A stretch of DNA of 64,000 nt from Siphonodentalium dalli (taxonomy: Eukaryota > Mollusca > Scaphopoda > Gadilida > Siphonodentaliidae). Below the pieces are notes generated by a model. It did not search any database. It was not told the origin of the DNA and saw nothing but the letters and a program-made list of their open reading frames with translations. Where the stretch lies: NCBI GenBank assembly GCA_032622095.1, contig CP136066.1:103995319-104059318 (forward strand), in the 5' to 3' direction. Made by a program: the position numbers and the translations under genes. How positions within the stretch are numbered: position 1 is the first letter of the stretch; every line of letters begins with the position of its first letter. Shown here one piece after another: positions 1 to 64,000 of the stretch.

Positions 1-1350
1 GTAATAATTGGTCGATGACTCGACGACAAGGTTCTCATAGTCACACACGTTTCGATGACAATATGATGTGTCGGCCCATGTATAAAGCTGCGATCTAATT
101 AATCGACCCTCCTTAACGACTTGGACCACCAGTATACCGCGGCCAACCGTGATACCACCTCGCATTCGCGGTTAGACCGCATTTTTAATGCAATGTTTAT
201 ATGAATTGTATTTAGTTTTTTAATTGATTATGCAATCGCGGTCAGTGACAAACTTGTTGAATAAACCGCAAACAATTTATTAATTGAAATATTGTTTTGT
301 GTATTGTTAACTCATCCCTCGAAAGTAGCAAGGCAAAAGGCGATATCGAATATATGGAATACTATTCGGGCCACTTCCTAATGGTGCTTTTGGCGCGCGC
401 CCAAAGCATCATAACATGCGATATTAGTTGCGCACCCAAAGCGACACATAGTCGCATCTTTTGTCGCTTGTTTCACTTTCAGCGCGCACAACAACATGCG
501 ACATTTCGCATGTTTTGGCTCACGCCGAAAGCAACACACGCGACAAAGATGTCACATTATGTCATTCTCGTCGCTCAAATAATACCGTTCTGTTGCTTCT
601 GTCGCTTTCAGCGAGCGCCATTAGGATGAGACATAAGACTGTCGTGCAATTCCAAAACAATGCCGTAGAAGACAATATCAATTTTAAGGGCAGGTTAACT
701 AGGAAGTAAAGATATAAATACGGTATTTATCAATTGAAAACTTGGTGATTGAAAATGCCGCCAAATGTTGAACGCTCATGTCTTTCGATATTTCTAGTTC
801 AAACTCGCTGTTTTTCTCGAAGGTTGTACTACTTTAATCTCATCGCTGTAACAAAACATATGAACTATATATAATAAATATTCAAAATAATCGATTAACA
901 TTTATTAAGTGTTTAGTTGACATAAAAGAAATTCGGTTTGTGGGAAAAGAATTAACACGACGCGTGGCGGTCACGAACAAAGGAACTGTGTGAATAGCAG
1001 TCACGGATAAGAACAATTAATATGATGTACGGCGGTCGCAAAATATTACCAGTACCGCAGTAAGATTATCGAGCACACCGCATGCCATTAACTGCTCGCA
1101 ATCCCGGTGATACCACTTGACCGTGGTTGAATAGCGGTACACACGCCGTTATTAACGGCCTACAGAATACAACCCTAGCGTCAGTACATGCGCATATCAC
1201 AGCACTCTCAGTCTGTATGCATATCAGTTCGTCGCAGACTCCGTAGAAACATCCAATACAGCAGACTCCGTAACTTGACGATGATTTTGCGACATGGTTC
1301 TCAACTCATAGCCACACATGTTTCGTTGAAAATAGATGACAACGATGAAT
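1..1350. repeat. Non-coding stretch with a diverged direct repeat
   Basis: No convincing gene is seen. The stretch near 5-58 (ctcgacgacaaggttctcat, then tcacacacgtttcgatgaca) recurs in diverged form near 1272-1335 (gcgacatggttctcaact, then ccacacatgtttcgttga). The phrase 'ggtgataccac' or close variants also appears near 148 and 1104. This suggests an old dispersed repeat present twice. Two short ORFs between 297 and 709 lie in low-complexity GTCGC/CGCAAC-rich DNA and look non-coding. Confidence 0.4.
374..628. mobile_element. Possible small MITE with imperfect terminal inverted repeats
   Basis: The left edge reads TCCTAATGGTGCTTTTGGCG, and the right edge, reverse complemented, reads TCCTAATGGCGCTCGCTG, giving a terminal inverted repeat of about 13 bases. 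The interior repeats motifs such as ttgtcgctt and acatgcgac. No clear target duplication was found, so this is a tentative call. Confidence 0.3.
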
Positions 1351-3171
1351 CGTGAGTGGCCGATCTGCGTTATCGTGTTAGTTACATGTAGCGATAATTA
1401 ATTCCGAATAAGAGAATATCGACACAACAAGTTGTGACCAACCAATTTCGACTAAACGTTCTACGTTGTTGGCATTGTCCTGTGCTAGTCACTAGTGGTC
1501 GATACCAAATTTCTTCTGAATTATTCTGGTTCGTTATACTCTTGTGTATCTTAAAAAACAGCCACACCACTGTCACGTGTAACAGCGTTGGCTTGGCACA
1601 CCGTGTAACAGTCGAACAACAGCTCGAATATGCCAATGTTATATATAGACATCGGCCGGTTTTCGTAGATTAACATCATTGTCAGATTCACACACAGACC
1701 GAAATCAGACAGTGTTGATATTATTCCAGAACTCCTACAGTATTAGAAGTAAATATGTTATCATATTTCGCCCAAATTGGCCAAAATAAAAATAGTTATC
1801 ATTTTACGGCTTCTTAATTCTGAATACCTCCAAGGTATGGTACAACCGTGAACAAAGGCTTTTATGCCACACGGTTCCAAATAAAAGGTGTAAGCGGGAT
1901 GTAATGTGTTTTCTCCGCTATACTTTACTTTAAAAGGATAAAGGAAGGAGATTCGGCCATTTTGTTCACTTCAAATTGATAATTTATCGCGCACCACATG
2001 ATCGACACACGTGATCGATGCATCTAATCAGCTTGGAACCAACGAGTTGGTACTCTATGGAACCTAACATCTAGGTTCTACAGCCATATACTACATTGGT
2101 ATTACCGGAAGGTACCCCACTATTGGCATTAGATTGCATATATGCACACCGGAGCGCATACATGGATTGTTATATCTGAGAGTGCATGCAACCTCGCACC
2201 AAACCATCGACCATGACATTTATTTTAAATAGTAAATTTCCCGACATTGTGTATGTGCGATGTGATTAATTATAATATGTGAGGTACATCAGATCAATAC
2301 AATAACTAAGTTGTAATGACACGGATTTGTTTGAACATAGTTGTTGTGACCCACGTACATTGAAATGTTACATAACAAAGGATGTTGACACATAATGGTC
2401 TGGGTACACAGGGGATCGGGACATAAGTCACCAAACTTAATGGGGCCCCTGTCTCTGGCTACAGCTGCTGATAAATATTTATCGATAGTGATGTTGTACG
2501 AAGTAATGTAATGAAAACTGTGTTGTTGGTTTAAACATAGATTATTATCCAACACATTTCACGTGATTGTACAAACGGTATTTATACATGTATGCAAGTA
2601 TGGTAAAAGAATGTCAATTTGCTTATTGCTATGACTATAGTTATATTGATATAGATGGGTTTAGTCGGAAAAGGAACGACATAAGCATTATTAAGGTGGT
2701 CCGTGGATGCGGCAGTGTGTAGTTTGAGTAGTTATGTGTGTTGGAAAGAAAACTATATATAGAATAGGACCGACAGAGGAAAGATGTGGTAGATTTGTAG
2801 ATTTCCAAAACCTCTCATTCGATTAAAATAGTATTAGAGTATACATGTGGAGTATGTGTAGCGCAACTACGGATAATAAATATGGCTCAGATGCGGATTC
2901 TTGTATGTTCATGACGTTTATTTATTAAATCGTATTATGTCCAAAATTTAATTTTTTTTAAACGATTTGAATATATTGGTGTTACAATTCTTGTTTAGAT
3001 TGTCATCACCACAAAGGATCAAAGTGTAGTTGAGCATAAGATAAAAAAAAATTCGGTACACCATTCAATAGTTGGCGACGGGCTCGTTCGTATTGTGGAC
3101 ATTGGCATATAAAGTGTCTTCAATCTCACCATATACACAGCGATCAGTATCATATAGTATAAGTTACAGTG
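1351..3171. other. Non-coding stretch, nothing recognised
   Basis: AT-rich sequence. The ORFs are short and on both strands, and none shows a domain, splice-site pairing or recognisable repeat structure. Confidence 0.4.
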
Positions 3172-3179
3172 TATAGGTC

Positions 3180-3292
3180 AAGTTGTCTGGTATAGCGTGG
3201 TACGGGGCGAGGTGGGACCAAAACCACCAGACTCGAAGCGAAGGGTGGTTTTGATCCCGCCAAGCCTGGTACCACGATATAGCAGACAGCTG
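3180..3292. repeat. Foldback hairpin, about 45-bp arms
   Basis: The left arm (agttgtctggtatagcgtgg and onward to 3227) pairs with the right arm (3245-3292, ending accacgatatagcagacagc). The loop is the CG-bearing stretch around 'agactcgaagcga'. It has the same style as the hairpins at 24749, 41227, 59965 and 60289: a long near-perfect stem with a short CG-containing loop. The minus-strand ORF across it is a by-product. Confidence 0.7.
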
Positions 3293-3847
3293 GGGACTCT
3301 GTATTTACCATGTCGACAATTTTATCTGACATTAGAAACATTGAATCACGCATGAGTTTCAATGAATAGTGTAATACAGCAAAAAAAGAACACTTTGCCC
3401 CTTGTCAAATCTGATAGTATATTCGGGTTAACTGTGGGGATGTGAGGTGTAGATGTAGATAGGATAGGATAATTTTTATTTACAATATACACACATGGAA
3501 AGTACAATTACAAATAAATATTATTATTAATATACTATTCATCTATAGTGTTAGGGTGATATAGTCATGACTGACTGTCTTCCTATCACCCCTGAATGTG
3601 ATGACAGATTATATGAAGAAGATGGCCGAATTAATTAGCATGTTTTTTTGGTTACGTTCATCGTGTGCAGACTGGGTGTTTTTATATAGGCATTGTTAGG
3701 GCGATGGTACGAAAAGTTGTTCATATGTATAGGCACCTACTTGGTCGATATAATGAATGAATACTATGAATATACCTGTGTGCGTGGAACCGAGTAGGAA
3801 TAATGTGAGTGAGGTATTTTAATTAACATGTATACTTGAGTGATTTT

Positions 3848-5135
3848 GTTTGTTTTTTGTTTGTTTGTTTGTTTTATATTTGTTAGCTGAAAATTATGTA
3901 TCATTTATGCAATCAGTGCATATTCGGTTTTTGCATCGAACGCTTGCTGAATAGGTAGTAATAATATCCACTTTCAAACGTTTTCGGAAGACATGTCTTG
4001 ATTGCTTTGAGGTATATTTACTTTCTACGGAATTCCACATAAAGGGGAATGAATGGTATGGGAAACTTTAGAAAAAGAGAATTTGTTTTGTACTATGGGA
4101 TCAGATTGCCGTCTATTTGGTTCTGCTCTCTTGTCATACATACCAGAAAAAGACACTGGTAAGCGACCGTATTTCCAATCATGTATGCAAATGGATGCAT
4201 GTAATTTATGTAAATCATCTATTTTTTAAATGTTTTCTTGTTCGAAAAGAGGACTTTGTAATAAATATAGTTTCTTCACTGCTGGTACATGTCCCCATAT
4301 TTAGATGCCATAATCTAAGTGGCTTTGAATTTGGGCGAAGTATAATGTTTTGAGAGACTTGCTCGGGAGAAAATGTTTAACTTTATTAATGCCATAAATT
4401 GCATGTACCATTTTGAGTATGCAATGGAAATGTGTTTGTTAAAGGTCAGGTTTTCATCTAGATGGATACCTAAAAAATTGGCAGACGATTAGTTCCGCAT
4501 GTTCCCTATCCGCCGAAGTTCGGCTTCATTAAGATATATTTTAATTGTATTCCATTTTTGTCATTGTTTTGTGGATGTAAGAGCATATAATTGCTCTTGT
4601 TAGCATTGATGGCTAGTTTGTTGCAGCAACACCAGTCAGATAGATTTCTTAATTCATTATTGACATAACTTTGGATTAACGCCTCATTTGGTCCACTTGC
4701 CATAAGGGTTGTATCGTCGGTAAATGATAACAGTTCCATAATAGTTGCATTTGACATATCGTTCACGTAGAGAACAATTATGGGCCCGAGTAATGATCCT
4801 TGAGGAACACCATATAAAGTTTTAAGGGGATTTGACTTAATTCCATTGAATTATACGTATTGTCGTATCATTGAGATAGCTTCGAAACCATTTGTTTGCC
4901 ATGCCTCTAATTCCATAATGTTCCATTTTTGTAAATAAGATGTCGTGGTTTATTGTGCCAAAAGCTTATTGCATATACGCAAAATAAAGATCGTAATAGC
5001 TTGCGATCAATCGTGAAATCAGTCTTGTTTATTTCAGCCATGTATGTTTCCAAATTACCCCATTCAAGTTACAACCAGTTAGTTGTCGTTTTCAGCGCTG
5101 AGAAAGGTGACTTCAAAATTGAATCGTTGGCCTCA
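3848..5135 (-). pseudogene. Dead non-LTR retrotransposon fragment, reverse transcriptase and 3' end
   Basis: The minus strand reads through reverse-transcriptase landmarks in order. Near 4960-4870 there is a block with '[17 protein letters not shown]' and 'KWFRSYLND', the usual region before the catalytic motif. At about 4815-4780 there is 'GVPQGSLLGPI' followed by 'YVNDM'. At about 4725 there is 'LLSFTDDTTL', matching the conserved FADD box with A changed to T. Then come 'WCCCNKLAIN..KS' and, near 4470, 'FLGIHLDENLTF', typical of the post-RT region of Jockey/CR1-like elements. Stops and frameshifts interrupt the frame (for example near 4845), so it is inactive. A (TTTG)n tract at 3848-3885, which is (CAAA)n on the coding strand, may be its 3' tail. 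The clade cannot be fixed by eye. Confidence 0.8.
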
Positions 5136-6340
5136 TATTACAATGATTGAAGTTAACACGACACACCTGCATATAGTACTGTCATAAGAACACAACTTTT
5201 CAATGGTCGAACATTCGATTTGTTTATAAAACAGTAGCTTAATTTAATTGTCTTAACTAATACATGTTTATCGTATATCTACTTGTGTTGAGTGACACTA
5301 TTCATTTAACTGATAGATAGAACAGTTATTCAGGCGCATTGAAATCCTGAACGTTTCAATAATTCCTACAATATTGTTTAGACTCAAATGGTTTGGACCT
5401 GTTTTGTGTGACATCGAAGTGATGTAGATTTCGAAAGGGCCAGCAATAATCTAATTGTATAATGTGTGTAATTTCCGATTTTATTACTTATTCAATTTCA
5501 CGTTAGTTGGTTCGAGGCGGAGAGAAAATTTCATCATTTCAAAATGCTGATTGGTCGATTTGAATTGGAGATAAGACTTGGTAAATATATTTACAGTATG
5601 TAATTTGGGATATAAAACAAAAGTTGAGTGTTACTATCGACTGGTTCTGCACACGGATGTCTGATACATGTACTTCGTGATCCTATTGGTTAGATGTGTA
5701 TATATCGAGGGCTTCTAATGCCAAAGCAACAGTCACTTTTTACTATCTACAACGTCTGGCGATCGCATCCATAATCTTTTTGTTTGTACATGTAGCCGAT
5801 ATATAGCGGCTAGAATTTGTATATATATGTTCTTGACCTAAACAAACCTTCTTGAGATATCCAACTATGATATATCACCTACACTGTAAATACAGGGTCC
5901 TCAACAGACCAAGTACACCCAGTATGCTGGTTAGTAACCGACACTGTAAGAATAGTTATTTTAAGAACTGTAATACGTTCTACAGATGTGATCATTTGTC
6001 TTCTAACATATGTCCGATACCAATAAATGATAGTTCTTTTATCTTATACATGTGGCTGTGAGATTGTTCACGCTCGATATAACGCGGTGGTGTCAACAAA
6101 GCATATTCATTTATTTTGATATAAACATTTTCGTTTCCTGTTCAGCACTATTAGATACAAAATATAATACAACGTATAATACATGACGCATGATAAGGCA
6201 CGGGGTAGGGCTTTGGCTGTAAGCTTGAAGCTTATAAAAGTGTCAGTTACCGAAATGCAACTATTTCACCAGTGCGTCGATTTGTTTTTGATTTTTTACG
6301 ATTTAGTTTAGAGGCTAGTATGTTGAGTCTATTATGCATA
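5136..6340. other. Non-coding stretch, nothing recognised
   Basis: AT-rich DNA with no supported gene. The short ORF at 5852-6061 has no domain or codon-bias signal I can see. Confidence 0.35.
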
Positions 6341-6342
6341 CT

Positions 6343-6492
6343 ATAATTTAATAATAGGTTAATTGTCTATATAATAATAGGTTACATTGTCTATTTAATA
6401 ATAGTTTACATTGTCTATTTAATAATAGGTTATATTGTCTATTTAGTAATAGGTTACATTGTCTATTTAATAATAGGTTACATTGTCTTTTC
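6343..6492. repeat. Tandem repeat, about 24-bp unit, about 5-6 copies
   Basis: The unit is close to 'aataataggttacattgtct' plus 'attt', repeated head to tail with a few substitutions (gttacatt, gttatatt, gtttacatt). Confidence 0.85.
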
Positions 6493-7272
6493 AAATTTTT
6501 AATCGTGAAGTTCACATGGATCGACTTAATGACGTTTTTTGAAGGCCGTAATGAAGTGCATGTATCTATTGGGGCTGGGAAATACTGATGATATTTGCCA
6601 CTAGTGGGGTGTCAGTTTGTCTTAATGAACCGATAGACTCTATCTTGGAAGTCAATCTCCTGTGAGGAATGAGCAGTACTATCGTCCAGGTACATGCCTG
6701 TACACCTATATACGCAACTGACAAACATGTAATTATTTTAGTTAGCGACAAGAGACATCGCAGACTAACTGAGTTGTATTACGTTGTATCCTTATAACGG
6801 ACAACATGAAGAGATTCTATTTTCAACACAACGCAAGCCGTAATGATTACCATATATGGCAATGGGGCACGTGCGTCATGACAACTCTTTTTTTTGTAAT
6901 CGATAAAAGATGGCGACTGTCTGTGAAGCGAAGGAAATTCGACGTTTATTTATGTCAATAAAGTTTTAGTTTTGAGGATTTGACAGGTTTGTTATTATAG
7001 TAAAATCCGTTTGTATCATGCATGCAGATTGATTCGCAATATTGCTTTTATTCAAATATCGAACGTGTATATATATAATCGGAACCTGAGTTATAACGCA
7101 ACACCCACTGTGGACGGCTTAACGCAAACGACGGTTCGGTTCATCACAACCAACCAACAGAACGCAGTCGTGTGAACGCTACATAATTATTGCGTTGTAT
7201 TTCGGAACACGAGATGCGCCTCACGACAAAGACGGTGCCACTCTATGCGATTCTTGCCCCTCATTGTAGGGT
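6493..7272. other. Non-coding stretch, nothing recognised
   Basis: No gene or repeat structure is supported here. It precedes the large minisatellite. Confidence 0.35.
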
Positions 7273-9030
7273 GATGGACACAGTCTACTCATGTTCTATA
7301 CAGTCTATTCGGGTTTTACACAGTCTACTCGGGTGCCACACTGTCTACTCGGGTTTTACACTAGTGTTCTACACAATCTACTCGGGTTATACACAGTCTA
7401 TTCGGGTTCTACACAGTCTACTCGGGTTCTACACAGTCTACTCGGGTTCTACATAGTCACTCGGGTTCTACAGTCTACTCGGGTTATACACAGTCTATTC
7501 GGGTTCTACACAGTCTACTCGGGTTATACAGTCTACTCGGGTTATACAGTCTACTCGGGTTATACAGTCTACTCGGGTTCTACAGTCTACTCGGGTTATA
7601 CAGTCTAGGTTCTACAGTCTACTCGGGTTCTACAGTCTACTCGGGTTATACAGTCTACTCGGGTTATACAGTCTACTCGAGTTACACAGTCTACTCGGGT
7701 TATACAGTCTACTCGGGTTACACAGTCTACTCGGGTTATACAGTCTACTCGGGTTATACAGTCTACTCGGGTTACACAGTCTACTCGGGTTATACAGTCT
7801 AGGTTATACAGTCTACTCGGGTTCTACAGTCTACTCGGGTTATACAGTCTACTCGGGTTCTACAGTCTACACGGGTTATACAGTCTACTCGGGTTATACA
7901 GTCTACTCGGGTTATACAGTCTACTCGGGTTATACAGTCTAGGTTATACAGTCTACTCGGGTTCTACAGTCTACTCGGGTTATACAGTCTACTCGGGTTC
8001 TACAGTCTACTCGGGTTCTACAGTCTACTCGGGTTATACAGTCTACTCGGGTTATACAGTCTACTCGGGTTACACAGTCTACTCGGGTTATACAGTCTAC
8101 TCGGGTTATACAGTCTACTCGGGTTATACAGTCTACTCGGGTTCTACAGTCTACTCGGGTTATACAGTCTACTCGGGTTATACAGTCTACTCGGGTTCTA
8201 CAGTCTACTCGGGTTATACAGTCTACTCGGGTTATACAGTCTACTCGGGTTATACAGTCTACTCGGGTTATACAGTCTACTCGGGTTCTACAGTCTACTC
8301 GGGTTATACAGTCTACTCGGGTTATACAGTCTACTCGGGTTCTACACAGTCTACTCGGGTTATACAGTCTACTCGGGTTCTACAGTCTACTCGGGTTATA
8401 TACAGTCACTCGGGTTCTACACAGTCACTCGGGTTCTATACAGTCACTCGGGCTCTACACGGTCTACGCGGGTTCTCCACAGTCTACTCGGGTTATACAG
8501 TCTACTCGAGTTATACAGTCTACTCGGGTTCTACACAGTCACTCGGGCTATACACGGTCTACGCGGGTTCTCCACAGTCTACTCGGGTTATACAGTCTAC
8601 TCGGGTTCTACACAGTCACTCGGGTTCTACACAGTCACTCGGGCTCTACACGGTCTACGCGGGTTCTCCACAGTCTACTCGGATTATACAGTCTACTCGG
8701 GTTCTACACAGTCTACACATTAATTGTAAACAGTCTACTCGGGTTATACACAGTAGTTGTAAACAGTCTACTCGGGTTCTACACGGTAGTGGTAAACAGT
8801 CTACTCGGGTTCTACACGGTAGTGGTAAACAGTCTACTCGGGTTCTACACGGTAGTGGTAAACAGTCTACTCGGGTTCTACTCTGTAGTTGTAAACAATA
8901 TATTCGGGTTCTACACAGTAGTTGTAAAAAGTCTACTCGGATTATACACAGGAGTTGTAAACAGTGTACTCGGGTTCTACACAGTAGTTGTAAATAGTCT
9001 ACTAGGGTTCTACACAGTAGTTGAAAATAT
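7273..9030. repeat. Minisatellite, 18-bp core changing to about 33-bp units
   Basis: About 1.75 kb is made almost entirely of variants of 'cagtctactcgggttata'. Units of 18 bp dominate from about 7500 to 8400, with 20-bp versions (tacacagtctactcgggttc) near the left edge and at 8340-8720. From about 8720 to 9020 the unit lengthens to about 33 bp by gaining 'gtagtggtaaa' between cores. Several ORFs run through it only because 18 and 33 are multiples of three. They are not genes. Confidence 0.95.
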
Positions 9031-9229
9031 TAGAGAGGTTCCAAAAACTCGGGTTTTATGTCGCATCAGACATTCTTTTCGCACAATGGACGACGACGAG
9101 TAGGATTATTGAACTTGGCAGGGCAGAACGTGAGCAATTATTTTTATCTTTTTTTTTTCCTTTTTTTTTTTTACATTTTTTAACAATTATTATAAAAAAC
9201 TAGAATGAAACTGTAATTGCACAGCAATT
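9031..9229. other. T-rich linker after the minisatellite
   Basis: Contains a long T-rich run (9146-9180). No gene is seen. Confidence 0.4.
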
Positions 9230-9234
9230 TCGAT

Positions 9235-10580
9235 ACTTCCATGTTCGCCAATGACGGAAATTGTGTCACCTGATAAAGCGTCAGTTTTCAGGAGACACAT
9301 ATCAGTATGGTGATACTGTAGCTGATAGTAATACTCGGCAACCACAGATTCTATCCACCAAATTCCATCAAAATCTGCACCAAATACAATTTGAGATACT
9401 TACCAACACGCCCGTTCTCGCAAACCGGAAGTGAAATCCATCAACTATATATATCATTAGAGAGCGCAGAGTTTGCTGCACATCATGCAAAAGGTCCCAA
9501 CTCGATATCTCAAGCCCTTATGGATTTCATATGAAGAGCGTTGTTTTATCCTTCGACCAGTAGTGAACTTTTAAACCGGAAGTGCGAACCCTATCATTTT
9601 TCGGCGGTTCATAACACACAAACATGCGCAAATAATGAAAAAAGTCCGAACCCGATATCTCAAGCGTTTAGGAGGAGATCTCTTCACAACAATAAAACCG
9701 ATAAAGAGCGTTTTACCCAAAGGTCAAGGTCAGACGAAGTTCCCTATTAGTTCATCGACTGCCAATGCGCAATGACTAATGACTAATCAATCGGCCAAGC
9801 CGTTTCGGCGATATAAGAAATCAAACCTCGATTTTGCAAGTCATTTTAGTGGCGCGAAGACCCCCAAAAATCAACAAAATGTCGATAACTCTGAAGGTCA
9901 AGGTCGGAAATAAACCAGGTTTTTAAACAGCCATAACTATCGAAGTTTATGTCCGATTTTTAAAATTCGAGTTGCATAGCAATCAGTGGCATCTACTGAT
10001 GACGTCTACCAAATTTCATCAAAATATGCGCTAAAATAGTTTTGAGATACATACCCACACGCCCGTTCTCCCGAACCGGAAGTGATATCCGTTAACTATA
10101 TATATCGTTCGAGAGCGCAGAGTTTGCTACACATCAGGCAAACAGTCCCAACTCAATATCTCGAGCCATTCTGGATTTCCTATAATGAGCGTTATTTTAT
10201 CCTTCGACCAGTAGCGAACTTTTAAACCGGAAGTGCGAACCCTATCATTTTTTCATAACACACATACATGCGCAAATCATGAAAAAAATCCGAACTCGAT
10301 ATCTCAAGCCGTTTAGGAGGAGATACGATAACAACAATAAAACCGATAAAGAGCGTTTTTTCCAAAGGTCATGGTCAGACGAAATTCCCTATTTATACAT
10401 CGACTTCGTATACTCAATGGCTATGCAGGTACCAATTTTAAATCAATAGGTCTAGCCGTTTTGACGATATAAGAATTCAAACATCGATTTTGCAAGTGAC
10501 TTTTATGTCGCGAAAAACCCCCAAAAATCAACAAAATGGCGATAACTCCGAAGGTCAAGGTCGGACGGAATTCTCAATAG
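9235..10580. repeat. Two diverged tandem copies of a ~650-bp repeat
   Basis: Landmarks recur with a constant offset of about 651-656 bp: 'cacgcccgttctc' at about 9406 and 10057, 'gagagcgcagagtttgct' at about 9458 and 10109, 'aacttttaaaccggaagtgc' in both, and 'aaaatcaacaaaatg.cgataact' at about 9868 and 10524. Phrases such as 'gaaggtcaaggtcgga' suggest a dispersed, possibly bivalve-type repeat family. Copies differ by many substitutions, so the duplication is old. No ORF is conserved between copies. Confidence 0.85.
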
Positions 10581-10763
10581 GCCATTTACCGAGATCTTCC
10601 AAAGTTATATACTGAACCCGAAAGCAGCAGGTGAATCGGTCCAGCCGTTCCGGAGATTAAGGCATGTTATCGGAATAATAGGAATAAGAAAAAAAATAAA
10701 AGCCAGAAGAATTACAATATACTTCCATTTAACATGGAAGTATAATAATATTAAATTTGTTAG

Positions 10764-10832
10764 GCCAATGCATTCTCTTATATAGGCGATGCGACATATG
10801 GTCGACTCGCATATATAAGAGAAAGCATTGGC
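10764..10832. repeat. Solo 69-bp palindrome of the hairpin-ended element family
   Basis: Starts GCCAATGCATTCTCTTATAT and ends with its reverse complement, around a 'catatggtcg' loop. It is closely related to the palindromes that end the elements at 22.5 and 63.0 kb, but no partner hairpin or internal segment is next to it. It may be a truncated or recombined remnant. The sequence 'tatacttccatttaacatgg' nearby is a smaller separate palindrome. Confidence 0.8.
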
Positions 10833-13206
10833 ACAGTGTTTTCGTCGGATTGTCGCCAATTCTGTTATTTGTCAAAGCCGTGCCCTTATCAAGATGGTAT
10901 ACCCCTTGCCCCAGGTTGCGTTTAGGTTATTAAACAAATGCACGGTACTCGTGAGACAATGGGACTAAATTGAATTTGAATGCCATAATGCAGTTTGTTT
11001 GCTATTTTGTGGCTGCATATGGGTATGTAAACCATGCATTTACTCTCACCAAAAGAGAGGTACAGAAACCTGCAGCCCAGGGACTATACTGGCACTGGAC
11101 ATGGTCATATGACTTTATCATATGAATTTATGACCACATTCCAAGTAAGTGAACACAACAATCTTGTTACCCCTTTGCTGTGCCATGCATTGCTGCTCAA
11201 TGTCAAATAATGCCAATCGTCCATTCTTGCTTAGATGACCAAATATGGGTGATAACATTCCAGACGTGTTGCTGTATTCTGCTACCATGTATGAAGATAC
11301 ACCCGAAGACCGAAGACTTTCCGAATATGCATTTCCCCCCTTTTGTGGTGTCTATTTGTCAAGTTCTTTGTGTATATGCGCCGTGTTTTGTTTTCCTTGA
11401 CTACATCAATATAATCACTTATTTCATTAGTAAGACAAATGCCGTCAACTGATTACCTATATCTGATAAGTTATTTCGACATCCCTGACAGTAAGTCCAA
11501 AAATTCTCCTTGAGTCATTAACAACAATCGAAGTTGATTAATTGAATCGATCCGACTTATTTATTATCGCGTTGTATCCACCAAGCAATAATGATTATTA
11601 ACTGTATAGTCTATGCGGTGCTGGGGGTGACCGTCGCACATCGGGGGGATTTTTTGTTCTCAAAGTCGACATGCAATGCCAAATTGCCACAATGAGACTG
11701 TGTTTCAACCTGACATCCACGTTGTGGTATACACGTCAACGTTCTGCTTGATGATGAAACTGCTGAGTTTTATATTAGTACAATAATAATTGTAGATACA
11801 ATGCCGACTAAATAGACATATTCAATCCTCTATAACCAATGTAGGTGTCCCATGGTAATGGCTCATTAGACCCGCTTACACAAACTGTCAAGCGATGACA
11901 ACCAATTTATAATCCTGATAAGTGCGGGTATGCACAGGATGGACAACTTAGTTTATATATCTCGCCAATTTTGTCAATGCGTACTGGGGTCATTGGTTTT
12001 CAATCTCAGTGGAGTCATGTTCCATTGAAATAACCGAAACAAATCTTAAACAAACCTGACATAATAAGTATATGTGTCGTTATATTCTCGCAGCTGCTAG
12101 GGTCCTATCACACGTGGATGTATGCTTATTTGTACATGCTAATGCTTTAAATGGTAAGTGTGAGGCCTGGGTATTGATTGTGCTAAGTCCCATGAATTTT
12201 GGATGCATGAAAGTTGGTCTCACACTGTAGGTATTGCACGACTCTCCGTCACACGTACACAACTATGAGAATTACGTACAGTACGGTTAAAACTATATCA
12301 TCCAATTTATATATCAGTATGGAGCAATGTGGGCAATTATCCAAAGATGAAATTTCAAGTACAAGGATTAGAAAGCCACACATTTAGAAGACGTGCTCAA
12401 AATGTCATATACTCAGTTAGCATTAGAATGATGCTTGTCATACTAAAGTTGTCCCTTTCGCTGATGCTAATCCATTTCAACCAACGGGATGACAACTCGT
12501 TGGTCACATGTTACCAGCCATCGAGTTGGAAATGGTTCAGATCGTCGGAGTTCAATGCAATATATCGATACGACTTATATCGTAATTCAAATTCTCGAGA
12601 AATATACTAGCCGTTGAGTACTTTTAACACAAACAATAAGTAGCAGCTCCTTAGCACGATCGACAATTTTCTGCAATGGAACAACCTATTTATCTGATAT
12701 ATGTCAAATATTCATGATTCTGTTAATTCTCCCCAGGATACATTGTACGATATGCGTGAAAGATTTATATGTATCTGACCGAAAGCATATATTCAATCCT
12801 GCGATTATCACATATATCAGATCATGTACATAGGTGTGGTAGTTATTGTGTGCTTTATCTAAGTAGACGACCCAGAAAACAATTGATTTTGAATTATTAT
12901 GTTTAGCTTAATATTGGGGCATTTGAAGCCGTAATTGGTCGGTATTATTTGACTAAGTTTACCATGTGAGCACCATACAATCAAACCAGGTTCCACCGTT
13001 GGATATGGCGACGGTCCTATATTCGACAATGACACACGTTCTTGTCAAGTTATTGTCGTTGGAATTTGTTTTTTTAGAGTTAGATGTAGATTATTCATTT
13101 GTAGAATAACAATCAATTATCATGACAATCGTCGTCAAAAATGAATGACATTGATAATTTAATCGATTCAATGATTGTTGACACTGTGACTTGGTGAATT
13201 TAAATT
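10833..13206. other. Non-coding stretch with one repeat shared with 14.2 kb
   Basis: No gene is supported. About 75 bp at 11375-11450 (tgcgccgtgttttgttttcc, then gactacatcaatataatcac) recurs diverged at 14240-14312. ORFs at 11180-11452, 12080-12262 and 12329-12610 show no recognisable domain or splice context. Confidence 0.4.
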
Positions 13207-13407
13207 TTAAGTATCGCTGTCCTTGCGACTAATGGGACTATCTTCGTCGGCTGGTTCGTGCAAATATGGGCCAATATTCAAACGCAAGCCATCAAAGGTA
13301 TCTTCAGTATCTGCCATAGATGCAGTATCCTCCGCAACACGTAACTCGTCGTCATTTTCGTGATCAGAGTCACTATCAAACGCGGAAATGCTGTGTGCAG
13401 AAGCCAT
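13207..13407 (-). CDS. Small acidic ORF, possible first exon or transposon ORF fragment
   Basis: A 66-residue reading frame starts at 13407 in a good initiation context (A at -3, G at +4). An upstream in-frame ATG at 13506 would add a proline run that only reflects the adjacent G-tract, so the shorter start is preferred. The protein is very acidic and Ser/Asp-rich (FDSDSDHENDDE) and ends with 'LNIGPYLHEPADEDSP'. The 'PY.HEP' pattern recalls short motifs at the start of P2X7-intracellular-like or transposon-linked animal proteins, but this is from memory and weak. It may be a real small protein, a first coding piece of a spliced gene, or chance. No downstream exon was identified. Confidence 0.3.
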   Translation of the reverse strand: MASAHSISAFDSDSDHENDDELRVAEDTASMADTEDTFDGLRLNIGPYLHEPADEDSPISRKDSDT

Positions 13408-13430
13408 TTTTCGTAAACAGGTCGTCTGCG

Positions 13431-13458
13431 GGGGGTGGGGGGGGGGGGGGGGGGGGGT
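13431..13458. repeat. Poly-G tract
   Basis: About 25 consecutive or near-consecutive G on the + strand, a simple repeat with G-quadruplex potential. Similar shorter tracts occur at 17752, 18090, 38757 and 58064, and as C at 19209 and 19829. Confidence 0.9.
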
Positions 13459-13507
13459 AAGTCCCACGTTGACGTCACGGGTTTTGCGGTCACGTGACTC
13501 GAGCAAA

Positions 13508-16500
13508 ATCAGCTAAGAAATAATAATCAATTTTTAAAAGTCGCTAAAAACACGTTTATCGATAAAATTATATCTAATTTTTTATTGGATGTTATATTTG
13601 AACCTTATTCACACCAAACTAGCCATATAACATTGAAATGATAAACATTTAACAGTTCCCATTTAAGTATTTGTCTATTATGTCAATACTTGGAGAGATA
13701 TAATGTAAGTAGGAACATCTTTATATATGGAATACCCTACCATTTCAAAAAGTATATAACTTGGAAGTATTTGGCAGATATATTATGTTTGTACAGAGTT
13801 GACACACGACACTTTGTCTGAATCTCCATGCATTTTTGAGTTTTGACGCGCCTCGTTACATTCTTTACCATGAAGTCACCAAATCAGAACGAAAGTAGGA
13901 AAATGATGTTGAATCTGATTAAGTGTCTACATTCGTTCCAAAATTTGCAAATATGTTTACATTCTTTCCGATTTTGATGCCCTGTTAACCAGTTGGCTAA
14001 TGCCTGTTAACCTCAGAAAATATGTCATTTTTAGGTAGGGTGCCGTATGAAACATTGTGAAAAGTTATATTTTGTCACATATCTCGGGGATTCTCGGCTC
14101 GGCGCCCTCTGAATTCGAACCCCCCCCCAGCACAGCCTAGACTAGTAATATTGTGCAATGTAAAGCACATTTCAAATGTGAAACTGCAACGAAGCAGATC
14201 ATACACACCATGATCAATTGAGGAAAGTTATTTCTGTCTATGCGCTGTGTTGTGTTTTTCTTAACTACATCAATATTATTACTTAATTAATTACGAATCA
14301 AAATGTCATCAAATAAGTGTATATACCAGAAGAGTTAATAGGAAACAGTGATAAGGAACGAATCAATGACAAGAATAGCAAAATAATGTGAAGAAATCAC
14401 AAGGTCACAGTCATATGGGTGGAATATGCGGCATCACATGCATGGACACACGTTTGAAAATACGCATCTTGGTACAATTCAACAACTTTTTCTAGTTGTG
14501 CGCGTGTGTCGCCGTAGAAGCAACATATTTCCTGGGGAGAGGAGCTATCTGCGTTGAATAACTTATGCCCCAATTGTACATTAATGATACAATAAAATAT
14601 GTTTAAACTAAAATATTTCCGTTTGACCTACAATGGTAGACGGTGATTATTGTCCAGTGTTGTCAGAGCATAGTGGTGTGTACAAGTTGTTCAATAAGAA
14701 AAAAAATGGTTCTCTATGTATAAATGTTTTTGACAGCCGTAGATATTTTGTTATACTATTCTTGTATGTTATATCATTTATACGCACTGATCGATATTCT
14801 TTATGGTGTGCATTGAGAGTGAATGGTGAGTGTGCAAGGACCCCACTCCGCCCCACTTGTGGTGTCATTATAATTATTAAAATGATTTGGTTTGCTTGCA
14901 TATATGTTTGTATGAATTCACTCTATATAGTGTCAATAACTTATACAACTAAAAAAAAATGGTATTTCAGATCTATACAAACTTTGACACATATTTGTAT
15001 GCATATATCTACATATAAGTAAATATGTACCTGTATGACGCATTCACACCATAGCGTCGTTACCATGCATGTCCTTGTCCTAAAAAGTTCCAATATGGGC
15101 GACAATAAACACAGTAATTTCCAGAGTAAGATGATAATTTATTGCACGCAAATTCGTTTATTTTTGCGAAATACAGCAAAATACAGAAGCCTTCAAACCG
15201 TTCAATAAACATGTATGTATTATCCTTGAACAAATCGATAAGTAAACAACGTTTTTGGCGACGTCAACTTCAACAGAAAATATCTTAACTAAATTATGAG
15301 GTATAGTCTACATAAAGCGCACGTTTGTTCAATTAAATAGAACATATCGACCTAAATTTCAGTATATTACAAGCTACAATTTTCAGTGTGCAATACACAT
15401 ACATGTAGAAAACCACAGTCGTGTGAACCTGTTAACGGTATTACACGCGTGAGAACCGTAGTTTTTACACAACTACGGCTCTCGTCTTAGCATCGCGTCA
15501 GAACAAACTTATGCAATAACGTTAGCACGTTCGCACACTTGTGTCGTTCTATCTAATGTATATAGTGAATGAAGACCCAGGTTTGACATCAATATTGGGT
15601 ATCATATATGAACGATTATCGGGGCTACACAACTCTATCTTTTGAACCACATCGCTCACATATATCAGTACTGTGACAAATAACGTATATAGCCAGTGTG
15701 GATGCACCCTTATTACACATGTTAGTTGACAAAATGTATGCATTGCCTCAATGAACGATTCACTTTCGTCATTCCCACAGTTGTCCGTTTTTGGCCACCA
15801 AGTTTAGATTGAAGTTCGTTAATGACACAAATATGTTGACCATACCAGTGGGGAACTTGCATTGCAATTGTGTTTTTTAAACAGTTGACAAAAATAGCTT
15901 CCCAACTTTATTCAGGTTCAGACACAGACTATGTATCATGTTACTCTGAGTGTGGCTTTCGTGCTGACATTCATCGTACATTGCACTGTCGTACTTGTTG
16001 GAATTCGTTGGCCAGTTCTGCTCATGATTCGCTCGCAACAAACAAGGCCATGTAACACAGCGGACCTGCATGGTTCTCACATAATCATACTAAGGTGGGG
16101 ATGAAATGAAATTCATCATGGTGGCTATTCAATAGCAAAAGCCCGGTCGTGATAATAATGTGAACGTCTTCATTAATGAACAAATACTTTATAGCCGATA
16201 CGTGTTATCACATCGCAACCCATATGTCAAGATGCCAATCAGAAGACCAATAATTCTCTTTAAGCCATCCACAATTATCAAATTTGACTAATTGAATCAC
16301 CACCATCCAATTATCTCTCGATCGTAACCAGGTCCCTCATCGTGATAGATCATTTCTTTTGTGATGCATTGTTTCTTCTCCTTATCTGTGCTATTTAGAG
16401 TCGCGTGATGAGCGGCTGCTAATCTGAATAATCAAATTAATTCCGATTAGCGCCTAAACACGCACATATTAGGGTCTCTTCCCCCATAAAATCGTCAGGT

Positions 16501-17248
16501 GGTTGACTTCATATGAAAACCACCAGGTTGATGGTCCCAGGTATAGTTTCGTTCTGTACTTAAAGTGTACAGGTACTTTAACTAATGCTGGTCAGAGAAA
16601 CTTGGACGCAGTCATTCAATTTTGCGTGTTTTCCATTGACGCTGGACCGTTAACACCACTCAGAACACTATTAGGAGTTCCCGCGGAATTAAAACGGATA
16701 AACATCAGACATGGTCACATTAATATAACTCTGTTTATAGATCACGCGTGAGCCTTGATCTGGATAGTTACTGTCCTGTTAAATCGGATATTCTGATTGG
16801 TCAACGAGAAAGAAAAGGTGGAGCCTTCTGTGTGAGATATTTTAAATTGTTGTAACATTTATCCTATATTGGCGATGTATCTATCGTATGCGATCGCTTG
16901 CGTTGGATGGTGACCATTGACCTCGATTATAAGGCCTTGGTATAGAGACTCCAAACCGTCGCCACACGTTCTGTTGAATAACGTCTGCACTCGCTGTTGA
17001 AGTCATTGAATTTGCATCCTGCCATTAGAATATACAGACCTGTGATCTCAGGCCTTCGATAACAACTTCTGATTTTGGACGATGAGAGACATCTGACCTC
17101 GGATAAATGACTAATATCAAGATAGCATAAGCTAGAACATGTGGTGAATGTCGCTGGGTGACCATCGTGCTCAATTTTCCTCCATGGTTCTGACCTTTGA
17201 ACTTCTGATCGAGTCTTGATTGCTTGTGACATTTGACTTCGATACACC
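13508..17248. other. Upstream flank of the globin gene, no gene recognised
   Basis: AT-rich DNA. A small hairpin lies at about 15442-15478 (gagaaccgtagtt paired with aactacggctctc). ORFs at 14633-15022, 16503-16751 and the minus-strand 16927-17424 lack any visible domain. The last overlaps globin exon 1 in antisense and is regarded as a shadow. The promoter of the globin gene should lie near 17 kb, but I cannot point to a specific element. Confidence 0.4.
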
Positions 17249-17436
17249 ATGGGCTGCTCCCAGTCAGCAAGCGTCTTGCAAGACGTACCGTTTGTGAAGA
17301 TTGAAGTCGGGGACATGTCCAATGATGTCGAGGACCCGCGATTGCCGCTCACTAAGCGACAGAGGTTTAATATTACTAAATCATGGAAAGGTATTGTGCG
17401 GCAACTTAAATACACAGGCATCATGATGTTTCTCAG
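17249..17436 (+). CDS. Globin X/neuroglobin-like protein, exon 1
   Basis: Encodes the first 62 residues and two bases of codon 63 of a single-domain haem globin. The start sits in 'acaccATGg', a good initiation context. The N-terminus MGCSQS fits N-myristoylation at Gly2 with palmitoylation at Cys3, as described for globin X proteins, and implies membrane attachment. Residues 3-33 form an extension before the fold. Helix A-B reads 'LTKRQRFNITKSWKGI' and '..TGIMMFL', the usual globin 'L...Q...I..SW' pattern. The exon ends at tctcag/gtaagc in phase 2, the B12.2 position. Globins of this group are often hexacoordinate and are linked to oxygen sensing, redox or NO chemistry rather than bulk transport; the exact role here is inference. 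The neuroglobin and globin X clades cannot be separated without a tree. Confidence 0.88.
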
Positions 17437-18114
17437 GTAAGCATGCCGTATAACCTTATAACCATTTGATTGCTGAATGGAACATCCCTATACTCAGTTA
17501 GTTATACAAATATATTATGACATACTCCCCATTTTGGATGAATGCATGTAAATTAACCATTTCTATACTGAATGGATTTTCCCATTCAATTATAAAAGTA
17601 TATATTAGAATGGTCTATTAATCGTTCGAAGAGGTGTTCATGTAATACAAGCAGGAGAGAGACTGACAAAGATATAATACAAGAGCAGCACAATTCATTT
17701 CGCGCTCCGCGTGTATACTAATGTAGATAGTCTTGTTTCGCCTGGGCGCTGGAGGGGGGGGGGGTTATTTATAGAAAACGGAGGCCGAGTCCGTTAAAAG
17801 GTGTAGTTGGGAATTTCAATTTCGTTTATTGTCCTTTACATTATTATGTCATTAATGTTGATTTTTGGTTTGTGACAAGCTATGTCAATTACAAATAAAA
17901 GAAATGAAAAGGATAATTTGAAAGTCTTATTTTTCAACTTTTATTTTTCGTTTTGCAGCCCACCGAGTGTTGTGGTCGGAGACGACCGAGTCGGCCGCCG
18001 GTTCGTTAACTAGGTGCTGGTTGTTATTGATATTTTAACGGAATTCTGAGTTGGTCATTCGCGAAACCAATATAATTTATATTCTATGGGGGGGGGGGGG
18101 GTCGTGAGAAAATT
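17437..18114. other. Intron 1, proximal part, nothing recognised
   Basis: AT-rich intronic DNA with a poly-G run near 17752 and another near 18089-18100. No repeat family was identified with certainty. Confidence 0.4.
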
Positions 18115-18240
18115 TACACATACAGGGCCCAAAAAAAAATTACAGCCCTTTTCCTACCCACCCACCCTTTTTGTGCAAATAAATTATTTTTTTCCGCCTG
18201 ATTTTTTTGGACCCACCCCCTAAAATAAGAAAAAAATCAT
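18115..18240. repeat. Dispersed repeat copy, also at 30600-30725
   Basis: Shares ordered phrases with 30600-30725: a run of A then 'attacagccc', 'acccacc', 'gtgcaaataaa', 'ttttccgcctga', and 'ggacccaccccct'. The two copies are clearly diverged. Related phrases (ggacccaccc...cggccctgt) occur near 19160 and 32530. Confidence 0.55.
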
Positions 18241-18819
18241 TTAAAATATATTCAAGACCAAATCAAACAGAATCAAAGGTAAGTTTTAAATTGGTCCGTT
18301 TCTGGTAGATTCCAAGTGTTCAAAAAATTGAAAAACTATCAACGGTTATGATGTTGTTTTCGACATTGAAAAATACATTTTGAAATAAAAAGGGTTTTAT
18401 TCTACAGTATGCACAGATATTGTGAGGTAATATTTATAGTGCCAATAAGCCAACATTGTATTTAATTTTTACATAACTAGTCCAGTTACTAATTAATGAC
18501 TTCTTCACTGTTGTTCCAAAAAAGGTGCCATCAACCATCATATCAGAACACCTTATAGCCATACCTGCAATGACAGTTATATAGTATATAATTATCACTC
18601 TTTGGAGCCAAATAAACAGGCTGGCATGTTTATTTTTTAATTTGAGGTATTTTGTTAGCCAGCACTCTGCAGCACTAGTATTATTTGGTCATTAGACATG
18701 CCAGAGTGAAAATTCCAGCACTATCAGGCACTATTCAATATTAATTTGAGGTGAAATGCAAACCAGCACTCCTATTCAGTCATCACTTTTATTTGGCACC
18801 AGAGAGTGCTTTATCTTAT

Positions 18820-19170
18820 ACCTACATATGTTCTTAAGTGTTGGTTAAGGTCATAATCTATGTTAGAACACATTTATTAGTGAAAACATCTTAAAACAAT
18901 GTCCATAATGTGGGTTGAAAAAAATTTGCACAAACAATTTTTTTCAGGCCTCTGAGATGCATCCACCACGCCCGGTATAGGAATGTTTTTGGAACATCTC
19001 CCCTGTATTACTTATATCTTGTACATACCCTGTTCCTATGTGTCTGTAAAGGCCATAACCTGCCTTAGAACACAATTATTAATGAATATATTTGAAAACA
19101 ACTTAAAACAAGGGCAAAAATGTGAATAGAAAAAATTTTGCACACACTCATTTTTTCGGGCCTCTTCGGA
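18820..19170. repeat. Diverged tandem duplication, about 200-bp offset
   Basis: Segments 18820-18965 and 19024-19168 match in order: 'ggtcataa' or 'ggccataacct', 'ttagaacaca.ttattagtga', 'cttaaaacaa', 'aaaaaa.tttgcaca', 'ttttttc.ggcctct'. No coding content. Confidence 0.7.
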
Positions 19171-20815
19171 CCCACCCACCCCGGCCCTGTATGATAAAAC
19201 TTTTGTGCGACCCCCCCCCCCGATTCTATAATTACAATCATGGGTATATAATATATGATCTTGAGCGCGTTACCATTTCTGACATTGGTTTTCTTTTAAA
19301 AGCCGATATGGAACACATTCGTTTTAAGTTAGCGATTTCACAACCAAGAAAAAAGGTGATCGAAATACGTCACTTGTACACTTATATCTTCTCAACTGTC
19401 ATATTTGTTTTGGAACTGGAATCTTGGTATTCATAGTGAGATTGCAAAATATGATACATAGCTCATTTGCTTATTTTTTTTGGTTAATACACCGGCATTG
19501 ATGAAACGTTATGGGGGACGTTTCATTTAAATTTATTGTAGGCATTTACATGATGCAATTAGTCTACTCGTGTGGTTTGAAGATGCCAAAGTGGCAACCT
19601 CTGAGTTAGGGCGGAGTCGTGGCACCAAAAATTGATAAAAAAGAAACTTGACAATAGACAATTTAACCATATATAACGTTTGGTTACGTTTTAAAGACAA
19701 ACTGTGTCTCAATTTAGTGAATCAGCACAACTTAATCAGTAAGTACTTTGGATTTATCCAATCTGGAAGAAATGTGACAATCATCTGCTATTGCCGAGAA
19801 ATCCAACCACGTCGATTGTAGAATTTACTCCCCCCCCCCCCGCCAAAAAAAAAGAGAAAGAAAACAACGTCTGATGTACGCACAGTTGGAAATATAATTT
19901 ACTTCTTCTTTAATCGCGGGATGAATTAATCGCGATAAACAAAATAATGACAATCATTCCGACAAGGTGATCCACTGCTTATAACCCATGTATGGGAATG
20001 ACGTTCCGTGATACCAGTTTGGGTATAGAGAATAACACGTTGAGAAAGAGCATCGGAGGGTTCACATCATTTTAACATGGACAATGCCGAGTCACCCTGC
20101 TAGTTCATACAGTAAAACCATAGTCAGAAATGGTATAGTCCTCAAGATCATATTATTAGGCATATACAAAATATAAAATATACTGGTTTCATGAATGCAA
20201 CACCTCAGAATATTCTGTTAAAAACAACTAGTCCTTCAAATTATTACAACAATTATCACTGAAGGTTTCTCATTCACCACACCAGTAAGCCTCTAAATGC
20301 GGACCAAAATCTACTGATCGGATTAAATACACCCCGATAGTGAGCATTCCAACTGAGACATATTTCACCAGCAATGCTAGCTATTCTATTATATTATGCA
20401 TTGTGTTCCCGCAATAAAATCTTCAATAGTGGTCCAGCCATTGTTGACACCTAAATACCGAAAGTAATTAATTATAACGCGGTCATAAAAGTTACATACT
20501 GCTACAATGAGACATCCGCGAAGATACGTCCGAGAATATATACATGCTGCAAAATGTCTAACCAGTACGCAATATATCGAGTACGCTATTAATCAACGTT
20601 ACCTCATAACTCCTATGACATCGCCAGATCGGCCTCGTAGTGTGCACTCTGGAGGGCGTAATAATATTTACAACCTTGTGACATTAGTGATAACTAGAGG
20701 TGTGACTGTCCCAATAGGACTAAGGATACCCACCGTGTTTTAAAAGACTAAGATGTTTCACATGTCAGTAAACATTAAGTTAAATACTGAAATAACAGAT
20801 TCCCATTGCAGGTCC
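19171..20815. other. Intron 1 stretch, nothing recognised
   Basis: AT-rich DNA with C-tracts at 19209 and 19829. ORFs at 19122-19436 and 20507-20743 show no domain. Confidence 0.35.
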
Positions 20816-21240
20816 ACAATCCTAACCCCAAACCCTAATCCTAACCCTATTGACCGAAAAATGTAGGAATAAAAGCTCGGAAAAAGGGGATTAACTCCAC
20901 AAAAAATATTCGGACAGACGTCACAATCACAAATCCACAGGTTCCCATGGTACTACATATTTGTGCCAAGTTTCAAAAACATCGACCTAAAAATTTAGGA
21001 ATAAAAGCTCGGACAAAGTTATGCATTTTGCAAAAAAATTCCAAAGTCGAAAAAGCGGGATAACTCCACCATGAAATCGGACAGTCGTCATAATTGCAGG
21101 TGGTGGTTGATGTCTGTTTCACGGAAAATGTTTACAAAACGACTGCAAAAAACTCCGGACAACTTTGTGTCCATGGATGACGGATGGACGGACAAGCTGA
21201 TTCCATTATACCCCCAACAACTTCGTTGCATATAATAACA
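20816..21240. repeat. Dispersed repeat with a short telomere-like tract
   Basis: At 20819-20850 the sequence reads as imperfect CCTAAC/CCCTAA units. It is followed by two diverged copies of 'aggaataaaagctcgg' (about 20866 and 20998) and the phrase 'gatggacggacaagctgatt', the type of sequence that fills dispersed repeats in mollusc genomes. The telomere-like tract is too short to imply a real telomere fusion. Confidence 0.5.
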
Positions 21241-22129
21241 CAAAATGTGGTATTATACAGAAGCGGGATAGTCGATAATACATATGTGTGTTAATCAATA
21301 TGCATTTGCTGTCGGTATGTCATTATTATAGTTGTGTGACAAATGTTGGGGGTATATAGCCGGGCTATTCCGATTGTTTACTGGTATGGACAATAATGGC
21401 TTCCTACAATGAAATTCTTTGAAAGATCATTGTCGCTAAAGTATATATTGTTAATGCTATCGATTAATTCACATTATCGTCAAATCGGAAGCCAGTGCTC
21501 GTTTCGTCCCGTCAAAATTGTAGGTAAACATACCAGGCTGTATAACAGTGATTTGAAGGTCAGGGGGTATTCATTTGTTTATGCCGCTTTATAATCTTTG
21601 AGAAAAGGGAGCTGTTGCATTTAACATATATTTATTTATCGAATATTGCAATGAATATTTATTTGTCAATTCTTGTTTGAACCGATTTCTAAATCTGATA
21701 TTTTTTTTATTTCTAAGCAATTAATTACATATACTTGGGAATGTGTTTGGGTAATACAGAAGTAAAAGCCGTTATCGGAGTTAATGCTTCCAAGCTGCCA
21801 GCCTGATGCCCATTGCCAGTTGTATATTCAAATGTGTTATCAAATTATTTATGCAGTACATTGCATTGGATATCTTTGTTGTTATCATTTGTATGTGATA
21901 TTTGGTTTTGAGGTACGACTTTCATCAACAATATCCGAGGAATTTCATGAATTGTTCTGGTCTAACGGTTCAAATTCGTATTAATGGCTCATTTTCAGTT
22001 TTATTTAAAAACTATTCGATACGAGGTGATTACTAGTTGGGTATATCAACGTGTACTTACTATTTGTTATATTAAAAGCCAAATTGTTTATGAACACCAA
22101 TTGTGAACTTTTTCTATTATAAATTTACT
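21241..22129. other. Intron 1 stretch, nothing recognised
   Basis: AT-rich, with no supported gene or repeat. Confidence 0.35.
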
Positions 22130-22425
22130 TGTTTTTCAATTTGTTGGTGGTTATTTCCAGAAATGTTGATGCTGTATCGTCTGCGAATGAAAGCAGACTC
22201 AAACACGTGCTACTGAGTATATCGTTGACGTTGAGCATTTTTTATATTTATTGTTAGATTTCAACCTAGTGCTAGGTTCAATATAACTAACTCTTGAACC
22301 ATTTCTTTGTTATGCCTCTAATATATACGTCAATATAATGGTCAAGTTTTTGGGGGAGTATGTGATGACTGATCATGTCAAATGCTTGCGAAAGGTAAAT
22401 ACATATCGCTACCAAAGAGTCTCTT
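22130..22425 (-). pseudogene. Non-LTR reverse transcriptase remnant
   Basis: On the minus strand, about 22420-22310 reads 'LSQAFDMISHHILPQKLDHY' followed by 'IRGITKKWFKS', the 'SKAFD.I.H..L..KL..YGIRG' block of Jockey/CR1/RTE-like reverse transcriptases. About 22240-22160 reads 'MLNVNDI' then 'SLLSFADDTAS', containing the catalytic FADD box. The 'PQGS' region between them is degraded. It is related to, but distinct from, the fragment at 4-5 kb. The hairpin-ended element at 22465 lies just beside it. Confidence 0.75.
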
Positions 22426-23010
22426 GTCGTTTTGTAGTTATTCCCATAAATATGATGTTATATGTGACCCGCCATATCAAATCCAGTCGGAAGTCGGGAA
22501 TGTTTTACCCTGTGCCAATGCATTCTCTTATATATGCGAGTCGACCATAGGTCGCCTCGCATATATAAGAGAATGCATTGGCCTAACAATTTTTTACAAT
22601 TTTAATAATTTGTTCTTGTATTCTTTAACAATTTTATAATTTCACCCATACAGAGCCCCAGACAAACATGAGAAGACGACACTCTTCTATGTGCTTCTAT
22701 ATATGTGTGGGGCTCCCTGCAGGGTAATGGATGTTTTTTTATTTTATGTCCTAAAAATTGTAAGATACATTTATTTAAAAAACATGATAAAAAATTGTTA
22801 AGCCAATGAATTCTCTTATATATGCGAGGCGACCTATGGTCGACTCGCATATATAAGAGAATGCATTGGCACAGGGTAAAAAAAATCCCGACTTCCGACT
22901 GGATTTGATATGGCGGGTCATATATATGAAGTAATGGTTGGGCTGTTGAGATGAGAGTCTCTTGTCATTTTGTCGGTATTCCCAACAATATGATGTTATA
23001 GATGAAGTAA
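22426..23010. repeat. Short direct duplication bracketing the hairpin-ended element
   Basis: 'gagtctcttgtcgttttgta' through 'aatatgatgttat' (about 22419-22462) is repeated as 'gagtctcttgtcattttgtc' through 'aatatgatgttat' (about 22957-23001). 'gatgaagtaatggttgggyt' occurs at about 22927 and again at about 23003. A short segment was apparently duplicated locally, with the 456-bp element in one copy. Confidence 0.6.
22465..22920. mobile_element. Hairpin-ended non-autonomous element, complete copy
   Basis: Both ends carry the same long inverted repeat, starting TGACCCGCCATATCAAATCC, then 'agtcggaagtcggga', then 'ccctgtgcc'. Inside each end sits a 69-bp palindrome (22514-22582 and 22802-22870) with the arm GCCAATGCATTCTCTTATAT, a 'gcgag' extension and a loop whose two sides differ at one position (gagTcgacc against gagGcgacc). 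The two palindromes are mirror images of each other. The middle (22583-22801) contains 'ggggctccctgcagggtaat' and no ORF. The short AT-rich flank (tatg/tata) gives no clear target duplication. No transposase is encoded, and the superfamily is unknown. Confidence 0.8.
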
Positions 23011-24045
23011 TGGTTGGGTTGTTGAGAGGTTTGCTCTAATCGAAATTGTTTTTGCGAAGAATATCAAATTTGTTTAAGAAGGCCCTTTTCTGTTAAGAAA
23101 GAATTTACCCATATACCCATACACTAAAGTGAAAACAAATCATCAGAGTGTTCAACAATACTATAGGGCGTATGTAGGTGTGTTTCTATGGTTTATTTAT
23201 GCACGATTACATAAAGGGATCAAAATTTCTGGTATGTTGTGCTATTCACATACAATTTAACGCATTCACATCGCGGATTTACATCTGTTATCAGCTGTTG
23301 TCATTTTACTTCAAATACTAAAACATCCTAAAATATTGGTAATAGGTCGGAGGCGCCCGCACTGTAACTAGTCTATATATACATGTACAAAGATCTAGCG
23401 ATCACCACAGTACGATGACTTATACTTATTGCTGTGTGCCTCAACCCACAATCATCAGTACATGCAGAAGATAAATCATCATTGAAACATAATAAGGCTA
23501 TCTCAGTATCAGCATACCATAGCCTTGTCTTTAAAGGAGGTATAATAAAATGACATTTGACACAGTGACGTGACTAGAAGGTCTATTGAGGGTGTTCAAT
23601 TTGGAGTTCAAACTGTACCCCATAGAACCAGACCGAATTGTCCGAGTCTATAGTTTCCCATATTCTCAAATTATTGAAATGTTGGAATTATTCGGGCCAA
23701 CATAACACCCCATAATTGTTGAACATTTTCGACTGATAGCTATTCAGTCCAACAAAGTGGCCAAAAAGTAAGAAAATACTCGAATAAAATTTTTGAAAAA
23801 TCAGAATATAAGAACATTGTCGGGCTATACGTGGTCTGAAATGTCCATATAATGTTGTGTCAGGCATGCAAATTCCAACTGTTGAACTTTTTTGCAGTTG
23901 GGGTGAGACATTTACCGGTCCGCGTCACCCCCCACTGTCGATACGTCCCTGAATTATGACAGCTATATTAATGTACAAGGGTTTGGCATGTATTACACCA
24001 GGCTACTTTATGTTATATCTGAAAAATAATACTAAATGGTCTTTA
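23011..24045. other. Intron 1 stretch, nothing recognised
   Basis: No gene or repeat structure is supported. Confidence 0.35.
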
Positions 24046-25075
24046 CGTGCGCTCGCGCAACAGTATGGCGATCAGTCAGATTCGTAGGTACGTACGTTGG
24101 TGTCACCCTACCGATTTCACTCCATGACGTCACCCTTACGCAGTACATGCCGGCGACGTTACGGGGTAGATTATAGATTTGACGCCCTTGGCACTGACTT
24201 CCGTTACTAGCTCGTTGCTATATAAACAAACCAGCGATGTGGCTTTTTTTGAAAATTGACAGTCAGTACATTCGCCCTGTATACATGTACTTTCAGAAAA
24301 TATAAAACACCACAACGTTATACCCCACCAATGTCAGTGTCTCGATATCATTTGACCAAATTTCTTGACATGAAACCGCGACAGACACGGCGTGAAATAC
24401 ATCGCATTGAGTAAACAATTTCCCATTGTTTCAATTCAACTTCAAGATCGCGGTAAAATCAAAACCGCAATTTGAAAGTGGTAAACATCTGAAAAAGACA
24501 TCAGGTGCATGCAGAAACTAATTGTTGTGCATATATATTTCTATTTGAGGTGGCAATTTTTCATGTTTATCAGTATTTTTAACGATAAGAGCGATGGTAA
24601 TTGGCGGACAATATTTTATCTAGCGCATTAAATTTAAAATAAAAAGTCGTGAATTGGCTGAGTGTTTTCTATGGCCGCACATTTCGTTGATAATTACGAG
24701 CCATTTGTTTGTCTAAATAAAATTTTTAAGTTCGAAGAGCATTAGAATGGGGATAACAGTGTGGTGTTTTGTGATTTCGGAAAGGTACATGGCGAATATA
24801 CTGTTGCAAATAACCGTTAATTGGCTCCGGCTCCGCCGTCGCCCATTAACTAAATTTGCCACAGTATATTCGCCATGTACCTTTCCGAAATCACAAATCA
24901 CCACACTGTTATCCCCTAAATAAAATTATTGAAGATTGTAATTGTCTTTTTTTGCTAACATTAAATTAAATTAAATTAAATAAATTAAGTAAAATACAGT
25001 GAAATTATTTTTTTAATTATTTTTTATTACATTTTTGCGCACGTTGGCATCTATCTGAGTGCATTCTAGTTACTG
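24046..25075. mobile_element. End-conserved repeat R1, probable non-autonomous element
   Basis: The left 80 bp (from 'ttacgtgcgctcgcgcaaca', then 'gtatggcgatcag') and the right ~130 bp (from 'attgtctttttttgctaaca' to 'gagtgcattctagtt') are shared, in the same order and spacing (about 0.97-1.03 kb), with R2 at 31318-32290. The interiors do not match. Shared ends with different interiors are typical of non-autonomous DNA elements mobilised by one enzyme. The inner ends carry acgtgcgc in inverted orientation. Superfamily unknown. R1 contains the hairpin at 24749. Confidence 0.6.
24749..24916. repeat. Foldback hairpin, about 58-bp arms
   Basis: Begins GGGGATAACAGTGTGGTG and ends with the reverse complement. 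The arms match almost perfectly through 'ggtacatggcgaatatact'. The loop (about 24808-24858) is CG-rich: 'ggctccggctccgccgtcgc'. The minus-strand ORF across it is a by-product. Confidence 0.85.
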
Positions 25076-25223
25076 TGTTTTTCAGTCGTTATATATATTT
25101 AGGGGTCTGTTTCGGCGTTCACAGAAGCGAACATATATATTTCAACATTATAAGTCCATTTAATATCATTTTTACATAAATCGTACACGTAATCAGTTTT
25201 ACAATAAAAAAAAACAATAGAAT

Positions 25224-25362
25224 TAAAGTGATGTGAAACACTCCGGTTGGGTGAACAAATAGAAATGGAGAATAATCTTGCTCAAAGTAGTTATTTTTAT
25301 GAATTTTAACCAAAATTTACAACACACACCGTCAGTCTTATATATTTATTAAATTCAATGAG
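25224..25362. repeat. Left half of a split host repeat, Polinton target
   Basis: Matches 55538-55675 ('taaagtgatgtgaaaca', 'caaatagaaatggagaataa', 'acaacacacaccgtc'). It ends with AATGAG at 25357-25362, the target duplication. The other half resumes at 30333. Confidence 0.85.
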
Positions 25363-26105
25363 AGTAGTACATGAGGCTCGTTACCCCCACATCTAAAAAT
25401 ATATTTTTTGGCGGGTAAAATTGTTTGTACTAAAATATTCAAAAAAAAAAGTTTTTTTTTAAACAAATCTCTAAAATTTATAACGAGTTTTCGGTCTCTT
25501 ACCCAAATATCGGCCGACTATTAAATGTCGAATGTTTTTTTTAAATATTTGCGTGTAATATCTTTTGTTATTTTTGTTCAAACAAATTTTAAATATTTTT
25601 CATGAAACTGTTAATTTTATTAATCGATGTCTAGAAATAGCTTTATACCAATTATATGTGTATGGACTGGTCCGAGTCGCTGTAATTTTGGACATTGTCA
25701 CCATCGGTATGAATGCATACATTCCAGTGTTTATCAATCAGACGCAGCCCATACTCATATAATTGTCTCCACAATACCTGAAATAATTTGACACCATTAC
25801 TCTTACATAAATAATAAAGAGCGATTATTCTTTACTTCTCTATCCCGATGAAGTTATTGAGTATATGACAGGTGTGCATTATCGCGAATTATAAATTATT
25901 GAGATGTTGTACTATTTTGAATCACGAGCGGACAATACACACGCAGTGGGTGAAAGTTAAAATGACACAGAACAATATTTAAACTTCAAATTTTAGGGCT
26001 CTTAATGTACCATTTATGTATCGTTTCTCGCTCTACAATCTCCCCTCCCCACTTATAGATATATAACGAAGACGAGAATAACATGTTGATGAAGTTTATT
26101 GGAAT

Positions 26106-26577
26106 TTAATCATTGTCTGAATCTTCGACCGTTAGAGTTATTTCTAAGAGTTTCTTGAATTTTCTCATCGCTTCATCTGCAGCCCATTCATTATTATATC
26201 CGTGTTTGGTCAGTTTGACCATTTTCTTCATGATCATGTTATGTATGGGTGATGTTTTCAATCGATACTGGTATTCTATTAATCGTCTATAACTTTTGAG
26301 AAAGAGAGCAAACTCTGTGTCGATGGTAGCTTCTTTTCCCCACATGCTCTCATCTCCCGACATGCTCTCTTCTCCTTTCGCATCATTGGTGATGCGTTTC
26401 AGCATACTTTTGAATGTGTCCATCTCGTTGACACATCGCGCAACTTTCTTAAGACCGAATACCGTTCTACTACCGACGACATTATCATCTTCTGAATCTG
26501 ACGAAGCGGTTCTAGATTCAGTTGAAGATGAACGGGGAACGATATCAGATTCTAGGTCATCGGTATCTTCTCCGAAG
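26106..26577 (-). pseudogene. Left-arm copy of the zinc-finger gene, 5' part deleted
   Basis: Matches the gene at 28641-29216 from the acidic region to the stop codon, with only small differences such as SMWGKE for SMSGKE and MLKRI for MMKRI. The zinc finger and the start codon are gone because the 672-bp deletion joins it to sequence downstream of the PC4-like gene at 26575-26577. In frame, upstream of the junction, a stop codon appears. The longest Met-initiated remainder is 105 residues (26106-26423). It is probably non-functional. Confidence 0.85.
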
Positions 26578-26702
26578 TTTATCGCCTCTTATAAAAATCG
26601 ATTATCTGGATATTTATTAATCGAATCGTCGCTAGTCAGGTACAGATAATAATTATCCATATGACTATAGTTTCTAAAAAAAAAACAATTCAAAGAGAAT
26701 CA

Positions 26703-26824
26703 TTATTCTTCTTCTCTTATAGTTTTATTGATATCACTGAATATATGCTTGAAGATTGACCACTGGTTCAAATTTAACGGAATACCTATAATCGTCGGAG
26801 TGTTATTCACAACTCGCCTAATGA
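26703..26824 (-). pseudogene. Left-arm copy of the PC4-like gene, C-terminal part only
   Basis: The last 37 or so residues (VVNNTPTIIGIPLNLNQWSI onward to the same stop) are identical to the intact copy at 27477-27947. Upstream it runs straight into the repeat array, which happens to stay open and encodes a meaningless 'HLLIFLLICSF' repeat. Half of the PC4-like domain and the membrane segment are missing. Confidence 0.85.
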
Positions 26825-27311
26825 GCAAGAAAATGAGCAAATGAGCAAAAAAATGAGCAAATGAGCAAGAAAATGAGCAATGAGCAAGAAAATGAGCAAA
26901 TGAGCAATAAAAATGAGCAAATGAGCAAAAAAATGAGCAAATGAGTAAAAAAATGAGCAAATGAGCAAGAAAATGAGCAAATGAGCAAGAAAATGAGCAA
27001 ATGAGCAATAAAAATGAGCAAATGAGCAAAAAAAATGAGCAAATGAGCAAGAAAATGAGCAAATGAGCAATAAAAATGAGCAAATGCTCATTTGCTCATT
27101 TTCTTGCTCATTTGCTCATTTTTTTACTCATTTGCTCATTTTTATTGCTCATTTGCTCATTTTCTTGCTCATTTGCTCATTTTTTTTGCTCATTTTTTTG
27201 CTCATTTGCTCATTATTTTGCTCATTTGCTCATTTTTTTGCTCATTTGCTCATTTTTTGCTCATTTGCTCATTTTCATTTGCTCATTTTCTTTTGCTCAT
27301 TTGCTCTTTTT
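26819..27311. repeat. Inverted array of TTGCTCATT units at the fold centre
   Basis: 26819-27084 consists of ATGAGCAAATGAGCAARAAA units (about 20 bp), and from 27085 the same units continue as their reverse complement to about 27311. The dyad centre is near 27085. Linker variants between units run in the order A-type, C-type, then long-T on both sides once the right side is shifted by two units, which supports mirrored origin followed by slippage. The six long ORFs across it, in several frames, are repeat artefacts. Confidence 0.9.
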
Positions 27312-27476
27312 CTCACCCTCTTTGAATATACTTTGGGTGATATTCTGTGTCATTGTTAATTGATTGGTGCATACTCAATCAAGATCTCAACGAAACGCAT
27401 TATTGACATCGATAACTATCATGGTGCATTTGGCATTCATGGCCAGACAAATTTAATTCATGGATTTTAGAGTCTG

Positions 27477-27947
27477 ATGTCGCCAGATATCAAAATTAAT
27501 AAGAGTAAGTTGTACACGAGAACAATTACAATCATGGATAATAGAACAGGTACCTTGACGAAAACGTTTCAAACAGAACGTGGTCGTCTACATATGAATC
27601 TCCTTAAATGGATAGGAATTACTATTATGGTAATCACTGTGTCACTACCATTTATTTTAGTTCCAAAGAAGATACCGTGTGAGTCGGTTGACTATGAATT
27701 ACTTCATACTAATATGTCACACCCCAATGATTACGAACAACACCCGTGTGTTTTCGTGAAAAAGTGGACAATACGATCAAACATTACTGTTACATTATGT
27801 AATAATCAAGGACACATTTATACAGACATTAGCCGAGTTGTGAATAACACTCCGACGATTATAGGTATTCCGTTAAATTTGAACCAGTGGTCAATCTTCA
27901 AGCATATATTCAGTGATATCAATAAAACTATAAGAGAAGAAGAATAA
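27477..27947 (+). CDS. Polinton-borne membrane protein with C-terminal PC4-like domain
   Basis: 156 residues. Residues 1-43 are polar. Residues 44-62 (LLKWIGITIMVITVSLPFI) form a clear membrane span. Residues 64-97 contain two Cys (68, 91) and a possible NMS glycosylation site. Residues about 98-153 resemble the single-stranded-DNA-binding domain of PC4/p15 coactivators: a beta strand 'ITVTLCNN', then 'GHIYTDISRVV', then 'GIPLNLNQWSIFKHIFSDIN', matching the family pattern of 'DIR', 'G..L...QW..L' and a final helix. PC4 proteins bind melted DNA and aid transcription. A membrane anchor before such a domain is unusual, so the split into two functions is inference. The start could instead be the Met at residue 20. 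It is the first gene after the TTGCTCATT array. Stop at 27945-27947. Confidence 0.7.
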   Translation: MSPDIKINKSKLYTRTITIMDNRTGTLTKTFQTERGRLHMNLLKWIGITIMVITVSLPFILVPKKIPCESVDYELLHTNMSHPNDYEQHPCVFVKKWTIRSNITVTLCNNQGHIYTDISRVVNNTPTIIGIPLNLNQWSIFKHIFSDINKTIREEE

Positions 27948-28128
27948 TGATTCTCTTTGAATTGGATTTTTTTTAGAAACTATAGTCATATGGATAATTA
28001 TTATCTGTACCTGACTAGCGACGATTCGATTAATAAATATCCAGATAATCGATTTTTATAAGAGGCGATAAACTTTCTAAAATAAAATGCAGAAAAAAGA
28101 GTGACTTGTACGCTACATTTGAAGAAAC

Positions 28129-28452
28129 ATGTCGATCCCGTATATTCCAGCAGATATTGAAACGTGGAGAAAACATTTCAGAGACATGCTTGATGGGAAG
28201 TTAACGCCAGATAATAAGGGTCGATACTTTATTGACAGAACTAAAAATAGTGATAGTGAAGAACACGTTCTAAAACCACATATTAACGTAGTGACGCCCA
28301 TCGCTCAAGCGATTGAAATGGCTAAGGCCGAAGTTGCAGCAAATAAGTTGACAAACACACGTAAAGCGTCCAAACAAACCAACAAGAGAGTGTTAGCTGG
28401 AGGTTTGTCTAATAATAAGAAGAAAATGAAAAGAAAAGTGTCATACGATTAG
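28129..28452 (+). CDS. Small basic protein of the Polinton gene cluster
   Basis: 107 residues starting MSIPYIPADIETWRKHFRDM. The N-terminal third has a 'YIP...W..HF..M..GK' pattern that I loosely associate with small conserved proteins of Polinton-like elements; this is recollection, not a match I can verify. The middle is helical (VVTPIAQAIEMAKAEVAANK). Residues 78-107 are strongly basic (NNKKKMKRKVSYD), which fits nucleic-acid binding or nuclear import. It lies 181 bp after the PC4-like gene on the same strand and only 7 bp before the next ORF. It is absent from the left arm because of the 672-bp deletion. Confidence 0.65.
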   Translation: MSIPYIPADIETWRKHFRDMLDGKLTPDNKGRYFIDRTKNSDSEEHVLKPHINVVTPIAQAIEMAKAEVAANKLTNTRKASKQTNKRVLAGGLSNNKKKMKRKVSYD

Positions 28453-28459
28453 CCAAATC

Positions 28460-28702
28460 ATGAATGAATACATAGAGTACCATACTGATAAATTGGCATT
28501 AATTGAATCACCGGCGGTCAAAGATCTATACCCTAGACCCGGGACGAACGTACTCTTAACGCGACGGTTGTATGCCACACCATATTCTCTCTTTTTATCG
28601 CTACTTATAAGAGTGATCGTTCTTCCAATAATTCGCGATAATGCACAGGTGTCATTTATGCGGAAATATTTTATCGACGAACTACAATCTACAAAGACAT
28701 AA
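28460..28702 (+). CDS. Small ORF between the 107-aa and zinc-finger genes, doubtful
   Basis: 80 residues. Residues 1-45 are polar; residues 43-58 (SLFLSLLIRVIVLPII) are hydrophobic and could be a membrane span. It begins 7 bp after the previous stop and overlaps the zinc-finger ORF by 62 bp in another frame. It may be a real small membrane protein, or the upstream part of the zinc-finger gene separated by a frameshift. I cannot decide between these. Confidence 0.35.
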   Translation: MNEYIEYHTDKLALIESPAVKDLYPRPGTNVLLTRRLYATPYSLFLSLLIRVIVLPIIRDNAQVSFMRKYFIDELQSTKT

Positions 28703-29216
28703 ACAGATTAAACACGGAGTTATGTCCGAGACAAAAACAGATTTCTTCGGAGAAGATACCGATGACCTAGAATCTGATATCGTTCCCCGTTCATCTTCAA
28801 CTGAATCTAGAACCGCTTCGTCAGATTCAGAAGATGATAATGTCGTCGGTAGTAGAACGGTATTCGGTCTTAAGAAAGTTGCGCGATGTGTCAACGAGAT
28901 GGACACATTCAAAAGTATGATGAAACGCATCACCAATGATGCGAAAGGAGAAGAGAGCATGTCGGGAGATGAGAGCATGTCGGGAAAAGAGGCTACCATC
29001 GACACAGAGTTTGCTCTCTTTCTCAAAAGTTATAGACGATTAATAGAATACCAGTATCGATTGAAAACATCACCCATACATAACATGATCATGAAGAAAA
29101 TGGTCAAACTGACCAAACACGGATATAATAATGAATGGGCTGCAGATGAAGCGATGAGAAAATTCAAGAAACTCTTAGAAATAACTCTAACGGTCGAAGA
29201 TTCAGACAATGATTAA
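28641..29216 (+). CDS. C2H2 zinc-finger protein of the Polinton gene cluster
   Basis: 191 residues. A single classical C2H2 finger sits at the extreme N-terminus: Cys4, Cys7, His20, His25, spacing C-x2-C-x12-H-x4-H. Residues 30-75 are acidic and Ser-rich (SSSTESRTASSDSEDDN). Residues about 93-185 are a mostly helical domain with 'SYRRLIEYQYRL' and 'MIMKKMVKLTKHGYNNEW', and the protein ends in an acidic tail. The role is probably DNA binding, but the target is unknown. It is the last gene before the element terminus. A broken copy lies in the left arm at 26106-26577. Confidence 0.72.
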   Translation: MHRCHLCGNILSTNYNLQRHKQIKHGVMSETKTDFFGEDTDDLESDIVPRSSSTESRTASSDSEDDNVVGSRTVFGLKKVARCVNEMDTFKSMMKRITNDAKGEESMSGDESMSGKEATIDTEFALFLKSYRRLIEYQYRLKTSPIHNMIMKKMVKLTKHGYNNEWAADEAMRKFKKLLEITLTVEDSDND

Positions 29217-30332
29217 ATTTCAATAAACTTCATCAACATGTTATTCTCGTCTTCGTTATATATCTATAAGTGGGGAGGGGATATTGTAGAGCGAGAAACG
29301 ATACATAAATGGTACATTAAGAGCCCTAAAATTTGAAGTTTAAATATTGTTCTGTGTCATTTTAACTTTCACCCACTGCGTGTGTATTGTGTTTCTTTAA
29401 CATTCATTCAAAATGAGTGCTGTGTGTCCCTTTAGAGCGCATTGTGCTCCTTTAATATTCACACACCAATATTACATAACGTCCCTTACATCGTGTCACT
29501 TTAACATTCCACACCATGCGTGCATTATCCCCCTTTAATTATGTCATAGCATTGGTACATAGAAGACTGTATAACACTATGCCTATGTCTGTATATGTTG
29601 TCACATCGTGAGTGTATTGTCCACAATTTTAAGTTTTTGAAATTTTTTTAATTTTTGAAGTTTATGAAGTTTTTGAAATTTTTGAAATTTTTGATTCGGG
29701 TTGTAATTTCGCATCACCCTCTTCGTCCGCTCGTGATTCAAAATAGTACAACATCTCAATAATTTATAATTCGCGATAATGCACACCTGTCATATACTCA
29801 ATAACTTCATCGGGATAGAGAAGTAAAGAATAATCGCTCTTTATTATTTATGTAAGAGTAATGGTATCAAATTATTTCAGGTATTGTGGAGACAATTATA
29901 TGAGTATGGGCTGCATCTGATTGATAAACACTGGAATGTATGCATTCATACCGATGGTGACAATGTCCAAAATTACAGCGACTCGGACCAGTCCATACAC
30001 ATATAATTGGTATAAAGCTATTTCTAAACATCGATTAATAAAATTAACAGAGTTTCATGAAAAATATTTAAAATTTGTTTGAACAAAAATAACAAAAGAT
30101 ATTACACGCAAATATTTAAAAAAACATTCGACATTTAATAGTCGGCCGATATTTGGGTAAGAGACCGAAAGCTCGTTATAAATTTTTGAGATTTAAAAAA
30201 AAAAAATAATTAAAAATTTTTGAAAAAATGTTTGGATTTTGAATTTTAAAAAAAAAATATTTTAGTACAAACAATTTTACCTGCCAAAAAATCTATTTTT
30301 AGATGTAGGGGTAACGAGCCTCATGTACTACT

Positions 30333-30567
30333 AATGAGTATCGATGGCGAAATCATCTGCGTTAGTTTATCGCCGATTGTTGCGTCCCGAATCGAGATGT
30401 AAATATTTACAATTGAGCGTATCTCAGACGGTGTTTTCTATGGAGTTGTATGGTCGATTTCTTTGAGTTTTGGGCGATGTTAGTAGAATGCTACATTCTC
30501 CCAGTTAGCATAGCGCCTGATTACTAATTTATCAGTTTCAAGCAGCCGAACAAGTCCATAATATGTA
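30333..30567. repeat. Right half of the split host repeat, with second AATGAG
   Basis: Begins with the target duplication AATGAG (30333-30338) and continues with sequence matching 55676-55903: 'tcgatggcgaaatc', 'gttagtttatcgccgat', 'gatgttagtagaatgctaca'. Together with 25224-25362 it rebuilds the 55.5-kb repeat at the same length. Confidence 0.85.
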
Positions 30568-30599
30568 TTTAAGAAGAAAAATGAAAAGATATATGAAAC

Positions 30600-30725
30600 G
30601 GACCACCTCCAAAAAATTACACCCAAACAGGGACCCACCACCCCACGTGCAAATAAAATAAATTTTCCTCCGACAATTCGGTGACCCACCCCTCGTGTTC
30701 CACGATTTTTACACTTATAGCACCT
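30600..30725. repeat. Dispersed repeat copy, also at 18115-18240
   Basis: Contains 'aaaaaattacaccc', 'acccaccacccc', 'gtgcaaataaa', 'gacccacccctc' in the same order as the copy at 18115. Confidence 0.5.
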
Positions 30726-31317
30726 TTTTAAAATGAAATAACTCCTAACGTTTGTATGCTGACTATTGAAATAGTTAGTCTTAATGCAGATTACTGTATA
30801 CATATCTATCAGTGATGAACTAGCTTATACAGATAACGTTAACCCTGTAGCCGATATCATATTTGTCAGCGAACAATACCAAAATTTGACTTTGCTAATT
30901 TGCAACTTTTTAAAGGTCTGACTCCCTTGAGTGGTTCACCTATTGCATAAAACCCATGCCCATGCCCCCGAATGTGATTGTTCGACTAGTATATTTTTTA
31001 ATGTGTATATCTGCATGTGTTTGACCAGCGTCCCTTAATATTGTTAGCGAATCGGTCAATATTTAGATAGATAATTCTGCCATGTTCTATTCTGCTATAA
31101 AAACTTCTTGATTATACCTGGCGTTTGAACACCAGTGGCATAAGTCATCGCATACTGATCATATGTATCAATATACATCAATTAAGTCGAAAAACTGATC
31201 GCGTGTTCATTCTATAGGACATGATACAATTTTTGTTTTATATTTTATTTCTATTTTGTGATTCTAAATATTTCTCCAATTAATTATACATTATTCCATC
31301 AAAACTGATGTTATTAC
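30726..31317. other. Intron 1 stretch, nothing recognised
   Basis: AT-rich, no supported feature. Confidence 0.35.
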
Positions 31318-32290
31318 GTGCGCTCGCGCAACAGTATGGCGATCAGACAGATTCGTAGGTACGTTGGTGTCACCCTACTCCGTTTCACTCCATGACGTCA
31401 CCAAAAACGACGTAAAACATCGTGGCGTTCTGACATTTTTACTGTGCCGCGTTTTTGCTATGTTTATGTTATGTGTTGTTTTCGATTATTTGTTTGTCGC
31501 CGATATCGCCATTTGTCGGGATTCCCTGTTTCTATATTTAAAACTGGCATGCTCGTAGTGAGCCTCGATTTCGATGTTTTCTCCCAGGTCAAAATACGTC
31601 AGAGTTATGACAAAAATAGATCGACCTACATTTACTCCATCATAACTCTACATCAAAGAGTCTATAGACTCCTTCTGGACCTACATAGACTCCTTCATTT
31701 GGGTATTTTTACTTATAATTGGGAAGTTTTATCATTTTTGGTTCGTGCGAAGACCTCTTTTTATCATGCGGGAAAGGAGAGACATTCAAAACGCGATTTC
31801 GTAATTCGACGCAATAGGCTGAATAGCCTAACCTTCAGCCGAGTTCCGGGTCAAATACGACGAATGACTTAACACAAAACAAAACGCATTTGTTGACACA
31901 AACACCGTTTGAGGAGTTTATTATTACATAAAATGATCGTTATTGATTAATTATTGATTAATTATTGATTTTTATTGTTGCATATTGGCTGCTATCAATA
32001 TTTACACAAATGGTATTAATTATTTCTTATAATTGCTGCTTTGGTCAACTTTGACTATCGGAAAATGAAAGTCTCATCCTTTCGGCAACATGGAATTGGT
32101 TTTAATTACTTAAATGATTAATATAGTAATTTGCCTTTTATCTGTGATGAAATGAGAAATGGTAATTGTCTTTTTTTGCTAACATTAAATTAAATTAAAT
32201 AAATTAAGTAAAATACAGTGAAATTATTTTTTTAATTATTGTTTATTACATTTTTGCGCACGTTGGCATCTCTCTGAGTGCATTCTAGTT
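31318..32290. mobile_element. End-conserved repeat R2
   Basis: Shares its left ~80 bp and right ~130 bp with R1 (24046-25075), same orientation, with an unrelated interior. The 142-residue ORF at 31444-31872 lies in the interior and shows no domain, so it is not called. R1 and R2 flank the folded Polinton about 0.3 and 1.0 kb away. Confidence 0.6.
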
Positions 32291-32683
32291 GTCCATGTTA
32301 TGGCGAACGGTCACAAATATACTGGAATAAACTTGAGGCCTTGGTTCTATCTAAGTCAAATTAAGGTCTCAGTATTGTAAAATATATGTATATATTCACC
32401 CTCCTACAAAAAGTGTTTTTATTTAGGCTACTGAACAATAGAAAAGTCTAATTGTTTGTAAATAATTAGGATAAAACTATCAGGACAAAATTGCAAGCGC
32501 CGGAAAATGGGGTTTTCTGGGCTCCGGATCACCCATCCCGGCCCTGTGTACGGACCCCCATTCCCCACCATAAAAACAACAAATTATTTAAAACAAAAAA
32601 GGCACACTAAAAAGAAAAAGAAAGTGATAAAATTAGAACTTTCGGGCTTATATACATGTATGTATATCAATTTCTGCTTGCAG

Positions 32684-32918
32684 TATGTTCGAAACAAATG
32701 CCGATGTGCTCCACCTATTCTCCAAATATATCGGCGCGGACGAAGATTTGCGACAATTACGTCAAAACGAGTCGCTCTGTGATCACGTGTCCATGGTGAT
32801 GCATACGCTAGACGAAGCGTTCACGAATTTGAACGACTTGGACTTCGTGATAAGCATGCTGAGCGAGACAGGCAAAGGTCATCACAGGATTCCAGGGTTC
32901 ACTGGTGCTGTATTCTGG
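32684..32918 (+). CDS. Globin X/neuroglobin-like protein, exon 2
   Basis: Encodes the last base of codon 63 to residue 141. The acceptor is ttctgcttgcag/T and the donor is TTCTGG/gtaaga in phase 0 (G7.0). It holds the haem pocket: 'MFETNADVLHLF' with Phe75 at the CD1 position, 'ESLCDHVSMVM' with His97 at distal position E7, and 'LSETGKGHHRI' with His129 as the probable proximal F8 ligand. Having both distal and proximal His fits a haem that may be hexacoordinate in the resting state. His130 directly follows, so which of the two is F8 is assigned by alignment with 'LGRKHR' of neuroglobin. The ATG at 32685 is internal, not a start. Confidence 0.88.
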
Positions 32919-34480
32919 GTAAGAATGAATTTACGTTTGTTATACTCTCCCCGTACCTGTATATTATGTCTTACTGTTTTGAGTAGTTCATGCAGGCGCC
33001 GTGTTTTACGAAATGGCACAGCCGATGTTGCTGAATATTTCGCAATTTTGGAAGGAAGAATAAGATAGGTCAATACATACACACAATATTCATGTGCATG
33101 CATCACACAGAAATAGAAAGAACGCCATTTGTTGTTTCATGCTGAAGAAAATACCGATTTTTCTAATTAACTTACTTTTAACAGTCTTTCCGCAGTGTAC
33201 TGGTGAGAATATTCAGACCTACACATTCACGCAGAGTTCACGAGCATGTACATGTATTTCGTTATGACATTGGAGTCAACGAAGAGAGCCACCACTCCAT
33301 GCATACGCTCCATCACAACAAACATTCAACATATCTGAGTTTGGAAAGATATATGTCTGAAGAAGTTCGACTCTTCCAAAACCCTGCATGTCAATCATTG
33401 AAACAAGCTCGGAGAGAGAGATTTATCTGAGAAAATAAAAACTGATATCATAGACTTGGGTTAAAGGGGGACTAACACTAACACACAACTTGTGTTGTAT
33501 ACTGTATTATATGTAAATATACACTGTTGCCATGCTGTTATTGTAAAGTTGTATTTAGTGTTGTTGTCTTCGGGAGAGGAGGTCCATCTAAATGGCTAGC
33601 ACTTGTCCTCCAATCCAGTCACTATACTATTTTAGTAAATGTTTACAATCCGTCTTCATACTGTTGACTGGGTGAATTCGGACACGACCTAGGGGATAAC
33701 AAAAACTAATAACATGACGTCGCTATGATGGAGTTAACATCACAAAATTAAACTTTCAGTAAACCCAATAACGAGCCTGAACACATTCCATGTATAGTGA
33801 GATAGAATATATAAGATACTTTGGTGGTCGTGCTTTAAACACATGTATTGTCACAACAGTTACAATGGATTGGGGCACAATTTATATAACTTACTAGCAG
33901 GGTTGCCCAGGTTAAAATGATATCTGCATATTGTGGATATATGGTGGGAATAGAGAATACTCTTGTTCACAGCGTTACACATATTATGATAAAGTATATA
34001 TCCAAATAACATCACAAAACATGATTCCTACACCCGGACTATAAGTAGTAGCTCACCTTATCCATATCGGAGCGATTGCCATTTTGTTTATCGCGATTAA
34101 TCCGTCTCACCAATAAAGAACTATTTATTTATTGACAACTGCGTATAATTCAGACGTTATAACATGAACATCATAAACACATTAGTTCGCAAAAATAAAA
34201 GACGACAATTGGGTTTTACATAGAGATGTATCAATCTAGTGGGTTTGACTAAGATTTTTGAGGACACCTGGTTATCATATCTCCATGAAAATACAAATGT
34301 TTCAAAGAAATGTCCAGGTGCTCCTCTGTTCATGGTGCATGCTATATACTGGCTAATTATTCTCAGTTTAAAAGAAATGTTGCAATGTTAGGCGATGAGT
34401 CTGTTCTAAAACATGAAAGATATCCTCTGTATATTGGGCAGATATAACCTTGTCAGATGTGCCACTGACTCCGTTTTCTT
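32919..34480. other. Intron 2, proximal part, nothing recognised
   Basis: AT-rich. ORF 33203-33430 follows an acceptor-like 'ctttccgcag' (about 33193) but shows no globin or other homology I can see, so it is not called an exon. Confidence 0.35.
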
Positions 34481-34489
34481 TTATCTCAG

Positions 34490-36330
34490 AAGAAATTATA
34501 TTTGACGGCACACTGTGACCACTATTGTTGAACAGGCCTTCTATACATTTCCATTTGTAACTTTTTTGTGGAAACTATATTGAATGGGGCAGACTCAATT
34601 GTGTTATACTATTAACATGAGCTATTCTAATATTTTAACATGCACCATTATCTCCCTCGTAAAAAGTTACCACTGTTAGAACGCCTTGGTGCCATCTCGA
34701 TTGTACCCCGTGAAGTTATATAATAGAACACATACAGAGATGCATTTATTTGCAAATATATCTAGGCACCAAATGCGATGTTTTTAACACGCACGATTTG
34801 ATTCCTCGTATCATTTGAGAAGAACCTGTATGAATTTGATGTTAATTGGCACTAAACATATTTCTATCAGTTTTGGTGACCCGCCCGTCCCTATTTCGGA
34901 CTCAAGCGGCGCGACATTTGACATCATTAAACCACAAACTTAGACTCATTATGGAGATGAATATATATAAAATTGTTGAAAATTGACGAGTATACAAATT
35001 CGTATCAAATTTAAGGCCCCCATTTCTCTCACCCAAACGGCAAACATTTGGCGTATTTAAACCACACGATTAGATTCATCGAATCACGGAGAAGAATATG
35101 TATCAGTCTGGTGGAAATCGGCGCTAAACATATTTTTATCAATGTTTGTGTCTCTCTCATCCTCTGTGGACCCCTGTTTCGAATGGCACCACTTTTTACA
35201 TCTTTAAACCACACAATTAAGACTCCTGATATCACGGAGATGGTTATTTATAAGTTTCGTGCTAATCGGCGACTAAACAATTTTTGTTATCAAATTTAGT
35301 GCCCATCCCACACCATCTCTCACACAAACAGCATCAACATAGCGTCTTTAAATCACATGATTTGATTCCTCGTATCATGGATAAGAATGTGTATCAATTT
35401 GGTGAACATTGGCGCTAAAATATTGTGTATCAATTCTGGTGCCCCTCTCCTTTTCAGTGCATCCCTGACTCGAATGACGCCAGTTTTAAATGTTTTAAGC
35501 CACACCATTAGACTCATCATACCATGTGGATGATTTTGTATAAGTTTTGTATCAATCGGTGACTAAACCAATTCTTATCAAATTTAGTGCCTACTCACCC
35601 CTCCCCAATCATATACAAACGACACCAATTTGGCGTCTTTAAATCATACAAATTAGATTCCATGTATCATGGAGAAGAATGTTGTATCAATTTGGTGGAA
35701 ATCGGCGCTAAAATTAGATTTATCAATTTTGGGGCCCCTCTCCCCGTCCGTGCACCCCTGACACGAATGGCGCCACGTTTGACATATTTAAACAACACCA
35801 TTATATTCCCCATATCGTGGGAATGATTATATAAAAGTTTGGTGGCAATCGGCGGCAAACATTTGTTCTGCCCCTCCTCTTTACAACCCCTGACAACAGC
35901 ATCACTTAAAAAAATTCTAACCCACACCATTATCTTTCTCGTAAAAAGTTACCCCTAGTAAACCAGTTTTGTCCCTCGGCGCTAAACTTAGTTTATCAAT
36001 TTCGGTGCCCCTCTCCCAGTCCGTGCATCCCTGACTCGAACGGCGCCAATTTTGACATATTAAAACCGCACCAGCAGATTCCTTATCTCATGGGGATGAT
36101 TATATATAAGTTTCGTGCAATCGGCGACAATGTTTTTTCTGCCCTCCCCCTTTTCTGCCCCTGAAAACAACGGCGTCACTTTAGAAAATCCTAACCCGCA
36201 CCATTATCTTTCTCGTAAAAAGTTACCCCTAGTAGACCCCTTTGGTGCCATCTAGATGGTCCCCTGTGAATTTCTATAGAACACAGACAGACAGACAGAG
36301 AGACATTCGCAAATATAGATATAGATTATA
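34490..36330. repeat. Diverged tandem array, about 290-bp unit, about 5-6 copies
   Basis: Landmarks recur roughly every 275-295 bp: 'tcggcgctaaa' near 35118, 35409, 35702 and 35976, each followed by 'tatcaatt.tggtgcccctct' and 'cgaatg.cgcca.ttt'. Versions of 'cgtaaaaagttaccc' and 'ttggtgccatct' occur near 34660, 35940 and 36216. It ends in a short (CAGA)n tract near 36283. No conserved ORF; the opposing short ORFs are artefacts. Confidence 0.8.
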
Positions 36331-37519
36331 GTTATATAGCCCCTCTCCCAACATGATATACACACGCGTTTAATCGGTCGTAGTGCAGATGCCTACGATA
36401 GCAGGGTTGGTATCCGAAATCCACCCAAAGAAATTTTAAGGTGACACAATAGTCGTTCCCCAGTGTGACAAATCCAATAAGATCTGTTTAGTTTTCATTT
36501 CGTTTTGACGCACATAGATTAACATTCATGTTTTGTGGTCATGATTCAGTTTCTATACCTGTATGTAATTCATTGCAATTATCGGGGCCTATACAGTTTA
36601 GACCTACATTAAACACCCAAGAAAAGTTCTCAACAGCACTAATGAGTGTTCATGGTTATAGCTGGACGTGTTCGAGCTCAAACAATATCTGAAGATGCAG
36701 GGTCAGATTTTATATCAAATTGATAAAACATCTCCCAAGATAATTTTCAAATTTCCAAGCAAAATGTAACCGAAAAATACTTGCACTCACCATTATTCGT
36801 ATCATACAGCCATCACAAAAATCGTACAATAATCCTGTAAGTTATACATCCAAAACAATAACAAATTCAGAACGTTCTTTGTTATCCACCTCTGCCACCA
36901 CATTGTACGGATCCATGGTAACATACATATATCGTATTATATATCTATAGGTGACTAAACCTGGAGTAGCAAATCGGCATGTCTCTGGGGTTATAACCGA
37001 TCAAAGGACTATGATTACTACACGGGGATGTAGAATGATGGACGCTACCGAATGACGATTTCAGATTTCCCCGACGGGGATGGGTGTTAACTCTCTACGA
37101 GAGCCCACTGTAGCTGTAGCTCCCCCTGACCATCTGGTGCCACCCCTGGCTGAGTTTTTGCGTCCCCTTTCTGCAAGTTTATCACAGCTATACGCGTTCA
37201 CGCGTCGTACTATTCATTACCATTTATATAGAGTGATTCGTTTGTCTCGACGTGCAATCTATAACGGGCGCCTGGTAATAACCGATGTCGAATGTCTGTT
37301 CCGCAAGGCATCAATGCACCCAGGCTAATTGCATCTTGAGCATTGACGCAATATGAAGGCAAAAAACAACGGAAGACAAAGTGCGTGTGATTAAGAAAAT
37401 TACAGGGTTTATTTTATAACTGACTGCAAAATGCTGTCGTCTTATTTGATAACTGTCATTACGAGAATAAAATGACAGAATGCTTCCATTTTATTATCCG
37501 CATGCTGGGAGAGGCTCTG
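36331..37519. other. Intron 2 stretch, one unassigned ORF
   Basis: ORF 37080-37328 (82 residues, Pro/Leu-rich then Arg/Tyr-rich) has no recognisable domain. No other structure was noticed. Confidence 0.3.
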
Positions 37520-37787
37520 TTATACAAGTGAACGACTAACTTCAAGGCTTCACCAAAGCAACAGAAACACTGCACTGTATTTACGGGAAGACGTCAAGAA
37601 CATAAAGCATTCTACTTCAACGTACAAAGCTTGAAACGCTTTAATCGCACGACTACCGGTAAACTACATGACATATACATCACACGAATGGTGGTCAACA
37701 ATATCTAAATCAAGCAAATTCGCATTTCAATGGATTAGAAAGCCAAATTTTGAACGCGAGAATAACATATCCCTTGATGATCACAGA
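37520..37787 (+). pseudogene. Dead non-LTR retrotransposon ORF, part upstream of the insertion
   Basis: Reads 'GRRQEHKAFYFNVQSLKRF' in one frame, then after a frameshift near 37700 'SKFAFQWIRKPNF'. This frame continues, across the 2.57-kb transposon and one AGA, into the piece at 40361-40679. Identification as retrotransposon depends on that downstream piece. Confidence 0.5.
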
Positions 37788-38534
37788 GGTCCGAATCGGC
37801 ATCTCTGGTTTAGACTAGGTTTTATTCTAGACCAGGTTTAACTCCAGTTTAAACTAGGTTTATGTAGGGTTTCAACTTGGTTTTACGGTAGTTAAACTAG
37901 GTTTATGGGAGTCAAACTGGGTTTTAGTGTAGTTAAACCAAGTTTTGTGATAAACTCAGTTTAAGTTTGTGGCATTCGATCTCAATTAAAAACTAGGTTT
38001 TATTGACGTGATAAAGATATGGTAATATTACTAATTGTTTGTGGTGAATTGGCTATACAATCATCAGTATAAGCTTCGGTATATATGATATATACGTACC
38101 ATACGTCTCGTCTCGAAAATATACCTTTAAATATATTTTGAAAAAACATCAAAGTTAAACCACCCTACCCCAGGTTTTACTAAAACCTAGTTTTTTGGGT
38201 TTAATTATTCGGCCGATTGTTTTCGCCCAGTATTGATGTTGTTTCTTCGCGTATATGGGAGTGTTTATTTGAATTGGGGGAGGCGTTTATGCGCGGGCGT
38301 TTGCACTCAATGTACATGCAGGAGAGTCTTAGTGGAATTCAGGGAGGCGATGTCGGTACTTGTGAGATAATTATAACAAAATATGTGCCAGTGTGATGGA
38401 TGATTTATTGCCTTATATGTCCGTTTGCAATTCGCTCGTTCGGGTGTCGCTTTGGCGGCTGAGAGCATGGAGGGATCGGACTGATCAGTTTGACACGTTA
38501 GACACGAACGTGAATTTTGAAACTGATTCCTTAT

Positions 38535-39170
38535 TCACAAAAAGGTCCCTTTCGGTCAATTTGACGCATGGGTTGGTGGCCCGACCAAATACCCATCAGA
38601 GATACCCCAGCCCTCACACTGGGGAGGGCAACGGCCACCCTGAGGGGAATGGAGTATGGACTATTTTGGAGAACTGTAAGGATTTCGGCCAATTTGATGG
38701 TATGGGTGGGTGGCTCGCCCCAAATAACCCATAGAAACACCCACCCTAACATCCGGGGGGGGGGGGGTACCACAGGGGGAGGGGTGAACATAGGATATGG
38801 ACCATTTTCGAGACCGGAATGGATTTCGGCCAATTTGACGGCATCGATGGATGGCCCACTCAAATGTCCCATAGAAACAGCTCACCCGTCAACGCTGTGG
38901 GAACCACCCCAGGAGGTGAAAATGGGGTATGGACCTCTTTCGAGAATGGTAAGGATTTCGGTAAAGTTGACGTCAGGAGTGTGGGTAGCCCGCTCCAACT
39001 ACCCCATATAAACACTCTCACCCGGGGGTACCACCCGAGGGGGTTAAATGTGGTATGGACCATTTCGAGAACGGTGGGTGGCACACCCCAAATGCCCCTC
39101 ATAGAAACACCCCAACTCGCACCCCGGGATCCATACCCCATTTTCACCCGCTCGGGTAGAATCACCCGCG
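38535..39170. repeat. Satellite array, forward half
   Basis: Units of about 115-135 bp with 'gtatggacc.tttcgagaa', 'ggatttcggccaatttga' and 'ccatagaaacac' phrases, at about 38653, 38796, 38929 and 39053. G/C-rich compared with its surroundings, with a G-run at 38757. ORFs on both strands come from the repeat. Confidence 0.85.
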
Positions 39171-40010
39171 GTGGGGGTTGGGCGTGTTTCTATGGACTAT
39201 ATTTGAGGGCGGGCCGACCACCAATGTCGTCATATTGGCCGAAATCATTACCGTTCTCGATAACGGTCCATACCCCAATCCGACACCCGGGTGAGGGGTG
39301 GGTGTGTTTATATGGGGTATTTGGGGCGGGCCACCTACACATGCCGTAATATTGACCGACAGAGGCATGTTTTTGTGCAAATAATAAATAAATTGCTCCA
39401 TTCCCCATTTTCACCCCAGCAGGGTGGTACCCTCCAGGGATGAGGGTAGGGTGTTTCTAGGAGAAATTTGGAGCGGACTACACACACCTGTCATCAAATT
39501 GGCCGAAATCCTTACCGTTCCTTACATGGTTCATATCCCATCTTCACCCCTCGGGTGGTAACCCACCCCACCGGATGTGAGGGTGGGGTGTTGATATGGG
39601 TTATTTGAGGTACCCTTCCCCGGGGGTGAGGGCTGGTGTGTTTCTATTCGGTATTTGGGCGTACCCAATGTCCACCTCCTCGGGTGGCACCCCCCGGGTG
39701 AGGGTGGGCGGGGGGATTATATGGTGTATTCTGATCGGTCCACCCACTCATGTTGCCAAATTAATTAACCTAACTCCTTACCGTTCTCGAAAATGGTCCA
39801 TACCCCAGTTATCCCGGGTGAGGGGTGATGTTTCTATCGGGTATTTTGGGCGGGCCACCCATTCTTGCCGTCAGATTCGCCGAAATCCTTCCCGTTCTCG
39901 AAAATTGTCCATACCCCATTTTCACCCGTCCGGATGGTACCCCCCGGGGGTGGTGGTGTTTCTATGGGGTATTTGTGGCGGGCCCCCACCCATGCCCTCG
40001 AGAGATAGTT
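39171..40010. repeat. Satellite array, reverse half
   Basis: The same units in the opposite orientation: 'taccgttctcg.aaatggtc', 'gccgaaatcctt' and 'gtgtttctatggg' at about 39250, 39510, 39777 and 39890. The orientation switch is near 39170. The two halves form a long imperfect inverted repeat. Confidence 0.85.
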
Positions 40011-40360
40011 TTGAGTTCCAAAAGTCATGTTCGTCCATGATATTAGATAATATCTAACCGCTATACAACAGACCGTGCATTCGTCGTGATTTCTCAAAGC
40101 GCACGGTTTATTCCCCTGATTAGGAGATTAGATATCGACAACAGGTCGCGTGACCGGACAATGCATTGACAAGTAGCGATACTAAACAGACAGACCACGC
40201 CTCCTATCCTTGCAATTGGATAAGTGTGGCCCACAGATAACGCAATCGACCAAATCTATGTCGTCCCAGCGGTGGAGAAAAACTTGGTTTTACTGCTAAA
40301 ACCCAGTTTAAACTGGTAGTTTAAACTAGGTCTAAACTGGAGATGCCGATTCGGACCAGA

Positions 40361-40679
40361 GCATTTAACTATATTTTAGGTTTCCGCACATGAAACCACA
40401 AACTCCATACAGAACACGTTGCTAGGACAAATACGGATTATTCCGACATAATCTGCTCTCTCTGTAATATTGAAATCGGCGAAGAATGCCACATGGTACT
40501 GAAATGTAGGGAACTTAGCAAACTTAAAATAAAATAACACAAACCCGACTACTACCAGAGACCCAACACTTATAAATTAGCCGCTCTATTTAACTCCCGA
40601 AATCATAAGATATCGAAATATTTAGGACCCATCCGCCAAGGCTTACGACCACCAGCTTGTCGAACTGAAAGAGTGTAAC
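40361..40679 (+). pseudogene. Dead non-LTR retrotransposon ORF, C-terminal part
   Basis: Contains 'NHKLHTE' followed by 'CSLCNIEIGEECHMVLKC', a C-x2-C...H...C zinc-knuckle-like block found after the reverse transcriptase of many non-LTR elements ('F.T.NH.L..E' then 'C..C......E.H.L..C'). A further frame gives 'LAALFNSRNHKISKYLGPI' to a stop at 40679. Internal stops (for example near 40397) show that it is dead. The transposon at 37788 split this ORF. Confidence 0.65.
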
Positions 40680-41226
40680 TAACGAAACAAGAGCGTATAT
40701 ATTTGGAGCAAGTCATTACTTTACCATTACTATACATGTTTTGGAATTATTATCAAATATTTCCCTTCTTTGTGTTGACCAAAGTCACCTCTTTGAGGCA
40801 ACATACACGTTATGTTTCATTTTGTCCGTGTTCGTACAGACGTGTCCTTAATACTACTAGTATACTATTACTGTCCGTGCTGTTACAAAGAAACACGGTA
40901 ACAGTAGTGAACAACCAGATAACAAGAGAGCCATTAACCTATGCTAAGCATGACTGGGTAGCTGGTGTCTATGTAATGACAATGTTGCCACCTCCATGAT
41001 CTAGTGTTAAGCGCTACATCAGGTTCATTAAAATTAATGTGCCCGTCATTGCATTCTCATTCAAGTGTTGATGGAGGTGGTAACATTTACTTTGATCATA
41101 TCTCATTTGTAATATACTACAAAGTGGATTGTGGCAGAAGTTACAAAACTTAATGAGTCCCATTCTGGTATACATTGTTACAAACATATTACATAATTGA
41201 AAAAGTGGCATAATAAATATATAGAA
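40680..41226. other. Intron 2 stretch, nothing recognised
   Basis: AT-rich, no supported feature. Confidence 0.35.
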
Positions 41227-41340
41227 TACACCCATAGTAGCCGAGAATAAAAAAAATTCAACCACGAGCCTTTGGCGAGTGGCTAAAACCACAATTCCAC
41301 GAGTGGTGAAAAATTGTTATTCTCGGCTACTATCGGTGTA
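41227..41340. repeat. Foldback hairpin, about 45-bp arms
   Basis: Starts 'tacacccatagtagccgaga' and ends with its near-perfect reverse complement. The loop region reads 'cgagtggctaaaaccac', close to the loop of the hairpins at 59965 and 60289 (cgtggctaaagccactcg). Confidence 0.85.
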
Positions 41341-41935
41341 TTGTGTTTATACCGTAATTATTATTCTTCGGTCGCTTCGTAAACGTATTGCTACTCTGTT
41401 GGTGACTGTTAACATGTATGTGCACCGAGTGACTCAAATATGTTAAGCTATCATGAATGTGGGTCACGCGTAGTATTACATATTTCTAGGAAATTCGGTG
41501 ATCCGCCACTTTCTTGGGCATCAGTCAGCTGATGTGAACACACATTCAGATTTCCCACATTGCAGACACCATTAACAATCTATACGTTGTTGTCAAAATG
41601 TAAGCCGTCGTTCGCTTTAAACACGGAAAGGCAGACGAACACGTGCGTTTGTTTTGTTTATATTTTCAACAGCTGTCACCTATATCAAACGTGTATTTGG
41701 TCGGTGCTTGCATCTAGCATAAAACATCTTGAAACTAACTTTAATGTGTCATTTTTTGACAAGTAAACCCAGTAAATGGAATTGGATAGTATATATCTCT
41801 GCGTTTAGACCACTTATCGCATTTCAGAGTGTTTTGAGTGGGAAAAATTGTGTATTTACTTCGCGAAGCGGGCGAGACGAAAAATTGGGCTAAATTTCGA
41901 TAGCGAGGTCGCCAGAGGTCAAATGACGGGTCGTT
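41341..41935. other. Intron 2 stretch, nothing recognised
   Basis: No gene or repeat structure is supported. Confidence 0.35.
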
Positions 41936-41943
41936 CTACTATG

Positions 41944-42274
41944 ACTGAAGGGGTCACTCTCACCAAAAAAAGTGCTGAAGGGTACACAGGATTTTCAAAA
42001 TGTGCTGAAGGGTACACAGGGTTCAGTTTGAAATGTCGTTCTAAAGGACATTCAGTTTTCGTATCTGCCATGATTTCTGTTAGAGAATAATTGTTTACGT
42101 TCAAATTAATATTAAAATGTACTGAAAACAAACTGCTGATGGGCGCCAGACTTTCATAAACACAATTTAAGTAATGGTGTTTGTGCCGATCACAAACCCT
42201 GTGTACCCTTCAGCACATTTTCAAACCCTGTGTACTCTTCAGCACTTTTTTTGGTGAGAGTGACCCCTTCAGCT
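41944..42274. mobile_element. MITE with 8-bp target duplication, hAT-like
   Basis: The 331-bp element has ~85-bp inverted arms starting actgaaggggtcactctcac, with 'gtgctgaagggtacacagg' repeated twice in each arm. It is flanked by the direct repeat CTACTATG (41936-41943, 42275-42282). An 8-bp duplication is typical of hAT transposons. No coding capacity; the ORFs inside arise from the arms. Confidence 0.85.
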
Positions 42275-42282
42275 CTACTATG

Positions 42283-45222
42283 GGTATAAACTGTTAACAC
42301 ATAAAGTGCCGTTGAAACATTTACACAACAGTAGAAAATTATACCAATAGTAGGAATCTTTATACCCACAGTAGGGTGTAAAGATGAAATTTACAAAATA
42401 GGTGTTATACACACAGTAGCATAGCCAATTATGGTATCAAAACTTATTCACAGCTGTGACGAGAGTGATGAAATGATGAAAGGATTGTAACGGATCTTTA
42501 AGAAATGGGGTACGAGGTGCCAACGTGAATTGCTTATTGGGACGAAAAAAGGCGGCATCAGGAAGGACATTATGACAACAACATTGTTACTACACCACAT
42601 GTTCGGGATACGTTAGCCGTATAAGACATTGGTTGAATTCAGGTTTTTTCTATTTTTTTTGCATAAAACATCGATATTAGAGAGTGAATATGTATCATGG
42701 AGCCATAGACTCACGAATGCAACAATTTGTAAATGGCCTAATTCGTGTTTGTAAGATATGTGGTTGGAATTGTTGCTCAGCTCGTCAACGGGGCCTTGTC
42801 AGAACGAGGAACAAGTTAGCATGCATGTATGTTAGTCCGACAAAACAAGACAAGTCCATAATGTAACCCCAATGTCCATAATCTTACCATAAAGCAGATT
42901 CGGTCTCTATTTATCAATTGCATCACCTATATCGATATGGCAAACAAAAGATTAATTTCATAATTACTAGCAGTTGCGCTCACGTGTTTCCGTGTGTTTG
43001 TCCCTACTGTTACCGATCACCCCTCCTGTTATCAAATTTCAGGCTTAAGATGTCTCAGCTACTCATTTAATCGGAAACTATTCAACTTGAAAATAGTCCA
43101 AATATTTTATTACGGAGACTAAATGTTTGTAACTTGTAAAACATGTTTAGTCGCCTTAGCAAGCATGCTCAATCGACGTTGGCACCCCACCATCTCACAT
43201 CAGCCGGTCTCAATGATCTGTTATCGTCTTTCGCCAGTCGCCTTTCTCTCACATTTAACGCATGTAACTGTAAGTAAGTTACTTATTGTGCCACTTTGTA
43301 AACGTCTTGGCTGCTATACGTCAGTACTGTGTGTGGACGTAAAATGTCATTATGTGTGCTATACGTCCGTATTGAGTACGGACCTACTTCAGCACACTAG
43401 CAGTCGGCCATTATTCATTCCCGGAACTCAGAGATAGGTGTATCGGAACATCTGTATCTCGAAGTTTATGATGTTCCACGATTGTGGGTGGCATTACTTC
43501 AACTGAGTCAGTTTTATGGTTTTCTTGATATTCCCGTTATATTTCTCGACTTGAAAATGGACATAACGTCAACGGTCATGCACACGACGTCATAACGTCA
43601 TTAGCAGTGGAGAGGTTAAACTAATTGTTTTGTACCAAGTGTACCGGATAGGAGTTCATTATGTTTTGAAACTTGTGACCCAGTCCATATTGTATTATAT
43701 GACCAATAAGATATGTTTAAACAAATGTTAATCGGTTTCAGTTCCAGTTGTGATACATTTATGGTACAGCTGCACATACAGCTTGCAATATGTCAATTGT
43801 CCATCTGTTACTTAATTGTCCCATCTGTTGCCACCAACTTTTCATGTCATCTCAACATGCTAATATAGTGAATAAAGTGTACAACTAATATGATTACGTC
43901 AGTACGTATGGACAACCCAAAACACGTCCATCTATAAACTGAAAAATGTATGTTTCATGGGAGTGCCCATATGTACATTATGAGAATGGAGTGAAGTTGT
44001 GACAAACACATCCTCGTTAATTTTGGTGCCCCTACCTGATCTGACGGCGCTTCGGCGACTATGCACAAAATAATTATATTCCTCATAGTAGGAGATGCCT
44101 GTCTATATACCACTTTGGACAACATAATTATAGTCCTCACGCCAAGGAGATGCCTGTCTATATACAAAATTATTTTCATAAAACAAATATTCCTCTATCA
44201 ATAATAGACTATCGAACCACACAAAATACTAGATCCGGTCATGAATCTCTACAATAGCTACGTCCGTACAGATTACTGGAGATCATATTACACAAATTGC
44301 TTTTATATTCTGACAGCGAACGTTATAACATAAACACACAAGCAGTGAATATATTTCTCTTAATTGTTAATACTTGTTCCTCAGTAATCTACTTCACAGT
44401 ATGGGTGGCAAAGCTCGAGATTGCATGCTTGTTTGTGACTTGTGAGCTGATACTCTCATGTGCCTAATCATTGTGACGGCCAATAATAGTGAGTGGGGAT
44501 TTGAGGCTGAAACTAATAATAGTGATAGCAATTTAACTCTATATACTGTATGTATCTATGCAAAATAATTTAATAATCATTGAAAATTTTATCCAAAATT
44601 AATAATCATGCAGCACATGCTGACAATATTGTTAGGCATCTGAGAGTATATTAACATTTAATTAATTGCCCGGGATAAATTACATGAGTGCAAGGGACGG
44701 AAAGCAAAATCAACCACAAAGTCACTTAAATCGTGCACTTTTAAGTTTGGACATTCACGTAATCACGTACATTGAAATACATTATTAACTTATTAAGGAA
44801 CAGGTATTTTATAATTTATAAACTGTACTGTTTTCTTTTCATTGTTACAAACTTGCCTTTCGCAACATCAAAAAGTTCCCATGGTTCGTACTGGTGGAAT
44901 ATATAATCTTGACGGGCATATGTACAAGCTAGAATAGAGATTCATGGCATGATCTATGAAAATGCTATCAGATTAACAAATTATATCATATATTGAAATG
45001 TACCGGTTTCATGCAGTATCTAAATTATATGACCATCTGGGATTGCCTCATGAGTCATGTAGAAGGTCATGACAGTTCCACCAGCTTGGCATCGGAATTA
45101 TTATGTATAGCATAACCGATTATTCCAATGTGTCAAGTCGACAATAGAACGTACACAAGGCTATATCTAATAATGTTTCAACAAATAGCCATTATAGTTG
45201 CTAGCCCTGCTGACCGAGCTCC
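42283..45222. other. Intron 2 stretch, mostly featureless
   Basis: No gene is supported. A short duplicated phrase 'ggagatgcctgtctatatac' occurs at about 44091 and 44147. ORFs at 42684-42866, 43123-43437 and 43955-44179 show no domain. Confidence 0.35.
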
Positions 45223-45231
45223 TGCTTAAAG

Positions 45232-45704
45232 GTACTCAATCCGATCATACGCTCCTGAATTACTAATTCTTTGGCTTCGCAGGGCTTCGAGGGTAAACAA
45301 ATATTTGATTCTAGTCAAGGAACCCACCCATCAAAGCTCAGAGTGATCAAATATCGATTGTTTAAGTTTGTTATTACTCGAGATATGTAATAATATGTGG
45401 CCCAGAAACACGTGATCAAATGGAAGGTCTCGTACACAATTGCGGATGGAGATGGATAACTCTAAAATCAAGTGGTAATACGGCAAAATGTTGTGATACT
45501 TAAGTCTTAAGTGATAATACGGCCTTATTTTGTTGATAAATAACAAGTTTTGGGAAATTTGATACCATAGTTGACAGTGGTTAGCATTAATTATTTCGTC
45601 GCAATAAATCTATTATGAGAACTAAAGCGTATTTTGAAGAAATGTTGTTCTTGTTGTTGTATCTTGTTGATATGGGACCGTCTGATCGGATTGAGTATCT
45701 GTAA
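45232..45704. mobile_element. MITE-like element, 9-bp direct flank repeat
   Basis: The left end reads gtactcaatccgatcatacg; the right end, reverse complemented, reads gatactcaatccgatcagac after an extra 'ttaca'. TGCTTAAAG flanks both sides (45223-45231, 45705-45713). An 8-9-bp duplication suggests hAT or Mutator-like. Interior without coding capacity. Confidence 0.7.
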
Positions 45705-45993
45705 TGCTTAAAGTTTAAACTGAGACCACAGCGTTAGAAGCATGATATATTTAATAGGTGAGAATGGTAAAACAAATCACCGTTAATGGCATTATTAACA
45801 GTTACTCACGTTTAACTTGATCTGTCCATCACAGGAAACATAATTCATGCCGTAGATGGAAAGTTGGAAACTTTTGTTCAAACATATCCTCTCACTACAC
45901 TCAGTCACTCTGCAGTCTGCTGTCTCTGCAGTGTGTCGAGAGCGAATGGGAGATGTTCTTCTTTTTCTTCACTGACCAAGTTTATGGACTCTT

Positions 45994-47812
45994 TGACCCG
46001 ATTCGTCATCTCAGGTTTAAACCTGGTCTACGTAAACCTCTAGGTTTAAACCGCCGTGAGTCAGCAAAATCCGTGGTTTAAACCCGCGACCACATGTGTA
46101 AGTGACGCATTCGTCATCTCTGGTTTAAACCTGGTCCAGCCAGACCAGTGGTTTAGCAGTAGTGTCTCTGTATCGTCGAGAAAAATAATCGTACTTTCCT
46201 AATGCGGACCGCCTCGTTTTATTGATTGCAAAAATCAATAATTACGACAGCGACCATATTTTGATTGGAAATTTATAAGCGAGAAGCACTCACTCCTATA
46301 AAGCGTGTGGGGATAAGTTTTTGTCAATTTCGATGTTTTATTTGCCTTTTATAAGCTTAAACCGGCAACTAAACCATCTAATTCGGTGGTCCAGCTAAAC
46401 CAGCTTTCTCGAGGCTAAACTTGAGATGACGAATCCGTCTTTTCTTCATCGCGGTTTAGAATTGTCAGACAATCAATCAAAGGGTGGAGCTGTAAATTAT
46501 CTCGAGTGAGGGCGTGTCCAAGTGGCGGTTGCCGACTGGTGTTATCATGTCACAGTTGATTCATTCGCATGCGAGCTTTACTCAGATATTGACACGTTCC
46601 TTCAGTATGATTTTACAACTATCTTGTGTGTTTGTTTTTTTTTTGGCTTGTGGCAATCACAAATACTGGTGTTTTCTACGAATTCATTTGAAGGTTCAAC
46701 GTTTTAATTTTGAAACCAAAACGATGCTACTGCATGATCAGATATGCTATACACATAGTTTGCAATCCTAAACTTATATTGCTATATGAGTCAAATTTGA
46801 TAACTTATTTTTATGTAGATCATGCCACGAAGCTCTACTCTGGCTCCGCTCATAATTTTCCATAATATTCCACCAGTTCAAAACCTGGGAACTTTTGGAT
46901 TTTCCGCATGATGGAAATTGTTTTACATTGACAAAAAGCAGCGCATGTAATATATTTCTTTATTAAATGCTGTGCCTCTATATAGTTGCCCACTTTAAAC
47001 AGTTCAGATGCCGCTTCTGGTGTGTACTCATAAGCAAATTGCTTTTACTTGACTGACCTCTTGGTCCAGGATTGACACGATTATGGAGCCTTTATTCGTG
47101 CAGCGTCAGAGGGTCCTGCGGCCCCTTCGTGCGACAGGAGCCTGCGTCACATTTTCGCACATTTTGATCATTTGAACATTTTAATTAAAATTTTTTTTAA
47201 TTATATTGAAAACAAATATTAATATAAATTTAAATATTGTTTCTTGTTAGATACAACTCCTTGCTCAATTTAACAACACAATTTTTTCATTTTATTTCAA
47301 ATTAAATTATTCTTATTTTTAAATCATTTTTAGAACAGTTGCAAACAGACTAACGGACAAACATATATACAGCTCCTATATCCTTTAATATATACAGATA
47401 TACATGTAGATACACCATATTTTGTCTTTGCGGGTAAAGCATCTTGTAGAAAATCAATCACAAACAAGGTGATAAACAGCGCGTGAAGCTCATGCCCTTT
47501 GTCAAATTGATTTAAACCCACAAAGAGATCGGATTAATGGTACATGAGCGATACTCATTTCTCAATGAATAAATCGTGCACGCGTTCGCGATGATTTATG
47601 ACATGTCAATGACCATTACATCGGCTTGTCTTTTGGTCCGATAGGTAAGAGAGTAGTTTGACTGTATGCTCATATCACCAAATCGAGTTGTCAATTAGTT
47701 GGTAACTGAATGACAAAAACGCCCCCTTAGACCCGGTTTGGCTGGACCGCCAATGTAGGTTTAAACCAGGTTTAAACTCGGAGGTTTAAACCGGAGATGA
47801 CGAATCCGGCCA
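45994..47812. mobile_element. DNA transposon related to the 37.8-kb element
   Basis: The left end is TGACCCGATTCGTCATCTC, and the right end reverse complemented is TGGCCGGATTCGTCATCTC. It is flanked by CTT on both sides (45991-45993, 47813-47815), a weak 3-bp match. Subterminal GGTTTAAACC palindromes are abundant at both ends. The 1.8-kb body has no recognisable transposase; part of it (47150-47340) is very AT-rich. The termini and AAAC-rich subterminal repeats resemble the 37788-40357 element (GG.CCGA.TCG.CATCTC). Confidence 0.65.
46104..46440. mobile_element. Short nested relative inside the 46-kb transposon
   Basis: The left end is TGACGCATTCGTCATCTCTGG-like (first 18 bases TGACGCATTCGTCATCTC), and the right end reverse complemented is AGACGGATTCGTCATCTC. 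It has the same subterminal GGTTTAAACC motifs and is about 337 bp long. It may be a nested insertion of a related short element, or a duplicated terminus of the outer one. No clear target duplication. Confidence 0.5.
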
Positions 47813-47815
47813 CTT

Positions 47816-49009
47816 AGTCCACAGCGCACTAGGCTTCACGTGTTTGTCACTTTTGTGTGTAGTCTGTAGATGGCCAGAATTGTATTCTGACCCGAGTCAC
47901 AGTGATTGAGGCTGAGCCTGAAGTCGGTGATAACTAAATCACTAAATGAATAAAACAGTGAGTCAGCTATTAAATGTCCATTTTCTGATTTCATTGACCT
48001 GACATGCCGTGACAGCTATTCAATTTGGTGAAGTAGAAGGCACACTTTGCCACTTGCAACACCAGTCCAGGTGAAAAAAGACTTAACATTTAACAGAACA
48101 AGTCAAATCACCGTGAGTGGGGACCACAGGCCAGTGACCTTCATTTTCATATTTTTTCAGTCACAGATTCATTTTCATATTTTTTCAGTCACAAACTCAT
48201 CATTATTGACATTAATCAGTTTCTTTTCCGACTGACTGAGTTTCATTTTCACTGTTCAACTTCAGAAGTCTGGAGTGGAGGCTTCACATACAATGTATGC
48301 CCAATCGAGTGGCTTATACCCATAAAATTCAGTACGAGAACGGTTGTGAACCACAACTGAAGTTCGAACGGCAAGCGCCAATAACTAACTCCACTGGTCT
48401 GGAAAATTACGTCATCATTTGCAACGTTGACCTAACTGAAACGGTACGGAATCTGACGAGGTTGCCGAATGCTATGAATCTAGATCAACTAAATCCACAC
48501 TAATCATTTAATTTTGAATAAGTTTGATTTCGTTTCTCAAATTTAATAATGTTGTCGTGAGGAGGCTGATCGAAGAAGAAAAATAACTCCGTTTTGTTAA
48601 TTTGTCAATTCATTTTACAGCCTGGTTCGAGGTTATTCCTCAATGGCGGCCGCCACTGGGGCCCATAGGTCCGAATCGCCCAGATGTAAAAACATTTTTT
48701 TTTCAGGTTGATGAAGTATAGAAATTAGTGACATCACAACTATACTTGCGTCGCTTACGAACCGTAAAACAACCTTTGGGTTGTGATTAATTTATATCTG
48801 TAGGCCACACAAATATCATATACCGAAAACCATTAACGACAACAGTGCGCAGGGTGACACGACATATCCTCGTACAAATAGGATCATATTGGTCCTAAAT
48901 ATTCAGATAGGTTCTTATGGGCGTATTTGTGTTTTTAAATAAGTTCAATATAAGGTTATTTGCACGAGAACAGACTGGGTAACAATATGTCTGGGGCACC
49001 ATCGCTGGA
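47816..49009. other. Intron 2 stretch, nothing certain
   Basis: A lone 'ggtccgaatcgcccagatgt' at 48669 resembles the terminus of the 37.8-kb transposon, but no matching second end was found. A tandem pair 'ttcatattttttcagtcaca' occurs near 48145-48195. No gene. Confidence 0.35.
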
Positions 49010-49072
49010 AAGAAAGAGAGAGAGACAGAGAGAGTGTGAGTGAGCGAGAGAGAGAAAGAGAGAGAGAGAGAA
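49010..49072. repeat. (GA)n-type microsatellite
   Basis: Interrupted GA dinucleotide run, 'gagagagacagagagagtgt' and onward. The antisense Ser/Leu-rich ORF is an artefact. Confidence 0.9.
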
Positions 49073-50398
49073 TGTGTTTCACCGTGGCCCGCGCTATAAA
49101 ACCCATAAAACGGAATAAAGCATATATAAGTCCAGTATCGGCTTATTTCATGATCAAATAATCCAAAAATGAACCCACGTGACAAACAATGCCATGATGT
49201 AACATTACCCATTGACCGAATTCGCATGAACATGCATGCAGGTATCTTTTGCTGTGTACATAATGTCGATTCAAGGAAATAGTAGGATATCTATGGATTA
49301 TCAGATGCCTGCATGTGATATTTAGTCTTATGATAACAATTAATTCCATGTTAGTGGTATATTATTTCGTTTCGTGCAGTAGTCTACATTACCGTATAGT
49401 ACCAGGACTAGTGGTGTGCATTCATTACAAAATAAAGCTTTGATGTTCACGTAGATCGTGTCGTGGCTGTCGTCACAAGAAGGCATCTCGCACCGGCGCG
49501 GAGATATATAAGGCTTAATCAATTTTTCTGATTGTAGGGCCGTATGTATAGTACAACTGTCGATCATGTTATTTTACTTTATGTAAGATACCAATATGTT
49601 TGGAGCATAATCCGTTTGTCGTGAGAATTAAAACTTCCTAGATATGTTGTTCAATTGACAAGTTTCGTGTGTTATCAAAGCTTTCTGCGCGTGACGCGCG
49701 TACGAAGAGGGTCATATAATTTGATCCAGTATACCGTTATAAATTCATTATAGGCCTACTTTCCCTTATCAATCGAACACCAATTATGCTTTGATGACGT
49801 ATAGAAGAATTGTGGTTGCTGATTCAATGCTGATGGACATGAGAGGTTGCCCATCGACCGTATTTGGGTTGGCCTCTTGACTTCCGATTATGACATCAAT
49901 GCTTTAAGCTCACTGATCTATACTGTGCAATAAAAGTGGTCCGATCGCTTCAAAATATAGTAGCTTCGTATTAGATAATAATTGGTAACGTTACAAAATA
50001 AGATATAGTCTATATACGATCCAAAGCGTCCGGCTTTTGTTCGTTATAAATGTATGCGTTGGACTGTTTTCTTTTCTGGGGAAATAAGCACGACAGATAA
50101 CGTTAGGACAGAATGGGTGCTATTTATTGGAAGGAGATGTTTAGATAATAAGTTCAATAAACGACCCACTGTTTGTCAAAATCTCTTCGGAGCTTGTGTC
50201 TGTATAATGTTTTTACCCCGACTTTTATCTTATTTTATCTTATCTTTACCAATCTGAACATTTCCTAAGAGAACTGTACTCATCAATGCTTACTTAGTAT
50301 AGAAAGGGTGATAGTCGACCATGTGTCAATCAAATCACACAAAATACACGTATAATGCTTCGGTCAATCGTTTTCAATTGTTCGCTCTTCTTTTGCAG
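49073..50398. other. Intron 2, distal part
   Basis: No gene or repeat is supported. It ends in the pyrimidine-rich acceptor tract 'ttgttcgctcttcttttgcag' region just before exon 3. Confidence 0.4.
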
Positions 50399-50542
50399 AA
50401 AATTGAAGAACCTTTCCTGGTTGCGGTGAAGGAGACGCTGGCTGAGCGATATACCGCCAATGTGGAGATGATCTACCAACTTACCATCCGATTTATTCTG
50501 GAGAAACTCAGCAAAGGCTTTGACGACAACTATCCAAAATAA
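50399..50542 (+). CDS. Globin X/neuroglobin-like protein, exon 3
   Basis: Encodes residues 142-188 and the stop (50540-50542). 'KIEEPFLVAVKETLAERY' continues helix G from the exon 2 end 'GAVFW'. 'NVEMIYQLTIRFILEKLSKG' forms helix H with the usual 'IY' start and ends a few residues after, as in most globins. The phase-0 acceptor matches the exon 2 donor. The C-terminus is short, so only the N-terminus extends the fold. Confidence 0.87.
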   Translation, partial: KIEEPFLVAVKETLAERYTANVEMIYQLTIRFILEKLSKGFDDNYPK

Positions 50543-50730
50543 AGCGTACATCATACCAGGAGTGACGTCTGACATTATACATGTGCATGGGGGTGTCATT
50601 CACCCATTTTCTGTACACGGGATTCATGCCAACTCAGGCCCTGCGCGGGATTCACACCCTGTTTATAATACTATATATGTTATCTGGTATTCAGGATTGA
50701 TAACACCTTCTTAAAGGTATTCGGGATTCA

Positions 50731-50736
50731 AATAAA
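50731..50736 (+). promoter_or_regulatory. Candidate poly(A) signal of the globin gene
   Basis: AATAAA 189 bp after the stop codon, the first canonical hexamer on this strand downstream of exon 3. It gives a 3' untranslated region of about 0.2 kb. Functional use is inferred. Confidence 0.5.
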
Positions 50737-50819
50737 AGCCTGGTATGCGAATTTGTTGGTAACATTTTTATGTGGTATTTGATAGCTAGAACGGGCCTCA
50801 TTAACCTATATTTAAAATC

Positions 50820-50980
50820 CCTTTCGGGTCTTAAGCGCGCTATTTTGCCGCCCAATCAATATTGCAATAATATTGCAAGTGGGAACGTTTATAAGCGCGC
50901 CGCTTGCGATATTATTCCAATATTTTGCGCTTAATATCGCAATATTTCGCGCTTAATATTGCGCTCAAAATTGTAACAAT
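50820..50980. repeat. Palindrome-rich AATATT/GCGC segment
   Basis: 'caatattgcaataatattgc' plus 'aagtgg' (from about 50858) pairs with 'ccgcttgcgatattattcca' (from about 50900), and 'taagcgcgc' and 'gcgcttaatat' recur. It may be an old MITE remnant. Confidence 0.45.
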
Positions 50981-53900
50981 TTAATTGCGTATTTTCTTAA
51001 CTTATTCAGAATTCACCCGCTCTGTTTACTTGCATTCAGTATTTTACCCACCTGTGTTAATTGGTATTCTAGATTCAGGGGGAGGGGATGACATCATGGG
51101 AGATGCGACATAAATCATTGCGTGCAATTACTTTTAGAGCACGATGAAGCGCTGTGACTCAGTATTTTGGTTATGTAATGGATATTTCCACACGTATTCA
51201 TTATTGGGAGGAGCTTATGGTTGCTATGACACAAGGCGTACAGAACGATTATAATTATGTTTTACCGCCGATATGCAATAATACACCGATGTCATATCTC
51301 GAAGCTGTGTTATAACCACTGAAGAATTTCTAACATCATTTCACAAATCGACATTTCAGTGAACAATTATTTGATAAGAAAAAAGGCAATTTAACACTGA
51401 AAATTATTCGTGGATATAACAAATTAGGATGAACAAAGAGATATCCATGCAGGCAGCATTCTTAATCGCTGATTGATAGAAAACATATGTTAATAATTAT
51501 TGATTGACAGCTGTGGAAACGTCCATTTGTATCAAAATCGTTAGCTGGCGGCGCATAACAAGAACATTTGTACATTATAATGTGAATCATGTCAAATCAT
51601 ATCCATATTTCTCACATTTGCTGACTTGATCGACACGGCTTGCCACCGGTGCTGGTCGGAGAGGGTGCTAACATATCGAACCCCTCCCTTAAATCGATCC
51701 CCCGACTTGAACCCTTAAAGCTAGAACATTGTTATAAGTCATGTACATGTATGAGTTTCATAAACATGGACTTTATATATCTCAGAACAACTTTATTTAA
51801 ATGTATCAATTACTTTCAACGTGTGGCGTGTGAGTGAGACATTCGCTATTTATTTATAGCTGAATCAAGATAACACAACATGTAATGTGTAGTCTTTATT
51901 CTTATATGCCACATATAAGATTCGATCAGCTGTTTCCGCTCTGATTTTAGTTTACCCGCTCTTATCGTGTCATAGTAAGTCCATATATAGGTATACCATC
52001 TACTCGTGTGTCGATCTATTCCTTTCTCGAAATATGTCAAAAGGCCTTTTTGATATGGAGCTTGAGGAATAAGTTACTATTAGCATTTATGTGATAACTT
52101 TATTGATGACAAGAATTTAGGTGGGTCACTTGTGTTTATTGTATATTTAAGTCCCAAATGGAAACAAGTCTGCAAGGTGGAGTATCAAACTCAAAATTGC
52201 GTGTACATATACGCTGTCATGTTGGTTAATGTTGTGTATGTAATGGTAATACATCAAAGTTTACCAGAGTATATTGTGGGGCACACCATGCATTTACTTG
52301 AAATTTACAAGGGTATGGCCTTTTTACATGTGCTTACATGGCATTTACAAGAGTAATTTTACACGGGCACGAGGGATCAATCTATTTCACAATAGCACAT
52401 TACGCAGCTGATGTGTTTTTGTGTCTCTTTTGGTGAGAATAAAATCATACTTTCTTCGTTAATCAGTGAAAAACAATTGTACCCGGTGTCGAACTCAAAA
52501 GTTAACAGAATAGGGCAAGAATATTCTTATAAATAAATCCAGAAGAGTTTAATACCTTATGTAATCACATTTGCCATTCAAATGACCTCCAATCTGTTGT
52601 CTCAAATGTTATGGCTTCTACAAGCGTAGCCCGGTATACAACCGTGGTAAATTACCTTAATATTGAAGTAAATAACCCTGGAAGAATAACTCTAGTTGTA
52701 CCACAACATACATACATACATGTATTTACATCACTAGAGTTAAAATACATGGGTGGGTCTACATGTTTGCGTATACTATGATGACGATTCACCAGAATTT
52801 CTTTTACCAGAGTAACAACCTGGTAAAATTACATCATTTTACCTGTTCCAGTCACGACGGTAAATACCACGCTCTATTCCCAATGGGTTACCAGAGTGTT
52901 GTTTTTTAAATAAGGGAATAGTCTTTTTGTATTAAATGGTCTATGCTTATTCCCGTCGTACTGTATTTGGCATGTTCTTTTTGGGGCGGTCGTGATTCAT
53001 CTATGTGCTACAAATTTCAATTATTTTTAACCTCTTTTACATGGACAGCCGTCAATTGGCTTACTTATTTGGCTTGACATTTGGTTGGGTCCACTTTCAC
53101 TAAATACGAAGAAATCTATTGTCCGGTTTCCATTCGATTAAGAACATGTGTGACATATGTGATTACTGGAAAACAACTGTCATATGGTTACTGGCTTATG
53201 GCAAAATTGTTTCGGTAGCTCTTTGGTAACGAAATACTTTGACAAGAAATATTAGGTGTATGTAAAAATCCACATACATGTCTACATAATAATGATGGTT
53301 ATAGTAATTTCGTATCCTTCAAATTCGTACCCTATCAACTTGATAGTTATTTTGGTCACATGTAACCACTGACCGTGAGTCATTTCTTACCATTGTGGGT
53401 CATTCGCACCCTCCTCTGGTGAATAACCATACACGTGAACACACGCCTTAAGCGCATAAGCACCTCATCTGGAGTGGAAACGACCGGCCGGGACCAGATG
53501 ACATTAAACATCGTCTTCTGTCTCACTAACCGAGTTATGGTTATAATCTCCAATAAATGAAACCTTAATCTATGGAGATCGCTGACTTTTACTGTCATCT
53601 TGTCCTTGGATACACACAAATCCGACTTCAGTTCAGTTTAATTGCAGTATTGTTCCGCGATGTATCGCAAGCTGTGCATGCATTCATTACCAGGATATCT
53701 GTCATAAAATGAAAATCGCGTGGAATATTCGATCTCAGCAAAATGTCATGCTATAAATATGATCGAAGGTTTCAAGAATGATTAAATTATAATTTGTGAT
53801 CACGTCTATACGCCAGGCTGTTCCGGATTCTTCGTTTCGTGGCCACCACCAGTCTGAAAAGAGATTTATGTATTAGCATTTTGAGCGTACTAATCCTTAT

Positions 53901-54185
53901 TTCTTATGGACAGATTCATACATAATGTATTGCACTGATCAAATGACCATTGTCTGACCGCATTAATGCGTCTCATATTAATCCACATTTTACGAATACT
54001 TTCATGTTCGCTATCGGATTGAACGGACATATAACAAGTGCAACGCCAATCGTGACATATGCCCCCGACGCTAAGTTTAGAGACCGGGCAATACTAAATA
54101 ATTGTATGGATGGCGATTTTTTTCTAAACCCTAGTAGTGGGTATCATTTCCCCTTAAATTGAGCTATCAATACACCAGAGCACAA
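50981..54185. other. Downstream flank, nothing recognised
   Basis: Several short ORFs on both strands without domains. No clear repeats beyond short AT-rich runs. Confidence 0.35.
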
Positions 54186-54189
54186 CCAA

Positions 54190-55345
54190 ATCCAATGCTC
54201 CATGCCCATGTTACAAGCTGAAATGTTCATGCGGATACAAAATTAAGAAATTCCCAAGGCAAACAAGGGCCGTATATTTGGTAAAAATGAATAGACGAAA
54301 CCTGTAGTAAGACGGTGTCCTTACAATCAGCTCTGCTATCACCGTGCCAAAGGACAACGAAATCCGATAATTAACACCTGAGTTAGAAGGTGATATGTTT
54401 AGACGGTCACAAAATTCACAAATTTCCAAGTCAAACAAGGGCCGTAACTCTGGTAAAAATTAATGGACGAAACCCGTTTTATGTGGATATCCTTCCCCCA
54501 GCCTGTGCTATCACCATGACAAAGAACAACGAAATCCGATAATTAACACCCGACTTACAAGTTGATATGTTCGGACGGACAGATGGACGGACGAAAATGT
54601 CTGAGACAAACATGGGCCACATTGGTACAAATGAATGGGCCACCTTGGTAACAAGAGCACGCCGTCGGGGCGTGGCATAATACGCCCGTTTCTGGAGTAG
54701 AGTGGGGCATGTAGACAGAACTCATATTTGAACTTGATCTGTATACCAAATTTGGTTCAGTTCACTCGATTCAATCTAAAGTTATCATCTGGAAACCGCA
54801 TATCAGGTATAATCTAAGTCGAAAAAGGGCACAACTCAGTCAAAATCATGCGGACGAAACCCATATTCGAACCTGGTCTGTATTTTGGGGTGGTAAACTA
54901 ATATACCAAATTTGGTTCAGTTCACTTGATTCAATATAAAGTTATCATCCGGAAACCGCAAATCAGGTAAAATCTAAGTCGAAAAAGGCACATAACTCAC
55001 TCAAAATCATGCGGACGAAACCCATATTCGTACCTGGTCTGTATTTTGGGGTGGTAAACTAATATACCAAATTTGGTTCAGTTCATCGATTCAATCTAAA
55101 GTTATCATCCGGAAACCAAAAGAGGACGGACGGACGATGGACGGACGACGGACGGACGGACAACCCATTTACATAATACGACCGTTTTTTCAAACGGGCG
55201 TATAAAAATGAATGGACGAAACCCGTAGTATATGGGTATCCTATTCCCCGACCTGTGCTATCACCATGTCAAAGGACAACGGAATCCGATAATTAACACC
55301 CGGGTTATAATGTGATATGTTCGGATGGACAGACGGACGGGTGGC
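54190..55345. repeat. Dispersed repeat region with tandem partial copies
   Basis: 'aaggacaacgaaatccgata' and then 'attaacacc' recurs near 54350, 54530 and 55271. 'accaaatttggttcagttca' recurs near 54746, 54906 and 55066. Several 'gacggacggac' runs are present. This is the mollusc-like dispersed repeat style, non-coding. Confidence 0.75.
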
Positions 55346-55537
55346 TAGAGAGAATGTTCCTTAAATATTCCCTGACCGATTTGACACCATAAACTCACAA
55401 ATTAATAGAAAATAATTACATCGGACCAATGGGTTCATTAAAGGGCGGTTTTGGTTGCCATATATATCGACTTCCAAAACACGTTTGAACCCGCTTCGAT
55501 TTTTTGTCAGCTTAAACAAAATCCAACTATCGCCTCT

Positions 55538-55903
55538 TAAAGTGATGTGAAACAATCCGGTAGGGTGATCAAATAGAAATGGAGAATAATCGTGTTCAAA
55601 GTAGTTGTTTTACAAATATTATATGTAACCTGACAACACACACCGTCGTTCTGATATATAAATTAAATGCAGTGATTGTCGATGGCGAAATCGTTTTCGT
55701 TAGTTTATCGCCGATAGATGCGTCCAGAATCGAGAAGTAAATATTTACAACGTAGTTCGGACGATGTTTCCTATGGAGTGTTAGAGTCGACTTGCTTGAG
55801 ATTTTCGGCGATGTTAGTAGAATGCTACAATCCTCCAGTCGACATAGCCCCTGAATACTAACTTATCAGTTTCACGCACCCGAACAACTGAGTACAAAAT
55901 ATG
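55538..55903. repeat. Unoccupied paralogue of the Polinton target repeat
   Basis: Matches 25224-25362 followed directly by 30339-30567, at about the same total length (366 against 368 bp). At the point where the Polinton is inserted, this copy reads 'aaatgcagtgattgtcgatg' with no insertion and a single target-like hexamer. This confirms the element boundaries. Confidence 0.85.
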
Positions 55904-56019
55904 TCTTTGTAATGTTTCACACGGAATGGAACATGGGTTAGTGTTTTCCTCGCGCTGTTATCATTCTATAGTTTACGCTCTTTTTACCTCACCTGAGACA
56001 AAGTCTCCGGTGGAGCTAT
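55904..56019. other. Short non-coding linker
   Basis: Nothing recognised. Confidence 0.3.
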
Positions 56020-59000
56020 AGTCATCACTCCTCGTCCGTCGTCCGTCCGTCCGTCTGTCTGTCCGTATGTCCGTCTGTCTGTCCGTCTGTCCGTCTGTCC
56101 GTCCGTCAACTTTTTTAAAAACATCTTCTCCTCTTAAACCATCATACCGAATTGGTTCATATTTGGTGTGTATGTTCCCTTGTTGACTCTCATTCAGATT
56201 TGTTCAAATCAGGTCACTGGGTCAAATAGTTGCGAAACAAGGGCCATAACTCTATTCCTCCATAGTAATTCTTACAACAACTTCTTGTCCATAACCATTG
56301 GGCCAATTTAGCTAATATTTGGTATGGAGAGTCCTTGGGTGACTGGTGTTCAGATTTGTTCAAATGAGGTCACCCGGTCAATTAGTTGAGAAACCAGGGC
56401 CATAACTCATAGTGATTCTTACAATGACTTCTTCTTAAAAAATATTTGGCCGATTTAGCTTATATTTGGTACAGAGATACCTTGGGTGACTGGGGTTCAG
56501 ATTTGTTCAAATGGGGTCACTGGGTCAAATAGGGGCAGAGCCAGGGACATAACTTTAAAAACAAAAAATTTAATTTTTGCATTTTGACCTTTAATTTTTG
56601 TTTAGGACACATCACAGCCTCATATTTCTTACCTAGATTTTTCTTAGCATGTTCTTCATCTGTATGGATTTTGGTATTGTTTATTTAACCCCTTCCACTC
56701 TTGTTTTGATATAGAATTCATCCAAGACAGGATTACTCAAACATTTTTCATCTGATCAACACCAAATTTGGTATATGAATTTTTGACACTTATATACATA
56801 TCAAGTTAAAATATGGGTTTGATCAGATATATTTTAACAGAGTTATGGCCCTTTATAATTCACACCCCTTTGCTATGCACTATTATTTTTTAAGAGGACA
56901 CTCTAGCCTGTATTATTGAAAAAGCCAATTTATCATAGTGTGGTCACCCGATCCTCTTGCTGAATACTGCTTGCTTCAGACCAGTTTATCATCTGTCATT
57001 ACAAGACATGACATTAACTAAACAACTACCAGAGTCTACAAGGAATAGTCCATTGTTCATTTCTCCAAGCCTGGACATAGTGTGTCTGACATTTGCAGAA
57101 TGAAGTCCCCAGATGGTGAATTTAGTGTTGCTACCCCATACAACAGGCTAGCATCACCAAATACACCTCAATTACCTTATTCTGCTTAGGCCTCATCTTC
57201 TGGGACAATTTTTTAAAAAACTTTTTTTTAAATTTGACAAAAAAGTGACACCATTATATATAACATCTGCATAGTTATGAAACTTTACTCTTTAATGAAA
57301 TTATGGAAACATTCCACCCTCCCCACCCACCCCCTCCCATATGGCCCAGGCCCAACCCTGCCATCAACCAACATCCCTTCCAAGCCATATCACCTCTCAA
57401 TTTAATACCTCTTCTCACCACAGAGGCATATATATATGTAAAGGTACAGGTCATTAATTATATAAACTGGCCAGATGACATGTATTATTCTAATCTAAAC
57501 ATATCTGTAGCAATTTAATGACTGACATTCAATGATACTGTGAATGGCTTTGATTTCTTCAAGTCTGGAAATAGTGTGTCTGACATTTACATAGTGAGGT
57601 CCCCAGATGGTGAATTTAGTGTTGCTATTCCATACAGCATGCTAGCATCACCAAATACACTTGCCAGGGACCTAATTCTGCTTAGTCCTCATCTTCTTGG
57701 AAGTATCCTAAGTATCAAATTGACAGTTTGATTTAGTCACTTTTTCCACCTGTTCAGTTTCAATGTCCCCCTAATTTGCAGAAGATAAAATGCATAATTG
57801 AGGTGCTCAATGGGTGCGTATCACCAACTTCAACTGTAGGACTTCAATCTGTTCCTTGGTTTTATTGGCCATTGAGGCCTAATCAGATTGAGGATGAATT
57901 TGGTGATGCTAGCCTGCCTTACAGAATATTGTCATTAAATCCACATTTTTGGGACCTAATTCTGCAAATGTCAGACATACTAAATTCAGGTTTGGCCATT
58001 TCATATTATTGTTTTAATCACCACTTATCCAGATGAAATCATACGACTAATATTCAAAGAAAAATGGGGGGGGGGGGGGTATATATTGGATTAAATTTGT
58101 CTTCTATCTGGCATTTGCAGAATGAGGTCCCCAGAGGGTGAATTTAGTTATGCTACCCTGCACAGCAGTCTAGCATCACCAAATACACTAGCCAGGGTCC
58201 TCATTCTGCTTAGGCCTCATCTTCTGGGAAGTATATAGGCACTTAAATTGACATTTTTACTTACTTTAGCCCTTCTGTTTAGTTTCTATATCCCCTAATT
58301 TGTGAATATAAAATGCATAATTGAGGTGCCCAATGGGTGCACATCACCAACTTTAACTGGAGAACTTCAATCTAATGCTATGTCTCCCATAGCAGTTGAG
58401 GCATACACAGAATGAGGTCCCCAGAGGGTGAATTTGGTGATGCTAGCCCGCATTGCAGGATTGTGTCATTAAATTCACCCTTTGGGGACCTCATTCTGCA
58501 AATGTCAGACACTATGTTCACGCTTGTCTGTTCGAATATTATGTTCTTAACCACCAGTATCCAGTTGAACTCATTATACCCTGATTTTGCAAAGAAAACT
58601 TGGGGGGTATATTGGATTGAATTTGTCAGTCTCTATGTCAGCCTGTTCTCCCATCCATCCATCTGTCATTATGTCTCTATCCGTCCATCAATTGTTTTCT
58701 TCTCCAGATACATATTAAAGACCAAATGGGTTTATATATTTAGGTGTGGATGTTCCCCAGGTGACTCACATTCAGATTTGTTCAAATGAGTTCATCAGGT
58801 CAAATATGTGAGAAGTCAGGGCCATAACTCTTTCCTTCCATAGTAATTCTTAAAACAATTTCTTCTCAAGAACCATCTGGACTATTTAGATTATGTTTGG
58901 TATGGATGGTCCTTCGGTGACTGGGTTTAGATTTTTTCAGATTTGGGGTCATTTTAGGAAAATCAGTTCAGTTCAACTCTTAAAATCTAATGTCTGAAAT

Positions 59001-59640
59001 TACCAAATGAATGGATCTCATAGATGGGGATTCACGTTTGTTCAAATAGGGGCGGAGATAAGAGATTTAATTATCAAACAGCCACCCTACCTGTGCTCCG
59101 GCGGAGCTATAGTCATCACTCCTCGTCCGTCTATCGTCTGTCCGTCCATCCGTCCGACAACAATTATTTGAACATCTTCTCCTCTGGAACCATAAGACCA
59201 AATGGGTTCATATTTGGTGTGGATGTTCCCTAGGTGATTCTCATTCAGATTTGTTCAAATGCGGTCACTTGGTCAAATAGTTGCGAGGCCAGGGCCATAA
59301 CTATTTCCCACCATAGTAATTCTTTTAAACATCTTCAGAACAATAAGACCGAATGGTTTCATATTTGGTGTGAATGTTCCCTAGGTGACTCACATTCAGA
59401 TTTGTTCAAATGAGTTTACTTGAAATAGTTGCGAAGCCAGGGCCATAACTCTTTCCCTCCATAATATTCTTAAAGTGACTTCTTCTCAAATACCATCAGG
59501 CTATATGGGTTCATATTTGGTATGAAGGATCCTTGGGTGACTGGGGTTCAGATTTGTTCAAATCAGGTCACTGGGTCAAATGTGGGCGGGGCCAGGGACA
59601 TAACTCCAATTTTTTTGTTTTAGATTTAACTCTTTAGATA
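56020..59640. repeat. Mosaic of diverged dispersed repeats
   Basis: Two families alternate. Family one ('catcttctcctct', 'catatttggtgtg.atgttcc', 'cattcagatttgttcaaat', 'agggccataactc') is at 56030-56560, 58655-58960 and 59100-59610, the first and last preceded by runs of 'gtccgtctgtcc'. Family two ('cagaatgaggtccccagagg' then 'gtgaatttagtg', with inverted counterpart 'tagcatcaccaaatacac' then 'gggtcctcattctgc') is at about 57080, 57570, 57885, 58110 and 58408 and forms imperfect hairpins. A G-run lies at 58064. ORFs such as 58412-58789 follow the repeats and show no domain. Confidence 0.8.
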
Positions 59641-59799
59641 TCTACTTCTTTTAAAGTGATTATGAAAAGTTCTGACTGTTGTGGTCTCAAGAGTCCCAGT
59701 CTTATCAGTCTTTGCAGTCTGGTGAGCGACCCCACAGTCATTGACTGTCTTGTAATTATATTATATTATATTATAAACGCTATTATAATTGTATTAATA

Positions 59800-60445
59800 T
59801 TTATTATATACTTGTCCATGAATTATAAGGTTTTAGCAGTGAGATATAAGTGATATCCCACTCTAGAGTGATATCCCACTAGTGAGTGATATCAGCTTGA
59901 AATTTCTGATGTATTCATTCATTGGGGGCCATAGGCAAGTAGCTAAAGTATATAATAAACATAATATCCACACCTTTTCAGTGGATATGGGTTAAATCTC
60001 ATTCGTTATGACAAAACATTTGAAATTTCACTCGTGGCTAAAGCCACTCGTGGAATTCAATGTTTTGTCATCACTCATGAGATATCACCCATATCCACTG
60101 AATAAGTGTGGATATCCTGTATTTATTATATACTTGCCCATGAATTATAAGGTTTTAGCAGCGAGGTATAAGATATATCCCACTCTAGAGTGATATCCCA
60201 CTAGTGAGTTATATCAGCTTGAAATTTCTGATGTATTGACATTCATTGGGGGGCCATAGGCAAGTAAATAAAGTATATAATAAACAGAATATCCACACTT
60301 TTTCAGTGGATATGGGTTAAATCTCATTCGTGATGACAAAACATTTGAAATTTCACTCGTGGCTAAAGCCACTCGGGGAAATTCAATGGTTTGTCATCAC
60401 TCATGAGATATAACCCATATCCACTGAAAAAGTGTGGATATCCTC
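59800..60445. repeat. Tandem duplication (~315 bp) carrying a hairpin in each copy
   Basis: 'catgaattataaggttttag' starts near 59816 and 60138. 'atcccactctagagtgatat' and 'ccataggcaagta' are in both copies. Each copy ends with a long foldback hairpin, 59965-60114 and 60289-60441, with arms from 'atatccacac' to 'ttgaaatttcactcgtgg' and the loop 'ctaaagccactcg'. The copies are very similar, so the duplication is fairly recent. Confidence 0.85.
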
Positions 60446-60537
60446 TATATATTATATTAATATCGACTTTCAAAAATTCGAATGATCGTCTGGGATAAAA
60501 AGCGTCAACTAAACTGATTTCGTTCCCCAAAGGTAGG

Positions 60538-60588
60538 GTTAAAAGTAAAATAAGTTTCATTAAATGAAACTTATTTTACTTTTAACAC
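60538..60588. repeat. Near-perfect short palindrome, ~22-bp arms
   Basis: 'ttaaaagtaaaataagtttc' followed by 'attaaat' and then the exact reverse complement of the first arm. It could be a MITE remnant or a chance AT-rich palindrome preserved by recent duplication. Confidence 0.75.
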
Positions 60589-60649
60589 TTAGTATGATGG
60601 AACGAGTATTCACTAATTATACATAGCAACTATTGACATAATTATACTT

Positions 60650-61140
60650 TTAAAGCCACATGGCGGTTTGCGCTCCAAAATACACATAATATGATTCGCT
60701 TTTGCATTTTTCTCAGTACCGAGATAGGTCGATAAATATCTGAACTACCTTTCTCTGAGGAATATGTAACCCAAAACGGCGCATCGGAGTAATGAAAAAT
60801 ACGACTGTATATACGGTATTTGGATCCCAAAACACAAAACAGTCATTTACACGATATGGAACAGAAAGGAGCGTTCCATGGTAGTCTATTCCCGATATGG
60901 TAGCAATAAAGAACGTTTAACTTACTTCTGGCAAAAAGTTGAAAACGAAAACGAAACGAAACGAAAACGAAAAATGGCTGTTACTTTGGCATGTGTTTTT
61001 CAGAGCATATGAAGCCGATATAGCAATAGTTCGTTTATTCATCGACCTATCATATCTGTCGCTCCCAATTACGTGGAAAATTTTTGGAGATTCCAAAGAA
61101 TGCCACAGGCCAACATCATCGTGCAGGGACCGGGTTTGAT
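60650..61140. repeat. Diverged segment duplicated at 62050-62620
   Basis: Matches the later segment in order: 'catggcggtttgcgc', 'aggtcgataaata', 'gagcgttcc', 'gatatggtag', 'aaaatggctgt', 'ggaaaattttt' or 'ggaaattttg'. The copies differ by many substitutions and indels. The ORFs are not conserved between the copies. Confidence 0.7.
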
Positions 61141-61680
61141 GGTATCTGTGTCACAGACTGTGTGGGGTATCTACATAACCACATAACCATCTTGGAACTT
61201 TCAACTACACCTACTAGAACCAGACAAACATGTTCTGAGAAATTCCCTTTGCAAACCATTGTATTGAAACTTTCCAACTGATGGCCCAGCCTATGTCTGA
61301 CTGTCTTCTCTCTGTTAATATCAACTGGGATTATTGTTATCAGCAAGTTGTATCAGTCATCTCAGTCCCAAGCCCTTTTCTTGGGTATTGCATAATATCG
61401 ATCCGTTCCGAGCCATTCCACAGTGCCGCTTTGATCGTGCGTTTTAATATTATCGTGTTTGGTTGTGTAATCCTCATCATTGACTTTTTATGTTATGAGT
61501 CGGCCATGACTGGTTAAAGCGAGCCGTTGTCTGCAATTTCCACACAAAGCTTAGCAATTGCATGCTTCTTCTTAGTCACGGTGAACGAAATGGGCTAATG
61601 CATACGAACAGTACATGCACATGCACATGCTTCTGAACGTCTCCTCGTGATATGGCATTGCGGCTAAAACGACGTTAAAC
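61141..61680. other. Non-coding stretch, possible SINE tail
   Basis: The phrase 'ggctaaaacgacgttaaac' (about 61661) resembles the tail of SINE-like repeats I associate with molluscs, but no tRNA-like head was found. Nothing else is supported. Confidence 0.25.
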
Positions 61681-61685
61681 TTTAA

Positions 61686-62029
61686 AGGGTACTGTACACC
61701 AAATCCGGCCATTTATGGGACCATCTCCTTTTATAATCGGCAGAATATATGCAACAAATGAATGAATTTGAGACATGGATTAATGCAAAATACACTCGCG
61801 TGCTATGTGAACGATGTGAACAACATGGTAATTATAAGAAAATTAGTTTATGACTCCAGCCATTTATACATTTTCATTATAATTACCATGTTGTTTGCAT
61901 CGTTCTTAGAGCACACACGTGTATTTCGCACCAATCCATTGCTCAAATTCATTCATTTGTTGCATATATTATGTTGAGTATAAAATTAGATGGTCACATA
62001 AATGGCCGGATTTAGTCTACAGTACCTCT
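61686..62029. mobile_element. Palindromic MITE flanked by TTAA
   Basis: 344 bp, almost entirely an inverted repeat starting agggtactgtacaccaaatc, then 'cggccatttatgggaccatc'. TTAA flanks both sides (61682-61685, 62030-62033), the target of piggyBac-type transposons. Two shorter relatives are at 62672 and 63732. No coding capacity. Confidence 0.8.
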
Positions 62030-62049
62030 TTAACCAAACAAACAAGCCT

Positions 62050-62620
62050 CTTATCATGGCGGTTTGCGCCTCCAGAAACTCATAACAATATTCCCTTTTG
62101 AATTTTCCCGGTACTGAAATAGGTCGATAAATACTTAAATTGCATCTCTATGTGCATTGTATGTCCACGACATTGAAATAACAAACAATACAACTTTTAA
62201 CACGATGTTTGGGTCCAAACAAAAACAGCCATGTGTACGGCATGTAATAGAAAAGAGCGTTCCGCTTTAGACTATTATTGATATGGTAGAAGTAAAGTTC
62301 GTTTGCTTCACTTCTGTGCGAAAAATTTAAAACAGATGGAAAATGGCTGTGACCATGGGAAGTATTAAACCGGTTATCAATATTTTGTGTATTTGTCAAC
62401 CTATCTTTTTCACCTCCATCCAAATTAAATAGACATAAATTGGAAGCTGAAATGAGCCAGGTCCGTTTAAGTCCTTGCACTGCTAATGTATACATCCCGG
62501 AACACAAAGGAATGCTCATTCTCTAAACACACATGCACTTAATTTGATTTATGGAAATTTTGGGTCGCTTTTAAAATTGCCAAAGGTATTGTACGCGCAG
62601 GTCACATATCTGTGTTGATA
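62050..62620. repeat. Second copy of the 60650-61140 segment
   Basis: See the shared phrases listed for the first copy. The offset is about 1.4 kb, and the TTAA MITE lies between the copies. The minus-strand ORF 62148-62519 is not conserved in the other copy and is not called. Confidence 0.7.
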
Positions 62621-62671
62621 CCAACTATTTATAAAAACGGGGTAGGGGTTACAACGTATTGGAGACGTTAA

Positions 62672-62856
62672 TCTGTCGATTTATGGGACCATCTCCTGTT
62701 CATTATAATTACCTTGTTTGCATCGTTCAAAGAGCACACGAGTGTATTTTGCACTAACCTATGGCTCAAATTTATTCATTTGTTGCATATATATTCTGTT
62801 GAGTATAGAAGGAGATGGTCCCATAAATTCCCATATTTAGTGTATAGAGTACCCAT
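62672..62856. mobile_element. Truncated relative of the TTAA MITE
   Basis: Shares 'atttatgggaccatctcctg', 'ataattaccttgtttgcatc', 'agcacacgagtgtattttgc' and the closing 'agatggtcccataaat'. TTAA lies at both edges (62668-62671, 62857-62860), but the outer ~20 bp of the left terminus is missing or degraded. Confidence 0.65.
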
Positions 62857-63018
62857 TTAATCATGATACAATTTAAGTTGAATGCTTTACGACACAAATT
62901 CATTTCAAACACCGACATTGTCATATAATTTAACTATCTTTGTTCCTTTATACTCTTGATTGACTTTTTTGTTTATGCTGAGGGTCCAAAAACTTTTTCG
63001 AAGAAGGACGGTGATATG

Positions 63019-63410
63019 TGACCCGCCATATCAAATCCAGGATTGTTTTACCCTGTGCCAATGCATTCTCTTATATATGCGAGTCGACCATAGGTCGCCT
63101 CGCATATATAAGAGAATGCATTGGCTATTTTTTTTAAATAAATGTTTCTTGCAATTTTTAGGACATAAAATAAAAAACATCCATTACCCTGCAGGGAGCC
63201 CCACACATATATAGAAGCATATAGAAGAATGTCGTCTGCTCATGTTTGTCTGGGGCTCTGTATGGGTGAAATTATAAAATTGTTAAAGAATACAAGAAAA
63301 AATTATTAAAATTGTAAAAAATTGTTAGGCCAATGCATTCTCTTATATATGAGAGGCGACCTATGGTCGACTCGCATATATAAGAGAATGCATTGGCACA
63401 GGGTAACAAA
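63019..63410. mobile_element. Hairpin-ended element, second copy, right terminus cut
   Basis: Same family as 22465-22920. Palindromes are at 63057-63125 and 63329-63397. The internal segment (with ccctgcagggagccccacac) is in the opposite orientation to the first copy. The left terminus TGACCCGCCATATCAAATCC is present. After the second palindrome the sequence keeps only 'cacagggta' and then leaves the family, so the outer right end is lost. Confidence 0.8.
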
Positions 63411-63727
63411 ATGCATAGAATATGATGTATGTTGCAAATGGTTCTGGACACAATTGTCACCACTTACACAACCTGCATCACATTTGAAAGATTTCGCAAA
63501 AGTAGCGGATAGAAGTTTTTTCGAACAGTTCGCATCTTTGGCCTACACAAAGAGGGCACTCAAGGCAATGTTGGACATACATGTATATAATTTGAGTTCA
63601 CTGCACTAGTTGCGAATTCCAGTGAATCGCACTTAAGTTTTGATACATCTAAAATACACGTCTAAACGATAAACTTATATAATAGATGTTTGTTGATTAC
63701 CGTCTCGATAAAACCAACATGTGATTG
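63411..63727. other. Non-coding stretch with an unassigned open frame
   Basis: A frame stays open for about 65 codons to 63609 (ending 'LDIHVYNLSSLH'), but no start, domain or splice context supports a gene. Confidence 0.25.
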
Positions 63728-63731
63728 TTAA

Positions 63732-63943
63732 AGGGGTACCTTACACTAAATCCGGCCATTTATGGGACCATCTCATACACTCATTTTCATGATAATTACC
63801 AGGCTGTTCGCATTGTCTATAGAGCACATGAGTGTATTTTGCAATAATCAATGGCTCAAATTCATTTATTTGTTTCATATTGAGCACTGTTGAGTATAAG
63901 AGGAGATGGTCCCATAAATGACCAGATTTATTATGGTACCTAT
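63732..63943. mobile_element. Short relative of the TTAA MITE
   Basis: 212 bp with ends aggggtaccttacactaaat and the matching inverted 'atggtacctat', flanked by TTAA (63728-63731, 63944-63947). Shares the core 'tttatgggaccatctc' and 'agcacatgagtgtattttgc' with the other two copies. Confidence 0.78.
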
Positions 63944-64000
63944 TTAAGCTGGGATTAGATCTAAAAATTCAACGGATGATTACAGAATGTCACATCTTTT

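Follow-up and report, generated by a model that had tools for sequence, protein, structure and literature searches.

We found that the palindromic Polinton form is a multicopy family inserted at many places in the genome of Siphonodentalium dalli and not a one-off accident. The element at positions 25363-30332 (4970 bp) of the window, the 64,000-nucleotide stretch of DNA analysed here, is probably a degenerate member of this palindromic, non-autonomous family, for which we propose an origin by template switch and later spread in palindromic form. The copy in the window seems to be a later variant; of 40 scored places, it alone shows one of its arm deletions. Among the papers listed by searches of the open-licence PMC literature, none dealt with palindromic or snap-back Polintons.

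Structure of the window element

The outermost 15 bases at the two ends of the element are perfect inverted repeats of each other (termini AGTAGTA...TACTACT), and AATGAG stands on both sides as a target-site duplication (25357-25362 and 30333-30338), with a junction match of exactly 6 bp. An AG terminus and terminal repeats of hundreds of base pairs are features of the Polinton family. The flanks and matching inverted ends given in the preliminary description were thus confirmed, and the 6-bp duplication supports its proposal that the element was integrated as one unit.

Self-comparison gave six inverted arm pairs with 92-100% complementarity: 25363-25439/30256-30332, 25453-25544/30115-30206, 25536-25609/30051-30124, 25608-25933/29725-30050, 25932-26577/28745-29390 and 26575-26823/27827-28075. 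The share of the element in inverted partners is 0.69. Because an uninterrupted inverted match of 646 nt at 99% is included, chance is excluded and the arms are non-random. Over the 1372 bases of ungapped blocks that were compared, the arms differ at 14 (~1%). The terminal A/T-rich stretch has indels between the two ends, and the left terminal 201 bp matches the right end at 80% over 236 bp. Both ends are the same terminus and the arms are inverted around a fold, as in a snap-back molecule; the inverted duplication around an array that had been described is therefore real, with unequal arms.

The left arm is composed of the terminal repeat (segments T and B, 25363-25933, plus strand), which is common to full-length Polinton relatives, segment C (25932-26577, plus), in which a zinc-finger gene on the minus strand has lost its N-terminal part, segment D (26575-26823, plus), which holds the 3' part of a TM gene and downstream sequence, and an array of AATGAGCA (26820-27086, plus). 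The fold point was placed by eye inside the arrays at 27076-27092 (TGAGCA-AA-TGCTCA), and its register is ambiguous, with 42 or 97 nt left between the best inverted matches. On the other side follow an array of TGCTCATT (27085-27313, minus), segment G3 (27314-27826, plus) with an integrase 3' stub and the TM gene 5' part, the second copy of segment D (27827-28075, minus), segment G2 (28076-28744, plus) with p107, the 5' stub of a gene for a 431-aa protein and the start of the zinc-finger gene, the second copy of segment C (28745-29390, minus), segment X with 9-bp tandem repeats (29391-29724, plus) and the right terminal repeat (segments B and T, 29725-30332, minus). G3, G2 and X are present in the right arm only, and the left arm lacks all three. 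The arm is a mosaic of the terminal repeat, an orphan zinc-finger gene, the stub of the 431-aa gene, p107, the TM gene and the integrase stub.

Comparison of the two flanks of the element gave no homology at E<=1e-3, with just 11-29-nt matches (E 0.035-0.43). Long-read data are known to contain fold-back chimeras, and the fold could in principle be such an assembly or sequencing artefact. A chimera would, however, mirror the flanks too, whereas the flanks of the 14 elements tested are unrelated, short matches of 63 nt or less being found in 4 of them. Moreover, the window arms differ by ~1% and by three blocks. Together with the exact 6-bp duplications and the many sites, this makes an artefact, which had been named as a danger at the outset, extremely improbable.

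Polinton relatives and gene content

Relatives with PolB, integrase and ATPase genes have the same terminal repeat as the window element, which supports the Polinton kinship proposed earlier. PolB, integrase and an A32-like ATPase are all present in the full-length relative C9 (~18.8 kb), whose terminal inverted repeat is 957 bp with 97.6% identity. In other relatives, PolB was found in L024 (PF03175, E=8.4e-52) and L042 (E=3.4e-33), an rve+chromo integrase with open frames of 381 codons in L023 and L038, and a Pox_A32 ATPase in L012, L021 and L033. A 209-aa protein of L038 has 31% identity to the L012 ATPase and on its own gave no Pfam match above the cut-off. The conserved 431-aa protein of full Polintons had no match in Pfam, PHROG or PDB, and no adenovirus-like protease was matched among the frames scanned, which were a subset of all frames.

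The plus strand of the window element carries the ORFs TM156 (27477-27947), with 80-83% identity to the integrase-adjacent TM gene of L017, L023 and L038, and p107 (28129-28452), with 78-81% identity to its homologue in the same three relatives. They are followed on this strand by the 5' stub of the full-Polinton 431-aa gene (28460-28531, with approximate limits estimated by eye in the translated ORF) and ZnF191 (28641-29216). The N-terminal zf-C2H2 match of ZnF191 is weak (E=0.0066, below the Pfam cut-off), and one protein search found no homologue of it. Neither PolB nor a packaging ATPase was found among the window ORFs, and of an rve-family integrase gene the element retains the 3' stub alone, which is 22-26 codons in other copies. 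Since its ORFs include no PolB while relatives have one, the element is a derivative and not an autonomous Polinton, and dependence on a helper would fit the absence of its own PolB and full integrase. A MITE reading was rejected because the arms carry long open frames present in full Polintons.

The window element resembles Polinton/Maverick elements (polintoviruses) in its AG...CT termini, its 6-bp duplication and its relatives with PolB, rve integrase and A32-type ATPase, but differs from them in being palindromic, in lacking all three genes and in having an orphan zinc-finger gene. Its 4970 bp also contrast with the 15-20 kb of Polintons given in PMC4028283.

The window arm is collinear with fragments of C9. 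C9 is the one full-length relative covered from end to end, and its p107-TM cluster is single-copy and internal, so the gene cluster does not belong to the normal terminal repeats of this complete relative. In the window arm the orientation of the cluster is opposite to that of the near integrase end. The preliminary description held that a single Polinton end had been duplicated. The head-to-head arrangement stands; the arm, however, is not an unaltered terminus, because the cluster is reversed and an orphan zinc-finger gene and two stubs are included.

Palindromic copies and their fold tips

Twenty two-ended elements were examined in the genome, the window element included, and 17 of them have 6-bp duplications. 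The duplication is exact in the window and in all 13 other elements of one junction test (14/14). Further ones were found in L011/L012, L028/L044 and C9, the last on condition that an additional ACT is present at its right end, and none was found for L013, L015 and L030. Because short elements with two ordinary repeats (L018, L029) also score as paired, arm length was used as the measure. Arms of at least 1.2 kb, a cut chosen after the values were seen, are present in 13 of the 20 elements and exceed the terminal repeat of C9; in 11 of the 20, gene or array segments past the terminal repeat occur in both arms.

Three genome queries, with ~40 candidates scored in each, gave at least 29 head-to-head pairs at 27 or more distinct places, and these counts are lower bounds. 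Pairs within 12 kb numbered 11 among 40 scored places for segment C, 9 among 42 for M and 9 among 40 for segment D, and a single pair in the opposite order was found at a rearranged locus. The sampling favours palindromes, as elements longer than the fetched stretches are seen one-ended (11 loci, including the full-type L023, L024 and L038). The suggestion that such forms could be a general class is supported. Polinton ends cluster at some loci, with three in L013, and two separate Polintons might have been inserted head to head and later fused by deletion. One 6-bp duplication by the outer flanks is not expected from two insertions, yet it is present in 17/20. Considering these duplications and the unrelated flanks, we regard this explanation as scarcely credible.

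L011/L012, L028 and L040 have a common fold tip of (CAA)n, CCG/CGG and (TTG)n runs, and their target duplications are different (AACGAT, AATATG and TGTACC, respectively). The same tip with one arm cut back was found in L014 (TGTGTC) and L022 (TACCAC). The search for other loci with the same fold structure, which had been proposed, thus found one tip at insertions with different duplications, indicating that the palindrome itself spreads. In the nearly symmetric L028, L039 and L040, the arms are ~3-5 kb and the M copies are just 65-117 bp apart; L011/L012 is similar. In 6 of 9 M pairs the copies lie 3.3-5.8 kb apart and L045 sits between one such pair, so the common tip may have resulted from a deletion in the centre at a later stage.

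Segment B is inside the ordinary terminal repeat, and its arm mates are nearest to each other in 6 of 9 elements, the exceptions being C9, L021 and L029; in the window the distance is 0.92% vs at least 1.57%. For segment C, L027 alone has mates that are clearly closest to each other (0.46% vs at least 4.2%), and in L010, L011/L012, L013, L037 and the window they are not. In segments D and G3, mates are not grouped by distance in the window, L028 and L040. Among 40 scored places, only the window's own has sequence running across its left-arm junction C|D.

These relationships bear on the earlier view that a full Polinton produced a snap-back molecule from one end, which was integrated in a single step as the window element. 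The 6-bp duplication, the head-to-head arms and a fold located in a tandem array, a plausible site of strand switching, all agree with it. The close arms in segment B also agree, yet B belongs to the ordinary terminal repeat. However, the mosaic arm is absent from the termini of the full-length relative, segments C and D of the window arms are no closer mutually than to other elements, the fold tip is common to relatives across sites, and one left-arm junction is unique among the scored places. A freshly captured defective molecule is not supported, and we consider this one-step capture improbable.

Origin, spread and carried genes

A template-switch origin followed by propagation of the palindrome probably proceeded as follows. 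The arm is built as a mosaic deletion derivative of a Polinton. During replication of such a deleted Polinton, synthesis would have changed over to the opposite strand as template and returned to the end from which it came, yielding the first palindrome. Each side of it would then have an origin of replication and an end that the integrase recognises. Full Polintons would supply the polymerase and the integrase by which the palindrome is copied and inserted, and it would then propagate in this form. Its present variants may have arisen by deletions close to the fold and inside one of the arms. In the window copy, the central M block was most likely lost, so that it now folds in the array, and its left arm most likely lost three blocks.

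Protein-primed linear DNAs are known to give head-to-head forms, as in the symmetric defective genomes of adenovirus and the palindromic derivatives of yeast pGKL1, and their layout is like that found here; such forms are not known to be integrated with 6-bp duplications. None of the papers listed in the literature searches treated them, and a search on adenovirus inverted duplications gave no paper. Snapback genomes of AAV, symmetric and asymmetric, have one terminus duplicated head to head and are helper-dependent, according to PMC8235507. They represent parvovirus subgenomic DNA that is packaged, whereas the palindromes here are multicopy heritable genomic insertions of a Polinton relative.

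Foldback/Galileo elements also have long, variable terminal inverted repeats (TIRs), many copies being TIR-only (PMC3573991). They have a P-superfamily transposase, whereas the relatives of the window element carry PolB and rve integrase. Expansion of terminal repeats through recombination or gene conversion between ends, as in Galileo and without replication fold-back, is a somewhat unlikely alternative for the palindromes. Arm lengths are graded among relatives, arm relationships are mixed, and Galileo copies take up TIR-adjacent sequence (PMC3573991), all of which suit such expansion. Nevertheless, Galileo TIRs extend to ~1.26 kb, and the long near-symmetric arms of L028, L039 and L040 with their closely spaced M copies are hard to reach stepwise.

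For the palindromes we infer formation by template switching, and they might conceivably interfere with full Polintons. Fold-back transcripts of the two arms could provide dsRNA against full Polintons. We tentatively suggest, as a possibility short of an even chance, that palindromic Polintons are a heritable satellite class, which arose by protein-primed fold-back, has the same origin and integration end twice, out-replicates its helpers, and spread in this genome with a small gene set of its own (ZnF191, p107 and TM). If the proposed origin is true, an animal genome keeps a sequence-readable record of Polinton fold-back products with exact integration scars, and the integrase can insert a molecule with two identical ends. 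It would also mean a class of long natural palindromes, from which effects on genome stability and small-RNA silencing would be expected.

Pairwise nonsynonymous/synonymous ratios among copies were 1.12 for TM156 (12 copies, 66 pairs) and 0.97 for p107 (14 copies, 91 pairs). For ZnF191, of whose 11 copies 3 contain a stop, the ratio was 0.57 (55 pairs). It varies widely by pair: it is 0.53-0.77 for L027 vs other elements, and several others are above 1 or without synonymous change. Past constraint on the TM gene is possible, and any present function is putative. Against full Polintons, the ratios were 0.45 and 0.53 for TM and 0.78 for p107.

Structure of the window element

The element in the window (25363-30332) is 4970 bp long and is bounded by direct AATGAG hexamers. 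Its left and right arms match in reverse complement in six blocks with 92-100% identity; five of these, compared without gaps, differ at 14 of 1372 bases, a count in which adjacent blocks overlap by 2-3 bases and from which the sixth, A/T-rich block is excluded. The arms meet in a AATGAGCA array, with a left part of about 267 bp and a right part of about 229 bp. Since the best inverted matches within the arrays leave a gap of 42 or 97 nt, the exact register in which the arms fold is ambiguous. AATGAG, the hexamer duplicated at the target site (25357-25362), also forms the core of the array unit AATGAGCA (26820-27313); because the duplications of other elements differ, this identity is perhaps a coincidence.

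Three blocks were found only in the right arm (27314-27826, 28076-28744 and 29391-29724). Since relatives carry these blocks, they were probably lost from the left arm, and microhomology of about 2-4 bp was read by eye at the junctions. The left-arm loss junction at 26477-26676 was spanned in one of the 40 scored genome places, that is, the window itself, and the other 39 matched the half in arm segment D only. Other repeats in the window are an 18-bp-unit minisatellite of 78 copies (7280-8708), which adjoins a 33-bp-unit array (8712-9027), and tandem arrays of long units of 147-291 bp (35046-35861, 54211-54578, 54742-55117 and 56261-56554).

Palindromic relatives and their fold tips

The terminal 201 bp of the element gave at least 41 genome matches (40 of 1229 candidates were scored), and 32 stretches around them were taken for comparison. 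Twenty elements were two-ended: the window element, L009, L010, L011/L012, L013, L014, L015, L018, L021, L022, L027, L028/L044, L029, L030, L032, L034, L036, L037, L040 and the pieces of C9, a full-length Polinton relative. Long non-palindromic elements are under-represented, because 11 loci (L019, L020, L023, L024, L025, L026, L031, L033, L035, L038 and L039) are visible from one end only. The two-ended elements are not all independent, since L013 and L014 represent a single rearranged locus in two copies and the flanks of L039 and L040 are identical at 500 of 500 bases. Duplications of 6 bp were found in 17 of the 20, with a match length of exactly 6 bp in all 14 elements put to flank comparison; those of L011/L012, L028/L044 and C9 were read from end sequences, TATAGT of C9 being counted only if its right end has one additional ACT. 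No 6-bp duplication was found in L013, L015 and L030.

Palindromy was expressed as the share of each element lying in inverted partners. L011/L012 (10.2 kb; 1.00 and 0.97) and L028 (8.6 kb; 0.99, left half) are near-complete palindromes, followed by L027 (0.90), L040 (0.88), L029 and L034 (0.85 each), L030 (0.77), the window (0.69), L015 (0.66), L037 (0.61), L013 (0.57), L036 (0.55), L014 (0.51), L010 (0.48), L018 and L022 (0.46 each), L009 (0.38), L021 (0.27) and L032 (0.19). Arm length was taken as this fraction times half the length, with the 957-bp repeat of C9 as yardstick. Arms of at least 1.2 kb were found in 13 of the 20 two-ended elements (window, L010, L011/L012, L013, L014, L022, L027, L028, L030, L034, L036, L037 and L040), and in 11 of the 20, namely the same set without L022 and L034, both arms hold gene or array segments beyond the terminal repeat. 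Arms of L009, L015, L018 and L029 are about 1 kb and do not exceed ordinary repeats; those of L021 and L032 are below about 1 kb.

Genome queries with segments C, M (the central block of relatives) and D were searched for inverted copies within 12 kb. Segment C gave at least 11 head-to-head pairs from 40 scored places (chance about 0.002); at the L013 and L039 loci there were also one opposite-order pair and two neighbours on the same strand. Segment M gave at least nine from 42 full-length places, three partial matches being excluded, and segment D at least nine from 40 scored places, both with no pair in opposite order. Together these are at least 27 distinct places including the window, some places recurring. 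The spacing of D pairs is 2.8-3.2 kb in seven of nine, close to the 2.84 kb of L028, so these copies may have the same layout as L028.

One fold tip, made up of (CAA)n, CCG/CGG runs and (TTG)n, is common to L011/L012, L020, L028, L030 and L039/L040, and is also present in L013/L014 and L022 with the other arm cut back. The junctions of L036 and L010 have a resembling motif, and the tip of L037 is different. At C5:34.6 Mb a further palindrome with arms 98.6% identical lies between the M copies; it contains a paralogue of the zinc-finger gene with about 86% identity to segment C, and the symmetry extends outward too. Since these M copies enclose a further palindrome, the shared tip may have come about when a longer one lost its centre by deletion. 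At the single locus represented by L039:2960-3095 and L040:4400-4545, the inner CAA run of one is TTG in the other, a difference like a flip of the fold tip.

Arm comparison and proposed origin

In segment B, which is part of the ordinary terminal repeat, mates were nearest to each other in six of nine elements (L009, L011/L012, L022, L034, L036 and the window, where mates differ by 0.92% versus at least 1.57% to others); C9, L021 and L029 did not show this. For segment C, mates were clearly nearest in L027 only (0.46% versus at least 4.2%), and not in L010, L011/L012, L013, L037 and the window, whose arms differ by 0.77% while its right arm differs by 0.31% from L010. In segment D, the window arms differ by 1.2%, and its left arm differs by 0% from L037. 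The copies are so alike that the family is a star-like burst. This speaks against a palindrome newly made at each insertion; exchange between elements would also fit.

Alongside the observed structure, duplications, shared tips and deletion seen only in the window among 40 scored places, we propose that the palindrome arose by fold-back through template switching, that it has since spread as a palindrome, and that full Polintons, among which L023 and L038 have an open integrase frame, would supply the enzymes for its replication and integration. In the simplest account, the window copy would derive from an L028-like layout by loss of the central M blocks through joining of two inverted arrays, and one arm would also have lost three blocks. 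Palindromes are known in adenovirus and pGKL. Symmetric and asymmetric snapback genomes are described for AAV (PMC8235507), and TIR dynamics for Galileo (PMC3573991); PMC6431247 and PMC2836005 provide general background, and nothing on termini was found in the passages covered of PMC3671162.

Kinship with full-length Polintons

The gene set of Polintons and their size of 15-20 kb are described in PMC4028283. Among the loci here, DNA_pol_B_2 was found in L024 (E=8.4e-52) and L042 (3.4e-33), the rve integrase in L017 and, together with a chromodomain, in L023 and L038, and the Pox_A32 ATPase in L012, L021 and L033, and below the cut-off in L011. The gene order of C9, which was read in three pieces and has several broken frames, is TIR, 485-aa frame and PolB, 323-aa gene, PC4, TBP, 431-aa gene, p107, TM gene, integrase, A32-like ATPase and TIR. 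The C3 relative (L038 and L042) has the same order, seen without the PolB-side end. Among the named matches of the 431-aa protein are the bivalves Saccostrea, Mytilus and Pinctada and Solemya symbiont records, a weak hint that the host may be a bivalve or some other invertebrate of the sea.

From the end inward, the window arm consists of TIR, 9-bp repeats and X, ZnF191, a stub of the 431-aa gene, p107, TM156, an integrase stub and the array. Allowing for a large deletion, it runs collinear with the PolB side of C9; its zinc-finger gene has no DNA match in C9. In L032 (duplication GCTATT) the window-arm arrangement leads into a longer 3' part of the integrase and an ordinary repeat at the end. 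Thus, L032 is a non-palindromic cousin of the window element. In segment M of L028, a fragment of an integrase C-terminus (L028:4404-4547; codons 320-371, 40% identical) is inverted relative to the arm's own integrase stub and would be a remnant of another type of Polinton within the mosaic.

Genes for a TATA-binding protein (PF00352, E=9e-32) and for a PC4-like coactivator (PF02229, E=8.2e-9) are present in the full-length Polinton, at L041:5746-6300 (+), L041:5303-5764 (+) and L042:522-932 (-), which suggests that the element brings its own transcription factors. In one paper that deals with polintons and TBP, the TBP genes are those of other elements.

A second ATPase (the group of L011, L012, L021, L025 and L033) has 31% identity to that of the full element, and in L012 and L011 its N-terminus weakly matches a zinc finger. 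It is accompanied by a 155-aa frame, in L021 inside a 5.0-kb element (L021:2981-8001), as if the genes had been divided between several elements. In L033, an ATPase-bearing Polinton relative, the 155-aa gene is interrupted by a reverse-transcriptase frame (RVT_1, E=2.1e-32; L033:2889-5291, -) that separates its two parts.
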